Origin: Lysobacterales bacterium
GTDB lineage: Bacteria; Pseudomonadota; Gammaproteobacteria; Xanthomonadales; SZUA-36
Assembly: GCA_013001885.1 (NCBI GenBank)
Contig: JABDLD010000016.1
Location: 1 to 64,000, forward strand
Length of the DNA stretch: 64,000 bases
Direction: 5' to 3'
Below the pieces are notes generated by a model. It saw only the letters and a list, made by a program, of their open reading frames with translations. It had not been told where the DNA came from and did not search any database. Position 1 is the first letter of the stretch. The number at the start of each line of letters is the position of its first letter. The position numbers were made by a program, and so were the translations under genes. Positions 1-64,000 of the stretch are shown here, in pieces.

Positions 1-157
1 CTTCCAGTTTGCCCAGCAGCATGGCGAACAGCGAGGATTTGCCCGAGCCATTGGCGCCCACCAGTCCGACCCGGTGACCGGCATGTGCCTGCAGCGTCGC
101 ATTTTCAAAAAGCAGTTTGCTCCCACGGCGCAAACTGACCTGGTTCAGACTGATCAC
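1..157 (-). CDS. ABC-F family ATPase, YheS-like (N-terminal fragment)
   Basis: Only the first 52 codons are in the window; the gene runs off the left edge. The fragment has the aromatic-poor start of a nucleotide-binding domain followed by a Walker A motif GANGSGKSS. ABC-F proteins are soluble tandem-ATPase factors that act on ribosomes, and the opening residues (V/M-I-x-L, RRG, LL-x-NA, VGLVG) resemble E. coli YheS more than Uup or EttA. The start is taken as the GTG at 157, matching the YheS N-terminus; a TTG three codons upstream is possible. A TATAAT box on this strand at 193-198 fits a promoter. The subfamily is uncertain because the linker and second domain are missing. Confidence 0.7.
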   Translation of the reverse strand, partial: MISLNQVSLRRGSKLLFENATLQAHAGHRVGLVGANGSGKSSLFAMLLGKLE

Positions 158-192
158 GATTTCCAATTCTTTGCGGTATTCGAAGGGCCGCT

Positions 193-198
193 ATTATA
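193..198 (-). promoter_or_regulatory. Probable -10 box for the ABC-F gene
   Basis: A perfect TATAAT on the minus strand lies 35 bases upstream of the GTG start at 157. No good -35 hexamer is seen. The 53-base space between the two divergent genes must hold both promoters. Confidence 0.4.
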
Positions 199-210
199 TC
201 CTTGCGGGCG

Positions 211-810
211 ATGAAGAAAGTACTGTATATCGGCCTGGCGCTGTGCGCCCTGTTGTTTTGGCGCGACTGGAATCGCCGGGAAATCATCCATCCGCCCGGT
301 ATTCTGGTGCACGAGCCTCCCCGCCAGCAGAACCTGCAGGCCGCGGAGCCTTTGTTGCAGGGCGAGTTTCGACTGACTCCGCGGGCGTCCTTCAGTCTGC
401 GTGCGCGAGTGCTGTCTCGGGAAAATTATCACTGGGGAGCCGAATCGGACCTGTCGCCAATGGACCTGGCTCTGGGCTGGGGTGTGATGTCAGATCAGCA
501 GGTTCTTGACAGGATAACCATCACCCAGGGTACGCGATGGTACTTCACCCGTTACGAGTTGCCGGCGCCGATACCCGATGCATCGATCATCAGCAACAGC
601 AGCAACATGCACATGGTTCCGGCCAACTCATGGGTTCGCAAGAAGCTCAAGGAAATTCGGCGTGGAGATCTTGTTGCGTTGCGGGGATCGCTGGTGGACG
701 TCGGTTCCGATTCGGGATTTACCTGGACGACGTCATTGAGTCGTAACGACACGGGAAATGGTTCTTGTGAGATATTTTACGTCGAGCATGTAAATATCGA
801 GAAGCATTGA
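211..810 (+). CDS. Conserved membrane-anchored protein of unknown function
   Basis: This 199-residue protein has one N-terminal hydrophobic helix (about residues 3-18) followed by a soluble, presumably periplasmic body. The body carries conserved-looking segments such as GWGVMSD, SNMHMVPAN and RRGDLVALRG, then a C-terminal part ending in SCEIFYVEHV. I recognise this pattern as a family found in other gammaproteobacteria but know of no assigned function. The ATG at 211 is preferred over a TTG at 202, because the lysine pair MKK then starts a normal signal anchor. It is followed after 34 bases by the DUF2189 membrane gene and may be transcribed with it. Confidence 0.7.
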   Translation: MKKVLYIGLALCALLFWRDWNRREIIHPPGILVHEPPRQQNLQAAEPLLQGEFRLTPRASFSLRARVLSRENYHWGAESDLSPMDLALGWGVMSDQQVLDRITITQGTRWYFTRYELPAPIPDASIISNSSNMHMVPANSWVRKKLKEIRRGDLVALRGSLVDVGSDSGFTWTTSLSRNDTGNGSCEIFYVEHVNIEKH

Positions 811-844
811 TTTTATTGCTCGTTCTGGGTGAATATGTTTCTTG

Positions 845-1609
845 ATGGCAGAACAGGACCCAAAACCATTTGTCGCACCGTGCCGGGATTTGGACCCTCG
901 TGCGCCGTTGAAGTGGCTTGCATCCGGGTGGCAGGATTATCGCGCTGCACCTGGATTGAGTCTTGCCTGGGGAATTTTCTGCTGGGCGCTGTCAGTCGTC
1001 ATAACCTTTGTGGCATGGAAAGCGGGCGGTTGGGTATTACTGATCAGCGCGTTGTCTGGATTTGTTTTTATCGCGCCTTTACTGGCATTCGGAATGTATT
1101 CAGTCAGCCGGCAACTGTGCCTTGGCAACAAACCCAGCCTGGGGTGGACGCTCAAAGCGGTGAGTAGACCGTTCACCAACTCGCTGATTTTCACGCTGGT
1201 TCTTTTGATCGTTTTCCTGTTGTGGGCGCGAGCGGGCACCATGGTTCATATTTTCTTTCCCAGCGACGGTCAGGTGAAGTTTGAGGATCTCGCGCTGTAC
1301 CTGGGAGTCGGTTCAGCTGTGGGATCGGTATTTGCATCGATCTGTTTCGCAGCGAGTGTGTTTTCGCTTCCCTTTATCGCTAACCGGGATGCTGATGTCA
1401 TTACCGCAGTGGTTTCCAGCGTCAATGCCGTTTTGCGGAATCGCTGGACCATGGCTTTTTGGGCGGTCCTGATCGTAATTTTTACCGCGATCGGATTTGC
1501 GACGGCTTTCCTCGGCTTTATAGTGATTATTCCTTTACTGGGTTACGCCACCTGGCACGGTTATCGCGACGCGCTGGATGTCAGCGACTGGCCGGTGCTG
1601 CCCGGTTAG
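845..1609 (+). CDS. DUF2189 family integral membrane protein
   Basis: A 254-residue polytopic inner-membrane protein with about six hydrophobic helices (roughly residues 38-58, 62-84, 112-132, 152-176, 200-222 and 223-240). The opening LKWLASGWQDYRAAP and the closing YATWHGYRDAL are typical of the DUF2189 family, whose function is unknown. The ATG at 845 is preferred over the adjoining TTG at 842. A bidirectional hairpin terminator follows within 70 bases, so transcription of the 211-1609 pair probably ends there. Confidence 0.8.
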   Translation: MAEQDPKPFVAPCRDLDPRAPLKWLASGWQDYRAAPGLSLAWGIFCWALSVVITFVAWKAGGWVLLISALSGFVFIAPLLAFGMYSVSRQLCLGNKPSLGWTLKAVSRPFTNSLIFTLVLLIVFLLWARAGTMVHIFFPSDGQVKFEDLALYLGVGSAVGSVFASICFAASVFSLPFIANRDADVITAVVSSVNAVLRNRWTMAFWAVLIVIFTAIGFATAFLGFIVIIPLLGYATWHGYRDALDVSDWPVLPG

Positions 1610-1635
1610 TAAAGAGCCGGATTTATTACGGTTGC

Positions 1636-1679
1636 AAAAAAAGGCCGGTCAGCTTCCGCGCCCGGCCTCAATAATTTTT
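1636..1679. terminator. Bidirectional intrinsic terminator
   Basis: A 7-base-pair GC stem (AGGCCGG at 1642-1648 with CCGGCCT at 1662-1668) is flanked by an A-run on the left (1635-1642) and a T-run on the right (1675-1679). It can therefore end transcription from the DUF2189 gene and, less strongly, from the opposite strand. Confidence 0.7.
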
Positions 1680-1695
1680 CAGTATAGGTGTTCAG

Positions 1696-1757
1696 TGTGA
1701 CCCACAGGGCCGAAGCCCGTAACACAGAAAATTGGGGGGGACTGTGCGTGGGTCACA
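1696..1757. repeat. Long imperfect hairpin element between convergent genes
   Basis: Perfect 10-base arms TGTGACCCAC (1696-1705) and GTGGGTCACA (1748-1757) enclose a second short helix (GGGC-CGAA-GCCC, 1707-1718) and a run of seven G residues (1734-1740). The outer stem can extend through CACAG/CTGTG pairing. The element sits downstream of the bidirectional terminator and before the 3' end of the reductase gene. It could be a second terminator-like structure, a structured RNA or an extragenic repeat. Confidence 0.55.
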
Positions 1758-1792
1758 AGATAAGCATAGACCAGATTCCGCTGACTGCAACC

Positions 1793-2818
1793 TTATTCTT
1801 CGATACCTAGCCTCTTGTGCATGATCGGGCTGGTCGTTGTGTACTGTAACCTGACCTTTTTTTCGGGATGGACATGCTGCTGGACCCCGAACGCCGCGAG
1901 CGCCGCCTCGTGAAACCCGCTTAAAATCAGTTTTTTCTTGCCGGGGTAGGTGTTAATGTCGCCGACGGCAAAGATGCCCGGGATATTGGTCTGGAATTTT
2001 TCGGTATCGACCCGAACCTGCCTTTTGTCCAGGTCCAGCCCCCAGTCAGCGATGGGGCCCAGGTTGGGTGACAGGCCCCAGAATACGAAGACTTCATCCG
2101 CTTCGATAGGGTGTTCGCTGCCGTCCGGCGCGGCAATTGCCAGTCCGCCAAAATCCCCGTTTTTCCCGAATGCCGCCCGCACATGGCCCTGGAATTCAAC
2201 CAGGGATTGGCCGTCCACCAGGGCCTTCATCCGGTTGACAGAGGCTGGCTGGGCCCGGTACTCATCGCGCCGATGGACCAGTGTGATTTTCTTCGCCTTG
2301 CCGTGCAGTTCCAGTGTCCAGTCGAGCGCCGAGTCACCGCCGCCAAGGATGACGATGTTTTTACCGGCCAGCTTTTCAGGTTCACGAATGCGGTAATGGA
2401 TTCGCTCCTTTTCCCATTCTTCCGCACCTTTTGCCCGGAGGCGGCGCGGCTGAAACGCACCCAGACCTGCCGCCAGTATGACCGTTGCAGCGTCAAACTG
2501 CGTGCCGGCGGAGGTTTCCAGGTCGAAACGGCCGTCGTCACGACGAACCAGGCGGGTCACGGTCTGACCCAGGTGGAATTCGGCATTGAACGGCTTGATC
2601 TGCTCCACCAGGCGGTCCGCCAGTTCCTGCGCTCCGCATACCGGCAGGGCCGGTATATCGTAAATGGGCTTGTCGGGATAAAGCTCCGTGCATTGTCCGC
2701 CTACCTGCGGCAATGAATCAACAACATGGGAGTGGATATCCAGCAAGCCCAGCTCAAACACCTGGAACAGGCCGCACGGGCCTGCGCCGATGATTACAAC
2801 ATCTGTTTTAATGATCAT
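1793..2818 (-). CDS. Ferredoxin/flavodoxin-NADP+ reductase, thioredoxin-reductase-like type
   Basis: This 341-residue flavoprotein has an FAD-binding GAGPCG motif at residues 11-16, a VGGQC segment near residue 43, an NADP-binding GGGDSALDW segment near residue 163, and a C-terminal FAD motif [15 protein letters not shown]. It lacks the CxxC redox pair of true thioredoxin reductases, as expected for the type 2 ferredoxin-NADP reductases (YumC family). These exchange electrons between NADPH and ferredoxin or flavodoxin. The ATG at 2818 is chosen; the only longer alternative begins with TTG. It is divergent from ung with 53 bases between start codons. The physiological partner is not visible here. 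Confidence 0.85.
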
Positions 2819-2871
2819 TAGTGCCAACTTGGGTTGAACTTCGGACTTTCAAGCCGCAGGATGGTATCGCG

Positions 2872-3552
2872 ATGAGTAACGACAGGCAAATAGGACTGGT
2901 TCCAGGCTGGAAAGACCGTCTCGAGGATGAATTCAGAAAGTCCTACATGACCGAACTGCGCGAGTTTCTGCTGGATCGGAAAAAAGAGGGAGCGGTCATC
3001 TTTCCCCCCGGCGGACTCATCTTCAATGCGTTGAATACAACGCCAATCGACTCCGTGAAAGTCGTGATCCTGGGTCAGGACCCCTACCATGGACCCGGAC
3101 AGGCTCACGGGCTGTGCTTCTCGGTGCCGAACGGCGTGGCCATTCCGCCGTCCCTGGTCAATATTTACAAGGAACTGGCCTCCGATTGCGGAGTCGAACC
3201 GCCCCGTGGCGGAAATCTGCAGGGCTGGGCAGAGCAGGGCGTGCTGCTGCTGAACGCCGTGCTGACCGTGGAACGGGGCCAGGCCGGCGCCCACCAGGGC
3301 AAGGGTTGGGAACGGTTTACGGACCGGGTAATCAGCGAATTGAACGACAGCCGTGACGGCCTCGTGTTCATGCTCTGGGGAAGTTACGCGCAGAAGAAAG
3401 GCGCGGTGATCGATCGGGAACGGCATCTGGTGTTGACCGCGCCGCATCCTTCTCCGTTATCTGCGCACCGGGGTTTCTTCGGCTGCCGGCATTTTTCCAA
3501 AGCCAATGACTGGCTGCGCCACCATGGACAGGAGCCGGTCGACTGGTCCTGA
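2872..3552 (+). CDS. ung: Uracil-DNA glycosylase
   Basis: Family 1 uracil-DNA glycosylase of 226 residues, which removes uracil from DNA and starts base-excision repair. The water-activating motif GQDPYHG places the catalytic aspartate at residue 70 (Asp64 in E. coli). The uracil-intercalation motif [10 protein letters not shown] gives His192 (His187 in E. coli). The family signatures LLLNAVLTV and [10 protein letters not shown] are also present. The ATG at 2872 has an AGGA ten bases upstream and gives the normal family length; an upstream GTG at 2821 would add 17 residues with no family counterpart. Confidence 0.97.
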
Positions 3553-3559
3553 GCGGCGA

Positions 3560-3964
3560 TCAGCCGTTGTAGGCTTTCAGTGCTTCGTCAATCGGGGCCC
3601 AGTCCACGTGATCATCGAAGAACGAGTTGGCTTGCGGTTTGCGGTCAATCGGGTCTTCAATGGAACCCAGTGCCACGTGAGTTTCCCCGGGCCACCTGGA
3701 AGATTCAAACAGCATGGTGCTGCCGCAGGTGCTGCAAAACCCCCGCCGGGCGCCGGGCGATGACTCGTACCACTGCAGATGGTGGTCGCCGGTTTTTAGC
3801 AGGAAGTGATCGCTTTCGAAACCGACCCACGTGACAAACCCGGCACCGTGAGCACGGCGGCACATGCTGCAATGGCAGTGCGCGCACCATTTGCTCGGCA
3901 GCCTGGCTTCAAAGCGTACAGCGCCGCAGAGGCAGCCGCCGCTTACACACTCTGATCCACTCAT
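3560..3964 (-). CDS. GFA family zinc-binding protein
   Basis: The 134-residue sequence shows the cysteine pattern of the GFA (glutathione-dependent formaldehyde-activating) fold. Cys6, Cys11, Cys13, Cys27, Cys30, Cys32, Cys35, Cys77 and Cys80 form two structural zinc sites, with SGGCLCGAVRFE and CSTCGSTM as signatures. The founding member was thought to speed glutathione-formaldehyde adduct formation; most members have no proven reaction. It lies 10 bases downstream of a MAPEG protein on the same strand, another glutathione-linked family, and the two are probably co-transcribed. The substrate is unknown. Confidence 0.85.
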   Translation of the reverse strand: MSGSECVSGGCLCGAVRFEARLPSKWCAHCHCSMCRRAHGAGFVTWVGFESDHFLLKTGDHHLQWYESSPGARRGFCSTCGSTMLFESSRWPGETHVALGSIEDPIDRKPQANSFFDDHVDWAPIDEALKAYNG

Positions 3965-3974
3965 CGCAATCTCC

Positions 3975-4400
3975 TCAATTCATGAAAAGATACTGCGCCA
4001 GCCTGAGCCAGATCAGCAAAAGGAACAGGCAACTGACGAAATAAACGATAAATCGGTGCATGACCCGGTTATAACTGCAGTGCACGATGCTGTGGATGGC
4101 GCGCAGGATGACGAAACCCCAGGCGAGTTGGACCAGGAGCGCGTCCTGGATCAGCAACAGCATCGCCAGCATGGCCGCGAGGTAAAAAAGCACCGGCATC
4201 TCGAACAGGTTCTTCAGATTATTCGATGCAGCAGCCGAGACGGTTAAAAGCTTGTGTGCCTCTTCCCGGTCTTTCAGATCATCCGGGTCAATATTCTTGA
4301 GCTTGATTTCAGGAATACGCAACGCGAACAAAAAAATCCACACAGCGAACGTGAGAAATACCATTGCAAGCAAGGGCAGAATAATGGGATTGAATGACAT
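3975..4400 (-). CDS. MAPEG family membrane protein
   Basis: A 141-residue protein with four hydrophobic helices and the helix-2 signature NNLKNLFEMPVLFY followed by RAIHSIVH, diagnostic of the MAPEG superfamily (microsomal glutathione transferase-like). Bacterial members are inner-membrane proteins; some have glutathione transferase or peroxidase activity. The start is decided by a GGAGG at 4405-4409. The ATG at 4403 is only 1 base away, so the ATG at 4400 (4-base spacing) is preferred; an upstream ATG at 4418 lies before this site. It precedes the GFA gene by 10 bases. Confidence 0.85.
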   Translation of the reverse strand: MSFNPIILPLLAMVFLTFAVWIFLFALRIPEIKLKNIDPDDLKDREEAHKLLTVSAAASNNLKNLFEMPVLFYLAAMLAMLLLIQDALLVQLAWGFVILRAIHSIVHCSYNRVMHRFIVYFVSCLFLLLIWLRLAQYLFMN

Positions 4401-4427
4401 CATGCCTCCGGTGTGCAATGAGTCCTC

Positions 4428-5132
4428 TCATTTTACCAGATGCCTGAGAAAACGATCGGGCATTTTGAAGTCGCGCTTGCCGCCACCGCCGCAGGTTCTG
4501 AACATCATCACGGGTTCAATCAACGGATTCATTGGATCCCAGGCCCGCGCCCTGCCGCACAGTGTTTTTCCCCCCGGCGTGTCGATCACGACGTTGTGGC
4601 TGCCGTCGGCCGCCACCCATCGATCGACGATCTCGGTGGATACCGGAGCGGTCATTCCGTTGAAACGGTTCTCTCCGACCGTGATGAGCGGGCGCCAGTT
4701 GTCGGGGATCCTTCGCGGCACTGGAACGCCCAGTGTCCGGTTTTCCTGCTTTTCCGGAAGAAACCATTTGAACCGGCTGGCCGAATCAATCAGCCGGGCC
4801 GTGCTGATGGCGTCATTGACTGCACTGGGTTCTTCGCGCTCGGCCACGAACTCGGACTCGTCCGGTTTTTCAGGCGCTTCCGGCTCGCTGGCAGGCCGAG
4901 GCGGCGCCGGAGCCGGCACTTGCGCTTCCGGCTCTTGCGGTTCGCTGATCAGGGTCTGATCGGCCGTGGGCGCCAGCAGGGAGACCGTCAGCAGGGCATC
5001 CGGCCGCCCGGGTGGATCTGACCGGTATAATGGAACCAGCAAAAGCGAGGCGTGGAACAGCACGGCGACCACCAACCACATTACGTCGCCTGGACCTATT
5101 CGCATGTTTTCTGAGACCGGTTTAACGCCCAT
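4428..5132 (-). CDS. Membrane-anchored protein with proline-rich linker, unknown function
   Basis: The 234-residue product has a single N-terminal transmembrane helix (about residues 17-34), a proline- and glutamate-rich linker (about residues 60-100) and a small globular C-terminal domain. That domain contains two cysteines, in CGRARAWDP and RTCGGGG. The architecture recalls TonB-like energy transducers or other periplasm-spanning anchors, but I see no TonB C-terminal domain. The open frame continues upstream to 5423, but that part overlaps icd. The ATG at 5132 is chosen; 5105 is also possible. It lies 27 bases upstream of the MAPEG gene and may lead that operon. Confidence 0.65.
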   Translation of the reverse strand: MGVKPVSENMRIGPGDVMWLVVAVLFHASLLLVPLYRSDPPGRPDALLTVSLLAPTADQTLISEPQEPEAQVPAPAPPRPASEPEAPEKPDESEFVAEREEPSAVNDAISTARLIDSASRFKWFLPEKQENRTLGVPVPRRIPDNWRPLITVGENRFNGMTAPVSTEIVDRWVAADGSHNVVIDTPGGKTLCGRARAWDPMNPLIEPVMMFRTCGGGGKRDFKMPDRFLRHLVK

Positions 5133-5155
5133 GGCGGTATTATGCCCACTCCGGA

Positions 5156-5187
5156 TTAATATCCTGTTAACCGACTCGCTGTATAAT
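5156..5187 (+). promoter_or_regulatory. Candidate promoter of icd
   Basis: A perfect TATAAT at 5182-5187 lies 41 bases upstream of the icd start. The best upstream hexamer, TTAATA at 5156-5161, is 20 bases away, so the -35 element is weak or absent. The element overlaps the 5' region of the divergent 4428-5132 gene. Confidence 0.4.
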
Positions 5188-5228
5188 AAGAGACTTCTTT
5201 TACACACCCATAGCCCAGGAATAAAAAT

Positions 5229-6473
5229 ATGAGCTACCGTCACGTCAAATTTCCCGAATCCGGACAGAAAATTACCGTCAGCGACAACCGTCTCGTCGTT
5301 TCCGACAACCCCATATTGGGTTTCATCGAGGGCGACGGCATCGGTCCGGATATTACCCGGGCCGCGATGCGCGTTTGGAACACCGCTGTAGAAAAAGCCT
5401 ATGGCGGTAAGAAAAAAGTGCACTGGGCTGAACTGTACCTGGGCGAGAAGGCCGCCGGTATTTATGATGGCGATTATTTTCCCGCTGAAACACTGGAGGC
5501 GGTCAAAGAACTCATCGTTGCTATCAAGGGCCCGCTTACGACGCCGGTTGGCGGCGGCTTCAGGTCACTGAATGTTTCTCTGCGCCAGGAGCTCGATCTT
5601 TATGCCTGCGTGCGGCCAGTCACTTACTTCGATGGCGTTCCATCGCCGATGAAGCACCCGGAAAATGTCGATGCAATCATCTTCCGCGAAAATACCGAGG
5701 ATGTGTATTGCGGTATCGAATACCAGTCCGGAACAGCAGAAAACGAGAAACTCGCCAAATTCCTGCGCGAGGAAATGGGCGCCGAATTTTTCGAGGGCGC
5801 CGGGCTGGGAATCAAGCCCATTTCGCCGTTCGGTTCCAAGCGCCTGGTTCGCAAGGCCATTCAGTATGCAATCGACAATGGCCGCGACAGCGTTACCCTG
5901 GTGCATAAAGGCAATATCATGAAGTTCACCGAAGGCGCTTTCCGCAACTGGGGCTATGAACTCGCGCGCGAGGAGTTTGGAGATCAAACCATTAGCGAAG
6001 ACGAGCTCTGGGACAAATACGACGGTGTTCGACCGGAGGGTAAGATCGTTATCAAGGACCGTATCGCCGACATCATGTTCCAGCTGATGCAGCTGCGTCC
6101 GGCCGAGTTCAGCGTGCTTGCGACGATGAACCTGAATGGCGATTACCTGTCTGATGCGCTGGCCGCTGAAGTGGGTGGAATGGGTATCGCGCCGGGCGCC
6201 AACATGGCCGACCACGTGGCTGTATTCGAGGCTACGCACGGCACGGCGCCCAAGTATGCCAACCAGGACAAGGTCAACCCAAGCTCCCTGATGTTCTCAG
6301 GGTGCATGATGTTTGACTACATCGGCTGGCGTGAGGTTTCGGCACTGATCAACCAGGCATTCGCAAAGACCATCTCGGCCGGTATCGTGACCTACGATTT
6401 CGCCCGCCAGATGGAAGGTGCGAAAGAAGTTTCCACCTCCGGTTTTGCCGACGCGCTGATCGAGCGGCTCTGA
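5229..6473 (+). CDS. icd: NADP-dependent isocitrate dehydrogenase
   Basis: Homodimeric TCA-cycle enzyme of 414 residues converting isocitrate to 2-oxoglutarate and CO2. It aligns along its length with the E. coli enzyme. Ser113 (in GGGFRSLNV) is the residue phosphorylated by isocitrate dehydrogenase kinase/phosphatase in E. coli, so glyoxylate-branch control by AceK is possible. The adenine-site segment [14 protein letters not shown] keeps the Lys-Tyr pair that selects NADP over NAD. An AGGA lies 7 bases before the ATG. The DUF455 gene follows 32 bases downstream on the same strand. Confidence 0.98.
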
Positions 6474-6505
6474 GCAGGCCGGGTACGGATCAGCCGGGCC
6501 TGGCC

Positions 6506-7312
6506 ATGGCAGACGGTTTTTTCGAGTCAGCGAAGGCTTGCCTGTCGCTGTCTGACCCGGCTGAGAAGTGCGTCGCCGTCAATGATTTACGGCAACGGCT
6601 TGAGGGGGCGTGTCTAGCCTGGGATCTCGATTTTCCGGTCGAACCGATCGGCGATCCCGGACGCCCGGCAACCCCGCCGTTGGTTGACGCATCGCAAGTG
6701 CCGCGCCGGCGGCTGGGAAGTCTGCAGGGCAGGGCTGCCCTGGTGCATGCCATTGCCCACATCGAATTCAATGCGATCAATCTTGCGCTGGATGCGGCAT
6801 ACCGGTTCCGGCAAATGCCGACGCAGTATTATCACGACTGGATCTCGGTTGCGGTTGATGAATCGCGCCATTTCATCCTGCTGGAAAACCGGCTGCGCCA
6901 GATGGGCTCCCGCTACGGTGAATTACCAGCCCACAATGGGCTGTGGGAAATGGCTGCCAAAACCGCCGATAGCTGCCTGGTCCGCATGGCACTTGTTCCG
7001 AGGGTTCTGGAAGCGCGTGGACTCGATGTGACGCCCGGCATGATCGAGCGGCTGACCGCTGTTGATGATCATGAAACCGTTGCCGCACTGGAGGTGATTC
7101 TGGCCGAAGAAGTGCGGCACGTTGCGATAGGGACCCATTGGTTTCGCTTTTGCTGTGAGCAACAGGGTTGTGAGCCGCTCGCGACTTTTCTGGATTTGCT
7201 GAAGCGCTACTACCCGGCATCGCCCAGGGGGCCGTACAATCTTGATGCCAGGTTCGAAGCTGGTTTTTCCCGGGAGGAGATGGACGCGCTTGCTGCGGGG
7301 TTTGCCGGTTGA
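6506..7312 (+). CDS. DUF455 ferritin-like domain protein
   Basis: This 268-residue protein is helical with the spaced Glu/His residues of a ferritin-like di-metal site: HIEFNAINLALD, DESRHFILLE and LAEEVRHVAIG. These match the DUF455 family, which is ferritin-like. Family members are uncharacterised; a di-iron oxygenase or oxidase role is the usual inference. The gene lies close behind icd on the same strand and ends 16 bases from the convergent lpxH. I cannot identify the substrate. Confidence 0.8.
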   Translation: MADGFFESAKACLSLSDPAEKCVAVNDLRQRLEGACLAWDLDFPVEPIGDPGRPATPPLVDASQVPRRRLGSLQGRAALVHAIAHIEFNAINLALDAAYRFRQMPTQYYHDWISVAVDESRHFILLENRLRQMGSRYGELPAHNGLWEMAAKTADSCLVRMALVPRVLEARGLDVTPGMIERLTAVDDHETVAALEVILAEEVRHVAIGTHWFRFCCEQQGCEPLATFLDLLKRYYPASPRGPYNLDARFEAGFSREEMDALAAGFAG

Positions 7313-7328
7313 GGGCCCTGCCTGCCGG

Positions 7329-8048
7329 CTACAGTGTTATAGACTTAATCCCGCGCGCGGAGACTTTCAGGTAGCTGGCCGAGGTATACCAGTCAGCAAG
7401 CACAAACCGTTCGGCTTGATCGCCGTCCAGATTGACGCTGTGGCGGGCTGGGCGGTGAGTGTGGCCGTGAATCATGCGGCGCACTTCATTTTCTCTGAAC
7501 GCATCGAGCACGGCTCCGGTGTTTACATCCATGATCTCCATCGAGGTCGAAGACGTGTGTTTTTCGCTGGCGGCGCGGGCACTCCGGGCCAGTTGTAGCC
7601 GCTCGTCCACCGGCAGACTCAGCATGGCTTCCTGCCAGGCAGGGTTTCGAGACTGCTGCCGGAATGCCTGGTATTCAACGTCATCGGTGCAGAGTGTATC
7701 GCCGTGCAGCAGCAAAGTGGGCGTGCCGTAAAGATCCACCACGCATGATTCGGGAAGTATTTCCAGGCCGGCCTCCGACGCGTATTGCCGGCCCAGAAGG
7801 AAATCCCGGTTGCCGTGCATGAAATAACACCTTACCCCGTGGTTTCTCAAGGCAACGGTGGCGGTGGCAACCTGCCGCGCGGTCTCCGAAAGCGCGTCGT
7901 CTCCGATCCAGAATTCGAACAGGTCACCGAGAATGTAAACGGTCTCAGCGTCGCGGGCCGGCCCCGCCAGCAGATCCAGCAGCCACTGCGTGCGCCGGGG
8001 CGCCCCGTCCTCGAGGTGAAGATCCGAGAAGAACAGAGTGAACTGCAT
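7329..8048 (-). CDS. lpxH: UDP-2,3-diacylglucosamine pyrophosphatase
   Basis: A 239-residue calcineurin-like phosphoesterase that cleaves UDP-2,3-diacylglucosamine to lipid X and UMP, the fourth step of lipid A synthesis. The metal-binding blocks are all present: SDLHL (Asp9, His11), GDLFEFW, HGNRDF, LLHGD and MIHGHTHRP. Its ATG overlaps the stop codon of the upstream peptidyl-prolyl isomerase by one base (TGATG), implying translational coupling. The ppi-lpxH order is also found in E. coli. It shows that the organism makes lipid A and uses the LpxH rather than the LpxI or LpxG route. Confidence 0.96.
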   Translation of the reverse strand: MQFTLFFSDLHLEDGAPRRTQWLLDLLAGPARDAETVYILGDLFEFWIGDDALSETARQVATATVALRNHGVRCYFMHGNRDFLLGRQYASEAGLEILPESCVVDLYGTPTLLLHGDTLCTDDVEYQAFRQQSRNPAWQEAMLSLPVDERLQLARSARAASEKHTSSTSMEIMDVNTGAVLDAFRENEVRRMIHGHTHRPARHSVNLDGDQAERFVLADWYTSASYLKVSARGIKSITL

Positions 8049-8644
8049 CAGCCGTCTGAAATTTCGACTTTTTCGATGATCACGGGTTCGACCGGAACGT
8101 CGCTGTAAGGCGACTTCCGGGTGGTTTCCACAAAACGTATGTCATCCACTACTTCCATGCCAGAAATGACCCGCCCGAAGACAGCGTAACCCCAGCTGCG
8201 GGAATTGCCCTCTCCGGTGAAGTCCAGATTGGAGTTGTCCTGCACATTGATAAAAAACTGCGCCGTTGCTGAGTGCGGGTCGCCGGTTCGGGCCATCGCA
8301 ATGGTGCCCCGTTCATTTGATAAACCGTTAGTGGCTTCGTTTTGAATCGGCTCTACGGTTGTTTTTTTCTGCATGTCGGCAGTAAAGCCGCCACCCTGGA
8401 TCATGAAATTGCTGATGACCCTATGAAAAATCGTTCCGTCATAAAAACCGCTGTTGGCGTATTGGATGAAATTCTCAACGGTCGCAGGGGCTTTTTCGGC
8501 ATAAAGTTCGAGCTGAATGGCGCCTTTACTGGTGTGAATGACTGCTTTGGGATTATCTGCGGCAGCAAGGCTTTGGGCGAACGCAAGGCAGGCCACAAGG
8601 CTGATTGCCGCCAATCTGGCGAGCACGCGGAGTCGTCTGTTCAT
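8048..8644 (-). CDS. Periplasmic cyclophilin-type peptidyl-prolyl isomerase
   Basis: The 198-residue precursor has a Sec signal peptide (positively charged start, hydrophobic core to about residue 25, SLAAA cleavage region) and then one complete cyclophilin domain. Active-site segments include FHRVISNFMIQGG and SATAQFFINV. It catalyses proline cis-trans isomerisation during folding of exported proteins. In E. coli the gene beside lpxH is the cytoplasmic ppiB, whereas this copy is exported like PpiA. The stop codon overlaps the lpxH start. Confidence 0.93.
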   Translation of the reverse strand: MNRRLRVLARLAAISLVACLAFAQSLAAADNPKAVIHTSKGAIQLELYAEKAPATVENFIQYANSGFYDGTIFHRVISNFMIQGGGFTADMQKKTTVEPIQNEATNGLSNERGTIAMARTGDPHSATAQFFINVQDNSNLDFTGEGNSRSWGYAVFGRVISGMEVVDDIRFVETTRKSPYSDVPVEPVIIEKVEISDG

Positions 8645-8694
8645 GATCGATCACTCTCTTGATTTACAGGTTTGAAAGGAAATGATAACGGTGC

Positions 8695-8715
8695 AGTGCT
8701 GGCCCGGCCAGCACT
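8695..8715. repeat. Perfect 21-base palindrome between ppi and gyrA
   Basis: AGTGCTGGCC (8695-8704) and GGCCAGCACT (8706-8715) are exact reverse complements around one central C. The palindrome lies in the divergent intergenic region, 51 bases upstream of the ppi start and 55 bases upstream of the gyrA -10 box. A protein-binding site or a short hairpin is possible. No T-run follows on either strand, which argues against a terminator. Confidence 0.6.
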
Positions 8716-8769
8716 TTCATGCTGACGGCGCAATCGGGGCGTCGGGCAAGCCGTTAAGCCCTTATTTTA

Positions 8770-8778
8770 TGGTATAAT
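8770..8778 (+). promoter_or_regulatory. Extended -10 promoter of gyrA
   Basis: TGG followed by a perfect TATAAT (8773-8778) forms an extended -10 element, which can dispense with a strong -35; none is seen. Transcription would start near 8785 and give a 5' untranslated leader of about 100 bases. Confidence 0.6.
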
Positions 8779-8791
8779 TTGGCGCTTGATG

Positions 8792-8831
8792 AGGTGGTTT
8801 TTTCCGTTTGAAAAAAGAGCCAGCTTCACCT
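8792..8831 (+). other. Potential stem-loop in the gyrA leader
   Basis: Inner arms TTTTTTC (8798-8804) and GAAAAAA (8810-8816) pair around a five-base loop, and outer arms AGGTG (8792-8796) and CACCT (8827-8831) could close an asymmetric larger stem. It lies at the 5' end of the predicted gyrA messenger RNA, before an AT-rich stretch and the GGAG ribosome site. Confidence 0.35.
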
Positions 8832-8887
8832 ATTAAAAATAATTATAAAACATATAGATATAAGATATTCCGGAGATAGATTCTAAG

Positions 8888-11500
8888 ATGGCTGAACTCG
8901 CCAAAGAAGTGCTGCAGGTTAACCTCGAAGACGAAATGCGCCAGTCCTACCTGGACTATGCCATGAGCGTCATAGTTGGGCGTGCACTTCCCGATGTCAG
9001 GGATGGACTCAAACCGGTTCATCGACGTGTTCTGTATGCAATGAATGTGCTCGGTAACGACTGGAACAAGGCTTACAAAAAGTCAGCCAGGGTCGTTGGT
9101 GACGTTATCGGTAAGTACCATCCACACGGTGACACGGCAGTTTACGACACGATCGTGAGAATGGCCCAGCCGTTCGCCATGAGGTATATGTTGGTTGACG
9201 GGCAGGGTAACTTCGGTTCCGTGGACGGCGATGCGCCGGCGGCGATGAGGTATACCGAGGTCCGCATGTCGCGACTGGCCCACCAGTTGTTGTCCGACCT
9301 CGAGAAGGAAACGGTTGACTTCGCGCCAAACTACGATGAAACGGAACTGGAACCGCAGGTCATGCCGACGCGTGTTCCGAACCTGCTGGTCAATGGTTCT
9401 GCCGGCATCGCGGTGGGCATGGCGACGAACATACCTCCGCACAACATCAATGAAGTCATCAACGCCACCATCGCACTGATCGACAATCCGGACCTGGCCG
9501 TGGAAGACCTCATGCAGCACCTGCCGGGGCCGGATTTTCCCACGGCGGGTGTGATCAACGGCGCGCAGGGTATTCGCGAGGCTTATCACACCGGGCGAGG
9601 CCGTATTTACATTCGAGCCCGTTCGAATATCGAAACAAACGAGACGAACGGCAAGCAGGCGATCATTGTCACTGAACTGCCGTACCAGGTGAACAAGGCG
9701 AGACTGCTCGAAAAAATTGCCGAGCTGGTGAAAGAAAAGAAACTCGAAGGCATCACCGAGCTGAGGGACGAGTCCGACAAGGACGGCATGCGGGTGGTCA
9801 TCGAGCTGAGGCGCGGCGAAGTTCCCGAAGTCCTGCTGAATAACCTTTACAAGCAAACGGCGATGCAGAGTGTGTTCGGCATCAACATGGTGGCGCTGAT
9901 CGACGGGCAGCCACGCCTGCTCAACCTGCGCGAAATTCTCGGTGCTTTCATCGGCCACCGGCGCGAAGTGGTGACCCGGCGCACGCTGTTCGAATTGCGC
10001 AAAGCCCGGGCTCGCGCCCACGTTCTTGAAGGTCTGACGGTTGCGCTGGCAAACCTGGACGAAGTGATCGAACTGGTCAAGACGTCGCCCACGCCGGCTG
10101 AAGCAAAAGCCCGGTTGCTGGCCCAGGTGTGGGAGCCCGGCCTGGTCAAGGCCATGCTGGGATCGGGCGGCGGACAGACGTCGCGGCCGGAAGACCTCGA
10201 AGCCCAGTACGGGCTGCAGGACAAGGGTTACCAGCTTTCACCCGTTCAGGCGCAGGAAATCCTGAATATGCGCTTGCATCGCCTGACCGGGCTGGAGCAG
10301 GAAAAACTGACGAGTGAGTACGAAGAAATCCTGCAGGGCATCCTTGAACTGTTGAAGATTCTGGAGGACCCGGCGCGGTTGATGGAAGTCATCAGGGACG
10401 AACTCAGCGCCATCCTTGAGCAATTCGGCGATGAGCGGCGGACCGAAATTCTGGAAGACCGGTTGGACCTGAGTCTCGAGGATCTGATTACGGAAGAAAC
10501 CGTGGTCGTGACTCTGTCGCATGGCGGCTATGCGAAATCGCAACCGCTTGACAGGTACCGGGCTCAGCGCCGGGGCGGAACTGGCAAATCCGCGACCAAG
10601 ATCAAGGAAGAGGACTTCATCGACAGTCTTTTCATCGCCAACACGCACGATATGCTTCTGTGCTTCACCAGCCGCGGCAAGATTCATTGGCTGAAGGTTT
10701 ACGAATTGCCGCAGGCAAGCCATGTGAGCAGGGGCAAACCCATTGTGAACCTTCTGCCGCTCGAAAAAGACGAGCGGGTAAATGCTGTGTTGCCGGTAAG
10801 AGAATTTCCGGAAGATAAATTTGTATTTTTCGCAACCCGCAACGGCATTGTTAAGAAAACGCCTTTGTCAGACTACTCCCGGCCCCGTGCCAACGGAATC
10901 TGGGCGATCGATCTGCCCGGAGATGACGAACTCGTCAACGTCAGCCTGACGGATGGTAACCAGGACATCATGCTTTTTTCCAGCACCGGAAAGTGCATAC
11001 GGTTTGCCGAGTCCGACGTGCGCTCCATGGGGCGTGTCGCCCGAGGTGTGATCGGTATAAGGGTGCCGGCCGGCCACAGGGTAGTCTCTATGCTCGTGAT
11101 CGGCAGGGGTGACATCCTCACAGTGACTGAAAACGGGTTTGGCAAACGCACGGCTCCGGAGGATCACCCAAGGCAGGGTCGGGGTGGCCAGGGCGTGATA
11201 GGTATTGCCACCTCCAAGCGCAACGGTCCGCTGATTTCCGCTATCCAGGTAAACAGCGAAGATGACATCATGCTGATCTCGGACGGCGGAACCCTCGTAC
11301 GGACCAATGCCGGCGAAATATCTACTCTCGGCAGAAATACTCAGGGGGTCACGCTGATCCGCCTGCGCCAGGATGAAAAGCTCGTCGGATTGCAGCGGAT
11401 CAGGCCGGAAGATACCGAAGTCGAGGCTGAACTCGAAGCTGAGGCCGACGCCGAAATCGAGAGCGACATCGAAATCGATGGTGACGCAGAGGACCTGTAA
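8888..11500 (+). CDS. gyrA: DNA gyrase subunit A
   Basis: An 870-residue type IIA topoisomerase subunit that, with GyrB, introduces negative supercoils. The catalytic tyrosine is Tyr122 in [10 protein letters not shown]. The quinolone-resistance region keeps E. coli numbering: [10 protein letters not shown] gives Thr83 (Ser83 in E. coli) and Asp87. The winged-helix and tower domains are followed by a C-terminal beta-pinwheel. The GyrA-box region (QRRGGTGKS near residue 560) is present. The protein ends in a strongly acidic tail from about residue 840, a feature that in E. coli modulates DNA wrapping. A GGAG lies 11 bases before the ATG. Confidence 0.98.
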
Positions 11501-11517
11501 GGCGCCCCCGCAAACCC

Positions 11518-12084
11518 TCAGTCAACCCGGCTGGTCACCACGAAAGCGCCGCGAAGATCGCCTGGTTTGAAACCGGTGGCCTTGTCCTGGGGATAGATCT
11601 CAGACAGCTTGTCAGCAACCTCAGGCGCGATCTGGGTGCCGTGGCACTGCAGACAGAGCCCGCCGGTCGGAATGGCCTTCATGAACCGGAATTCCGGCCC
11701 GTCTGCCGTTTCAGCCTGGGCGTACCAGCTCAGGGAAGCGGCTTCTTCGCCGGCCAATATGCGAGATTTAAAATCCTGTAAAACAGCCGTTTGCCAGTCA
11801 TTGGGAACGTTGGATGGGCTCCGGTTTTGCTGACTGACCCTAAACAGGCTCATACCCGTCTCGAGCGAGACCTCTTCACTGATTTCGGCGGCCCGGGTAT
11901 GGCACACTTCAATTGCCCGCAGTGCTCCGCCAGACTGCATGGCGGCCATCAGTTCAGACTTCAGGGCTGCGGAAAATCCGGCGACTGCCTGCTTTGCACG
12001 CGCGACCTCTTCCGTTTGATCGAAACCGGCAGAAACTGCCGGTATCAGGCTTGCGCAAGCGAGCGCCAAAAATGTTTTCTTCAT
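11518..12084 (-). CDS. DUF3365 heme-binding family periplasmic protein
   Basis: A 188-residue protein with a signal peptide ending near residue 19 and a C-terminal GGLCLQCHG motif (Cys144, Cys147, His148), a c-type heme attachment site. The layout matches the DUF3365 (Tll0287-like) family, whose structurally studied member is a c-type heme protein proposed to be a redox or small-molecule sensor. It is the last gene of a minus-strand series (receiver, peroxiredoxin, OsmC, this gene), 14 bases after OsmC. Its 3' end is 17 bases from the gyrA stop, with no obvious terminator between them. Confidence 0.82.
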   Translation of the reverse strand: MKKTFLALACASLIPAVSAGFDQTEEVARAKQAVAGFSAALKSELMAAMQSGGALRAIEVCHTRAAEISEEVSLETGMSLFRVSQQNRSPSNVPNDWQTAVLQDFKSRILAGEEAASLSWYAQAETADGPEFRFMKAIPTGGLCLQCHGTQIAPEVADKLSEIYPQDKATGFKPGDLRGAFVVTSRVD

Positions 12085-12098
12085 GGTAATTATCCGTA

Positions 12099-12536
12099 TC
12101 AGCTATCGACCACGATTTCAGTCGAAAGGATTGTATCGGCCGTGAGTGAGTTGGTGACCAGGCAGACGTGATCCGATTTTTCAACCAGCCGTTCTGCTTT
12201 CTTCACATCGGTTCCTTCCGGCACGTGCAGCGTTACGCGCATGTGAAATTCAGTGAAGCACGTCACCCGCTCAACGCGGTCCAGAACACCATCCACTTCG
12301 CATTCGACCGAGTTCCAGTCGAAGCGGGATCCTCGCGCAACTGCGCGAAAAGTCAGGATGAAACAGTCAGCAACGGCGGCAACCAGAAAGGTTTCCGGAG
12401 ACCACAGGTCACCGGGCCCCCCGAATTCTGCCGGTGCCAGCGAAGGTAACGTTTCCAGGCCATTGCTGCTGACGCTAATAACGCCTTCGGCGGGGGCTTC
12501 AGCGCTCACGACGTAATGATGGGGGTACTCCTGCAT
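12099..12536 (-). CDS. OsmC/Ohr family protein
   Basis: The 145-residue sequence carries the two OsmC-family redox cysteines: Cys58 in VADCFILTF and Cys125 in DHVCLVTNSL. OsmC and Ohr proteins reduce organic hydroperoxides using dihydrolipoamide or similar thiols. Without a full alignment I cannot separate it from the broader OsmC-like branch. The neighbouring peroxiredoxin and heme protein support a role in oxidative stress. An AGGAAAGG precedes the ATG. Confidence 0.85.
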   Translation of the reverse strand: MQEYPHHYVVSAEAPAEGVISVSSNGLETLPSLAPAEFGGPGDLWSPETFLVAAVADCFILTFRAVARGSRFDWNSVECEVDGVLDRVERVTCFTEFHMRVTLHVPEGTDVKKAERLVEKSDHVCLVTNSLTADTILSTEIVVDS

Positions 12537-12608
12537 GACCTTTCCTGTTCTTTGCCCGTTTGATTATTGGCCGGGACAGAAATCAAACACTTGATCGAAA
12601 TCATGCAT

Positions 12609-13088
12609 TCAAAGGCTCGTAAGCACGTTTTCAGCGGTGCTGACGCGGAATTCACCCGGCTCTTCAAGATGCAATTGAGTGACAACGCCGTCCTCTGCGA
12701 TCAGTGCAAATCGCTGTGAACGGTGGCCCATACCGAAAGCCGTTGCGTCGAGCTCCATGCCCAGGGCTGCGGCAAATTCTCCGTTGCCGTCCGCCAGCAT
12801 CAGAATGTTTTCGGCGTTAGTGCTTTTTCCCCAGGCGTCCATCACGAACACGTCGTTAACAGAGAAAAAAGCAATGGTGTCGACACCTTTGGCGAGTATC
12901 TCGGCTGCCTGGTCGACAAAGCCCGGTAAATGCCGCGCGGAACAAGTGGGCGTGAACGCACCCGGAACAGATACGAGGACGACTTTCTTGCCGCTGAAAA
13001 TGTCGGTGGTGGTCAGTGCTTGCGGGCCTTTTTCGCCCATAGTGGTCAGCGTGGCCTGAGGAATCCGGTCACCGGTTTTGATGGTCAT
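12609..13088 (-). CDS. Peroxiredoxin, Prx5 type
   Basis: A 159-residue thiol peroxidase of the Prx5/glutaredoxin-linked subfamily. The peroxidatic cysteine is Cys49 in VPGAFTPTCS, and the typical WGKSTNAENILMLADGNGEF stretch is present in the middle. It reduces hydrogen peroxide and alkyl hydroperoxides with glutathione/glutaredoxin as usual donors. The ATG at 13088 has a GGAG at 7 bases and gives the family length; an upstream in-frame ATG at 13109 has no such site. It lies between OsmC and the receiver-domain gene on the same strand. Confidence 0.93.
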   Translation of the reverse strand: MTIKTGDRIPQATLTTMGEKGPQALTTTDIFSGKKVVLVSVPGAFTPTCSARHLPGFVDQAAEILAKGVDTIAFFSVNDVFVMDAWGKSTNAENILMLADGNGEFAAALGMELDATAFGMGHRSQRFALIAEDGVVTQLHLEEPGEFRVSTAENVLTSL

Positions 13089-13171
13089 ATTAATGCTCCT
13101 TGCATGCATGAAAGATCAAAATGGTAACCGGCTGCTGGATTTGCAAGGGTCGGCCGGCGAAGCCGATAAAT

Positions 13172-13537
13172 TCAGGCTGCCATCGCCTCAGAAATTGCGG
13201 TTAACAAAAGGGTGGGATCCACCGGTTTTGTGACGTACTCTCGCGCACCCTGGCGCAGGCCCCAGGCACGGTCTGCGTCTCCGTCTTTGCTGGAGACAAA
13301 AATGACGGGGATGTGGCGGGTAGAATCTGCTTTGCCTAGCTGGCGCTTGGCCTGGTAGCCGCTCATACCGGGCATGACGATGTCCATCAGGATCACTTCC
13401 GGATGTTCGCAGCCGGCAAGTTCAATGGCCTTTTCACCGGATTCAGCCGTGAGGGTCTGATGTCCGCCCTGTTCAACAATCTGTCGCAGCCAGAATAGCT
13501 GTGTGGGCGAGTCATCGACGATGAGTATTTTAGACAT
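13172..13537 (-). CDS. Single-domain response regulator, PilH-like
   Basis: The 121-residue protein is a lone receiver domain: acidic pair Asp8-Asp9, phospho-acceptor Asp52 in ILMDIVMPG, Ser82 and Lys104 in YVTKPVD. Segments IVDDSPTQ, GYQAKRQL and WGLRQGAREYVTKPVD are close to Pseudomonas PilH, which works in the chemotaxis-like system controlling type IV pili. No kinase, pil or chp gene is nearby, so partner and role are inferred by family only. A GGGAG precedes the start, and a CATAAT-like box lies in the 75-base gap upstream, so it may have its own promoter. Confidence 0.85.
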   Translation of the reverse strand: MSKILIVDDSPTQLFWLRQIVEQGGHQTLTAESGEKAIELAGCEHPEVILMDIVMPGMSGYQAKRQLGKADSTRHIPVIFVSSKDGDADRAWGLRQGAREYVTKPVDPTLLLTAISEAMAA

Positions 13538-13612
13538 ACTAACTCCCGCGGCCTGCGACTGATAGATCCATTGCTTTCGTATTATGCAGTAAATCCATGA
13601 TATTTGGAAAGA

Positions 13613-14626
13613 TTAATCTTCCAGGTCAGAGATTTTTACCACGGTGCGGCCAAGCGAACGGCCTTTCATCATGTCGTTGAACACGTCACCCATGTCATCG
13701 AGAGTGACCTCACGCGTGATGATCTCATCCAGCAGCGGCGGTTTCCATTCGTGCCCGAGGCGGTTCCAAAGTTTGCGGCGCACGGCAATAGGGCAATTGG
13801 CCGAGCTGATTCCCAGCAGACTTACGCCCCTCAATATCAGCGGGAATACGGTGGTATTCAGAGCATGTCCGCCCGCCATTCCGCAACAGGCAATGCTGCC
13901 CCAGAGGTCAATGACCCTGCTGATTCCGGCCAGCATGTCGCCGCCCACGCTGTCTATGCAACCGGCCCAACTGGCTTTCTCCAGAGGCTTTTGTCCCCAG
14001 TGGAGTTCGTGCCGGGAGATGCACTGACGCGCGCCGAGGTGCTCAAGCCAGTCGAATTCTTCCACCTTTCCGGTAATAGCGTGGGCCTCGTAGCCTGCGG
14101 CTGTCAGCAGGTTGATTGCAATCGTGCCAACGCCGCCACTGGCGCCGGTCACCAGGATTGGGCCCATGTCCGGCCTCTGGCCGTTGGCTTCCATGCGGTC
14201 GAGGCTCATGGCTGCCGTGAATCCGGCTGTTCCGAGTCCCATGGCTTCACGCATGGACAGGGTCTCCGGCAAGGGCACTACGATATCGCCGGTCAGGCGC
14301 AGGTATTCGGAATATCCGCCGTCGCGGACTTCCGACAGACCGCTGCCATTCGCCAGCACCCGGTCTCCGACCTGTACCTGGTCTGAACCGGACTCGACAA
14401 CCACGCCGGCAACATCGATACCGCCGGCCAGCGGGTATTGCCTCAGTATCTTCCCTTTGCCGGTTGCGGCGAGCGCGTCTTTGAAGTTGATACCTGAATA
14501 ACCTACCTGGATGGTCACTTCTCCTTCGCTGAGGTCATTGATCGCGATGTCCTCTAATCCGGAGCGGTAGCCCTCATCGTCGTCATGAATACGAAAAGCC
14601 CGGAATGTATCAGGGATGCTGCTCAT
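13613..14626 (-). CDS. acuI: Acrylyl-CoA reductase AcuI/YhdH family
   Basis: A 337-residue zinc-free medium-chain dehydrogenase/reductase with NADPH-binding GASGGVGTIA near residue 160 and the family segment YSGINFKDALAATGKG. Characterised members (AcuI of Rhodobacter, YhdH of E. coli) reduce acrylyl-CoA to propionyl-CoA using NADPH. They act in dimethylsulfoniopropionate or 3-hydroxypropionate metabolism, or in detoxifying reactive acrylyl-CoA. It is the last gene of the purB-roxA-sucA-sucB-lpd series, only 12 bases after lpd. No DMSP lyase genes are nearby, so a detoxifying role is as likely. Confidence 0.88.
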   Translation of the reverse strand: MSSIPDTFRAFRIHDDDEGYRSGLEDIAINDLSEGEVTIQVGYSGINFKDALAATGKGKILRQYPLAGGIDVAGVVVESGSDQVQVGDRVLANGSGLSEVRDGGYSEYLRLTGDIVVPLPETLSMREAMGLGTAGFTAAMSLDRMEANGQRPDMGPILVTGASGGVGTIAINLLTAAGYEAHAITGKVEEFDWLEHLGARQCISRHELHWGQKPLEKASWAGCIDSVGGDMLAGISRVIDLWGSIACCGMAGGHALNTTVFPLILRGVSLLGISSANCPIAVRRKLWNRLGHEWKPPLLDEIITREVTLDDMGDVFNDMMKGRSLGRTVVKISDLED

Positions 14627-14638
14627 ATCAAATCTCCG

Positions 14639-16066
14639 TCAGTTTCCGCGGTGAATCGCCCGGCCATCGAGGTGCAGTGCGGCTTCGTGGATGGCCTCGG
14701 ACAGCGTTGGATGGGCGTGAATGATGCGCGCCAGGTCTTCACTTGAACCCTGGAACTCCATCGCGACGACACATTCTGAAATCAGCTCGGAGGCGTTGAC
14801 GCTGATGATGTGCACGCCCAGTATCTCATCGGTTTCTTTATCCGCCAGTATTTTGACCATGCCGGCAGCGTGTCCTCCGGCAAGAGCGCGGCCGTTGGCC
14901 CCGAACGGAAACGAACCCGTGCGGTAGTCTGCGCCGGCAGCCTGCAGTTCCTGCTCGGTCCGGCCGACCCAGGCAATTTCCGGGTCGGTATATACGACCC
15001 ACGGAACGGTATCGAAATGGATGTGTGCCGGTTTGCCTGCAATCATTTCGGCGACCGCAATGCCCTCTTCAGAGGCCTTGTGAGCCAGCATCGGGCCGCG
15101 CACACAATCGCCTATGGCCCACACATCCGGCGCCGTGGTTTTTGAATTTTCGTCCACTTCGATCTGGCCGCGATCAGTCAGGGATACCCCGCAGTCTTCG
15201 CCGAGCAGCCCCTCGGTATAGGCCTTGCGCCCAACGCTGACCAAAAGGCGGTCAAACGTGTACTGACTCTCGCCCTTGGCGTCCTCAACGGTGACGATCA
15301 CCTTGCCCTTGCTGACTTCGGCACTCTTGACCATGGTGTCCAGGCGCACATCGAGCCCCTGTTTTTTGAATTCCCGGGCCGCATGCTTGCCGATGTCCTT
15401 GTCCGCCAGGGCGAGAAAGTCGGGTAGTGCTTCCAGCAGGGTGACTTTGGCGCCGAGTCGGTTCCATACCGAACCCAGTTCCAGGCCGATCACGCCCGCG
15501 CCGATCACCCCCAGCGTTTCCGGCACTTCGGTGAAATCGAGTGCGCCGACGTTATCCACAATGAACTCACCGTCAAAAGCCACGTTGGGGATCTGGATGG
15601 GTACTGATCCCGAGGCCAGGATTACATTTTCTGCTTCGAGTTTGACGGGATCGCCGCCGTCAGCCGGCATGACGTCTACCTTACGGCCGGCCTGCAGCAT
15701 GGCCTTGCCATGATAGAAAGCCACCTTGTTGCCTTTGAGCAGCTGGCTGACTCCGCCGGTCAGTTTTTTAACTACGCTGTTCTTGCGCTCGATCATGGTC
15801 GGAACATCGATCCCGGCCTTGTCTGTACTGATTCCGTGCGCCGCAAATTCATGCTGAAGGTGATAGTAATGCTTGCTGGAGTCCAGCAGGGCCTTGGAAG
15901 GAATACAGCCTACGTTCAGGCAGGTGCCGCCGGGGGATGCTTTGCCTTCGCGGTCGGAATACATGTCGATGCAGGCGGCTTTCAACCCCAGTTGGGCTGC
16001 ACGAATGGCGGATACGTAACCTCCGGGCCCGCCGCCAATAACCACCACGTCAAATTTTTCAGTCAT
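14639..16066 (-). CDS. lpd: Dihydrolipoyl dehydrogenase (E3)
   Basis: A 475-residue FAD-dependent disulfide oxidoreductase that reoxidises dihydrolipoyl groups of 2-oxoacid dehydrogenase complexes, passing electrons to NAD. It shows the FAD motif GGGPGGY (residues 11-17), the active-site disulfide Cys49/Cys54 in GGTCLNVGCIPSK, NAD-binding GAGVIGLELGSVW and the C-terminal HAHPTLSEA catalytic histidine-glutamate region. It directly follows sucB (9-base gap), so it is most likely the E3 of the 2-oxoglutarate dehydrogenase complex, though it may serve others. Confidence 0.96.
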   Translation of the reverse strand: MTEKFDVVVIGGGPGGYVSAIRAAQLGLKAACIDMYSDREGKASPGGTCLNVGCIPSKALLDSSKHYYHLQHEFAAHGISTDKAGIDVPTMIERKNSVVKKLTGGVSQLLKGNKVAFYHGKAMLQAGRKVDVMPADGGDPVKLEAENVILASGSVPIQIPNVAFDGEFIVDNVGALDFTEVPETLGVIGAGVIGLELGSVWNRLGAKVTLLEALPDFLALADKDIGKHAAREFKKQGLDVRLDTMVKSAEVSKGKVIVTVEDAKGESQYTFDRLLVSVGRKAYTEGLLGEDCGVSLTDRGQIEVDENSKTTAPDVWAIGDCVRGPMLAHKASEEGIAVAEMIAGKPAHIHFDTVPWVVYTDPEIAWVGRTEQELQAAGADYRTGSFPFGANGRALAGGHAAGMVKILADKETDEILGVHIISVNASELISECVVAMEFQGSSEDLARIIHAHPTLSEAIHEAALHLDGRAIHRGN

Positions 16067-16075
16067 GATAAATCC

Positions 16076-17227
16076 TTAAATTCCCAGCAGAAGCCGGGTT
16101 GGGTCTTCGAGTGTCTCCTTGACCGAGACCAGAAACTGAACGGCGTCTTTGCCGTCGATGAGGCGGTGGTCGTAACTGATGGCAAGATACATCATGGGGC
16201 GAGCCACGATTTCACCATCGACCACGACCGGACGCTCCTTGATCGTGTGCATTCCCAGGATAGCGCTCTGCGGCGGGTTGAGCAGGGGTGTTGAAACCAG
16301 GGATCCAAAGACGCCGCCGTTGGTGATTGAAAATGTTCCACCCTGCAGGTCTTCCAGTGCAATTGACCCGTCCCGGGCTTTTTGCGCGAAGTGCGAAATG
16401 GCGTGCTCGATTTCAGCCAGCCCCATGTTTTCCGTATTTCGCAGCACAGGCACCATCAGGCCCCTCTCGGTGGAGACCGCGATTCCGATATCCTGGAAGT
16501 TGTGGTACACGATGTCGTCGCCGTCGATGGACGCATTGACGACCGGGTGTTTGCGCAACGCCTCACTGCAGGCCTTGACGAAAAACGACATCAGGCCAAG
16601 TTTGATGCCGTGCTGCGCCGTGAACTGCTCCTGGTATTTTCGCCGCAGGTCCATCACGGCTTTCAGGTCAACTTCGTTGAACGAGGTCAGGATGGCGGCG
16701 GTGTTCTGGGCTTCTTTCATGCGCTCCGCGATGCGGCTGCGCAAACGGGTCATCTTTACCCGTTCCTCCTGCCGCGAGCCGCCGCCCTTGAGGAAATTCA
16801 GCACATCGGTTTTCGTGACCCGACCGCCTCTGCCGGTGCCTTCCACATGGGCTGGATCGACTTTCTCCTCCTGCGCGACGCGCCTGGCCGAAGGGCTCAA
16901 CCGGGGTGATTCGTCCGCTTTCTCAACAGCTGGCGCCGGAGCTTCCTCGTCAGCGGGTGGCGCATCTTCGGGTTTGGCAGACTCTACCGCGCCTTCTTCG
17001 ATGATTGCGATCACCTGGTCGCTGTTCACGGTCTCGCCTTCCTCCGCCCGGATTTCCTGAACGGTGCCGTCAGCCGGCGCCGGCACTTCCAGCACGACCT
17101 TGTCTGTTTCAAGGTCAACGAGGTTTTCGTCCCGGCGAATGGTGTCGCCGGGTTTTTTATGCCACGCGGCAATGGTGGCGTCTTCCACGGACTCAGGCAA
17201 AACAGGTACTTTAACTTGAATGGTCAT
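16076..17227 (-). CDS. sucB: Dihydrolipoyl succinyltransferase (E2 of 2-oxoglutarate dehydrogenase)
   Basis: A 383-residue E2 subunit with one N-terminal lipoyl domain (residues 1-77, lipoyl-lysine Lys43 in [14 protein letters not shown]). An Ala/Pro/Glu linker, a peripheral-subunit-binding domain (about 107-142, [12 protein letters not shown]) and a C-terminal acyltransferase domain follow. His354 and Asp358 in [11 protein letters not shown] are the catalytic pair. It transfers the succinyl group from lipoate to CoA. It sits 20 bases after sucA and 9 bases before lpd. Confidence 0.97.
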
Positions 17228-17247
17228 GAAACGGCTTCCATTTCTGA

Positions 17248-20082
17248 TTAGCGGTTGGTCGGCAAAATGGCCTCAGTGACCAACGCCTGTTGTTCTTCGA
17301 CGTGCCGGGTGAAGTAACCCACAGCCGGCGAAGCCGAATGGGGACGCCCGACGTACTTTAATTCATGTCGATCGGAGATACAGGCCTGTAAGTGGTGCCT
17401 GATCTGGTACCAGGCGCCCTGGTTCTGAGGTTCTTCCTGGCACCACACTACCTCGGTGGCGTTCGGGAACTCGTTCACGAAACCTCGCAAGTCCGCTTCC
17501 GGGAACGGATACAACTGCTCGGCGCGCATCACGGCAACCTCGCGAATATTTTCGGCGTCACGTTTCTCGGCCAGCTCGTAATAGACTTTGCCGGAGCAGA
17601 AAACAACGCGCTTGATTTCCTCTGCGTCACCGGGCCCGCGGTCGCCGATCACCTGCTGAAACTTGCCCTCAAACAGCACTTTCAGTTCCGAAGTGGCCGC
17701 TTTGCTGCGCAACAAGCTTTTGGGCGTCATCACGATCAGCGGCTTGCGGGTGGGCTGCAGTACCTGCCGGCGCAGCAGGTGAAACATCTGTGCGGGCGTG
17801 GACGGCACGCAAACCTGGATGTTGTGATTGGCGCACAGCTGCATGAATCGCTCCAGCCTCGCGCTCGAATGCTCCGGACCCTGGCCTTCGTAGCCGTGGG
17901 GCAATAACAGGGTCAGTCCGCACAGGCGGCCCCATTTGGCCTCGCCCGATGTAATGAACTGGTCAATAACGACCTGTGCGCCGTTGGCGAAATCCCCGAA
18001 TTGGGCTTCCCAGACAACCAGGGTATCCGGCGCTGCCGTCGCATAGCCGTATTCGTAGCCTAGCACCGCTTCCTCGGAAAGCAGTGAATCGATTACCGTT
18101 ACTTCGAGGTCCGGGTTAATCTGCGCCAGCGGCATCAGGGAGGTGGCGTCCGACTGATTGTGCAAAACGGCATGGCGATGGAAAAACGTGCCGCGGCCGG
18201 AGTCCTGCCCAACCAGCCTGAGGCGGCTGCCTTCATCGATCAGGGTGGCATAGGCCATGGTTTCGGCGAATCCCCAGTCCAACGGTATTTCGCCGGCCGC
18301 CATCTTGACCCGGTCTTCCATGATGCGTTTCACGCGGTTGTGCAGTTTGAACCCTTCGGGCAGCGTGGTCAGCCGGTCTGAGAGCGCCTTAATCTTACTG
18401 CGGGATACCGTGGTGTCGACGTCACAGGGCCCGTCCACGTGGTCAAAATCATGCCAGTCGGCCGCGTATTCGTTGGTGCGCGGCTCTGTCTCCACATCGG
18501 CCACCTGGTCGCCGCGGTCGAGGTGCTCGCGGTATTCGTCCATCAGCTGCTGCGCCGTGTGCCCGTCGATCAAACCGCGCTCGAGCAGATAGTCGGCATA
18601 TTTTTGCCGGGTAGTGTGCATGCTGCGGATTTTCTTGTACATCAACGGCTGCGTGACCGCAGGCTCGTCCGCTTCGTTATGCCCGTGGCGGCGGTAACAG
18701 ACCAGGTCAATCACCACGTCCCGTTTGAACCGCAGGCGGAAATCGCAGGCAATCTTCATCACGTGATGGACCGCTTCCGGGTCGTCTGCGTTCACGTGAA
18801 AAATCGGCGCGTGAACCATTTTTGCGATCGTCGTGCAATACAGCGTGGAACGCAAATCGTCCGGATTGCTGGTGGTGAATCCAATCTGGTTATTGACTAC
18901 GATGTGCAACGTTCCGCCTACGGCGAAACCGCGAATCTCCGACATCTGGAACAGCTCCATGATCACGCCCTGGCCGGAGAACGAAGCGTCGCCGTGAATC
19001 AGGATCGGCATCACCTTGTCGTGATTGTGGTCCTTGCGCCGGACCTGGCGCGCACGGGCAGAACCCAGCACCACCGGATCGACAATTTCGAGATGGGAGG
19101 GGTTGAACGCCATGGCCATGTGCAACGGGCCGCCGGGTGTCTGGATGTCGGAAGCGAAACCCAGGTGGTATTTCACGTCGCCGGAATGCAACGGGTTCTG
19201 TTCTTTCAGATTGCCCTCAAATTCAGCGAACAGCATCGCGGGCGACTTACCCAGGATATTGACCAGCACATTGAGGCGCCCGCGGTGGGCCATCCCCATG
19301 ACAACTTCTTCCACGCCCTGGCCGCCTGCGTGAAGCATGGTTTCATGCAGCAGCGGGATCAGGCTGTCACCGCCCTCCAGGGAAAACCGCTTTTGTCCTA
19401 CGTAGCGCGTGTGCAGATATTTTTCCAGGCCCTCGGCAGCGGTCAGCATGTCGAGAATTCTGAGCCGCTCCGGATCCGTCACGTCATAGTGACCCTGGCC
19501 GGTCTCCAGCCGTTCCTGCAGCCAGCGGCGTTTGGACGTGTCGCTGATGTGTACTGATTCGACGCCGATGCTGCCGCAGTAGACACGCTCGCACAATTCG
19601 ATAATGTCCCGCAGTTTCATCCTGCTGGGCGCAAACAGCGAGGCCGTATCGAATTCACGATCGAGATCGGTAACGTCCAGCCCCTGGAATGCTGGATCCA
19701 GGTCCGGCACGGGGAGGTGATGTGGCTCGCCGAGCGGATTCAGATTGGCGGCTTCATGCCCGCGAATCCGGTACGCAGTGATCAGCTTGACGACACTGGC
19801 TTCCCTGTGATCGGAAATCTCGGTGTCGGTGGAAACGGCCTGGCGAAGTTGTCCCAGTTGCCTGAATTTTTCCTGGATGTCGAGGTGGCCGGTTTCCGGC
19901 CCTCCGCCGTTGCGAAGCCCGGTAAAAACCTCGGCCCACTGCCGGGGTACGCTGCTTTCATCCTCGAGCCAGTCTTCATACCAGGCCTCGATAAGGGAGG
20001 CGTTGCTGCCGGAGAGATGGGATGAGTTATACAGATCTTCTAGCTTACGATTCACTGGAGGTTCGCCAACGCAAACCACCAT
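17248..20082 (-). CDS. sucA: 2-oxoglutarate dehydrogenase E1
   Basis: A 944-residue thiamine-diphosphate enzyme that decarboxylates 2-oxoglutarate and succinylates the lipoyl group of SucB. Family blocks are intact: [25 protein letters not shown], the cofactor-site region [11 protein letters not shown] to [24 protein letters not shown] and [13 protein letters not shown]. The ATG at 20082 overlaps the stop of the upstream roxA gene (TAATG), which favours this start by coupling. A GTG at 20055 would better match the E. coli N-terminus, but neither has a strong ribosome site. The complex feeds succinyl-CoA to the TCA cycle. Confidence 0.97.
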
Positions 20083-21218
20083 TATAACGGTTCAAAATAG
20101 AGATGTCCCTGATTCAATAGCGCGCATAGAAGTTCGTTTTCCGCAGCCGGAAGGCCAGCCTTTATGCTTGCCAAACGTTTGCGGTCGCACAGTGTCGCCG
20201 CGAATTCAACCGAGCATCGGTATTCTGAACCGGCCGCAAACAGACTTGCGTCGGAATACGATTCGATCCAGAGCAGCCGGGTCCACGGGTTATGCCGCAG
20301 AATTTGCCCGGCGTTCAGTGATCTTTCAATGGAGGCTGCATCCACCCGTTTGTCGGGGCCAGCGGGTTCATGGGCAAGACGGTAGCGGGAAAGGAAGCTG
20401 CCGAGAAATGACGAGAACTGCTGCAGGTCCATTGCCTCGGAAAACAGCAGTTCCCTGAACCCCTGGATTGCGCTGGCTTCAACTTGCCCCGGGTAAGGAT
20501 CCGGTTGCAGAATCGGATCACGGTAGCGGTTGTCCCCGCCCTCGCCTGAAGCCAGCCACTCTCCCAGCGACTGGTAAAGATCGGCTTTGCCGGGTGCACG
20601 CATCCCGATAGACCAGGTCATGCACGGACCCTGCGCCACGCCGTGATGCGCCACTCCCGGCGGCAAATAAAGCAAGTCACCCGGTTGCAGCAACCACTCC
20701 TGCTGCGGAACAAACTCGCGCAGGACATTCAGTTCGCAGTCGGGCAGCAGCGCACCGTTGAACAATTCCGCGATTTCCCAGCGCCGGGTGCCGTCGGCCT
20801 GCAGAAGAAATACGTCGTACTGATCCACATGCGGCCCGACCGATCCGCCCGGGCCGGCAACGCTGACCATCAGATCATCGATCCGCCAGCTCGGAAGAAA
20901 GGCAAACTGGTCCAGCAGCGTCTGCAGCGGCGGATAGTGTTTTTCGACATCCTGAACCAGCAGGGTCCAGTGGTCCTGTGGCAGTACCCTGAAGTCTTCC
21001 TCGGCGAACGGACCATACTTCAGTTGCCAATTGTGTTCGGGGTACTCTCCGGTGATCAACCGGGCTTCCGCCAACTCATCGCAGGCCAGGCCGGCAATGT
21101 CGTTTGCATCCAGATCCGGAATGAAATTCGGCAAAGCCTGGCGCAACAGCAGCGGTTTTTTCTGCCAGTATTCAGCCAGAAACTGATCCGGGCTCAACGG
21201 GCTGTTGTCGAAAATCAT
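20082..21218 (-). CDS. roxA: Ribosomal oxygenase RoxA/YcfD (JmjC-cupin)
   Basis: A 378-residue Fe(II)/2-oxoglutarate-dependent oxygenase. In E. coli YcfD hydroxylates an arginine of ribosomal protein L16. The iron-binding triad is His130, Asp132 (GPHVDQYDVF) and His191 in YLPPGVAHHG. A dimerisation helix and a winged-helix-like C-terminal domain follow the cupin core. It lies 7 bases after purB and its stop codon overlaps the sucA start by one base. A 2-oxoglutarate- and oxygen-consuming enzyme is therefore co-translated with the enzyme that burns 2-oxoglutarate. E. coli also has ycfD near purB. Confidence 0.92.
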   Translation of the reverse strand: MIFDNSPLSPDQFLAEYWQKKPLLLRQALPNFIPDLDANDIAGLACDELAEARLITGEYPEHNWQLKYGPFAEEDFRVLPQDHWTLLVQDVEKHYPPLQTLLDQFAFLPSWRIDDLMVSVAGPGGSVGPHVDQYDVFLLQADGTRRWEIAELFNGALLPDCELNVLREFVPQQEWLLQPGDLLYLPPGVAHHGVAQGPCMTWSIGMRAPGKADLYQSLGEWLASGEGGDNRYRDPILQPDPYPGQVEASAIQGFRELLFSEAMDLQQFSSFLGSFLSRYRLAHEPAGPDKRVDAASIERSLNAGQILRHNPWTRLLWIESYSDASLFAAGSEYRCSVEFAATLCDRKRLASIKAGLPAAENELLCALLNQGHLYFEPL

Positions 21219-21225
21219 GGGGCGG

Positions 21226-22635
<1,410 letters not shown>

Positions 22636-22648
22636 TCACTGTTTGTGA

Positions 22649-22676
22649 TTCACTCCAACACGCAGTCCGATATAAT
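22649..22676 (+). promoter_or_regulatory. Promoter of fumC
   Basis: TTCACT (22649-22654) and a perfect TATAAT (22671-22676) are separated by 16 bases, a good sigma-70 arrangement. Transcription would start near 22683, about 33 bases before the fumC ATG, which has a GGAG 7 bases upstream. Confidence 0.55.
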
Positions 22677-22715
22677 TGAGCGATCACCTGTCATTCACGA
22701 AGTTCGGAGCAAAAA

Positions 22716-24110
22716 ATGGTAGCCGAGTACAGGACAGAGCAGGACAGCATGGGGGAGCTCCAGGTTCCGGCGGACGCGTTGTGGGGCGCCCAAACCCAGC
22801 GGGCGGTGGAAAATTTTCCAGTCAGCGGGATCAGGATGCCGCGAGAATTCATCCGGGCGCTGGGGCTGATCAAGCAGGCCGCCGCGATGGCGAACCTCGA
22901 ACTGGGTCTGATCGACGAACAGAAAGCGGCGGCGATAATCAATGCGGCCCGAACCGTTGCCTCCGGCGCCGTCGACGCGCATTTTCCGGTCGATGTTTTC
23001 CAAACGGGTTCCGGTACGTCGTCCAACATGAATGCCAACGAGGTGATTGCCCGCCTGGCGGCGCAGGAGACCGGCCTGGAGGTGCACCCCAACGACGATG
23101 TCAACATGGGCCAGAGCTCCAACGATGTGGTCCCTGCCGCCATCCAGGTCAGTGCGGCCCTGTTGGCCAGGGGCAAACTGATCCCGTCTCTACTCCACCT
23201 GGCGGAAACCCTTGACATCAAGTCAGAGGAACTCGAGACCGTCGTCAAGACAGGCCGGACACACCTGATGGATGCAATGCCCGTCACGTTCGGACAGGAA
23301 CTGGCCTGTTGGTCACAGCAGGTGCATTCCAATATCAAGCGGATCAAAGGGGCCCTGAAGCGGGTCAGGAAACTCCCGCTGGGCGGCACGGCGGTGGGAA
23401 CCGGGATCAACACGCACCCGGAGTTCGGGCCGCGGGCGGTCGCGGCTCTGCAGCGCCTGACTCACGTCAAGTTCAAGTCAGCCGGCAATTATTTCGAGGG
23501 CATCAGTACGCAGGACAACGCGGTGGAGCTCTCTGGGCAGCTCAAGACCCTGGCATGCAGCTTGATGAAAATCTCGAATGATCTGCGGCTGATGAACTCC
23601 GGGCCGCTGGCGGGATTTGGCGAAATTTCATTACCTGAACTGCAGCCGGGTTCATCGATCATGCCCGGCAAGGTCAATCCTGTTGTGCCCGAAGCCGTCT
23701 GCATGGTGTGTGCACAGGTTATCGGGAATGATTCGGCCATCACCGTCGCAGGGCAATCGGGCTTGTTTCAGTTGAACGTCATGCTGCCCGTGGTGGCTTT
23801 AAACCTGTTGCAAAGTCTGGAGATCCTGTCGGCGGGCAGCGATATTCTCGCAGACAAGGCGGTTGCGGGTTTCGTCGTGCGGGAACAGCACATCATGAAG
23901 GCGCTGGAACGCAATCCCATTCTGGTAACGGCGCTGAATCCCGTGATCGGCTACGAGCGGGGCGCGGAGACGGCGAAGCAGGCCTATCTCGAAGAACGGC
24001 CGATCAAAGATGTCGCACTGGAGACCACCGACCTTTCCGCCAAGAAGCTGAAGCGCCTGCTCGATCCGCTGGAGTTGACCAAGGGCGGAATCAAGACAAC
24101 GAAGAAGTGA
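22716..24110 (+). CDS. fumC: Fumarate hydratase class II
   Basis: A 464-residue iron-independent, oxygen-stable fumarase that interconverts fumarate and L-malate in the TCA cycle. The superfamily signature GSSIMPGKVNPVVPEAV contains the catalytic serine loop; HPNDDVNMGQSSND and KTGRTHLMDAMPVTFGQE are the other active-site blocks. It is divergent from purB and followed by an alpha carbonic anhydrase 17 bases downstream of its stop, so the two may be co-transcribed. Confidence 0.97.
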   Translation: MVAEYRTEQDSMGELQVPADALWGAQTQRAVENFPVSGIRMPREFIRALGLIKQAAAMANLELGLIDEQKAAAIINAARTVASGAVDAHFPVDVFQTGSGTSSNMNANEVIARLAAQETGLEVHPNDDVNMGQSSNDVVPAAIQVSAALLARGKLIPSLLHLAETLDIKSEELETVVKTGRTHLMDAMPVTFGQELACWSQQVHSNIKRIKGALKRVRKLPLGGTAVGTGINTHPEFGPRAVAALQRLTHVKFKSAGNYFEGISTQDNAVELSGQLKTLACSLMKISNDLRLMNSGPLAGFGEISLPELQPGSSIMPGKVNPVVPEAVCMVCAQVIGNDSAITVAGQSGLFQLNVMLPVVALNLLQSLEILSAGSDILADKAVAGFVVREQHIMKALERNPILVTALNPVIGYERGAETAKQAYLEERPIKDVALETTDLSAKKLKRLLDPLELTKGGIKTTKK

Positions 24111-24127
24111 GCAGGAGTCAGACATTG

Positions 24128-24892
24128 ATGCAATACACACCTAAATACGGGATCTGCAGGCTCGCAGTCACGCTGGTGCTCCTTGGCTTCTGCCCAGCGA
24201 TAGCTGCCGATGCCGAGAGCAAGTGGAGTTACAGCGGAAAGACTGGACCGGAACACTGGGGCGAATTGTCCGCAGAATTTGAAATGTGCACTGACGGCAA
24301 AAACCAGTCTCCGATCGATTTGACCGCCGCGGTAGATACCGAACAGCCTGAATTGGTATTCCGCTACCAGGGTACACCGCTGAGGGAAATCAACAATGGC
24401 CACACCATCATGCTCCCGGTAGAAACCGGCAGTTACCTCGAGATCCCCGACTGGGGTAAGCGTTATCAGTTGGTCCAGGCCCATTTTCATAGCCCCAGCG
24501 AACACACGATTGACGGCGAACATTTTGCTATGGAGATTCACCTGGTGCATCAGGGCGAGGACGGCGGCCTTGCAGTCGTTGGCATCCTGATGAACGAGGG
24601 CGAGGAAAATACGATGTTGCACGACGTCTGGGCGTTCATGCCGGATCAAGTGGGCGCTGAAACCCAAGCCCCGGTGCGGGTTTTTAATGCAGGCGTGCTG
24701 AGGCCCACGAGGAATTATTTCAGCTATAACGGCTCCCTGACTACGCCGCCCTGTTCTGAAGGGATTCGCTGGATGGTTCTGCAGGAACATACGACCGCCT
24801 CGGCGGAGCAAATTGCCCGCTTTCAGCAGCGCGTCGGCACGATCACCAACCGGCCGGTGCAGCCGGTTAACGCCAGGAATATTTTGTATTAA
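24128..24892 (+). CDS. Alpha-type carbonic anhydrase, periplasmic
   Basis: A 254-residue precursor with a signal peptide (about residues 1-27) and a complete alpha-carbonic anhydrase domain. The zinc ligands are His119 and His121 in QAHFHSPSEH and His138 in EIHLVH. GKNQSPIDL and TTPPCSEGIRW are family blocks. It hydrates CO2 to bicarbonate in the periplasm. The ATG at 24128 has AGGAG ten bases upstream and puts the signal peptide at the very start; an in-frame GTG at 24107 overlapping fumC is less likely. Its stop codon overlaps that of the convergent ABC permease. Confidence 0.94.
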   Translation: MQYTPKYGICRLAVTLVLLGFCPAIAADAESKWSYSGKTGPEHWGELSAEFEMCTDGKNQSPIDLTAAVDTEQPELVFRYQGTPLREINNGHTIMLPVETGSYLEIPDWGKRYQLVQAHFHSPSEHTIDGEHFAMEIHLVHQGEDGGLAVVGILMNEGEENTMLHDVWAFMPDQVGAETQAPVRVFNAGVLRPTRNYFSYNGSLTTPPCSEGIRWMVLQEHTTASAEQIARFQQRVGTITNRPVQPVNARNILY

Positions 24893-25836
24893 CTCTCGGT
24901 GGCCCGGTGCCGGAACCACAGCGCTCCGGCCAGGAACACCGCGGCGACAATCAGTCCGCCCAGCATCTGGACCGAGAACAGCCGGTCAAGGATATTCATC
25001 AGGCTTACCGCGTGGTCGAAATCATCGGTCAGCGGCCCGCCCAGGGCCAGTGTGCCCTCGCCGTCATGCACCTGAACGGTGAGAATGGCGGGGCTGTTAG
25101 CTACCCATTTTCCGATCAGTCCAAACAGGCTGGCGTTGAACGTAAACGTCTCGAGAAACCGGATCCAGACCTGCAGGATGGCGAACACCACCGGCGGCAG
25201 TACGGCGAACAGCAGCGGAATACGCGGTGCAAACGACGAGACCAGCAACAGCCAGCCATACATCGGCAGGAACCAGATGGACGACGCCAGGTAACTGACC
25301 AGCAACATGGACCAGGCCTCGAACGGATTGATCACCGACAGGAACAGGGTCCAGGGGTTTTCGCCGACTGAAATGACCATCAGCGAGGCAATAATTGCCA
25401 TGATGATCTGGGTCAGCACAATCACGATCCAGAACATCAGGGGTGCGAGAAACATCGCGGTCAGCAGTTTCGAGGCGATGGTCAGGGTGTCACTGGCAGG
25501 CAGTGATTTCCAGAACAGGATACTGCGGTCCTTGCGGTCGTCATAAAGCGCCCCCAGCAGGTAGAAAAACACGACGAATGCAAGCACGATGGTGAAGAAA
25601 AGCGAGCTGCCCAGCAGAACTTCAAGACCGTGGGTAGAGCGGAACTCGGTCGGTTGCTCGGCCAGCAGGCGGATGGCCTCCCTGAAGGTGTACATCTCGT
25701 TGTCAAAATGTGCGGTGGTGAAGATCGACATCAACAGGAACGCGATGTAAATACCGCCGATGACAAGGGGGGTGGTACGGAATGCCCCCTTGTTTTCCCA
25801 GTATTCGCGGCGTATCAGGGCGAAAAGGCGGTTCAT
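24889..25836 (-). CDS. ABC-2 type transporter permease
   Basis: The 315-residue protein starts with the typical ABC-2 opening LIRREYWENKGAF and has about six membrane helices, with a long extracytoplasmic segment after the first. It should form the membrane part of the transporter with the ATPase encoded just upstream, whose stop overlaps its start by 4 bases (ATGA). With the GntR regulator this is a YtrA-type three-gene arrangement, often linked to cell-envelope stress or antibiotic response. The substrate is unknown. Confidence 0.87.
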   Translation of the reverse strand: MNRLFALIRREYWENKGAFRTTPLVIGGIYIAFLLMSIFTTAHFDNEMYTFREAIRLLAEQPTEFRSTHGLEVLLGSSLFFTIVLAFVVFFYLLGALYDDRKDRSILFWKSLPASDTLTIASKLLTAMFLAPLMFWIVIVLTQIIMAIIASLMVISVGENPWTLFLSVINPFEAWSMLLVSYLASSIWFLPMYGWLLLVSSFAPRIPLLFAVLPPVVFAILQVWIRFLETFTFNASLFGLIGKWVANSPAILTVQVHDGEGTLALGGPLTDDFDHAVSLMNILDRLFSVQMLGGLIVAAVFLAGALWFRHRATES

Positions 25837-26690
25837 GACTGGCCTCCTTTCATCGTGGCCACAAACAGGTCGGCGACGCTGGGGGTGTGGATTTCCCCCA
25901 ATTCGGTCAGTTGCTGCCGCTCAACACTGTCGTACAGAAATATGTGTCTTCCGAACAGTTCGCGTTCGTACAGTGGCTTGAGAGATCTGGCCTGTTCGGC
26001 CCGTTCCGGTTTGACCATCAGTTCGGTGTAACGCTGCTCCACGTCCTCCATCGTAGTGTTGAGTGCAATTCTTCCGTCCTGGATGAAAATCAGGTCGGTC
26101 AGAATGTGTTCTACTTCCTCTACCTGGTGTGTTGTGATCAATATCGTGCGCTGCTCGTCGAAGTAGTCATTGAGCAGGCTGCTGTAGAACTGTTTGCGGT
26201 AAAGGATGTCGAGCCCGAGAGTTGGCTCGTCCAGAACCAGCAGTCGTGCGTCTATGGCCATGACCAGTGCCAGGTGCAACTGTGCAACCATGCCCTTGGA
26301 CAGTTGCTTCACCTTGTGTTCCAGCGTGACCTTCGTTTGTGCAAGGTAGGCCATACAGGTGTCTCGTGAGAATCCGGAATGGACTTTTTCGGTCACGTCG
26401 AGCAGTTGCTTCACCTTGATCCAGCGGGGCAGTACGGCCACGTCGGCAATGAAGCAAACGTCTTCCATCAACGCGGCCCGGTCCCGCGACGGATTTTTTC
26501 CCATTACGGTCAACTCGCCATCGAAAGTAGCCAGCCCAAGAATCGCTTTGAGGGCTGATGTCTTGCCGGCGCCGTTGGGTCCGATCAGCCCCACAATCCG
26601 GCCGGGCGGAATTTCCAGGTCGATGTGGTCAACTGCAATCGTGCGGCCGTAACGTTTGGTCAGCCCGCGTGCGGAAATGATGGAGGTCAT
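25833..26690 (-). CDS. ABC transporter ATP-binding protein
   Basis: A 285-residue ATPase with Walker A GPNGAGKTSAL, signature QLSKGMVAQ (a degenerate LSGGQ), Walker B LLVLDEPTLGLD and a switch histidine in ILITTHQVEEVE. A C-terminal extension of about 70 residues follows the nucleotide-binding domain, as in BcrA/YtrB-type ATPases. It overlaps the permease gene by 4 bases and the upstream regulator by 1 base, so the three are translated together. Confidence 0.9.
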   Translation of the reverse strand: MTSIISARGLTKRYGRTIAVDHIDLEIPPGRIVGLIGPNGAGKTSALKAILGLATFDGELTVMGKNPSRDRAALMEDVCFIADVAVLPRWIKVKQLLDVTEKVHSGFSRDTCMAYLAQTKVTLEHKVKQLSKGMVAQLHLALVMAIDARLLVLDEPTLGLDILYRKQFYSSLLNDYFDEQRTILITTHQVEEVEHILTDLIFIQDGRIALNTTMEDVEQRYTELMVKPERAEQARSLKPLYERELFGRHIFLYDSVERQQLTELGEIHTPSVADLFVATMKGGQS

Positions 26691-27061
26691 CAGCTATCGC
26701 TCTCTTTTTTAACGGCTGTTTTGATCAGGTCATCCAGGTCCAGGCCCAGTTGCTCTATACGGCTTACCATCGCGGGCCATTCTTCTTCCAGAAATTTGGT
26801 TCGCTCCGATGCCACCAGGCTCTTGCGCGCACCCTCGCAAACGAACATGCCCAGGCCGCGGCGTTTCTCTACCAGCCCTTCATCGACCAGAGCCTGGTAG
26901 GACTTGGACACGGTGATCGGGTTCAGGTGGAACTCGGAGGCAACGGTCCGCACGGAGGGCAGCGCTTCGCCTTCAGCCAGAGTGCCGTCGAGAATCATCG
27001 CGACAGTCTTTTCCTTCAGTTGCCAGTAGATGGGCTGGCTGTCGTTCCAATGTGTAGACAT
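26690..27061 (-). CDS. GntR family regulator, YtrA subfamily
   Basis: The 123-residue protein is an N-terminal winged-helix domain of the GntR type (about residues 10-75: PIYWQLKEKTVAMI, LPSVRTVASEFHLNPITVSKSYQ, GLVEKRRGLGMFV). Only a short helical tail follows, the size and layout of the YtrA subfamily. Such regulators usually repress their own operon, which includes ABC transporter genes, as here. A matching quasi-palindrome overlaps the -10 box upstream at 27379-27400. The effector is not known. Confidence 0.88.
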   Translation of the reverse strand: MSTHWNDSQPIYWQLKEKTVAMILDGTLAEGEALPSVRTVASEFHLNPITVSKSYQALVDEGLVEKRRGLGMFVCEGARKSLVASERTKFLEEEWPAMVSRIEQLGLDLDDLIKTAVKKESDS

Positions 27062-27084
27062 GAGTGCGGTTCTGTTCCGGGCTG

Positions 27085-27339
27085 TCAGTGATTAGGGAAA
27101 AGGAAAAAGCTGACTTTGAATCGCTTGGTCTTTTTTGCCCTGGCGCTGTGTCCGGTCGCGAGAGTGGCTTGCGCTGGTTCAACCGTCTTCGTTGCGGCGG
27201 TTGTCTGCGCGTCGGCAGCTACGGGAGCCATTGCCTGGTTGCCGGCGCCCGCCAGCGAGGTAACGACCAGCAAGATGGCTGCATAGGCCGCCATGCGGTT
27301 TGGGATTCTGTAGGTGTACGGCTTTTTTAATCGCAACAT
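27085..27339 (-). CDS. Small exported alanine/threonine-rich protein, first in operon
   Basis: This 84-residue frame has a basic N-terminus (LRLKKPYTYRIPNR), a hydrophobic stretch (about residues 16-35) and an Ala/Thr-rich mid part. It ends in a lysine-rich segment and an aromatic KVSFFLFPNH tail. It looks like a small secreted or membrane-inserted protein, with no family I recognise. A good sigma-70 promoter lies 52 bases upstream, and the regulator gene begins 23 bases after its stop, so it would be transcribed first in the operon. Translation is unproven; an internal ATG at 27294 is an alternative start. Confidence 0.5.
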   Translation of the reverse strand: MLRLKKPYTYRIPNRMAAYAAILLVVTSLAGAGNQAMAPVAADAQTTAATKTVEPAQATLATGHSARAKKTKRFKVSFFLFPNH

Positions 27340-27378
27340 GATCTTTTTCCGATGAAGGTTTTGTTCCGAAATTGATTA

Positions 27379-27418
27379 GTGTTGTAGTGAAGTATAACAC
27401 CATAACCGAAAAATGCAA
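27379..27418 (-). promoter_or_regulatory. Promoter and candidate operator of the GntR-ABC operon
   Basis: On the minus strand TTGCAT (27413-27418) and TATACT (27391-27396) are spaced by 16 bases. A 22-base quasi-palindrome, GTGTT at 27396-27400 to AACAC at 27379-27383 on the minus strand (8 of 11 positions symmetric), covers the -10 box. This is where an autorepressor such as the YtrA-type protein would act. Confidence 0.55.
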
Positions 27419-27439
27419 CCCTTTAGAGCAAAAATTCGC

Positions 27440-28849
27440 CTAACGGGATTGTTGGATGCGGCGGCTGCCCAGCCCGGCCAGAATAAGCGCGACCGCGAGG
27501 GGGATCAGCCGCTCGACCCAGTCGCCGGGTGATTGTATGGTCCAGCTCAATACGACCGTGAGCGTAAAACCGGTGATGAGTGCGGCTATTCGCCAGGAAG
27601 GACGAACCGGCCCGCGCCAGAGGGTGACGACCAGTAGCGGGCCGAATGCTGCCGCCAGCGCCTGCCAGGCAAAAAGCACGCGATTGAAGATTCGGTCGGG
27701 AAAAAAAATCGCCAGGATGATCGCCAGCAGGCCAATGGCCAAGACCACCCAGCGCGCGCGAACCAGGCTCGCGGCGCCGTTGGATTGTTCATCCCTGAGG
27801 TCGTGGCTGACGGCGGATGCCGCGACCAGAAGCTGGCTGTCAGCGGTTGACATGATGGCCGAGAGAATGGCCGAGACCATGATGCCGGCCAGTAAGGCAG
27901 GCAGTAACAGCGTCGCCAGCACAAACAGGAGTTGTTCTCCATCCCCCAGATTTTCAACCAGAATGCGGCCGCACCAGCCCAGCAGCACCATCCCGAAATA
28001 AATAATACAGGCCCAGCCAACAGCTATTTGCCGCCCCCGTTTGATGGCCTTTTCATTCTCGATCGCCATGAACCGGTTGACGACATGAGGCTGTCCCGGA
28101 TACCCAAGGCCAATTCCGAACAATCCGAGAACAAAGCCGAGCGCGGCCGGCAGCGACGCCTGGCCTGTCCACAGCTGGTAGCCGTCCTGTCCCGCACCGG
28201 AGAAACTGCTGATCAATTCTCCCGGGCCGCCCACGGCCAGCAATGCCAGTAGTGGCAGCAACAGGGCGGTAAGCGCCATCAACAGACCCTGCACGGAATC
28301 AGTGACGCTGGCCGCCCAGAAACCGCCGAGCCAGACATAAGCCAGGACAACTGCCGCCCCGATCAATATGGCTGTGCTTTGCTCAATGCCCAGCACACTG
28401 GCGAAAGTGGTGCCCGCAGCCTGGAACTGCGCGGCAATATAGAAAGTAAATGAAAAAAGAATGACGGCTGCGCCCATCCGCATCACGGTTCGCCGGGCCG
28501 GGTCGCCCCGCGGTCCGGCGATGAACTCCGTGAGAGTCAGCGCGCCGGTCGCCCGGCTCTGGGTATGCAGGCGGGGGGCAATGAGATACCAGTTGATCAG
28601 AAACCCCCCGACTGTGGACGGGATGAGCCACACAGCGGGCAGGCCCCACGCAAACGCGGCGCCGCTGACACCCAGCAGGCTCCAGGCAGAAGAGGAGCTG
28701 GCCGATGCACTCAGTGCGGCGACCATCGGGCCGAGCTTGCGGCCGCCCAGGTAAAAATCCTCGCTGTCGGTATTACGACGACTGGCCCACCAGCCGATAC
28801 CGAGCATCAGAAACTGGTAGCCGATCAGAGTGATCAAAATTCCGGTCAC
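27440..28849 (-). CDS. Sodium:solute symporter family transporter
   Basis: A 469-residue inner-membrane transporter with about 12-13 hydrophobic helices. SSS (PutP-like) features include DFYLGGRKLGPMVAALS near the N-terminus, the serine-rich ASASSSSAWSLLG in helix 2 (part of the sodium site in this family) and SAILSAIMSTADSQLLVAASA in helix 8. Relatives carry proline, pantothenate or other organic solutes with sodium; I cannot assign a substrate. The start is a GTG at 28849 with AGGA upstream. It diverges from the TetR gene across 131 bases. Confidence 0.88.
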   Translation of the reverse strand: MTGILITLIGYQFLMLGIGWWASRRNTDSEDFYLGGRKLGPMVAALSASASSSSAWSLLGVSGAAFAWGLPAVWLIPSTVGGFLINWYLIAPRLHTQSRATGALTLTEFIAGPRGDPARRTVMRMGAAVILFSFTFYIAAQFQAAGTTFASVLGIEQSTAILIGAAVVLAYVWLGGFWAASVTDSVQGLLMALTALLLPLLALLAVGGPGELISSFSGAGQDGYQLWTGQASLPAALGFVLGLFGIGLGYPGQPHVVNRFMAIENEKAIKRGRQIAVGWACIIYFGMVLLGWCGRILVENLGDGEQLLFVLATLLLPALLAGIMVSAILSAIMSTADSQLLVAASAVSHDLRDEQSNGAASLVRARWVVLAIGLLAIILAIFFPDRIFNRVLFAWQALAAAFGPLLVVTLWRGPVRPSWRIAALITGFTLTVVLSWTIQSPGDWVERLIPLAVALILAGLGSRRIQQSR

Positions 28850-28945
28850 TGGATTTTCATTCCTGTCGTCAGAGCCTGCAGCATACCGTCTGGGGTTTCG
28901 AGCGTCACGGCAAAGGCTTGACCCGAGCAGTCAGAAGTGTTTATA

Positions 28946-28969
28946 TTTACTGACCGTTCGGTATATATA
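28946..28969 (+). promoter_or_regulatory. Candidate TetR operator and promoter region
   Basis: The core ACCG-TT-CGGT (28953-28962) is a short inverted repeat with further partial symmetry in the AT-rich flanks. This is the usual form of TetR/AcrR-type operators. It lies 18 bases before the TetR start codon, next to a TATATA (28963-28968) that could be the -10 box. Confidence 0.55.
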
Positions 28970-28980
28970 GAGGTCTGACA

Positions 28981-29613
28981 ATGACGGCCAAAGAGAGAAG
29001 GCCCAGGGACGCAGAAGCTACCCGTATGCAGATTCTGGACGCGGCGGAACAACTGTTCGCGACGGGTGGGTTCGGTTCGACATCGCTGGCGATGATTGCC
29101 CGAGCCAGCCATACGCATAAAAGTCTGATCCTGCATCACTTCCAGAACAAGGACAGCCTGTGGCAGGCGGTCAAGGACCGGCGATTTGCAGGATTCATCG
29201 ATGAACAAAAAGAACTGTTCAGCGGCAGAGATGTGACCCTGGCCGAAATGCGCGAGACGACACGGGCCTATTTTAATTTGTTGAAGAACGATCCGGTTCT
29301 CGTGCAGTTGCTCACCCGCGCCGGGCTTGAGCAGGATCTGAGCTGCAGCCAATACGATGAGAAACGGCTTGCGCCTTTCGTGGCGCGCATGCGGGAGGCA
29401 CAGGAAGCCGGGGTTCTGAGAAACGATATACCGCCGGCACATCTGTTGCTGATCATGATTAACGTCATAACGCAGTGGTTCGAGGCGCGGGCTGTTTTTG
29501 CCGGCTGGAGCGAACTGGGCGGAGATGATCCGGATGAATCGTATTTGGGCAGCCTGGAGAAGGTGTTTTTTGAAGGCGCCCTGAATGAAAACATGAGAGG
29601 AATAGACGCATGA
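28981..29613 (+). CDS. TetR family transcriptional regulator
   Basis: The 210-residue protein has an N-terminal helix-turn-helix (about residues 15-62: ILDAAEQLFATGGFGSTSLAMIARAS to LILHHFQNKDSLW) and a helical ligand-binding domain. It overlaps the next gene, the RND adaptor, by 4 bases (ATGA), so it is part of the efflux operon and very probably its repressor. A TetR-type inverted repeat lies directly upstream. The inducing ligand is unknown. Confidence 0.92.
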   Translation: MTAKERRPRDAEATRMQILDAAEQLFATGGFGSTSLAMIARASHTHKSLILHHFQNKDSLWQAVKDRRFAGFIDEQKELFSGRDVTLAEMRETTRAYFNLLKNDPVLVQLLTRAGLEQDLSCSQYDEKRLAPFVARMREAQEAGVLRNDIPPAHLLLIMINVITQWFEARAVFAGWSELGGDDPDESYLGSLEKVFFEGALNENMRGIDA

Positions 29614-30686
29614 AGCCTTTGCTTTACGCTTTGTTGATCGCCGCCGTTAGCGTCGCGGGCTGTGAACCCGGAACTCCGGAGGAGGCGGCATCGGTTCAAC
29701 TGGTGCGGGTGGTGCAAGTGCGCGAGGGCCGTTTGCGCCACTTGCTGTCTTTTTACGGAGTGCTGGAGCCGGTCATCCGGGCGCGCCTTGCTTTTCAGTC
29801 GCCCGGAGTGATCAGCACGAGACCGGCACAAATGGGGCAGGCCGTTCGCGCGGGCGAACTCCTGGCGACGTTGGACAATCCCGACCTGGGTCCGTCACAG
29901 AAAGCGGCGGCTGCCCGGCTGCAGGAGAGCCTGACGCAGCGTGATCAGGCCGAACGCGACCTGGTGCGATTACGTTCGCTGGCGCAGACCGGCGCGGTTG
30001 GCCAGGAACAGGTTGAACAGAAAGCGGCCGAGCTCGCCTCGCTGCAGGCCAACGTGGCCAGGGCGGAGGCTGACCTGGCGGGAACCCGACAGCGGCTTGA
30101 AGATGCGACCCTGCTGGCCCCGTTTGACGGGGTTATTTCGCTGGTTCAGGTCGAGCCGGGTGAATTTGTTTCCGCCGGACAGGCGGTGATGGCAATTGGC
30201 GGTCTGGACAAAGTCGAAGTGCGGGTTCTGTTACCGGCGTCGCTGGTAAGCGAGTTGGACAATGGCGACCTGCTGTCGGTCAAGGTGCCGCAGCTTGACG
30301 AAAATGAGGCAAAAGGGGTGGTGACCGAGGTCTCGTCCATCGGTGAGAAAGAAACGGGGCTGTTCCCGGTCACGGTTGAGTTGTCGGTTGATCCGGCGAC
30401 CACCATGATCCGGCCAGGGATGCAGGCTGAAGTATTGCTGGATTACGCGGACGTCACCGGCTTCATCGTGCCGCTGGCCGCCATTGTCGACCCGGTAGGA
30501 GGCGACCCGAGAATATTCATCATCAATGGCGAGCACGTCAGTGAAGTTCCGGCGTCAATCCTTGCCATCGCGGACGAAGAAGTGGCGATCAAGACCAGGG
30601 CCGCGGCGCTCGGGGAGGGCGACCAGGTCGTCATTGCCGGACACCGGTCGCTGACCGACGGCCAGCAGGTGAGGGTCGTCAAGTGA
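29610..30686 (+). CDS. RND efflux periplasmic adaptor, lipoprotein
   Basis: A 358-residue membrane-fusion protein. The signal peptide ends in a lipobox VAGC (Cys18). It is followed by a barrel/lipoyl half, a coiled-coil hairpin (about residues 90-150, rich in Gln, Glu and Arg), the second lipoyl half (DGVISLVQVEPGEFV) and a beta-barrel/membrane-proximal part. It would link the RND pump to an outer-membrane channel. It overlaps TetR and the pump gene by 4 bases each. No TolC-type channel gene is present, so the channel must be encoded elsewhere. Confidence 0.93.
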   Translation: MKPLLYALLIAAVSVAGCEPGTPEEAASVQLVRVVQVREGRLRHLLSFYGVLEPVIRARLAFQSPGVISTRPAQMGQAVRAGELLATLDNPDLGPSQKAAAARLQESLTQRDQAERDLVRLRSLAQTGAVGQEQVEQKAAELASLQANVARAEADLAGTRQRLEDATLLAPFDGVISLVQVEPGEFVSAGQAVMAIGGLDKVEVRVLLPASLVSELDNGDLLSVKVPQLDENEAKGVVTEVSSIGEKETGLFPVTVELSVDPATTMIRPGMQAEVLLDYADVTGFIVPLAAIVDPVGGDPRIFIINGEHVSEVPASILAIADEEVAIKTRAAALGEGDQVVIAGHRSLTDGQQVRVVK

Positions 30687-33600
30687 AACAGATTGCGCAG
30701 GCGCTGGGTCAGCGGCGGATGATCGTGTCGCTGGTGATCCTGCTCTCGGCGACCGGCCTCGCCGCCTGGTTTGGCATGATCCGGCAGGAAGACCCGGCGT
30801 TTCCGTATCGCTACGGATACGTAATGGTACAGTTTCCGGGAGCTGACGTTGAACAGGTTGAGCACCTGGTTGCGCGCCCGATCGAAGAGGAAATCAGCGA
30901 AGTCGAGGAAATCGATGAGATCAAGACGACCATTCGGGCGGGTTTCCTGCATGTGGTGGTCGGCATGAAACAAACGGTGTATGACACCGACAACGTTTGG
31001 GACCGGGTTCGCGTGGCGGTCGCAAGGGCGAAAGCCCGATTTCCCGAAGGCGTTCTGGAACCGTTCGTAGACGATCGGCAGGTGGACGCCGCCACCGTGG
31101 TGCTCGCACTGGGAGGCAGTAATGACACCATGCAGCTGCAATTGGCGGCGGAGCGCCTGAAAAACCGTCTCTACTCACTCAGCGCGGTCTCGCGCATCCG
31201 CCTTTATGGCGACTCGGGTGAACAGGTCACGATCGCAATCGATGATTCGCGCATCCAGACTCTGGGCATTACGCCCGAGCGAATTGCCGCGCAACTGCAA
31301 TCACGAAATGAAATCGTTCCCGGCGGATTCCTGGAAGTGGATGGACGCCAGACGCTGGTGCGTCCGCAAACTGAATTCAGAAGCATCGAGGAAATTGCCA
31401 ATACGCCCATTGTTTTGACGGCGGCCCAATCCGTCCCTTTGTCCTCGATTGCGGACGTGCGCTTCGAAGTGTCTGATCCGCCGGTGCAAACCGCCTGGAT
31501 GAATGGCGACCAGGTGGTCGCGGTGGCGGTAACGGTCGCGCGAAACAAGGTCAACGTCGTGCAGTTCGGTGAGCGCTTGCGGGAATTTCTGGATGAAATC
31601 CGTCCGGAATTCGCGCCGCTAACCATCGATGAGATGTTTTTTCAGCCGACGCACGTCAAATCAAGGCTCAGCGAGCTTGGAAACTCACTGCTTTTGGGCG
31701 TATTAATCGTGGGGCTGGTTTTATTGCTCATCATGGGGCCCAGGATGGGGCTCGTGGTCGCGCTGATCGTTCCGCTGGTGACGCTTTCCTCGCTGTCACT
31801 GTTCGCCATGGGCGGCGGTGTTCTGCACCAGATGGCCGTTGCCGGAATGGTGATCGCTTTGGGCATGCTGGTCGACAACGCAATCGTCATGGTGGAGAAC
31901 ATCCAGTGGCACATGGACCGGGGCGCCAGCGCTGTTGAGGCGGCGGTGAGTTCGGTTATGGAGCTGGCCCGGCCGCTGGGCGCAGCCACGGGCACGACGC
32001 TTGCCGTGTTCGTACCCATGGCGATTTCCAGGGGGGATACCGCGGACTTTACCCGCGGGATTCCGATTACCATCCTGATCATGCTCACCATGAGTTACCT
32101 GTTCGCGATCCTGGTCACGCCCTTGCTCAGCCAGTTTCTTCTGCGGCCGCGCACCGGCACGGCGCAAAGCAACCGTTTGTCCGACGCCGGCGAGCAGATC
32201 GGGCGTTTTTCCGTCCGGCACGGACCCTGGGTGATGGCGATGGTGGCCGGCCTTATCCTGGCCGCGGTTGCGGGCAGCACCCGGATCGGCCAGGAGTTCT
32301 TTCCGGACACCGACCGCAGCCAGCTGGTTGTCGATGTTTACTATCCGGAAGGAACGCCCATCGGCCTGACGACAGATTTCGTCACCGACCTGGCCGCCGA
32401 GCTTGCGGCGTTCGAACAAAGCACGGACGTCTTCGCTTTTTCAGGCAACTCGGGTCCCCGTTTTTTTTACAATCTCAACGAAAATCCCCGGGCGCCTCAA
32501 ATCGGCAGGGTGGTCGTGAATTCGAAGCAAGTAGAAGACCTGGCGCCCCTGATGAGCTGGGTGCGCAGTGAAGCGGCTAACCGCTGGCCGGAAGTTCAGA
32601 TCGTGGCGCGGCGTTTGTCTCAGGGTCCGCCGGCGCCGGCGCCAGTGGAATTGCAGGTCGTAGGGCAGAATCGCGCAGAACTGGCCCGTTATGCGGAGAA
32701 ACTGACCGCCATGCTGCGGGAAATTCCCGGCACGGCGGACGTCAGGCACAATCTTGGAATCGGCATTCCCAGCCTTAAATTCGAGTTTAATGATTCCATT
32801 GCCGATGCCCGGGGAGTGAGCCGGCGGCAACTGGCCCAGGCACTGGCCAGACAGACTCAGGGCGTTACGGTGGGACATTACCGGGCCAGTGACAAGCCGG
32901 TACCCATCGTGCTTCGGTCACGCGAAGGCCGTCGTTTCGATCTCGGCCAATTACTGGCTGTCAATGCCTATGCCGCTCCGCACCAGGGCGTTCCGGTGAT
33001 GGATACCGGCCGTTCCGAAATGGAATGGCAGGCGGCGGTAATCCACCACCTGGACCTGGAGCCGGTGGTCACGGTCTTTAGCGAGATAGAGGCAGGCAGG
33101 ACGTATCCCGAGGTGTACGAAGAGGTTTTCAGACGGCTGCCCGAGCTGGGTTTGCCGGCGGGAATCCGGGTCATCCCGGGCGGATACCAGGAGTCATCCG
33201 GCGAGGCGAACACGGCCCTGTTCAAGACCCTTCCCATTGGCCTGATCCTGCTGCTGTTTTTCCTGCTGCTCCAGTTCAATTCATTTCGCCGGGTGCTGAT
33301 TATCCTGGTGACCGTGCCGCTTGCGATTACCGGAGTGGTGCCAGGCTTGCTGTTTACCGGGTATCCGTTCGGGTTCACCGCGATGCTGGGAGTGATTACG
33401 CTGGTGGGCATCGTCGTCAACAACGCGATTGTTTTGATTGACACGATTGACTCGCAATTGACCGCGGGTGCCAGTTCCGCTGAAGCGGTAGCGGTCGCCG
33501 TCAGCCGGCGAACCCGCCCGATCCTGCTGACGACGCTGACCACTGTTGCCGGTTTACTGCCTCTGACCTTTGCCAGCAGCACCCTGTGGCCGCCGATGGC

Positions 33601-33712
33601 GTGGTCGATCATTTCCGGGTTGCTGGCGGCGACAGTTCTGACTCTAGGCGTCGTGCCTACGCTGAGTCACTGGCTGCTCAAGCCTCTGAAGTCCAGCAGC
33701 CGCGTTCAGTGA
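30683..33712 (+). CDS. RND family efflux transporter
   Basis: A 1009-residue proton-driven RND pump with 12 predicted membrane helices and two large periplasmic loops. The helix-4 proton-relay motif reads GMLVDNAIVMVENI (Asp398-Asn399). The second acidic residue of AcrB's Asp407-Asp408 pair is therefore Asn, as in many HAE-1 relatives. The second half contains ITLVGIVVNNAIVLID. It starts with GTG inside the stop of the adaptor gene (GTGA). The substrate range cannot be told from sequence; the nearest guess is hydrophobic drugs, bile salts or lipids. Confidence 0.94.
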   Translation: MKQIAQALGQRRMIVSLVILLSATGLAAWFGMIRQEDPAFPYRYGYVMVQFPGADVEQVEHLVARPIEEEISEVEEIDEIKTTIRAGFLHVVVGMKQTVYDTDNVWDRVRVAVARAKARFPEGVLEPFVDDRQVDAATVVLALGGSNDTMQLQLAAERLKNRLYSLSAVSRIRLYGDSGEQVTIAIDDSRIQTLGITPERIAAQLQSRNEIVPGGFLEVDGRQTLVRPQTEFRSIEEIANTPIVLTAAQSVPLSSIADVRFEVSDPPVQTAWMNGDQVVAVAVTVARNKVNVVQFGERLREFLDEIRPEFAPLTIDEMFFQPTHVKSRLSELGNSLLLGVLIVGLVLLLIMGPRMGLVVALIVPLVTLSSLSLFAMGGGVLHQMAVAGMVIALGMLVDNAIVMVENIQWHMDRGASAVEAAVSSVMELARPLGAATGTTLAVFVPMAISRGDTADFTRGIPITILIMLTMSYLFAILVTPLLSQFLLRPRTGTAQSNRLSDAGEQIGRFSVRHGPWVMAMVAGLILAAVAGSTRIGQEFFPDTDRSQLVVDVYYPEGTPIGLTTDFVTDLAAELAAFEQSTDVFAFSGNSGPRFFYNLNENPRAPQIGRVVVNSKQVEDLAPLMSWVRSEAANRWPEVQIVARRLSQGPPAPAPVELQVVGQNRAELARYAEKLTAMLREIPGTADVRHNLGIGIPSLKFEFNDSIADARGVSRRQLAQALARQTQGVTVGHYRASDKPVPIVLRSREGRRFDLGQLLAVNAYAAPHQGVPVMDTGRSEMEWQAAVIHHLDLEPVVTVFSEIEAGRTYPEVYEEVFRRLPELGLPAGIRVIPGGYQESSGEANTALFKTLPIGLILLLFFLLLQFNSFRRVLIILVTVPLAITGVVPGLLFTGYPFGFTAMLGVITLVGIVVNNAIVLIDTIDSQLTAGASSAEAVAVAVSRRTRPILLTTLTTVAGLLPLTFASSTLWPPMAWSIISGLLAATVLTLGVVPTLSHWLLKPLKSSSRVQ

Positions 33713-33851
33713 ACTCATGGAGCGCTTTGCAATCAAAAGATCTCGGTCATTGCCTGAAAAGCAAGATTAGAGGACAATCCGCAATTCACTTTTACCACGG
33801 CAGTTTTCTCCAGACGCTGCTGCATCATTAATAAACAGGAGCAATAACTCA

Positions 33852-34535
33852 ATGAAATCTCTAATAATCAGGGGCATACTGATGTCAGCTGCCCTGCTGA
33901 GCGCCAATGCATTCGCCGTAGAATTGGAAACTGATGCCCAGAAGCTTGGCTACATCATTGGTATGGATATCGGCGCATCGTTGCAGCAGCAGGGCGGGGA
34001 ACTGGATCTGGATGCGCTGATTGAAGCCATTCGGGCGACCTACAACAACCAGCCACTGGCCATGACTCCCGAGGAAGCAGCATCCGTGCGCGAGGCCTTC
34101 ATTGCCACGCGGCGCGCTGAAGCCGAACAGCAGCGCCAGTCAATGGCGGCGATCAATGCAGCGGAAGGCGACAAATTCCTGCTGGAAAACCGCTCGAAAG
34201 AGGGCGTTCAGGTCACCGATTCAGGCCTCCAGTACAAGGTTGTCGTCATGGGCGATGGCGCCAAACCCAATGCGACGGACAAGGTGACCGTTCATTACCG
34301 CGGCACGCTGTTGAACGGGGAAGAGTTCGACAGTTCCTATTCGCGCAATCAACCGACCAGTTTCCAGCTTGACCAGGTGATTGCCGGTTGGACCGAAGGC
34401 GTCGCGATGATGCCGGTCGGCAGCAAATTCATGTTCTACATTCCGCCGAACCTGGCCTACGGGCCCAACGGTGGCGGGCCGATCGGGCCCAATTCGACCC
34501 TGATCTTCGAAGTGGAATTACTGGGCATCGAGTAA
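33852..34535 (+). CDS. FKBP-type peptidyl-prolyl isomerase, periplasmic
   Basis: A 227-residue precursor: signal peptide to about residue 22 (SANAFA), a helical N-terminal dimerisation domain (about 25-120) and a C-terminal FKBP domain from VTVHYRGTLLNGEEFDSSY to LIFEVELLGIE. This is the FkpA/Mip/FklB layout. It assists folding of periplasmic and outer-membrane proteins. AGGAG lies 10 bases before the ATG. ugd starts 6 bases after the stop codon, so this folding factor is probably co-transcribed with the nucleotide-sugar genes. Confidence 0.93.
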   Translation: MKSLIIRGILMSAALLSANAFAVELETDAQKLGYIIGMDIGASLQQQGGELDLDALIEAIRATYNNQPLAMTPEEAASVREAFIATRRAEAEQQRQSMAAINAAEGDKFLLENRSKEGVQVTDSGLQYKVVVMGDGAKPNATDKVTVHYRGTLLNGEEFDSSYSRNQPTSFQLDQVIAGWTEGVAMMPVGSKFMFYIPPNLAYGPNGGGPIGPNSTLIFEVELLGIE

Positions 34536-34541
34536 CGTTGG

Positions 34542-35864
34542 ATGAGAGTTTCAATTGTAGGAAGCGGTTATGTCGGGCTGGTCAGCGGTGCTGGCCTGTC
34601 CGACGTCGGACACCATGTTATCTGCATGGACATCGATGAGGCACGAGTCGAGGGGCTGAAAAACGGCGTCGTGCCGATTTTCGAACCGGGTCTCGACCAG
34701 ATGATCGAGAGCAACTTCAGCCAGGGCCGCCTGGAATTCACTGCTTCGATCGAAAAAGCGGTTGAACACGCTGAAGTCATGTTCATCGCGGTCGGCACTC
34801 CTCCCGACGAGGACGGCTCCGCGGATCTGAGCCACGTGCTGGCCGTTGCGAAGGCGGTGGGTGATCACCTGCAACAGCCCTTGCTGGTCGTAGTGAAGTC
34901 CACCGTCCCGGTCGGAACCTGCCAGAAGGTGCGCGAAGCAATAGAGGCAAGGCTCCGCGAGCGCGGCGTCGAGATTGATTTCTTCGTGGCTTCCAATCCG
35001 GAGTTCCTGAAAGAAGGCGCAGCGATCTCGGATTTCATGAAACCGGACCGGATCGTTGTGGGTGTGGATAACCCCCGCGCTGAATCGCTGTTGCGCGAGT
35101 TGTATGCTCCGTTCAATCGCAACCACGAGAAACTGCTGTGCATGGACGTACGCTCCTCCGAGCTGACCAAGTACGCGGCCAACGCCATGCTGGCGACGAA
35201 AATCAGCCTGATGAATGAACTGTCAAACGTGGCTGCTCACGTCGGCGCGGACATCGAGCATGTTCGCAACGGCATAGGCTCGGATCCCCGTATTGGTTAT
35301 TCATTCATTTATCCCGGCGCCGGTTATGGCGGTTCCTGTTTTCCGAAGGACGTCCGCGCCCTGGAACATACGGCAAGGGCCAGCGGCTACGAGCCCGAAT
35401 TGCTCCAGGCCGTCGAGGCGGTAAACAACCGGCAAAAGCACAAGCCATTCGAACTGCTGAACAGGCACTTCGACGGTGACATGGGCGGCCTGACGGTGGC
35501 GCTGTGGGGCCTGTCATTCAAACCCAACACGGACGACATGCGGGAAGCCCCGAGCCTGTACCTGATCGACTCGATCCTGTCAGCGGGCGGATCGGTGCGG
35601 GCGCATGATCCGGAAGCGGCCGGCGAGGCCACGCACCTGTTTGGTGACCGGAACGGATTCGAGATCATCGACAACCCCTACGCCGCCGCCCGCGGCGCCG
35701 ATGCCCTGGTATTGATCACCGAGTGGAAACTGTACTGGGCGCCGGACTTTGAGCGGCTGGAACGGGAAATGAAGCAGGCCGTCATTGTCGACGGACGCAA
35801 CATCTGGTCGCCGGGTGTGGTTCGCAGCCGCGGCATCACCTACTATTCGATAGGCAGGCCGTAA
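34542..35864 (+). CDS. ugd: UDP-glucose 6-dehydrogenase
   Basis: A 440-residue NAD-dependent enzyme that oxidises UDP-glucose to UDP-glucuronate in two steps. It shows the Rossmann motif [10 protein letters not shown] (residues 7-16), [12 protein letters not shown], and the catalytic Cys266 in [10 protein letters not shown]. The residue pattern matches UDP-glucose rather than GDP-mannose dehydrogenases, but that distinction is not certain by eye. Together with gmd and fcl downstream it supplies sugars for a capsule, exopolysaccharide or O-antigen; no glycosyltransferases are in the window. Confidence 0.92.
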
Positions 35865-35872
35865 GAGGAATT

Positions 35873-36973
35873 ATGAGCAAAACCGCACTGATCACCGGGA
35901 TTACCGGACAGGATGGCGCCTATCTGGCGGAGTTTCTGCTGAAAAAGGGTTACGAGGTGCACGGCATCAAGCGCCGTGCCTCACTGATAAACACCGCCCG
36001 TATCGATCACCTTTATGCCGATCCTCACGTCGAGAATGCCAGGTTCTTGCTGCATTATGGCGACATGACGGACAGTTCCAGCCTGCAGCGGACCATCGCG
36101 CGGGTGCAGCCCGACGAAATTTACAACCTGGCCGCCCAGAGCCATGTCGCCGTTTCCTTCGAGGAACCGGAGTACACGGCGGAGTCGGATGCGGTGGGCA
36201 CGTTGAGGATCCTCGAGGCCATGCGCAATCTTCGCCTGGAGGAGAAATGCCGGTTCTACCAGGCCTCCACGTCGGAACTTTATGGCAAGGTTCAGGAGAC
36301 TCCCCAAACCGAGAATACGCCTTTCTATCCCCGTTCGCCGTACGGTGTGGCCAAGCTTTACGCCTACTGGATTACCGTGAACTACCGGGAGTCCTACGGC
36401 ATGTTCGCTTGCAACGGAATCCTGTTCAACCACGAGTCACCGCTGCGCGGCGAGACCTTCGTCACGCGCAAGATCACCCGGGGGCTGGCGCGGATCGGCT
36501 GGGGCCTGGACGAGTGCGTTTACCTCGGAAACCTGGACGCCAGGCGCGACTGGGGCCATGCGCGCGATTATGTCGAAGCGCAGTGGCTGATGCTGCAGCA
36601 CGGTGAACCGGTCGATTTCGTGATTGCCTCGGGCAAACAATACTCGGTGCGTGATTTCGTCAACAGTACGGCCGAAAGCATGGGCCTTGAATTGGAGTGG
36701 ACCGGCAGCGGTACGGATGAACGCGCCGTGGTCGCCCGGTCGGAAAACCAGGACCTGTCGTTTCGCGCCGGCGATACCGTGGTTCAGATCGACCCGCGTT
36801 ATTACCGCCCGGCCGAGGTTGAGACCTTGCTGGGAGACGCGAGCCTGGCGCGTGAAAAACTGGGCTGGGTTCCCAGGACTTCGTTCAGTGAACTGGTGCG
36901 TGAAATGGTCGATACGGATTTGCGCCTTGCCCGCGAGGAATCCCTGATCGACCAGGATCGTTCAGGAAGCTGA
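35873..36973 (+). CDS. gmd: GDP-mannose 4,6-dehydratase
   Basis: A 366-residue short-chain dehydrogenase/reductase family enzyme making GDP-4-keto-6-deoxymannose from GDP-mannose. The NADP-binding motif is [12 protein letters not shown] (residues 9-20). Catalytic residues Thr133, Glu135, Tyr157 and Lys161 correspond, with an offset of one, to E. coli Gmd Thr132, Glu134, Tyr156 and Lys160. The segment [17 protein letters not shown] is diagnostic. It follows ugd by 8 bases and precedes fcl. Confidence 0.97.
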
Positions 36974-36991
36974 CGGCTTGCGGGTGTCTTG

Positions 36992-37963
36992 ATGCCGGCT
37001 AGCAGCGAGCAGGGCAGGGTATTCGTTGCGGGTCACCGCGGGATGGTCGGTTCCGCCATTGTGCGCCGGCTGCGGGAACGGGGTCAGCCCGAGGTCATCA
37101 CCCGGAGCCGTCAGGAACTCGATCTGACACGGCAGGCGGACGTCGAGGCTTTCTTTGCCGGGCAAAGCATCAACACGGTTTACCTGGCCGCGGCCCGGGT
37201 TGGCGGAATCAAGGCCAATAACGAATTCCCCGCTGATTTCATCACCGAAAACCTGCAGATACAGACCAATGTCATTGAATCGGCGCACCGGGCCGGCGTT
37301 CAGCGGCTGCTGTTTCTCGGAAGCTCCTGTATCTACCCGCGCGTCGCGGAGCAGCCCATGAGCGAGGATGCGCTGATGACGGGTCCGTTGGAAGAAACCA
37401 ACGAGGCCTATGCCGTTGCGAAGATCGCCGGCATTAAAATGTGCGAGGCCTACCGGCGTCAATTCGGCAGTGACTTCAGAAGCGCCATGCCGACCAACCT
37501 GTACGGTCCGAACGACAATTTCGACCTGGAAACCAGTCACGTGCTGCCGGCGCTGCTGCGAAAATTTCACCAGGCGGTAAAGAGCGGAGCCCATTCGGTT
37601 GCCGTGTGGGGCAGCGGCAGGCCACGGCGTGAATTCCTGCATGTAGACGACATGGCGGCAGCAAGCTGCCACCTGATTGCGCTCTCGGAAGAGCGCTACT
37701 GGTCCGCTGTTGATGACCACTGTTCGCACATCAACGTGGGATGCGGCAGCGATGTCAGCATCGCCGAACTGGCGGAAATGATCGCCTCGGTGACCGGGTT
37801 TGAAGGACAGATTGAATATGACCCCTCCATGCCCGACGGAACGCCGCGAAAGCTCCTGGACATCAGCCGGCTGGAGGCGTTGGGGTGGGCTCCGGAGATC
37901 CCGTTGCAACGAGGAATCAGCGAGACCTACCGCTGGATGTCTGATCACTGGAACGATGGGTGA
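36992..37963 (+). CDS. fcl: GDP-L-fucose synthase
   Basis: A 323-residue epimerase/reductase that converts the Gmd product to GDP-L-fucose with [14 protein letters not shown] is the nucleotide-binding motif. Ser111, Cys113, Tyr140 and Lys144 correspond to E. coli Ser107, Cys109, Tyr136 and Lys140. The ATG at 36992 is preferred over the TTG directly before it. It sits 18 bases after gmd and 6 bases before the DUF2058 gene. Confidence 0.96.
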
Positions 37964-37969
37964 TCAGGC

Positions 37970-38515
37970 ATGAGCAAATCAATTCAGGATCAATTGCTGG
38001 CCCTTGGACTGGCCAGCAAAAAGCCATCAAAGCAAAAACGGCCGACAGGTAAAGCCGCACAGCGCAGGCGAAAGGCCGGACCCGTCGGGGATAAAATCCC
38101 GCCGGGCGAACTGACGCTCGAGCAGGCTTATGCGCTCAAAAAAAAGGACGAGCAGAAACGGGCCGACCAGGCGCGCAGGGAGAAACAGGAAGAGGATCGC
38201 CGGCGCAAGAAACTCAACCATGAGATCCGGTCGATCGTCAAGACTAACCGGCTTAACCACGATGATGCAGAAATTGCGCGCAACTTCATGTTTCGGGGGC
38301 GAATACGTAAAGTTCATGTCACGCCGGACCAATTGCAGGCACTGAACAGCGGTGAGCTGGGAATTGCCTACCTTTCCGGCGGTTATCACTTGCTGACCAA
38401 AGAACACACGGAGCAAGTGCGTGGGCTGTCGGCTGATCATGTGCCCAACCTGGTGGAGTCAAGGCCGGATGAGGATGAAGGTGAATTTCCGGTACCGGAC
38501 GACCTCACCTGGTGA
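37970..38515 (+). CDS. DUF2058 family protein (YaiL-like)
   Basis: A 181-residue, highly charged protein: an N-terminal LGL motif (QDQLLALGLASKKPSK), a lysine/arginine-rich coiled coil (about residues 50-90) and a C-terminal globular part containing FMFRGRIRKVHVTPDQLQAL. This matches the DUF2058 family typified by E. coli YaiL; its function is unknown, and nucleic-acid binding is plausible from its charge. It ends 6 bases before the convergent metH gene. Confidence 0.85.
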   Translation: MSKSIQDQLLALGLASKKPSKQKRPTGKAAQRRRKAGPVGDKIPPGELTLEQAYALKKKDEQKRADQARREKQEEDRRRKKLNHEIRSIVKTNRLNHDDAEIARNFMFRGRIRKVHVTPDQLQALNSGELGIAYLSGGYHLLTKEHTEQVRGLSADHVPNLVESRPDEDEGEFPVPDDLTW

Positions 38516-38521
38516 GCCGCT

Positions 38522-42222
<3,701 letters not shown>

Positions 42223-42226
<4 letters not shown>

Positions 42227-43176
42227 TGTCGGGTGGCGTAAAGTGACAAGACGGAAAAATTCGGGGTGCGCTTTTCAATCGCCGAGACCGTGCAGGTCCG
42301 GACCTGTAGCCCGGCTTCAGTACTCAGTTTTTCCAGCCGGGCGGTTGTAAATCCCAGGTTGACGTGGTTGAAAGGTTCAACGGCCTTGGCGTGTTGATGC
42401 TTCTGCAGCGTCACGGCCAGCAACTTTCCGCCTGGGCGCAGCACCCTCGCTGCTTCGCGGAATACCTGTTCGGGACTGTTCGTATACGTGAGCGCGTGCA
42501 TCAACAGGACTGTGTCAAACGAGGCGTCAGCAACGGGCAGTTCGTGCATGTCGCCCAATTCGAACTCGACGTTTGCCAGTGCCCCCACTCTTTGCCGGCC
42601 GGCTTCAACGACACGCTCACTGAGATCGAGGCAGACTATGCTGCGGGCAGTGGGAGCCAGCAGTTCAGCTAAAACGCCGTCGCCGGAAGCAATATCCAGC
42701 ACGTCACCCGGCTCCAGCAGGTGCACCAGGCCGCGCGCGGTAGCCTCCCAGGTACGGCCCGGGGAATAATGCCGTTCCATGTCGCCCGCCACACTGTCGG
42801 CCCACGTCTGTGTGCCCTTGCGCTTGTGCAGTATCTGCGGAATCCGCTCGAGGTCCTGCTGCAACAGCGGGTCATTGGTGTTCTTGCTGAGAAACTGCCA
42901 GAGTTCGTTCAGGCTTGAGTCGGTAATGCCGGTCGCGATACGGTAGTACACGAAGACGCCGTCCCGCCGGTCGGACACCAATCCGGCCTCTTTAAGTTTT
43001 GCAAGGTGGGTGGAAACACGGGGTTGGGCCAGTTGCGTGATCCCCGCCAGTTCCGCCACGCTCATTTCTTCACGCTCGAGTAACAGCAAAAGCCGCAAAC
43101 GGGTGGGGTCCGCAAGCAGCCGGCAGTGGTGCGAAGCCAGGGCCAGATCCATGGCAGTTTTGTCGGGCAAATGCAT
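42223..43176 (-). CDS. ArsR-type regulator fused to SAM methyltransferase domain, SahR-like
   Basis: A 317-residue two-domain protein. Residues about 8-95 form an ArsR winged helix ([45 protein letters not shown]). Residues about 140-310 form a class I methyltransferase fold with motif [17 protein letters not shown]. This fusion, placed before metH, matches SahR-type regulators, which sense S-adenosylhomocysteine and control methionine-cycle genes. The methyltransferase part probably serves as the ligand-binding domain. It overlaps metH by 4 bases, and an inverted repeat immediately upstream covers its ribosome-site region, suggesting autoregulation. Catalytic activity is not excluded. Confidence 0.88.
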
Positions 43177-43204
43177 ATATCTTTATATCTTGATTTAAAG
43201 ATAA
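43177..43204. promoter_or_regulatory. Candidate operator of the ArsR-methyltransferase regulator
   Basis: Inverted repeat TATCTTTA (43178-43185) / TAAAGATA (43196-43203) with a 10-base AT-rich centre; the left side also holds a direct repeat of ATATCTT with 8-base period (43177 and 43185). It abuts the regulator's start codon at 43176 and lies between sahR-like-metH and the divergent gdhB gene, so it could affect both. Confidence 0.65.
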
Positions 43205-43275
43205 GGTGCAGGTTATCGGTTGGGCTGGCAAAGGTCAATAGTGCGGCCGTTAGAGCATTAATTCCTATTGCTAGC

Positions 43276-43281
43276 TATAAT
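43276..43281 (+). promoter_or_regulatory. Probable -10 box of gdhB
   Basis: A perfect TATAAT lies 46 bases upstream of the gdhB ATG. No convincing -35 hexamer is seen at the right spacing. Confidence 0.4.
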
Positions 43282-43327
43282 TCCGGTTGCTTGCAGCACG
43301 CCCATCGTTCTTCAGGACCGCCAAATA

Positions 43328-46300
43328 ATGACCCACGATACGGAAAAACAAAAAGCGTCCCTCACGCAGCAGATCATCACCAGTCTAAAAAAGCAGTTGA
43401 AGGGTGACGACGCCAAAAGAGCGGTTTGTTATGTTGAGCAGTGCTTTCGGCGGGTTCCGGTAGAGGATCTTGCCTCTTATGCCCCTCAGACGCTCGCGGC
43501 TATGGTCGTCGGCCAGCTTGAATTTCTGAAGCTGCGCCAACCGGGTGAAATTCTGATCCGGGTATTCAACCCGCGACTGGACGTCGATGGATGGGAATCG
43601 CCGCATACCATTATCGAGATGGTTAACGACGATACGCCGTTCCTGGTCGATTCGGCATCTCTGACGCTGAACGAAATCGACCTAAGCATCCATCTCATCA
43701 TTCACCCGGTCATCCGCCTGGGCCGCGATGCCAAAGGGCAACTTGAGAAGGTTTTCAAGAAAAAGGAGGGCGCGGGAGTTCCAGAATCGGTCATGCATTT
43801 TCAGGTCGACCGCCGCACCGGAACCGAAGACCTGGAAAACATCAGGCTCCGTCTCGAATCCTCATTTACCGATGTCCACCGGGCCGTCGAGGATTGGCGC
43901 AAAATGGAGTCATCGGCGGTCGAGGCGGCGGAGAACCTCCGCAACTGGGGATCGAATGTCGAAGAAAAGTGGCTGCTGGAATACCGCGCGTTCCTGGATT
44001 GGCTTCAGGACGACCATTTCGTTTTCCTCGGGGCCAGGGATTACGAGGTTGTTCGCAGCCGGGGCGGCGGCGAACTGCGGATCGTGCCGGGTTCCGGCCT
44101 GGGGATATTGCGTGAAACTGAGGAGACGACACATTCCCGGCCGCTTGCCAGCCTCGCCGATGCGGCGCGCAAGCACCAACAACAGCCGCTGATTATCACC
44201 AAGACCAATGCGCGTTCGACCGTGCACCGTCTGGGTTATCTCGATTACATCGGAGTGCTGAAATTCGACAAGAAGGGCAGGACGATTGGCGAACGCCGTT
44301 TTCTTGGTTTGTTCACGTCGGCTGCCTACACCCTCAACGCAATGGATACGCCGCTGGTCAGGGCGCGTGCTCGCAATGTGCTGGCCAACTCGGGGCTAAT
44401 CAAGGGCAGTCATGCCTGGAAGTCCATGATTCATACCCTTGAAACCCTGCCCCGTGACGAACTTTACCAGGCCAGCTCCAGCCAGTTGCAACAGACCGCC
44501 ATGGGCGTGCTGAACCTGCAGGAACGCCAACGCGTCCGCTTGTTCATTCGCCAGGAACGGTACAGTCGGTTTTATTCCTGTCTGGTCTATCTTCCGCGGG
44601 AACGCTTCAACACGGAGAATCGTGAGGCGATCCAGGAAATTCTGAACCGGGCTTTGAGAGGCAGCCGGCTAGACTACGCTGTCCACATATCGGAGTCAAA
44701 GCTGGCCAGGCTCCAGGTTATCGTGCGTCCCAGGCGCGGCGCTGAGGTGCTTTTTGATGTCGAAGCACTGGAGAACAAAATCGTCGAGGCCGTGCGCTCC
44801 TGGACCGATGAGTTGCGCTCCATCCTGGTGCAAAAGAGGGGTGAGGAAGAGGGGCTCAAAATGGCGAGTCGCTTCGGGCGGGCGTTTCCTGAAGCTTACA
44901 AGGAAGATATTTCTCCTTGGGTCGCAGCGTTCGACGTGGAAAATGCGAATGCGGTTTATGAGGGCGCGGACCTTCGGATGAGCCTGTATCGCCCCAAAAA
45001 ACCGCGCAGCGGTATTATCCGCTTCAAGATTTTCCGCAATGACTCGCCGATCCCACTGTCGGACGTGCTTCCCATGCTGGAAAATCTCGGGCTTCATATC
45101 GTGAACGAAAGGCCATACGAGCTGAAAATGCCCGACGAGGAGCGGCTCTGGATTCAGGATTTTGACATGGTTCCCGCAGTCGACCGGGAACTGGACCTTG
45201 ACGTGATTCGTAACCTGTTCCAGGAAGCGTTCGAAAAAACACTGCGCGGCGAGACCGACAGTGACGGCTTCAATCGCCTGGTGATCGCCTCGCAGATGCA
45301 TTGGCGGCAGGTGAAGATTCTCAGGGCCTACTGCAAATACCTGTTGCAGACCGGCGTGCCTTTTTCGATGAATTACATGGCGGAGACCCTGTCGCGTCAC
45401 CCCGGAATCGCACGCCTTCTGGTGGAACTGTTCGAGGCGTCCTTTGACCCGGCCAGGGAACAGGAGACTGATTACCGGAAAGAACTGGCGAGCAAGCGGC
45501 TGGAACGCAGAATGACCGTTCTGATGAGCAAGGAAATCGCGGGTGACGGGGTACTGGCCGAGTTCCTGTCCGACATGGCTGCCGCGAGGGGGCAGCAGCG
45601 GGATGCCCAGGTCAATTCCATCACCAGAGCCTTCAGACGCGCGCTCGAGTCGGTCACCAGCCTGGATGAAGACCGGATGCTCTTTGCATTTTTCGAGGTC
45701 ATTCGGGCCACCCTGAGAACCAGTTATTTCCAGGTCGACGGCGATGGAGCGGCCCGGGAATACATTAGCTTCAAAATTGACTCTACCGCGCTTCCGGAAC
45801 TCCCGCGTCCCAAACCGTTTCGTGAGATCTGGGTCTACTCGCCGCGCGTCGAGGGCATCCACCTGCGCGGAGGAAAAATAGCGCGAGGCGGTCTTCGCTG
45901 GTCCGACCGCCGTGAGGATTTTCGGACCGAAGTGCTCGGCCTGATGAAAGCGCAGAGCGTAAAAAACACCATGATCGTCCCAGTCGGAGCGAAAGGCGGA
46001 TTCGTTGTGAAGCGCATGCCGGCGTCTGGCGAACGTGATGCAGTAATGCAGGAGGTTGTTAGCTGTTACAAGTTATTTATCAATGGCTTATTAGATATAA
46101 CGGATAACCTGGATAAGGACAAAATCATTCCCCCAACGGACGTGATCAGGCGGGACGATGACGATCCGTACCTGGTTGTCGCGGCGGACAAGGGAACGGC
46201 GACGTTTTCCGACACGGCGAATTCGGTCGCGGATCAGCACGGATTCTGGATGGGTGATGCCTTCGCGTCTGGCGGTTCGGTTGGATACGACCACAAGGGC

Positions 46301-48280
46301 ATGGGGATAACCGCGCGCGGCGCCTGGGAATGCGTTAAGCGCCATTTCCGCGAGTTGGGGAAAGACATTCAGCGGGAGCCGTTCACCGTGGTCGGCATCG
46401 GCGACATGAGCGGCGACGTGTTCGGCAACGGTATGCTGTTGTCGAGGCATACCCGTTTGCAGGCGGCCTTCAATCACCAGCACATATTTCTTGACCCCGA
46501 CCCGGACGTCAAAAAGAGCTACCAGGAGCGCAGGAGACTCTTCCGGCTGCCCCGTTCGAGCTGGACCGATTACCAGGCCGGGTTGATTTCAAGCGGTGGC
46601 GGTATCTTCTCTCGCCAGGAAAAAACCATTCCGCTCAGTCCCGAGGTCCGGGAATGGTTGGGCGTAGAGGCTGACCAGATGACGCCCAACGTGCTGATTC
46701 GCGAGCTATTGAAGGCGCCGGTCGACCTGCTCTGGAACGGCGGTATCGGGACCTACATCAAGTCTTCGTCCGAAGCGCACGCAGACGTGGGCGACTTGGC
46801 CAACAATGCCTTGCGGGTCAATGGCAGCGATCTGCGCTGCAAAGTGGTCGGGGAGGGCGGAAACCTGGGCCTGACCCAGAGGGGACGGGTCGAGTTTGCA
46901 CGCTGCGGTGGAATGGTCAACACCGATTTCATTGATAATTCCGCGGGTGTGGACACCTCCGACCACGAGGTTAACATCAAGCTTTTGCTGAATCTCGCGA
47001 TCCGGGCCGGCAAACTCGATTTAGACGGGCGCAACCGCCTGCTGGCGGAAATGACGAATGACGTGGCGGCACTGGTGCTGCGCAATAATTACCTGCAGAC
47101 GCAGGCCATTACCATGATGGATCACTTTTCCGGTCCCCGCCTCGGAGCCAAGCAGCATTTCATCAGAGTGCTCGAGGAACAGGGGTGGCTGGACCGGCAG
47201 CTCGAATCGCTGCCCGAGGACGAGGAGCTCGAAGAACGCAAGGACAAGGGTAAAGGACTGTTCAGGCCTGAGCTCGCGGTTTTGCTTTCCTACAGCAAGA
47301 TCATGCTGTACCAGCAGTTGCTCGGCTCCGATGTGCCTGAAGACAGCTATCTTTCGGGTGAGCTTTCGCGGTATTTCCCGGACCAGCTTCAGGATCGCAT
47401 GGGTTCGTTCATGCAGCAGCACCGGCTCAAGCGCGAGATTGTCGCAACGCAGGTAACCAACAGCCTGGTCAACCGGATGGGCGCTTCCTACACGCTGCGC
47501 ATGTGCGAAGACACGGGTGCATCGCCGGCGGAAGTGGCGCGCGCCTACACCATAGCGCGGGAGGTTTTCGGCGCACGCAATTTTTGGTCAAAAATCGAAA
47601 AGCTGGATAACAAAGTCAGCAGTGAACTCCAGATTGCTGCCTTGATCAGCATGTGGAAGCTGCTGCGGCAGGCGACACGCTGGCTGCTCAACCTGCAGGG
47701 CCGAAAACTGGACATAAGGTTGATGGTTGACCGGCTGGCCCCCGGGCTCAGCATTCTCGAGAAATTCATTGGCGATGCAATGAGTGCGGAGGAAAAAGAG
47801 GGACTCCAGACCCTGGCTCAACCCTATGTTGAAGGCGGTTTCAACCGCAAGCTGGCTGCACAGACAGTGATGCTCGAACGCCTTTTCCCGGCACTGGATG
47901 TCGTCGAAACCGCGGCCAGGCGGAAAACAGACGTCAAGCGCGTCGCGCGGGTCTTTTTCGGCCTGGGAGACACACTGGAATTGAAATGGTTGAAAAATCA
48001 TGTTGAGTCCCTGAAAGTATCCGGACAGTGGCACGCCGTCTCTCGCGCAAATTTGAGAGATGAACTGTTTTCGATTCACAATAACCTGGTGGAAAGGGTG
48101 TTACATGCCGACGGCAGAAAGAAAGAGCCGGTCAAAGCCTGGATGGAGTCCAACGGCGCTGAGGTTGAGCCCGTGCTGGATATGCTCAAAGACATGAGAA
48201 AGGGGGTAAAAATGGATTATCCGACCGTTTCTGTGGCCGTTCGCGCGCTTGAGCAACTCGTGGCAAAAACAGCCCCATGA
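43328..48280 (+). CDS. gdhB: NAD-specific glutamate dehydrogenase, large (180 kDa) type
   Basis: A 1650-residue enzyme of the very large NAD-GDH class, similar in size to Pseudomonas GdhB. It oxidises glutamate to 2-oxoglutarate and ammonium. Long regulatory N- and C-terminal regions flank the dehydrogenase core (about residues 830-1230), with GGLRWSDRREDFRTE, PVGAKGGFVVKR (Lys889 in the substrate region), GIGDMSGDVFGNGML and VVGEGGNLGLTQRGR. The ATG at 43328 has AGGA ten bases upstream; an upstream in-frame TTG at 43268 lies in the promoter. It overlaps nadK by 4 bases. The 2-oxoglutarate formed feeds sucAB. Confidence 0.96.
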   Translation: MTHDTEKQKASLTQQIITSLKKQLKGDDAKRAVCYVEQCFRRVPVEDLASYAPQTLAAMVVGQLEFLKLRQPGEILIRVFNPRLDVDGWESPHTIIEMVNDDTPFLVDSASLTLNEIDLSIHLIIHPVIRLGRDAKGQLEKVFKKKEGAGVPESVMHFQVDRRTGTEDLENIRLRLESSFTDVHRAVEDWRKMESSAVEAAENLRNWGSNVEEKWLLEYRAFLDWLQDDHFVFLGARDYEVVRSRGGGELRIVPGSGLGILRETEETTHSRPLASLADAARKHQQQPLIITKTNARSTVHRLGYLDYIGVLKFDKKGRTIGERRFLGLFTSAAYTLNAMDTPLVRARARNVLANSGLIKGSHAWKSMIHTLETLPRDELYQASSSQLQQTAMGVLNLQERQRVRLFIRQERYSRFYSCLVYLPRERFNTENREAIQEILNRALRGSRLDYAVHISESKLARLQVIVRPRRGAEVLFDVEALENKIVEAVRSWTDELRSILVQKRGEEEGLKMASRFGRAFPEAYKEDISPWVAAFDVENANAVYEGADLRMSLYRPKKPRSGIIRFKIFRNDSPIPLSDVLPMLENLGLHIVNERPYELKMPDEERLWIQDFDMVPAVDRELDLDVIRNLFQEAFEKTLRGETDSDGFNRLVIASQMHWRQVKILRAYCKYLLQTGVPFSMNYMAETLSRHPGIARLLVELFEASFDPAREQETDYRKELASKRLERRMTVLMSKEIAGDGVLAEFLSDMAAARGQQRDAQVNSITRAFRRALESVTSLDEDRMLFAFFEVIRATLRTSYFQVDGDGAAREYISFKIDSTALPELPRPKPFREIWVYSPRVEGIHLRGGKIARGGLRWSDRREDFRTEVLGLMKAQSVKNTMIVPVGAKGGFVVKRMPASGERDAVMQEVVSCYKLFINGLLDITDNLDKDKIIPPTDVIRRDDDDPYLVVAADKGTATFSDTANSVADQHGFWMGDAFASGGSVGYDHKGMGITARGAWECVKRHFRELGKDIQREPFTVVGIGDMSGDVFGNGMLLSRHTRLQAAFNHQHIFLDPDPDVKKSYQERRRLFRLPRSSWTDYQAGLISSGGGIFSRQEKTIPLSPEVREWLGVEADQMTPNVLIRELLKAPVDLLWNGGIGTYIKSSSEAHADVGDLANNALRVNGSDLRCKVVGEGGNLGLTQRGRVEFARCGGMVNTDFIDNSAGVDTSDHEVNIKLLLNLAIRAGKLDLDGRNRLLAEMTNDVAALVLRNNYLQTQAITMMDHFSGPRLGAKQHFIRVLEEQGWLDRQLESLPEDEELEERKDKGKGLFRPELAVLLSYSKIMLYQQLLGSDVPEDSYLSGELSRYFPDQLQDRMGSFMQQHRLKREIVATQVTNSLVNRMGASYTLRMCEDTGASPAEVARAYTIAREVFGARNFWSKIEKLDNKVSSELQIAALISMWKLLRQATRWLLNLQGRKLDIRLMVDRLAPGLSILEKFIGDAMSAEEKEGLQTLAQPYVEGGFNRKLAAQTVMLERLFPALDVVETAARRKTDVKRVARVFFGLGDTLELKWLKNHVESLKVSGQWHAVSRANLRDELFSIHNNLVERVLHADGRKKEPVKAWMESNGAEVEPVLDMLKDMRKGVKMDYPTVSVAVRALEQLVAKTAP

Positions 48281-49044
48281 CGGCCGACCGTAAAATTCAC
48301 TTCGTCGCAAGCCAGACCGAGGCAGCACAGCGGGCGATGCAGGCTCTGCAAGCGCGCTACGATCAGTCCGAGATGGGCGAAGCAGACGTTATCGTGGCCC
48401 TGGGCGGCGATGGCTTCATGTTGCGCACACTGCACCGTTTCCTGCCCGAAGACCTGCCGGTATATGGAATGAAACTGGGGGAAGTCGGCTTCCTGATGAA
48501 CCGGTTCAGAGAGGACGATCTGCACGCCCGGCTGAACGCCGCAGACGTGGTTGAGTTGAATCCGCTGTGCATGATCGCAACGACCGAGGCAGGCAGTGAA
48601 GCACGGGCGCTGGCGATCAACGAAGTCGCTCTGTTGCGGCAACTGAACCAGGCGGCCCACATACGGGTTCTGGTGAACGGCTCGGTCAAAGTAGAGGATC
48701 TGGTTTGTGACGGCGTGCTGGTGTCAACCGCCGCCGGCAGTTCCGCCTACAACCTCTCTGCCCAGGGGCCCATTCTTCCTCTCGGAACCGAAGCCATGGC
48801 GCTGACCCCGATATCGCCCTTTCGGCCCCGGCGCTGGCGCGGAGCCGTGCTGCCTTCGACCGCACGCGTGCGCTTCGAGGTGCTCGATAATTACAAGCGG
48901 CCGGTCAGCGCGACGGCCGACGCGCACGAGATACGCAACGTGGTCAGCGTCGATGTGTACGAAGCCAAAGACATCACGCTGAAACTGATGTTCGACCCGG
49001 ACCATTCGCTGGAACAACGGATTCTCGACGAACAATTTCTGTAG
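48277..49044 (+). CDS. nadK: NAD kinase, Xanthomonadales/alphaproteobacterial type
   Basis: A 255-residue kinase that phosphorylates NAD to NADP. The GGDG motif (residues 43-46, VALGGDGFMLRTL) and the NE pair (Asn115-Glu116) are intact. The sequence KLGEVGFLMNRF and the C-terminal ALTPISPFRPRRWRGAVLP follow the short form found in Xanthomonas and alphaproteobacteria, not the 292-residue E. coli form. The ATG overlaps the gdhB stop (ATGA), so cells making NAD-linked glutamate dehydrogenase also make the enzyme that turns NAD into NADP. Confidence 0.94.
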   Translation: MTADRKIHFVASQTEAAQRAMQALQARYDQSEMGEADVIVALGGDGFMLRTLHRFLPEDLPVYGMKLGEVGFLMNRFREDDLHARLNAADVVELNPLCMIATTEAGSEARALAINEVALLRQLNQAAHIRVLVNGSVKVEDLVCDGVLVSTAAGSSAYNLSAQGPILPLGTEAMALTPISPFRPRRWRGAVLPSTARVRFEVLDNYKRPVSATADAHEIRNVVSVDVYEAKDITLKLMFDPDHSLEQRILDEQFL

Positions 49045-49052
49045 GAGACTTC

Positions 49053-49505
49053 ATGCAATCGGTGCTTTTCGTCTGTATGGGCAATATCTGCCGTTCTCCG
49101 ACCGCTGAGGGAATTTTTCGCAAGCTGGTGTCGGAAGCCGGCCGGGATGCGGACTTTTCGATCGATTCCGCCGGAACGATCGGTTATCACGCCGGTCACA
49201 AGGCCGACAGCCGCATGCGCTCGGCCGCTGCCGCGAGGGGCTACGATTTGACCAGCATGGCACGCCGGATTGAAACGGAAGATTTTCACCAGTTCGACTG
49301 GATCGTCACCATGGACGATGACAATTTCCGTGACGTGAACCGGATCAACCCAGAAGCGCGTGCGCGCGTCGTCCGAATGTGTGAGTACTGTGAATCGCAT
49401 GACGTGAGCGAGGTGCCCGATCCTTATTACGGCGGGGAACAAGGGTTCCATACGGTGATCGATATTCTTGAGGACGCCTGCGGGAATTTCCTGCGCCGCG
49501 TCTGA
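49053..49505 (+). CDS. Low-molecular-weight protein tyrosine phosphatase family
   Basis: A 150-residue phosphatase with the P-loop VCMGNICRSPTAEG (nucleophile Cys8, Cys13, Arg14, Ser15) and general acid Asp123 in DPYYGG. By family it could act on tyrosine-phosphorylated proteins. Its position just before a fructosamine-kinase gene suggests instead a ribulosamine/erythrulosamine 5-phosphate phosphatase, an activity shown for such LMW-PTP homologues in other bacteria. It lies 8 bases after nadK. Confidence 0.92.
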   Translation: MQSVLFVCMGNICRSPTAEGIFRKLVSEAGRDADFSIDSAGTIGYHAGHKADSRMRSAAAARGYDLTSMARRIETEDFHQFDWIVTMDDDNFRDVNRINPEARARVVRMCEYCESHDVSEVPDPYYGGEQGFHTVIDILEDACGNFLRRV

Positions 49506-49518
49506 TTCGCATCAACTG

Positions 49519-50430
49519 ATGACGGGCCGTTATCCAAAAATTCTGGATCAGCTGGGCCGCGGTTGTCCGGTGAAACTCGACCGCGTTGGCGGCGGCTGCA
49601 TTGCCGATGCCCGGGTCGCCGTGTTCGCCGACGGCAGCCAGGTGTTTATCAAAACGCTGGAAAACGCGCCGGGAATGTTCGAATGCGAAGCAACCGGGCT
49701 GCGGGAACTTGCCAGGGCCGGTGCAATCCGCGTGCCGGAAGTGCTCGCGGTAGGCAACAACGCGCTGGTGCTGGAATTGATCAGATCAACGGCGCGGCGG
49801 CCGGACTTTTTTGAGTCTTTTGGTCGTGCTTTTGCCCATTTGCATCAATATCATGGTCCGGGCTGCGGCTTTTCCCAGGACAATTTCATTGGCTCCACGC
49901 CTCAGCACAACGCACCGCTGGCTGGTGATTGGGAATCTCTGAGCGGCCGTGCCGACGGCACTGACGACGGATCTTCATGGCCCGGGTTCTTCCTGCAAAG
50001 ACGTTTGCGGTTCCAGGTCCGCCTGGCGGCCGAACGCGGCCACGGTCAGGATCTGACGCGGTTGCTCGATCGGGCAGAGGACCGAATAACCGGATTGCTG
50101 GGCGCCTCGACTGAGCCTCCCAGCCTGCTGCACGGCGACCTGTGGGGCGGGAATTTTATCGTCGATGAGAAAGGCGAAGCCTGCTTGATCGACCCCGCCG
50201 TATATTACGGTCATCGCGAGGCCGATCTGGCCATGACTCGGCTGTTCGGCGGGTTTGAACCCGCCTTTTACCAGTCTTATTGTGAGGTTTCGCCGTTGCA
50301 ACCGGGTCACGAGGAGCGCCTGCCGGTTTACCAGCTTTACCACCTGCTGAACCACCTGAATCTGTTTGGCGCCGCCTACTATTCTCAGTGTTCGCGGATT
50401 CTTCAGCGTTATTCTGAATCTTCAGGCTGA
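49519..50430 (+). CDS. Fructosamine/ribulosamine 3-kinase family protein
   Basis: A 303-residue kinase of the fructosamine-3-kinase family: ATP-site region VGGGCIADAR, FIKTLENAPGMFECEATGL, and the catalytic LLHGDLWGGNFIVDEKG followed by CLIDPAVYYGHREADLAM. Bacterial members mostly phosphorylate ribulosamines or erythrulosamines on proteins, which makes the sugar fall off (deglycation). The ATG at 49519 gives family length; earlier in-frame codons overlap the phosphatase gene. The 3' end overlaps the convergent yceH gene by 22 bases. Confidence 0.9.
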   Translation: MTGRYPKILDQLGRGCPVKLDRVGGGCIADARVAVFADGSQVFIKTLENAPGMFECEATGLRELARAGAIRVPEVLAVGNNALVLELIRSTARRPDFFESFGRAFAHLHQYHGPGCGFSQDNFIGSTPQHNAPLAGDWESLSGRADGTDDGSSWPGFFLQRRLRFQVRLAAERGHGQDLTRLLDRAEDRITGLLGASTEPPSLLHGDLWGGNFIVDEKGEACLIDPAVYYGHREADLAMTRLFGGFEPAFYQSYCEVSPLQPGHEERLPVYQLYHLLNHLNLFGAAYYSQCSRILQRYSESSG

Positions 50431-51047
50431 AGTCGCGTCCTCAGCTGTTCAAGTTCCAGGCGCAGCAATTCCACAGCGTCTTCCAACGCATCCACCCGGC
50501 TTGATAGCCCGCCCGCGGAGGGCCGGCTGCCGGTGTAATCCGCGGGTTCAGGTACTTCAGGCTCGCCACACAACAGATGGGCGTAGCGGATTTCTTTTTG
50601 CCCCGGCTGCCGCGGCAGCGCAGCCGCCAGTGGCGGTTCGTGCTCGGCGAGGCGCTGCAGAGTGTACTGCACATCATCGAGGTCATCGAATTCAAACAGG
50701 CGGTGCGCATGGGTTTTCAGTTCACCCAGTGTCTGCGGGCCGCGCAGCATCAGCGGACACAACAGGGCAAGCCCCTTACTCTGCAGCCCCAGCGCTTTTC
50801 CGGCCTGGTGCTCGTACTTGGGAACCCGCGCGCCCCAGACTTCGGAGACCATTCCCAGAGACTCGAGCTCCCGCAAGGTATGGCCGATGTCGCCCTCGTT
50901 GTAGGCGGTGACGGGGTTTCGCGCCGTTTTCTGGTTACAGGCGTTTTTCAGGCTGTTCAGTGTCAGCGGGTATTGCTCGGGAGTCGTTTCTTTTTTTTCG
51001 ATCAGGCAGCCAAGTACCCTTGCCTGCATGGTGGTCAATTCGTTCAT
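50409..51047 (-). CDS. YceH family (DUF480) protein
   Basis: A 212-residue protein made of two winged-helix-like repeats (about residues 1-80 and 85-165: QARVLGCLIEKKETTPEQYPLTLN, LLCPLMLRGPQTLGELKTH) and a C-terminal coiled coil (about 180-210). This is the DUF480 family exemplified by E. coli YceH; its function is unknown. The ATG at 51047 has AGGA 8 bases upstream. It is the last gene of the operon beginning with the LolA-like protein, 15 bases after the barrel gene. Confidence 0.9.
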   Translation of the reverse strand: MNELTTMQARVLGCLIEKKETTPEQYPLTLNSLKNACNQKTARNPVTAYNEGDIGHTLRELESLGMVSEVWGARVPKYEHQAGKALGLQSKGLALLCPLMLRGPQTLGELKTHAHRLFEFDDLDDVQYTLQRLAEHEPPLAAALPRQPGQKEIRYAHLLCGEPEVPEPADYTGSRPSAGGLSSRVDALEDAVELLRLELEQLRTRLQPEDSE

Positions 51048-51062
51048 GCCCAATGTCCTTTG

Positions 51063-52349
51063 TCAGAAATACCACGCCAGCTGTATAAAAATACTGGCGC
51101 CCGTTGAGAAATAGAGGTCCTCGATAAATGATTCCGTGCCGCCGTACTCCGATCCGTCGGGGCCGACCGGGATATTCAGCGAGCCGAGAATCACCAGGTT
51201 CTGTTGCCAATTGTACTGCACCACCAGCTGGGCCAGCGCGGAGGGATCCTCCAGATTGATAAACAGATTGGGAGTCACCAGCAGCAGCGGATTCATTTCT
51301 ACTGTCGCGGAAGCCGCGAGGTAGTTTCTTGCCAGCGTAAAAAGCTCGCCGCGCTCCAGCCGCCGCAGCAAGTCTGGATTGAGTATCAGGTCGTCGGGTG
51401 AATAGGCGCTGTTTTTCTGTCCGAACCCGTTGAAATAATATTCGATCAGGCCACTGACATTGCGCCCGGCCCAGATCCATGAATAGCTCAGACTTGTGGC
51501 CACGGAAAAAACATCATCGTTGTCCGTTCGGGTCCAGGTGAGATCGCCGCGCCAGATGGCGCCCCCGATGCTGGCGACACCTCCGGCGCCCAACACCAGG
51601 TCCCCGTAGTGTTCCGCTGCCAGCAGGTCGTATTCGTTCTGCCCCTGGAAACCGTGATATTTGAGCGCCGTTGAACGCTGGCCGGATTCGACATCGCCGG
51701 TCAGCGGGTCGCGGCGGATGACGGCGACGGCCTGGAGGTCATTGCCGTTGTCGAAAAGATACTGGCCGTAGAGCATGTCGTCGCCGGTTTTGTACTCCTT
51801 GTCGACCGCAGCCGGGTCGAAAGGATTGAATATGTCCATCGGCGTATAGATCATCCCGTTGCCCCAGCTGATGGCCTGACGCCCAAATCGCAACACGGTG
51901 TGATCGGTTGTGTAGCCGATGCTCACGCGGTCCAGGCGGTGGATGAGCGCGGTTTTGCCGTCGCCTCCGGAAGAATAAGTCAGGTTCCACCAGCGCCTTT
52001 GGTCGCTTACGATGCCGCTGGGTCGTTGCGCGGAGTCGGGAAACCGCCGCGCCAGCTGCAGCGTGTCGGAATAGCTTGCGATGAACTGGTAGTCCAGCTT
52101 GAAGTCCCAGCGGCTTTTTCGTGCGCTGAATTTCAGCCGGGCTTCGAGATTGGTGTCCGCTGCACCGGATCCGAGATAAGGCTCGAAAATGCTGTTCCCG
52201 GGAACATCGATGTAAATGAACTGGTACTTGGTGTGGCCGCCGAAGTCGTAATCCGTTTGTGCTGCCACGGGCAGGATAACGGCACAAAGCAGCAACGCAA
52301 GGAACCCCCGTGAAAGCCGGGGCAGCGGCGGAGGCGTCCGGCGGCTCAT
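51063..52349 (-). CDS. Outer-membrane beta-barrel protein of the LolA-like/ABC operon
   Basis: A 428-residue precursor: signal peptide to about residue 30 (LLLCAVILPVAAQ), then alternating amphipathic strands rich in Tyr, Trp and Asp, ending IFIQLAWYF. A terminal aromatic residue is the usual signal for outer-membrane barrel assembly. Segments such as RVSIGYTTDHTVLRFGRQAISWGNG resemble DUF1302-like or alginate-export-like barrels. The ATG at 52349 lies 1 base after the ATPase stop. As the only outer-membrane member of the operon it may be the exit or acceptor for the cargo. Confidence 0.78.
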   Translation of the reverse strand: MSRRTPPPLPRLSRGFLALLLCAVILPVAAQTDYDFGGHTKYQFIYIDVPGNSIFEPYLGSGAADTNLEARLKFSARKSRWDFKLDYQFIASYSDTLQLARRFPDSAQRPSGIVSDQRRWWNLTYSSGGDGKTALIHRLDRVSIGYTTDHTVLRFGRQAISWGNGMIYTPMDIFNPFDPAAVDKEYKTGDDMLYGQYLFDNGNDLQAVAVIRRDPLTGDVESGQRSTALKYHGFQGQNEYDLLAAEHYGDLVLGAGGVASIGGAIWRGDLTWTRTDNDDVFSVATSLSYSWIWAGRNVSGLIEYYFNGFGQKNSAYSPDDLILNPDLLRRLERGELFTLARNYLAASATVEMNPLLLVTPNLFINLEDPSALAQLVVQYNWQQNLVILGSLNIPVGPDGSEYGGTESFIEDLYFSTGASIFIQLAWYF

Positions 52350-52350
52350 C

Positions 52351-53043
52351 TCATTCCGGGGCCTGGCCCTGGTCGGCAATGACTCGGCCGTCCTGCATCT
52401 TGATCAGCCGGCCCGCGTAGCGCATGACGCGCTCGTCGTGGGTCGAGATGATGAAGGTCACCCCGTGGTGTTCATTCAGTTCCCGGAACAGTTCCATCAG
52501 GTGTTTGGCCGAGACGGAGTCGAGATTGGCGGTGGGTTCGTCAGCCAGCACCAGCTTGGGCTGGCTCACGATGGCGCGGGCAACAGCAACCCGCTGCTGC
52601 TGCCCGCCGGAAAGCTGCGACGGACGGCGGTTTTCCATCCCCTCCAAACCAACCTCGCCAAGAATCGCCATCGATTTATTTTTACGTTCTGCTGCCGGAA
52701 CACCCTGCACCTGCATCACGAATTCGACGTTCTCGCGCGCAGTGAGTACCGGAATCAGGTTATAGGCCTGAAAAACGAAACCGATGTGGTGCAACCGCAA
52801 ATCCGCCAGCGGGCCCTGGCCGAGCAGGTCGACCCGCTGACCGTCGATGCTGATTTGTCCGCTGTCGAGTTCATCCAGACCGCCGATCATGTTCAACAAG
52901 GTCGTCTTGCCGGAGCCCGAGGGGCCCGACAGGCAGACAAATGAACCCTGCTTGATGTCGAGCGAGACATGGTCAAGTGCTTTGATCACGGCGTCGCCCT
53001 GCTGGTAGTTTTTACACAGTTCAACACATTTTATTTCGGCCAT
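52351..53043 (-). CDS. LolD/MacB-type ABC ATPase
   Basis: A 230-residue ATPase with Walker A GPSGSGKTTLL, signature LSGGQQQRVAVARAI, Walker B LVLADEPTANLD and a switch histidine in IISTHDERVM. The subfamily is that of LolD, MacB and FtsE, which drive FtsX-fold permeases that act on the periplasmic side rather than pumping across the membrane. It follows permease B by 10 bases and precedes the barrel gene by 1 base. Confidence 0.92.
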   Translation of the reverse strand: MAEIKCVELCKNYQQGDAVIKALDHVSLDIKQGSFVCLSGPSGSGKTTLLNMIGGLDELDSGQISIDGQRVDLLGQGPLADLRLHHIGFVFQAYNLIPVLTARENVEFVMQVQGVPAAERKNKSMAILGEVGLEGMENRRPSQLSGGQQQRVAVARAIVSQPKLVLADEPTANLDSVSAKHLMELFRELNEHHGVTFIISTHDERVMRYAGRLIKMQDGRVIADQGQAPE

Positions 53044-53053
53044 ATCCGATCCT

Positions 53054-54298
53054 TCAGGTTTTTGCGATGGCTTCGACCGGGCGGTACTGTGAGGCCCGCC
53101 AGGCGGGCAGCAAGCTGGTCAGTATGCCCAGGAGAACAACAACAACGTTCGCCAGAACGATGTCATTGAGGTAGAGCGACGGGTAGAGAACGCTGGATAC
53201 ACCCATCATCTCCATCCCTTCGGCAACGACGGTCAGATCTATACCGTCCCGGATGGGTAGTATGCTGGCGACGGCCAACAGGTTTCCGGCCAGCAAACCC
53301 AGCAGCAGCAGTAACACGGATTCCAGCAGAACCTGGTAACGAATGGCTGACGGTTTCATGCCGAGCGCCTGCATCAGCCCGAATTCACGCACCCGCTCAA
53401 ACACCGCCATCATCAGCGTGTTGACCAGGCCAAAACTCAGGGCCAGGAAAATAACGATCACCCAAACGAGCACGAAACCGTCCATCACGCCAAGCATCAG
53501 ACCCAGATAGGTGTCCAGTTCAGTCCAGGCTTTGACGTCAAGGTCTCCTCCAGCGGCAGTACGCACCTGCCGCAGCAAAGGATCCGCATTACGATAGTTG
53601 CGGCCGGTGATCGCGATTTCTGAAACACGGGCGTCCATCTTCAGCAGCGACTGAACGGTGGACCGGCCGGCATAGATGTAGTTCTCCTCCAATGCCGCCA
53701 GCTTGCCCTTGTACACACCGACAATGCGAAATCCACGGTCGGCTATCTCGTTGCCGGTATCCTGGCTCATCACCACGATGCGCTTGCCCAGATCGGTTTC
53801 GAGGCGTTCCAGCAGCTTGCGGCCGATGACCAGTCCGTTGTCGTCCGTACCCTCCAGAAAACGGCCTTCCACGATACTTCCGGGGTCGAAGCCGAGAACA
53901 ATTTCGCCGGCCGGATCGACGCCCAGCAGCGTCACTCCGCGACTGTCGCGTTCACTTGAGATCATCGCGGGCACTCGGATCCGGGTGGTCCAGCCGGTCG
54001 ACGGCGGACTCTCCAGCGCTTGCAGCAGCACCTGATTGGGCGGCTCCAGGCTGTTTTCAACACTGGGGTCATCGCGGTAGTCCGGGTGATGTATCTGGAC
54101 CAGACCGGGCAGCGCGTCGATGCCGTCCTCGATCATCTGGTCTACCATGCCGCGCATCAGCGCCGTCATGAAGATCATTGCCCACACACCCACCGTGATG
54201 GCCAGCAACATGATCAGCGTACGCCGGTGATTTCGCCACAGATTGCGCCACGCCATGCGCGCCATGGCGCCCAGCGGCAGCCGGTTGGCGGAGGCCAT
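53054..54298 (-). CDS. FtsX-like ABC permease (second of two)
   Basis: A 414-residue protein with the FtsX/LolCE topology: one N-terminal helix after the basic MAWRNLWRNHRRTLIML, a large periplasmic domain (about residues 45-265), then three C-terminal helices in the FtsX domain (LVNTLMMAVFERVREFGLMQALGM). The start overlaps the stop of the first permease by 1 base (TGATG). The two permeases probably form a LolC/LolE-like heterodimer. Confidence 0.9.
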   Translation of the reverse strand: MASANRLPLGAMARMAWRNLWRNHRRTLIMLLAITVGVWAMIFMTALMRGMVDQMIEDGIDALPGLVQIHHPDYRDDPSVENSLEPPNQVLLQALESPPSTGWTTRIRVPAMISSERDSRGVTLLGVDPAGEIVLGFDPGSIVEGRFLEGTDDNGLVIGRKLLERLETDLGKRIVVMSQDTGNEIADRGFRIVGVYKGKLAALEENYIYAGRSTVQSLLKMDARVSEIAITGRNYRNADPLLRQVRTAAGGDLDVKAWTELDTYLGLMLGVMDGFVLVWVIVIFLALSFGLVNTLMMAVFERVREFGLMQALGMKPSAIRYQVLLESVLLLLLGLLAGNLLAVASILPIRDGIDLTVVAEGMEMMGVSSVLYPSLYLNDIVLANVVVVLLGILTSLLPAWRASQYRPVEAIAKT

Positions 54299-55524
54299 CA
54301 GGCGGCCCTCATCGCGTCCACCGGCTGCAGGCGAAACAGGCGCAATGCAGGGTAGATCGAGGCCAGCAGGCAGAACAGAAAGACCACGACCGGTCCAAGC
54401 AGCATGGAAAACGGGGTGACGCTCGGGTACATCTTACCGGGCAGGTTGAATTTGGCCGCGACTTCGTCCATACCGGGGTAGGAAAAGCCTACCGTGTTGA
54501 AATACGCAGCGACCAGCCAACCCAGAAACAGGCCGATTACCAGTCCGATGAAGGCCATCATGGCCGTTTCCAGCATGATAAGCCCGGCCAGTTTGCGCGG
54601 CTTGATACCCAGCGCCGTGATGACGCCGAACTCCTTCGTCCGTTCGAGCACCGCCATCAATTGCGTGTTCAATACGCTGAAAGCCACCAGGACGATCAAT
54701 ACGCCGTACATGAACCATGCGCTGGAAAGATCGGCCTGGATTGCCTGTTTAAGACCGGGGTGCAGACGGGTCCAGTCAAGCAACAGCAAATCTTCGTGAT
54801 CTTTCAATGCCTGCGCCGCCTGGTTGAGCTCCGGTGTCACCTGGTCCAAAGCACTGACGGAAAAAGCGACCGTATTGCCGTGGTCGCCCATCGAAAACAT
54901 CTCCTGGAAATACTTCAGCGGGATTTCTGCGAAGCTGCGATCCATGTCCGGCAGGCCGGAGTTGAAGATTCCGCGAACCGTCAGAATACCGGCGGCGAAA
55001 GAGCCGTCACGTCCGCTGCCGAGCAGCGTGATTTCATCGCCCACACCCACCTTCAGGTTCCTGGCCATCACGCTGCCGATGACGATCTCGGCGGCCCCGG
55101 GGTCGTCCAGAAACGCCCCCTTGGTGACAAGGCCGGGCAGGGTGGATACGCCCGGCTCGAATTCCGGCTGAACCCCGATGACCTGGATGCCGAATGAACG
55201 CTGGTCGCTGGAGGCCAGCGCAAACGCTGCGGCGCGCGCGGCGATCTTCGTATCAGGCATTCGCAGGCGCAGGTCCTGTGCCAGGGCGCCGATGGCGTCA
55301 ATACTGAGCCTCAGCTTCGGATTGTCGTTGTAGCCGGCACGCTGCGCCTGAAAATGCCCGCTGAAGGCCTGCAGCGTGTTATTGATCATCATGTCATAGG
55401 AACCGAACTGCAGCGAGATCATGAAGACCAGCAGGACGTTGGAAAAAATCATCGCCGTGGCCGTCAGCCAGGTACGGCGCTTTTGCCGCCACAGGTTGCG
55501 CCAGGCCAGGCGAAGATTCAGCAT
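54298..55524 (-). CDS. FtsX-like ABC permease (first of two)
   Basis: A 408-residue paralogue of the following gene: basic start LRLAWRNLWRQKRRTWLTA, one helix, a periplasmic domain (about residues 45-265) and a C-terminal FtsX domain containing LNTQLMAVLERTKEFGVITALGI. The ATG at 55524 overlaps the stop of the LolA-like gene by one base (TGATG); the frame is open further upstream to 55617 but that part lies inside the previous gene. It is one half of a presumed heterodimeric transporter. Confidence 0.9.
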   Translation of the reverse strand: MLNLRLAWRNLWRQKRRTWLTATAMIFSNVLLVFMISLQFGSYDMMINNTLQAFSGHFQAQRAGYNDNPKLRLSIDAIGALAQDLRLRMPDTKIAARAAAFALASSDQRSFGIQVIGVQPEFEPGVSTLPGLVTKGAFLDDPGAAEIVIGSVMARNLKVGVGDEITLLGSGRDGSFAAGILTVRGIFNSGLPDMDRSFAEIPLKYFQEMFSMGDHGNTVAFSVSALDQVTPELNQAAQALKDHEDLLLLDWTRLHPGLKQAIQADLSSAWFMYGVLIVLVAFSVLNTQLMAVLERTKEFGVITALGIKPRKLAGLIMLETAMMAFIGLVIGLFLGWLVAAYFNTVGFSYPGMDEVAAKFNLPGKMYPSVTPFSMLLGPVVVFLFCLLASIYPALRLFRLQPVDAMRAA

Positions 55525-56270
55525 CACTGTCTGGGATTCCGAAGATTCGACAGGGTGAACAGGCTGTCGGCCAACTCCAGGTCGAACTCGATTGAGTTCG
55601 CGGTCAGTTGCGTCCACTCATCGAGCGTGTCGACCTTGCCCATCCGCATCACCTTGGCAACGGGGCGGCCGCCCATTTCCTCTATTTCCAGCGTTTTCAT
55701 GGATTTCACCAGGATGCCGTCCTGGTCCCAGAACTGCTGCTCGATCAGCACGAAGTCGTCCCGCACGATGAGGATTTCCTTGCCCCAGACCACGGCGGCA
55801 TCCTCGTGCGGGACGGACTGAATCGTGTAGTGCAGATGTCCGTCACGTTCCTCGGTGCCGAGCAGTTCGTGATCGTACTGGTCGATAATGTCGGTGGACT
55901 TGCTGATGTCCTTGTTGGAAAAATCGCTGCCCATCCAGCTTTGCGACATCATCGATGAGGGGATCTTGATGATGCGGTTTATCCGCGGCGTGAACGTCCA
56001 CATGCTGTTGTCGTTCAGCAAGGTGCCGTTACCGGCGTCCTTCCTGGGCTCGATCACACGCACCAGCGAGAGCTTGTCTCCCTTGCTCCATGAAATCATG
56101 GTCATGGACCGCTCCCAATCGGGCCGGTGGATGGTCATTGTCATGTTGGAGTGGGATGTCATTCCGCGCCAGTGGTCCATGGCTTGTCGGACCAGTTGGG
56201 CGGCATCGGTGACCTGTGAGTGAACGGGGTTGAGAACGAGAATGCCAAGCAGTGCTATGAGCGTACGCAT
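55524..56270 (-). CDS. LolA-like outer-membrane lipoprotein-sorting protein
   Basis: A 248-residue periplasmic protein with a signal peptide (about residues 1-18) and the fold signature of the LolA-like outer-membrane lipoprotein-sorting family. Motifs include MTMTIHRPDWERSMTMISWS, GNGTLLNDNSMWTFTPRINRIIKIP, SQSWMGSDFSNKDI and VWGKEILIVRDDFVLIEQQFWD. Relatives form an open hydrophobic half-barrel that can hold acyl chains. It is the first gene of an operon with two FtsX permeases, a LolD-like ATPase and a barrel protein, so it is probably the periplasmic carrier. It is not the housekeeping LolA, which is shorter and lacks these motifs. Confidence 0.88.
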   Translation of the reverse strand: MRTLIALLGILVLNPVHSQVTDAAQLVRQAMDHWRGMTSHSNMTMTIHRPDWERSMTMISWSKGDKLSLVRVIEPRKDAGNGTLLNDNSMWTFTPRINRIIKIPSSMMSQSWMGSDFSNKDISKSTDIIDQYDHELLGTEERDGHLHYTIQSVPHEDAAVVWGKEILIVRDDFVLIEQQFWDQDGILVKSMKTLEIEEMGGRPVAKVMRMGKVDTLDEWTQLTANSIEFDLELADSLFTLSNLRNPRQ

Positions 56271-56309
56271 GTTTTCACCTCTTCAACTACCTAGCGTACA
56301 ATTTGATGC

Positions 56310-57236
56310 ATGAAAGAACCAGTTGTCAGGTCAATTGCGACAGGGACCGATGAAGGCATGCTCGTTATCGGAATCTCGTCCCGGGCTCTGTTCGATCTCG
56401 GCCAGAGCCACGCAGTCTTTGAATCGAGCGGATTGCAGGCCTATTCGGAATACCAGATGGAGCGGGAAGACCGGTTTTTGAAACCCGGTGTCGCGTTTCC
56501 GCTGGCGAAGAAATTACTGGCGCTGAATGAAGATGATGTCGGCCATCCGGGAGTGGAGGTGATCTTGCTGTCGCGCAACAGCGCCGATACCGGGCTCAGA
56601 ATTTTCAATTCGATTGAACATTACGGACTTAAAATCGAGCGCGCCGCGTTCACCGGTGGAGAGAGCCCGTACAAGTACATGGAGGCTTACGGCGCCCACC
56701 TGTTGCTCTCCACCAATGCCGGTGACGTGCGCAAGGCGCTGGAAAAGGACTACGCGGCAGCCACCATCCTGCCCGGCAGTGCCAGTAGCCGGGACAGCGG
56801 GCAATTGAGGATTGCTTTTGACGGCGACGCGGTTATTTTCGGTGATGAAGCGGAGCGGATTTACCAGGAACGCGGACTGGAAGCTTTTTCCGACAGCGAA
56901 CGGGAGTCGGCCGGGCACCCGCTGTCGGGCGGGCCTTTCAAACCCGTACTCGAGGCTTTGCATAAAATTCAGTCGGCCTACCCGATCGAAAACAACCCGA
57001 TCCGCACGGCCCTGATCACCGCGCGCTCGGCGCCGGCGCACAAACGCGTGGTGCTGACGCTGAGGGAGTGGGGGATCAGGATCGACGAAGCCCTGTTCCT
57101 GGGTGGCCGTTCAAAAGGTGAATTCCTGAAAACCTTCGGCGCGGACATCTTTTTCGATGACCAGCAGGTCCACATCGATTCCGCAAGGCCACATGTTACG
57201 TCAGCGCATGTACCCTCCGGCGTCACCAACGAGTAA
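56310..57236 (+). CDS. 5'-nucleotidase, cytosolic NT5C1-like family
   Basis: A 308-residue enzyme resembling animal cytosolic 5'-nucleotidase 1 in the order of its motifs: IGISSRALFDL, YSEYQMERED, LLSRNSADTGLRIFNSIEHYGL, AFTGGESPYKYMEAY, LRIAFDGDAVIF, ALITARSAPAHKRVV and LGGRSKGEFLKTFGADIFFDDQ. It would dephosphorylate nucleoside monophosphates. The start lacks a clear ribosome site; an ATG at 56358 is possible. It diverges from the LolA-like gene with 39 bases between start codons. Confidence 0.88.
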   Translation: MKEPVVRSIATGTDEGMLVIGISSRALFDLGQSHAVFESSGLQAYSEYQMEREDRFLKPGVAFPLAKKLLALNEDDVGHPGVEVILLSRNSADTGLRIFNSIEHYGLKIERAAFTGGESPYKYMEAYGAHLLLSTNAGDVRKALEKDYAAATILPGSASSRDSGQLRIAFDGDAVIFGDEAERIYQERGLEAFSDSERESAGHPLSGGPFKPVLEALHKIQSAYPIENNPIRTALITARSAPAHKRVVLTLREWGIRIDEALFLGGRSKGEFLKTFGADIFFDDQQVHIDSARPHVTSAHVPSGVTNE

Positions 57237-57310
57237 AATACGCAGATAAACATTGTTCCGTTTCGTTCACGCCCTCGGGGCGTTCACAGAAAAATTTACT
57301 GGAGTGCCAG

Positions 57311-58474
57311 ATGGCCAAGCTGAACCCTTTTGACCTGTACGACGTAGCCTCGTTACTTACAGAAGAAGAACTGATGATCAAGGAGAGCGTTGCCAGGTTC
57401 GTGGATGAACGCGCGATGCCGCTGATCGCAGAGCACTTTGACCAGGCGACCTTCCCCGCTGAGCTGGTCCCGGAAATCGCTGAGATGGGATTGCTTGGAT
57501 CCAGTCTCGAGGGTTATGGCTGCGCCGGGCTGAACGGAGTCTCCTACGGCCTGATCTGCCAGGAGCTGGAACGCTGTGATTCGGGTCTCCGCAGCTTTGT
57601 ATCGGTCCAGTCCAGCCTGTGCATGTACCCAATCTACGCCTACGGTTCGGAGGAACAGAAGCAGCGCTGGCTACCGGGCATGGCCGCCGGTGAGATCATC
57701 GGCTGTTTCGGCCTGACTGAATCCCACGGCGGTTCAGACCCCGCCAATATGAAAACCCACGCCCGCCGCGACGGCGATGACTGGGTCATCAATGGTTCGA
57801 AGATGTGGATCACCAACGGCAACCTGGCCGATATCGCCGTGGTCTGGGCTCGAACGGAAGAAGGCATTATGGGATTCGTGCTGGAAAAAGGGATGCAGGG
57901 ATTCGAAGCCAGGGCCATCAAGTCCAAGATGTCGCTGCGGGCCTCGGTCACCTCGGAACTGTATTTCGATAATGTGCGCGTTCCGGAGGCTAATCGTCTG
58001 CCCAACGTGACCGGACTGAAAGGCCCGCTCGGATGCCTGACCCAGGCCCGTTACGGAATCACCTGGGGTCCGATCGGGGCCGCCATCGCCTGCCTGGAGG
58101 AAGCGATCGCTTATACCTCAGACCGGGTGTTGTTCGGTAGGCCGCTTGCGGCCAACCAGGCCATCCAGATCCGGCTGGCTGACATGGCGCGCCGGATCAC
58201 CAGCGCGCAGCTGTTGTCGCTGCAGCTCGGCCGACTCAAAGACGCCGGAAAGATGCAGCCCACGCAGGTCAGTATCGCCAAATGGAATAACGTGCGCATG
58301 GCACTGGATATCGCGCGGGACTGCAGGGATATTCTGGGCGGCAGCGGAATCACCACCGAGTATCAGGCGATTCGCCATATGCTGAACCTGGAAAGTGTGA
58401 TCACCTACGAAGGCACCGAAACGGTCCACCAACTCGTTGTCGGCCGGGAGCTGACCGGAATCAACGCGTTCTAG
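57311..58474 (+). CDS. gcdH: Glutaryl-CoA dehydrogenase
   Basis: A 387-residue FAD acyl-CoA dehydrogenase. The catalytic base is Glu367 in YEGTETVHQLVVGRELTGINAF-type ending, at the position typical of glutaryl-CoA and other late-glutamate dehydrogenases. GCFGLTESHGGSDPANMKT and ILGGSGITTEYQAIRHMLNLE are family blocks. It converts glutaryl-CoA to crotonyl-CoA and CO2 in lysine and tryptophan degradation. The ALDH7-type enzyme 3 kb away fits the same pathway. A GGAG is 7 bases upstream of the ATG. Its stop codon lies in a CTAG shared with the convergent murB stop. Confidence 0.93.
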   Translation: MAKLNPFDLYDVASLLTEEELMIKESVARFVDERAMPLIAEHFDQATFPAELVPEIAEMGLLGSSLEGYGCAGLNGVSYGLICQELERCDSGLRSFVSVQSSLCMYPIYAYGSEEQKQRWLPGMAAGEIIGCFGLTESHGGSDPANMKTHARRDGDDWVINGSKMWITNGNLADIAVVWARTEEGIMGFVLEKGMQGFEARAIKSKMSLRASVTSELYFDNVRVPEANRLPNVTGLKGPLGCLTQARYGITWGPIGAAIACLEEAIAYTSDRVLFGRPLAANQAIQIRLADMARRITSAQLLSLQLGRLKDAGKMQPTQVSIAKWNNVRMALDIARDCRDILGGSGITTEYQAIRHMLNLESVITYEGTETVHQLVVGRELTGINAF

Positions 58475-59490
58475 GCGGGAAAACGGACAATCCGGGGTTC
58501 GGGCTGGAGTTCGATGCCGAACGTGGAGTGAACCGTGGACTGTATTTTCGTGGCCAGCTCCATGATTTCGCGTCCGCTTGCCGAGCCATGATTGACGATC
58601 ACCAGGGCATGCTGGGCTGATACGCCGGCATCGCCCTGGCGGAACCCTTTAAATCCGCAATGCTCGATCATCCAGGCGGCCGAGATTTTTACCGTCTCAT
58701 CGGTGTTTGGCCAGGCGGGCATGTCGGGATTGAGGGCGAGCAGTGACAGCGCCTCTTCCTGCCTGAGTACGGGGTTCTTGAAAAAACTTCCGGCATTTCC
58801 GGTGACGGACGGATCCGGAAGTTTAAGCCGACGAAGCCGGATCACCGCATCGCTGACTTCAATCGCGTTGGGTTGCCCGATACCTGCCCGGGCTAGCTCT
58901 TCAGACAGGCCGGAATAGCCCAACACGGGGTTAAAACACCGGTCCAGCCGCAGGCGGATGGACGTGATCAGATAGCGGTCCGGCTGTCCGGTTTTGAATA
59001 GGCTGTCGCGATAGGCCAGTTGACACTGTTCACAACTGAACGACACCCAGGTACTCCGCTGGAGGTCCCAGGCGGTCACGCTCTCAAGCACAGAGGAGAG
59101 CTCCACGCCGTATGCGCCGATGTTCTGAATGGGCGCTGCGCCGGCCAGTCCCGGAATCAGCGACAGGTTTTCAAGGCCAGAATATCCCCTGGAAAGCGAC
59201 CAAAGGACCAACTCATGCCAGTTTTCACCGGCACCGGCCTCCACGAGCACATGGTCCCTGTCGGAATCCACGACTTCTTTTCCTGAAATCTGGTTATGCA
59301 CCACCGTGCCGGGGATGTCGCCGGCGAGCAGCAGATTGCTGCCGCCGCCCAGCAAAAGATCACGTTTCGGGTCGAAGGGCGCAAGAGAGAGCAGGTCCTC
59401 CTCGTTTTCCAGCGTCAGCATCAATCCGGCGCGGGCGTCCACGCCGAACGTGTTGAAACGGACCAATGAAGGCTGCTCGGTTGCTTTCAT
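58471..59490 (-). CDS. murB: UDP-N-acetylenolpyruvoylglucosamine reductase
   Basis: A 339-residue FAD enzyme of the E. coli type (type I), which reduces enolpyruvyl-UDP-GlcNAc to UDP-N-acetylmuramate for peptidoglycan. Signatures include NTFGVDARA, GGGSNLLL, LIPGLAGAAPIQNIGAYGVEL, AYRDSLFK and the catalytic-serine segment GNAGSFFKNP; it ends LQPEPRIVRF with the active-site glutamate. The ATG at 59490 overlaps the pyrD stop by 4 bases (ATGA), which settles the start; an upstream in-frame codon at 59523 lies inside pyrD. Confidence 0.96.
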   Translation of the reverse strand: MKATEQPSLVRFNTFGVDARAGLMLTLENEEDLLSLAPFDPKRDLLLGGGSNLLLAGDIPGTVVHNQISGKEVVDSDRDHVLVEAGAGENWHELVLWSLSRGYSGLENLSLIPGLAGAAPIQNIGAYGVELSSVLESVTAWDLQRSTWVSFSCEQCQLAYRDSLFKTGQPDRYLITSIRLRLDRCFNPVLGYSGLSEELARAGIGQPNAIEVSDAVIRLRRLKLPDPSVTGNAGSFFKNPVLRQEEALSLLALNPDMPAWPNTDETVKISAAWMIEHCGFKGFRQGDAGVSAQHALVIVNHGSASGREIMELATKIQSTVHSTFGIELQPEPRIVRFPA

Positions 59491-60512
59491 TCCCTGTTGC
59501 GGCCGGCGATGGCCTTGAGGCACTCGTTCACCAACTCGGGTCCGCGGTAGACCATGCCGGTATAAAACTGCACCAGGTCAGCGCCAAGCTCGAGCTTGTC
59601 CACGGCGTCCTGGCCTTTGGTGATGCCGCCAACGCCGATCAGGGCCACATCCGACGGAAGCAGGGCCCGCATGGCGGCCAGCACCTGGTCGGCTTTCTGT
59701 TTTAGCGGAGCGCCGGACAGGCCGCCGGCTTCGTCGGCGTGCGGCATGCCTTCCACGCCGCTGCGGGAAAGGGTTGTATTTGTGGCGATGACCGCATCCA
59801 TTCCGTGACGCGTGACGGTTTGGGCGACGGCCGGCAGAGCTTCTTCCTCCAGGTCCGGCGCGATCTTCAGGGCAATCGGCACGCGGCGCCCCAGTTGCCC
59901 TGTCAGCGCCTCGCGCCGCTCGCTGATCTGTTCAAGCAACCGGTCCAGTTGATCTTCACCCTGCAAATCCCGCAGGTTTTTCGTGTTGGGCGAGGAGATG
60001 TTGACGGTGATGTAATCGGCGTAGGGATACACCTTGTCCATGCAGAACAGGTAATCGTCTGCCGCTTTTTCAATGGGCGTATCGAAATTTTTGCCGATAT
60101 TGATTCCCAGGACCCCCTTGAACTCGTGGTTTTTCACCCTCCGCACCAGGTGATCAACTCCTTTGTTGTTGAAGCCGAGACGGTTGATCATAGCCTGCGC
60201 ACCGGTCAGGCGAAAAACCCGGGGTTTGGGATTGCCGGGCTGCGACCTGGGCGTCACGGTTCCGATTTCCACGAATCCGAAACCCAGATCGCCCAGCGCT
60301 TCGAAATAGTCGCCGTTTTTATCCAGTCCGGGGGCAACCCCAACCGGATTGGGAAACTCGAGTCCCATGCACGTGACAGGCTGGCTGTGCGCTTTGCACA
60401 ACAGCCGGGTAGCGCCCAGCCTGTGACCGAGGCGAAGACTCTCGAGCGACAACTCATGAGCCGTTTCCGGGTCGGTGGAAAACAGGGCTTTCTGCGCCAG
60501 TTTATAAAGCAT
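59487..60512 (-). CDS. pyrD: Dihydroorotate dehydrogenase (quinone)
   Basis: A 341-residue class 2, membrane-associated FMN enzyme that oxidises dihydroorotate to orotate using quinone, the fourth step of pyrimidine synthesis. It has the class 2 N-terminal helices (LAQKALFSTDPETAHELSL), GLDKNGDYFEALGDLGFGFVEIGTV, VNISSPNTKNLRDLQ with the catalytic serine, and the FMN-phosphate site LIGVGGITKGQDA. It is coupled to murB by a 4-base overlap and lies 21 bases after the ALDH7 gene. Confidence 0.96.
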   Translation of the reverse strand: MLYKLAQKALFSTDPETAHELSLESLRLGHRLGATRLLCKAHSQPVTCMGLEFPNPVGVAPGLDKNGDYFEALGDLGFGFVEIGTVTPRSQPGNPKPRVFRLTGAQAMINRLGFNNKGVDHLVRRVKNHEFKGVLGINIGKNFDTPIEKAADDYLFCMDKVYPYADYITVNISSPNTKNLRDLQGEDQLDRLLEQISERREALTGQLGRRVPIALKIAPDLEEEALPAVAQTVTRHGMDAVIATNTTLSRSGVEGMPHADEAGGLSGAPLKQKADQVLAAMRALLPSDVALIGVGGITKGQDAVDKLELGADLVQFYTGMVYRGPELVNECLKAIAGRNRE

Positions 60513-60533
60513 GCCTAAGCTTCCGGTACGTGG

Positions 60534-62051
60534 TCAGAGATCAAACTTGATCCCCTGCGCCAGCGGCAGATCCTTGCCCCAGTTAATGGTGTTGGTCTGG
60601 CGCCGCATATAAACCTTCCATGCGTCAGACCCGGATTCTCGCCCTCCGCCCGTTTCTTTTTCGCCGCCGAAAGCGCCGCCAATTTCTGCGCCGGAGGTCC
60701 CGATGTTCACGTTGGCGATACCGCAATCTGAACCCACGGCCGACAGAAACAGCTCCGAATTGCTGACGTCAGTGGTAAAGATCGCCGATGACAGACCCTG
60801 GGGGACAGCGTTGTTCATGCGCACGGCGTCTTCGATATCGGAAAACGGTATCACGTACAGAATCGGAACAAAGGTTTCGGTCTGGACAATCTCCCAGTCG
60901 TTTTCCGCCATGACGATCGTCGGCTCCACGAAAAAGCCTGCGCGATCAATGCGCGACCCGCCGGTCAGGATGGTGCCCCCCGCAGTGCGCACCGCCTCCA
61001 TTGCCGCTTCGAAGTCCTTTACTGCCGTGCTGTCGACCAGTGGCCCCATCAAGGTGTCGGGGTCGAGGGCGTCACCGATGCGAACCTGCTGGTAAGCGCT
61101 GACCAATTGACCGGTCACCTGGTCGAGGATCGAGTCATGGACGAACAGACGACGGGTCGTGGTACAGCGCTGTCCGGCGGTTCCAACCGCGCCGAATACG
61201 ATTCCCGGAATGGCCATCTGCAGGTCGGCGGTCTGGTCGAGGATAATTGCGTTATTGCCGCCAAGTTCCAGCAAGCTGCGGCCAAAACGTTCGGCCACGC
61301 GTGTGCCGACCTTTCTGCCCACCCAGGTCGATCCGGTGAAAGAGACCAGTTGGACACGCTCGTCGTCGACGAATCGGTTCGCCAGGTCGTGTCCGCTGGC
61401 CATGAAGCTCAGGAAAATAGGCGGAAAGCCACCCTCTTCCAGCGCCTGGTTGCAGATCTTCTGAACCGCGGTGCAGCACAGCGGGCATTTCGACGAGGGT
61501 TTCCAAACGGTTACGTTGCCACAGATGGCTGAAAGCAGCGCATTCCAGGCCCAGACGGCAACCGGAAAATTGAATGACGTGATGACGCCGACGATACCCA
61601 GCGGATGCCACTGCTCGTACATGCGGTGCTGCGGCCTCTCCGAGTGCATGGTCAGACCGTAAAGCATCCGTGACTGGCCGAGAGCGAAATCTCCGATATC
61701 GATCATTTCCTGGACTTCGCCGTCACCTTCCGCCTTGATTTTCCCCATTTCGAGGCTGACCAGGCTGCCGAGCGCATCCTTGTTGCTGCGTAACGCATCG
61801 GTGACCAGGCGAACGGCCTCGCCGCGTTGTGGTGCAGGTACCTTGCGCCAGGCTTCGAATACAGACTGGGCTGTTGTGATGACCCGTTCATAGTCGGCTG
61901 CCGACGCACCGTAAATGCTGGCGATCAACTCGCCATTGGCCGGGTTGAAGGACTCGATGATTCCTTCATCCCGGGTAGAAGACCATTCGTTGTTGCCGAA
62001 GCAGGCTCCGGGATTGAAGTCTTCGATACCTAGCGTTTTCAGAAATTCCAT
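60534..62051 (-). CDS. ALDH7-type aldehyde dehydrogenase (aminoadipate semialdehyde)
   Basis: A 505-residue NAD-dependent aldehyde dehydrogenase of family 7 (antiquitin; bacterial AmaB/Pcd). The catalytic Cys296 lies in [11 protein letters not shown] and the general base Glu262 in [10 protein letters not shown]. The motif [24 protein letters not shown] near the C-terminus is characteristic. It oxidises 2-aminoadipate 6-semialdehyde (in equilibrium with piperideine-6-carboxylate) in lysine catabolism, fitting with gcdH nearby. The ATG at 62051 gives the family length; the frame is open upstream to 62141. Confidence 0.9.
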
Positions 62052-62105
62052 GATGATTTTGTACCTGCTGGTTGAGTTGCAGAAAGGATTGCGGTCAATC
62101 CGCGT

Positions 62106-62111
62106 ATTATC
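62106..62111 (-). promoter_or_regulatory. Probable -10 box of the ALDH7-pyrD-murB operon
   Basis: GATAAT on the minus strand lies 54 bases upstream of the ATG at 62051. The corresponding -35 region (TGCAAG) is weak. Confidence 0.35.
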
Positions 62112-62169
62112 GCACTGCACCTCATATCTTGCACCCGCCACGGTGCGTAAAAATAAAACAGCTATTGAT

Positions 62170-62197
62170 GGAACTCCCGCGTTCAGGCCGTGTCATA
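62170..62197 (+). promoter_or_regulatory. Candidate autoregulatory sigma-E promoter of rpoE
   Basis: GGAACTC (62170-62176) and TCATA (62193-62197) are separated by 16 bases, close to the extracytoplasmic sigma-E pattern GGAACTT-N16-TCTGA/TCAAA. It lies upstream of rpoE, which in other gammaproteobacteria is transcribed by its own sigma factor. Transcription would begin near 62203. Confidence 0.55.
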
Positions 62198-62358
62198 TCG
62201 CACAGTGGGAACAACGACCATGATATGCTCAGCGCAGGGAGCCGACGCGAATGACGGCCGTAAGCCAATTGAAAGTTGTTCAGAACTTGAGTGAGACGGA
62301 AGCCCGCGTTCGGCAGCCTCTACACAAGCCTGACAAAAAAGAGATAACACAAGAACGC

Positions 62359-62940
62359 ATGAGCGAAGCGCAGGTCGATCAACTACTGGTGGAACGGGTG
62401 CAGAATGGCGACAAGAAAGCCTTCGACCTGCTTATCAGCAAATACCAGCACCGGATCATCAGCCTGGTCACGCGCTACGTGTCCGACCAGACCGAGGCTC
62501 TCGACGTGGCCCAGGAAGCCTTTATCAAGGCATACCGGGCTATCGACCGGTTTCGGGGTGACAGTGCCTTCTACACGTGGCTTTACCGGATTGCGATAAA
62601 CACGGCCAAAAACTGGCTGGTCGCCAGAAAAAGAAGGCCGCCTGCGTCAGACATCGACGCTGTCGACGCCGAGCAGTACGATATCGACAGCCGGTTGAAG
62701 GAACAGGGCACGCCGGAAAACGAAATGATGCGTGACGAGATCAGGCGCACCGTATATGACACCATCGCAGACTTACCCGATGACTTGCGCACGGCCATCA
62801 TGCTGCGCGAGATGGAAGGCATGAGCTATGAAGATATTGCAGTGACGATGGACTGCCCGATCGGAACGGTCCGCTCGCGGATTTTCCGGGCGCGGGAAGC
62901 CATCGATCAAAAACTAAAACCCCTCGTTGAAGGGAATTGA
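62359..62940 (+). CDS. rpoE: RNA polymerase sigma factor RpoE (sigma-E/AlgU)
   Basis: A 193-residue extracytoplasmic-function sigma factor close to E. coli RpoE. Region 2 contains QEAFIKAYRAIDRFRGDSAFYTWLYRIAINTAKN; region 4 contains LPDDLRTAIMLREMEGMSYEDIA and GTVRSRIFRAREAID. It directs transcription of envelope-stress genes. The ATG at 62359 matches the E. coli start (MSE) and length. However, the frame is open back to an ATG at 62251 that has a better ribosome site (AGGGAG, 9 bases), so a 36-residue N-terminal extension is possible. It is followed by its anti-sigma factor rseA after 22 bases. Confidence 0.96.
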   Translation: MSEAQVDQLLVERVQNGDKKAFDLLISKYQHRIISLVTRYVSDQTEALDVAQEAFIKAYRAIDRFRGDSAFYTWLYRIAINTAKNWLVARKRRPPASDIDAVDAEQYDIDSRLKEQGTPENEMMRDEIRRTVYDTIADLPDDLRTAIMLREMEGMSYEDIAVTMDCPIGTVRSRIFRAREAIDQKLKPLVEGN

Positions 62941-62962
62941 AACACAGATTCGCGGAATGACA

Positions 62963-63607
62963 ATGAGCAAAGAAACACGAGAACATTTATCGGCCCTGGT
63001 CGACGGAGAAATCAGCCGGGAGACCAGCCGTTTCCTGGTCAAGCGCCTGGGTACTGATGATGAGCTGCGCTCCACCTGGACACGTTATCACCTGGTTCGG
63101 GACTGCCTGCGGCACCAGGATGGCTCCATCGCCGGAGATGATCTGAGCGCCCGTGTCAGCAGCGCCCTGGAAAATGAAAAGATCGCGAGGCCTGCTGTAC
63201 GTCGCATGCCGGCCCGGTGGCTGAAGCCCGCGGCCGGATTGGCAATTGCCGCCTCCGTTGCGTTGATGGCCATCGTCGCTGTCGGTCCCGGGCTGCCGGG
63301 GGTTCAACCGGTCGCGGAAGAGTTGGCCGACCAAGCCGAGCCCGAGGCGTTTACCAGCCCGCAGGGGCTGACGCGTACGCCATATTCCAGCGAGGTCAGC
63401 CTGGCGGGGCGGTCCAATGCCCAGGACCGTAAGATGAATGCCTACCTGATTCGCCATTACCAGGCTACCGGCGCCGCGAGCGGCAAAGGGTTCGTCACCT
63501 TTGTCCCGATCGTCATTACCGGTTCCAGCGCCCTTGTCCAACAGGACCAGGCAGAGGCAGACAGAAACAAGGAAGATTCCGGGGACGAAGAAACCACGCT
63601 GCGATGA
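62963..63607 (+). CDS. rseA: Anti-sigma-E factor RseA/MucA
   Basis: A 214-residue single-pass membrane protein: a cytoplasmic sigma-binding domain (residues 1-78, HLSALVDGEISRETSRFLVKRL), one transmembrane helix (about 87-110) and a periplasmic tail rich in Ala, Gln and Glu. It holds RpoE inactive until regulated proteolysis destroys it. The start at 62963 has a GGA 6 bases upstream; the ATG at 62957 is an alternative. It overlaps rseB by 4 bases (ATGA). Confidence 0.94.
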   Translation: MSKETREHLSALVDGEISRETSRFLVKRLGTDDELRSTWTRYHLVRDCLRHQDGSIAGDDLSARVSSALENEKIARPAVRRMPARWLKPAAGLAIAASVALMAIVAVGPGLPGVQPVAEELADQAEPEAFTSPQGLTRTPYSSEVSLAGRSNAQDRKMNAYLIRHYQATGAASGKGFVTFVPIVITGSSALVQQDQAEADRNKEDSGDEETTLR

Positions 63608-64000
63608 AACATCGTTTTGCCAAATGGGGTCTGGCTCTGGCTTTGCTTGGGCCGGCAGGACCCGGCGTGGCGTCAGACAAGGACGACCCTGTCGCCATGC
63701 TGGAGCGCATGAGTTCGGCGATGAGCCAAATGAGTTACCAGGGAACGTTCGTCTATGTCCAGGGCGATAAAGTGGACACCATGCGGATAACCCATGTGGC
63801 CGACCAGCACGGTATTCGTGAGCGACTGGTCGCTGTTTCCGGAGCGCCGAGGGAAATCCTCAGAGACTCCAGCGGGGTTCGTTGGGTGTTGGCGGACGAC
63901 CATTCGGTTTTCGAAGATTCAGGCTTCAACATCTCATTTTTTCCTGAACTGCCGCTGGATCAGCATGGCCGGACCGAGCTCTCCTATTCGATGAAAACCG
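63604..64000 (+). CDS. rseB: Sigma-E regulatory protein RseB/MucB (N-terminal part)
   Basis: The first 132 residues of a periplasmic regulator; the gene continues past the right edge. A signal peptide (about residues 1-24, LALALLGPAGPGVAS) is followed by the MucB/RseB N-terminal domain: MLERMSSAMSQMSYQGTFVYVQGDKVDTMRITH. That domain has a LolA-like half-barrel that senses mislocalised lipopolysaccharide or lipoproteins and protects RseA from cleavage. It overlaps rseA by 4 bases, giving the standard rpoE-rseA-rseB order. Confidence 0.93.
   Translation, partial: MKHRFAKWGLALALLGPAGPGVASDKDDPVAMLERMSSAMSQMSYQGTFVYVQGDKVDTMRITHVADQHGIRERLVAVSGAPREILRDSSGVRWVLADDHSVFEDSGFNISFFPELPLDQHGRTELSYSMKT

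Follow-up and report, generated by a model that had tools for sequence, protein, structure and literature searches.

The five-gene unit that we describe here, from a Lysobacterales bacterium, encodes a LolA-fold periplasmic carrier, two FtsX-type permeases, an ABC ATPase and an outer-membrane β-barrel, and is separate from the housekeeping lipoprotein-sorting (Lol) genes of its genome. On balance, we favor the reading that it is dedicated to carrying a small hydrophobic molecule, resembling a lipid, across the envelope at the expense of ATP, and that the ABC complex drives export by way of the carrier to the barrel. In this model, the two permeases and the ATPase would assemble into a type VII (LolCDE/MacB-like) complex and draw the cargo out of the inner membrane's outer leaflet. 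Docking onto this complex, the soluble carrier would take the cargo into the greasy groove of its LolA fold, cross the periplasm and dock to the 18-strand DUF1302-type barrel, which would stand in the place of LolB, accepting the cargo and putting it in or through the outer membrane.

The unit lies in a 64,000-nucleotide stretch of DNA (the window) from an assembly of 3.3 Mb in 96 contigs. All five open reading frames (ORFs) are on the minus strand, at 51063–56270, and in transcript order they are:

55524..56270, minus strand: LolA-like periplasmic carrier (PF17131), 248 aa; profile match, structure model and fold search
54298..55524, minus strand: FtsX/MacB-type permease 1, 408 aa, ATG start at 55524; MacB_PCD and FtsX domains
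53054..54298, minus strand: FtsX/MacB-type permease 2, 414 aa; MacB_PCD and FtsX domains
52351..53043, minus strand: ABC ATPase of the LolD/DevA/MacB type, 230 aa; ABC_tran match
51063..52349, minus strand: predicted outer-membrane 18-strand β-barrel, probable remote DUF1302 relative, 428 aa from ATG 52349; AlphaFold model and hhalign

The carrier and permease 1 overlap by one base (TGATG), as do permease 1 and permease 2. A gap of 10 bases separates permease 2 from the ATPase, and a gap of 1 base separates the ATPase from the barrel if the latter starts at ATG 52349 (its frame is open already from TTG 52379). For permease 1, the listed GTG start at 55617 is too early, and ATG 55524 is the conserved start. 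An earlier sequence-only reading of this DNA had proposed the same five genes in the same order, joined by 1-base overlaps or gaps of 1–10 bases; all five ORFs are confirmed, the domain matches and the barrel model agree, and the measured junctions bear out the distances. Promoter and terminator scans gave chance-level results only. A DUF480 (YceH-like) gene on the same strand (50409–51053) begins 9 bases past the barrel and accompanies the unit in close relatives alone.

The unit is conserved across many gammaproteobacteria. When 84,980 species genomes were scanned for the barrel, 413 relatives came up, and 80 of them were kept for neighborhood comparison. These include Woeseiaceae, Halieaceae (Halioglobus, Pseudohalioglobus, Seongchinamella), Cellvibrionaceae and Thiotrichales, and a few metagenome-assembled genomes labeled Thermoanaerobaculia and Albidovulum that may reflect transfer or misbinning. 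Of the retained loci, 58 have 4.8 kb or more of sequence ahead of the barrel, and in 56 of these all five genes share strand and order, which rules out chance neighbors. Among more distant loci of the class, whose barrels are about 20% identical, carrier, permease(s), ATPase and barrel occur together in 18 of 20, and the permease layout varies from heterodimeric to fused (a double permease in four loci: L176, L178, L179 and L180) to single (L177). Searching from the carrier side, we found that the high-scoring carrier clade adjoins FtsX/ATPase genes wherever the contig extends far enough, and that a barrel match is also present in 19 of the 20 genomes with a high-scoring carrier (counted from the search listings). 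The sequence-only reading had hinged on the barrel staying with the other four genes, as it does in both the near and the distant sets.

The exceptions are two partial sets (L075 and L056) and L096, in which the first genes are missing and permease 2 is incomplete. In genome G122, L075 is a full carrier-permease-ATPase set adjoining a barrel fragment, and L059 is an intact barrel elsewhere, adjoining a divergent ATPase and a permease fragment; the two are a rearranged or duplicated unit. L056 (7113–9162) holds an ATPase and a barrel without carrier or permeases, adjoins hydantoinase genes and represents either an orphaned remnant or a system that has been split. Another layout, seen in other gammaproteobacteria (L246, L248, L250, L251, L253, L256), consists of an ATPase, a single FtsX permease, a LolA-like carrier (about 245 aa) and a barrel, and mostly adjoins genes for a LytS-like sensor kinase and a LytTR-like regulator (regulator names assigned by eye).

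No sixth conserved neighbor accompanies the unit, the next commonest family occurring in 11 of the 80 loci. We found no cargo or biosynthetic gene conserved beside it in the 80 neighborhoods, and the neighborhoods compared held no conserved gene for catabolism or for a lipoprotein, LolB-like or otherwise; what had been remarked of the operon itself, that it has no LolB-like lipoprotein, extends to its surroundings. That no biosynthetic genes travel with the unit, and that the related single-permease layout adjoins a sensor pair, would suit a role in envelope maintenance or sensing, in which the module balances an outer-membrane lipid (phospholipid or LPS-related) or reports envelope stress and has no special product. 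We regard this role as quite improbable. Within the order, 24 of 299 genomes have the barrel; its patchy distribution in the class (43 of 369 sampled genomes) argues against general housekeeping, and the two divergent copies in some genomes (G354, G662) suggest separate cargoes.

Both permeases match the MacB_PCD and FtsX domains above gathering scores and are 27% identical to each other. Their best-scoring models are those of LolC/LolE; against TIGR02212 (lolCE) they reach 120 and 110 bits, below the cut-off of 362, which the genome's own Lol permease exceeds at 491 bits. The ATPase matches ABC_tran (E 7e-35) and is 42% identical to E. coli LolD and 36% identical to the genome's own LolD, and its 221 bits against TIGR02211 (LolD) likewise lie below the cut-off of 307.75. 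In LolC, LolA is recruited by the Hook, which we take to be P167–P179. The corresponding span in the window permeases is six residues shorter than in LolC and without prolines; it is equally short in all 129 homologues (65 of permease 1 and 64 of permease 2), and in the genome's own Lol permease it is of nearly full length.

Searches against the genome's contigs recovered a separate LolA (PF03548, C77), LolB (C10) and, on C58, a Lol permease above the family cut-off with a LolD-like ATPase directly after it. These separate Lol genes and the absent Hook rule out the unit as the main Lol system. The sequence-only reading had taken the unit for a parallel, self-contained route, provided that other Lol genes existed, and the separate Lol set together with the conservation of the barrel with the other four genes bears this out. 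Its further idea, that the barrel takes over from LolB as acceptor or exit, stands here as a putative role. At the C58 locus (L062), the single Lol permease found above the cut-off is followed by LolD and a ComEC-like gene, and the main Lol system of the genome may be of the LolF-type homodimeric kind. The five-gene unit thus resembles LolCDE-LolA-LolB in having an ABC extractor with a LolD-like ATPase and a LolA-fold carrier, but it has no Hook, no LolB, a barrel of its own, and permeases and an ATPase that score under the family cut-offs. It resembles MacAB-TolC in its MacB-type permease domain and ATPase, but has a soluble carrier and an 18-strand barrel, with neither a MacA adaptor nor a TolC gene among the five genes.

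The carrier matches PF17131 LolA_like (E 9.2e-47, 159.5 bits against a gathering score of 30) and shows no match to the LolA family PF03548. It has a signal peptide, judged by eye, and no cysteine, and therefore should be soluble rather than a lipoprotein. In a fold search with its structure model (pLDDT 90.6), the nearest solved structure was 9tp6, LolA3 of Porphyromonas gingivalis (Z 26.5 over 224 residues), a protein from another phylum at 25% identity. The entries 4z48, 3bk5 and 3buu gave Z 25–26, compared with Z 12–14 for classical LolA and 10–14 for LolA/LolB overall. P. gingivalis LolA3 binds the LolB of its own cell only very weakly (PMC13103446), and by analogy this would fit carriers of the PF17131 kind working without LolB.

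The barrel protein has no Pfam (E 0.1) or NCBIfam match, and a PDB sequence search with its profile returned nothing convincing. Its AlphaFold2 model, built from 17 sequences (pLDDT 87, pTM 0.81), has 18 strands, and the closest solved folds are OprD/Occ (Z 23–24) and AlgE (Z 22–23), with rmsd values of 2.7–4.0 over about 300 residues. The OprD/Occ and AlgE Pfam families match neither the window barrel (E 0.1) nor 23 relatives, and no Omp85 barrel is among the fold matches listed, a list that in itself excludes nothing. An invariant motif, GRQ-x-x-x-WG, and the stretch that follows it resemble DUF1302. In hhalign comparisons, the close barrel family aligned with RND-type DUF1302 at 93%, and the wide family aligned with two DUF1302 proteins at 95.9% (E 5.5e-9 over 233 columns, these E-values applying to single pairs and not database-wide), compared with 0.4–5% for the controls OmpF/OmpC/PhoE and ChiP. 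Both of these DUF1302 proteins adjoin LolA-like genes, and one (L235) also adjoins an MMPL gene. Pfam DUF1302 is matched directly by 5 of the 23 distant barrel members (best 5.5e-6), and MMPL-linked barrels match the profile of the ABC-linked barrels at 50 and 29 bits. Together, these comparisons suggest that the barrel is a remote relative of DUF1302.

As candidate cargoes, the sequence-only reading had named a special lipid, a glycolipid or a lipoprotein. If the last were correct, the ABC complex would extract a subset of lipoproteins, the LolA-like protein would carry them and the barrel would insert them or flip them to the cell surface. The LolD-type ATPase, with its identity to E. coli LolD, the LolC/LolE models that score best for the permeases and the LolA fold of the carrier are in keeping with such a specialized route, and a similar proposal exists for Borrelia. 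We nevertheless consider it unlikely, and that part of the earlier proposal weakened, because the Hook is absent from the homologues of both permeases, the PF17131 carrier is not of the LolA (PF03548) lineage, its nearest solved relative binds LolB so weakly (PMC13103446), no cargo gene or lipoprotein neighbor is conserved, and an 18-strand OprD/AlgE-like barrel, as modeled, would suit a small molecule better than a lipoprotein. For the Borrelia cluster BBJ23-29, a role in ABC/LolA export was put forward in 2026 (PMC13078400). Like our unit, this cluster groups a type VII permease and an ATPase with a LolA-like carrier and an outer-membrane barrel, but its barrel is described as Omp85-type, its permease is homodimeric, it includes two TPR proteins and one protein of uncharacterized function, and the hypothesis comes from models only. 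TPR partner genes are not conserved with the five-gene unit, and we regard BBJ23-29 as a looser analogue.

Closer parallels are found among systems powered by RND or MMPL pumps. AmeABCD of Castellaniella defragrans comprises an RND pump, a DUF1329 protein and a DUF1302 barrel, and AmeB is needed for normal growth on monoterpenes (PMC6394551). The Pseudomonas putida proteins PP_0765/PP_0766/PP_2018/PP_2019 likewise combine an RND pump with DUF1329 and a DUF1302 barrel and are needed for growth on Tween 20, and the DUF1329 carrier is predicted to contact both pump and barrel (PMC10866462). Growth on long-chain alkane raises the levels of an MMPL/LolA-like protein and its porin-like neighbor in Thalassolituus (PMC6304351). 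In P. gingivalis, genes for a TetR regulator, an MMPL protein, an 'outer membrane lipoprotein-sorting protein' and a hypothetical protein are among the most induced under hemin limitation (PMC10470040, Table 2), and the last of these genes may encode the barrel of an RND-powered version.

AmeABCD and PP_0765/0766 share with the five-gene unit a LolA-fold carrier (DUF1329, LolA superfamily), a DUF1302-type barrel and one energized inner-membrane pump. They differ in having an RND/MMPL pump and a further periplasmic protein, whereas the unit has two FtsX permeases and an ATPase and no RND/MMPL pump gene, and the carriers are of different lineages. RND/MMPL pumps are proton-driven. In a tree of 57 carriers, ABC-linked and RND-labeled sequences fall on two sides of one branch with a single change of partner, a count that leaves aside three RND-labeled rows for which the stretch read showed no MMPL gene alongside. 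The long branch separating the two sides calls for caution. By analogy, then, we take the unit to be the ABC-powered sister of the RND/MMPL–LolA-like–DUF1302 systems. The combination of a LolA-fold carrier, a DUF1302 barrel and an RND pump is known already; the ABC-powered version appears new, as the literature searched holds no description of an FtsX-FtsX-ATPase version with a DUF1302-type barrel, although absence there is no proof. The sequence-only reading knew of no characterized system of this five-part make-up, which stands for the ABC version, while the RND-powered systems and the Borrelia analogue are published relatives. At L060 (C67), the genome of the window itself also has RND/MMPL, YCF48-like, DUF1329 and DUF1302 genes, flanked on either side by wax ester synthase/DGAT genes and accompanied by an acyl-CoA ligase-like gene: an RND version alongside the ABC one, perhaps serving wax or related lipids.

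The parallel with AmeABCD and PP_0765/0766/2018/2019 is the main argument that the cargo would be a hydrophobic small molecule. A point against small-molecule export is that no substrate gene travels with the unit, and in the literature searched we found no relative of this exact permease pair acting on small lipids. The outward direction is suggested by the known actions of type VII ABC proteins: to our knowledge, characterized FtsX/MacB-type members extract, export or signal, and none imports. Import would instead have the barrel take up a hydrophobic compound that the carrier delivers to the inner membrane for insertion by the ABC complex. The need for the RND relatives in growth on hydrophobic compounds (monoterpenes and Tween 20) and the induction of the P. 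gingivalis genes under hemin limitation would also fit uptake, and the barrel fold resembles the OprD/Occ uptake channels. With no importer that we know of among characterized type VII ABC proteins and no catabolic gene conserved nearby, however, import seems rather unlikely, and ATP-driven export of a hydrophobic small molecule remains the reading we prefer.

Little is known of how the periplasm is crossed by hydrophobic molecules other than LPS, phospholipids and lipoproteins. A compact ATP-driven unit of five genes with its own soluble carrier and barrel, present in cultured Halieaceae among others, makes this question testable, and it links the PF17131, DUF1302 and DUF1329 families by one possible mechanism. 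It also warns that sorting lipoproteins may not be the task of many genes annotated as 'outer membrane lipoprotein-sorting protein'. More tentatively, LolA-fold carriers and DUF1302-type barrels could define, across diderm bacteria, a general and as yet unnamed class of transporters that take hydrophobes through the envelope. The barrel would serve as outer-membrane acceptor in LolB's place, and the energy module would be interchangeable, being either an FtsX-type ABC complex (with two, fused or single permeases) or an RND/MMPL pump. If true, one transporter class with interchangeable energy modules would be the more interesting result.
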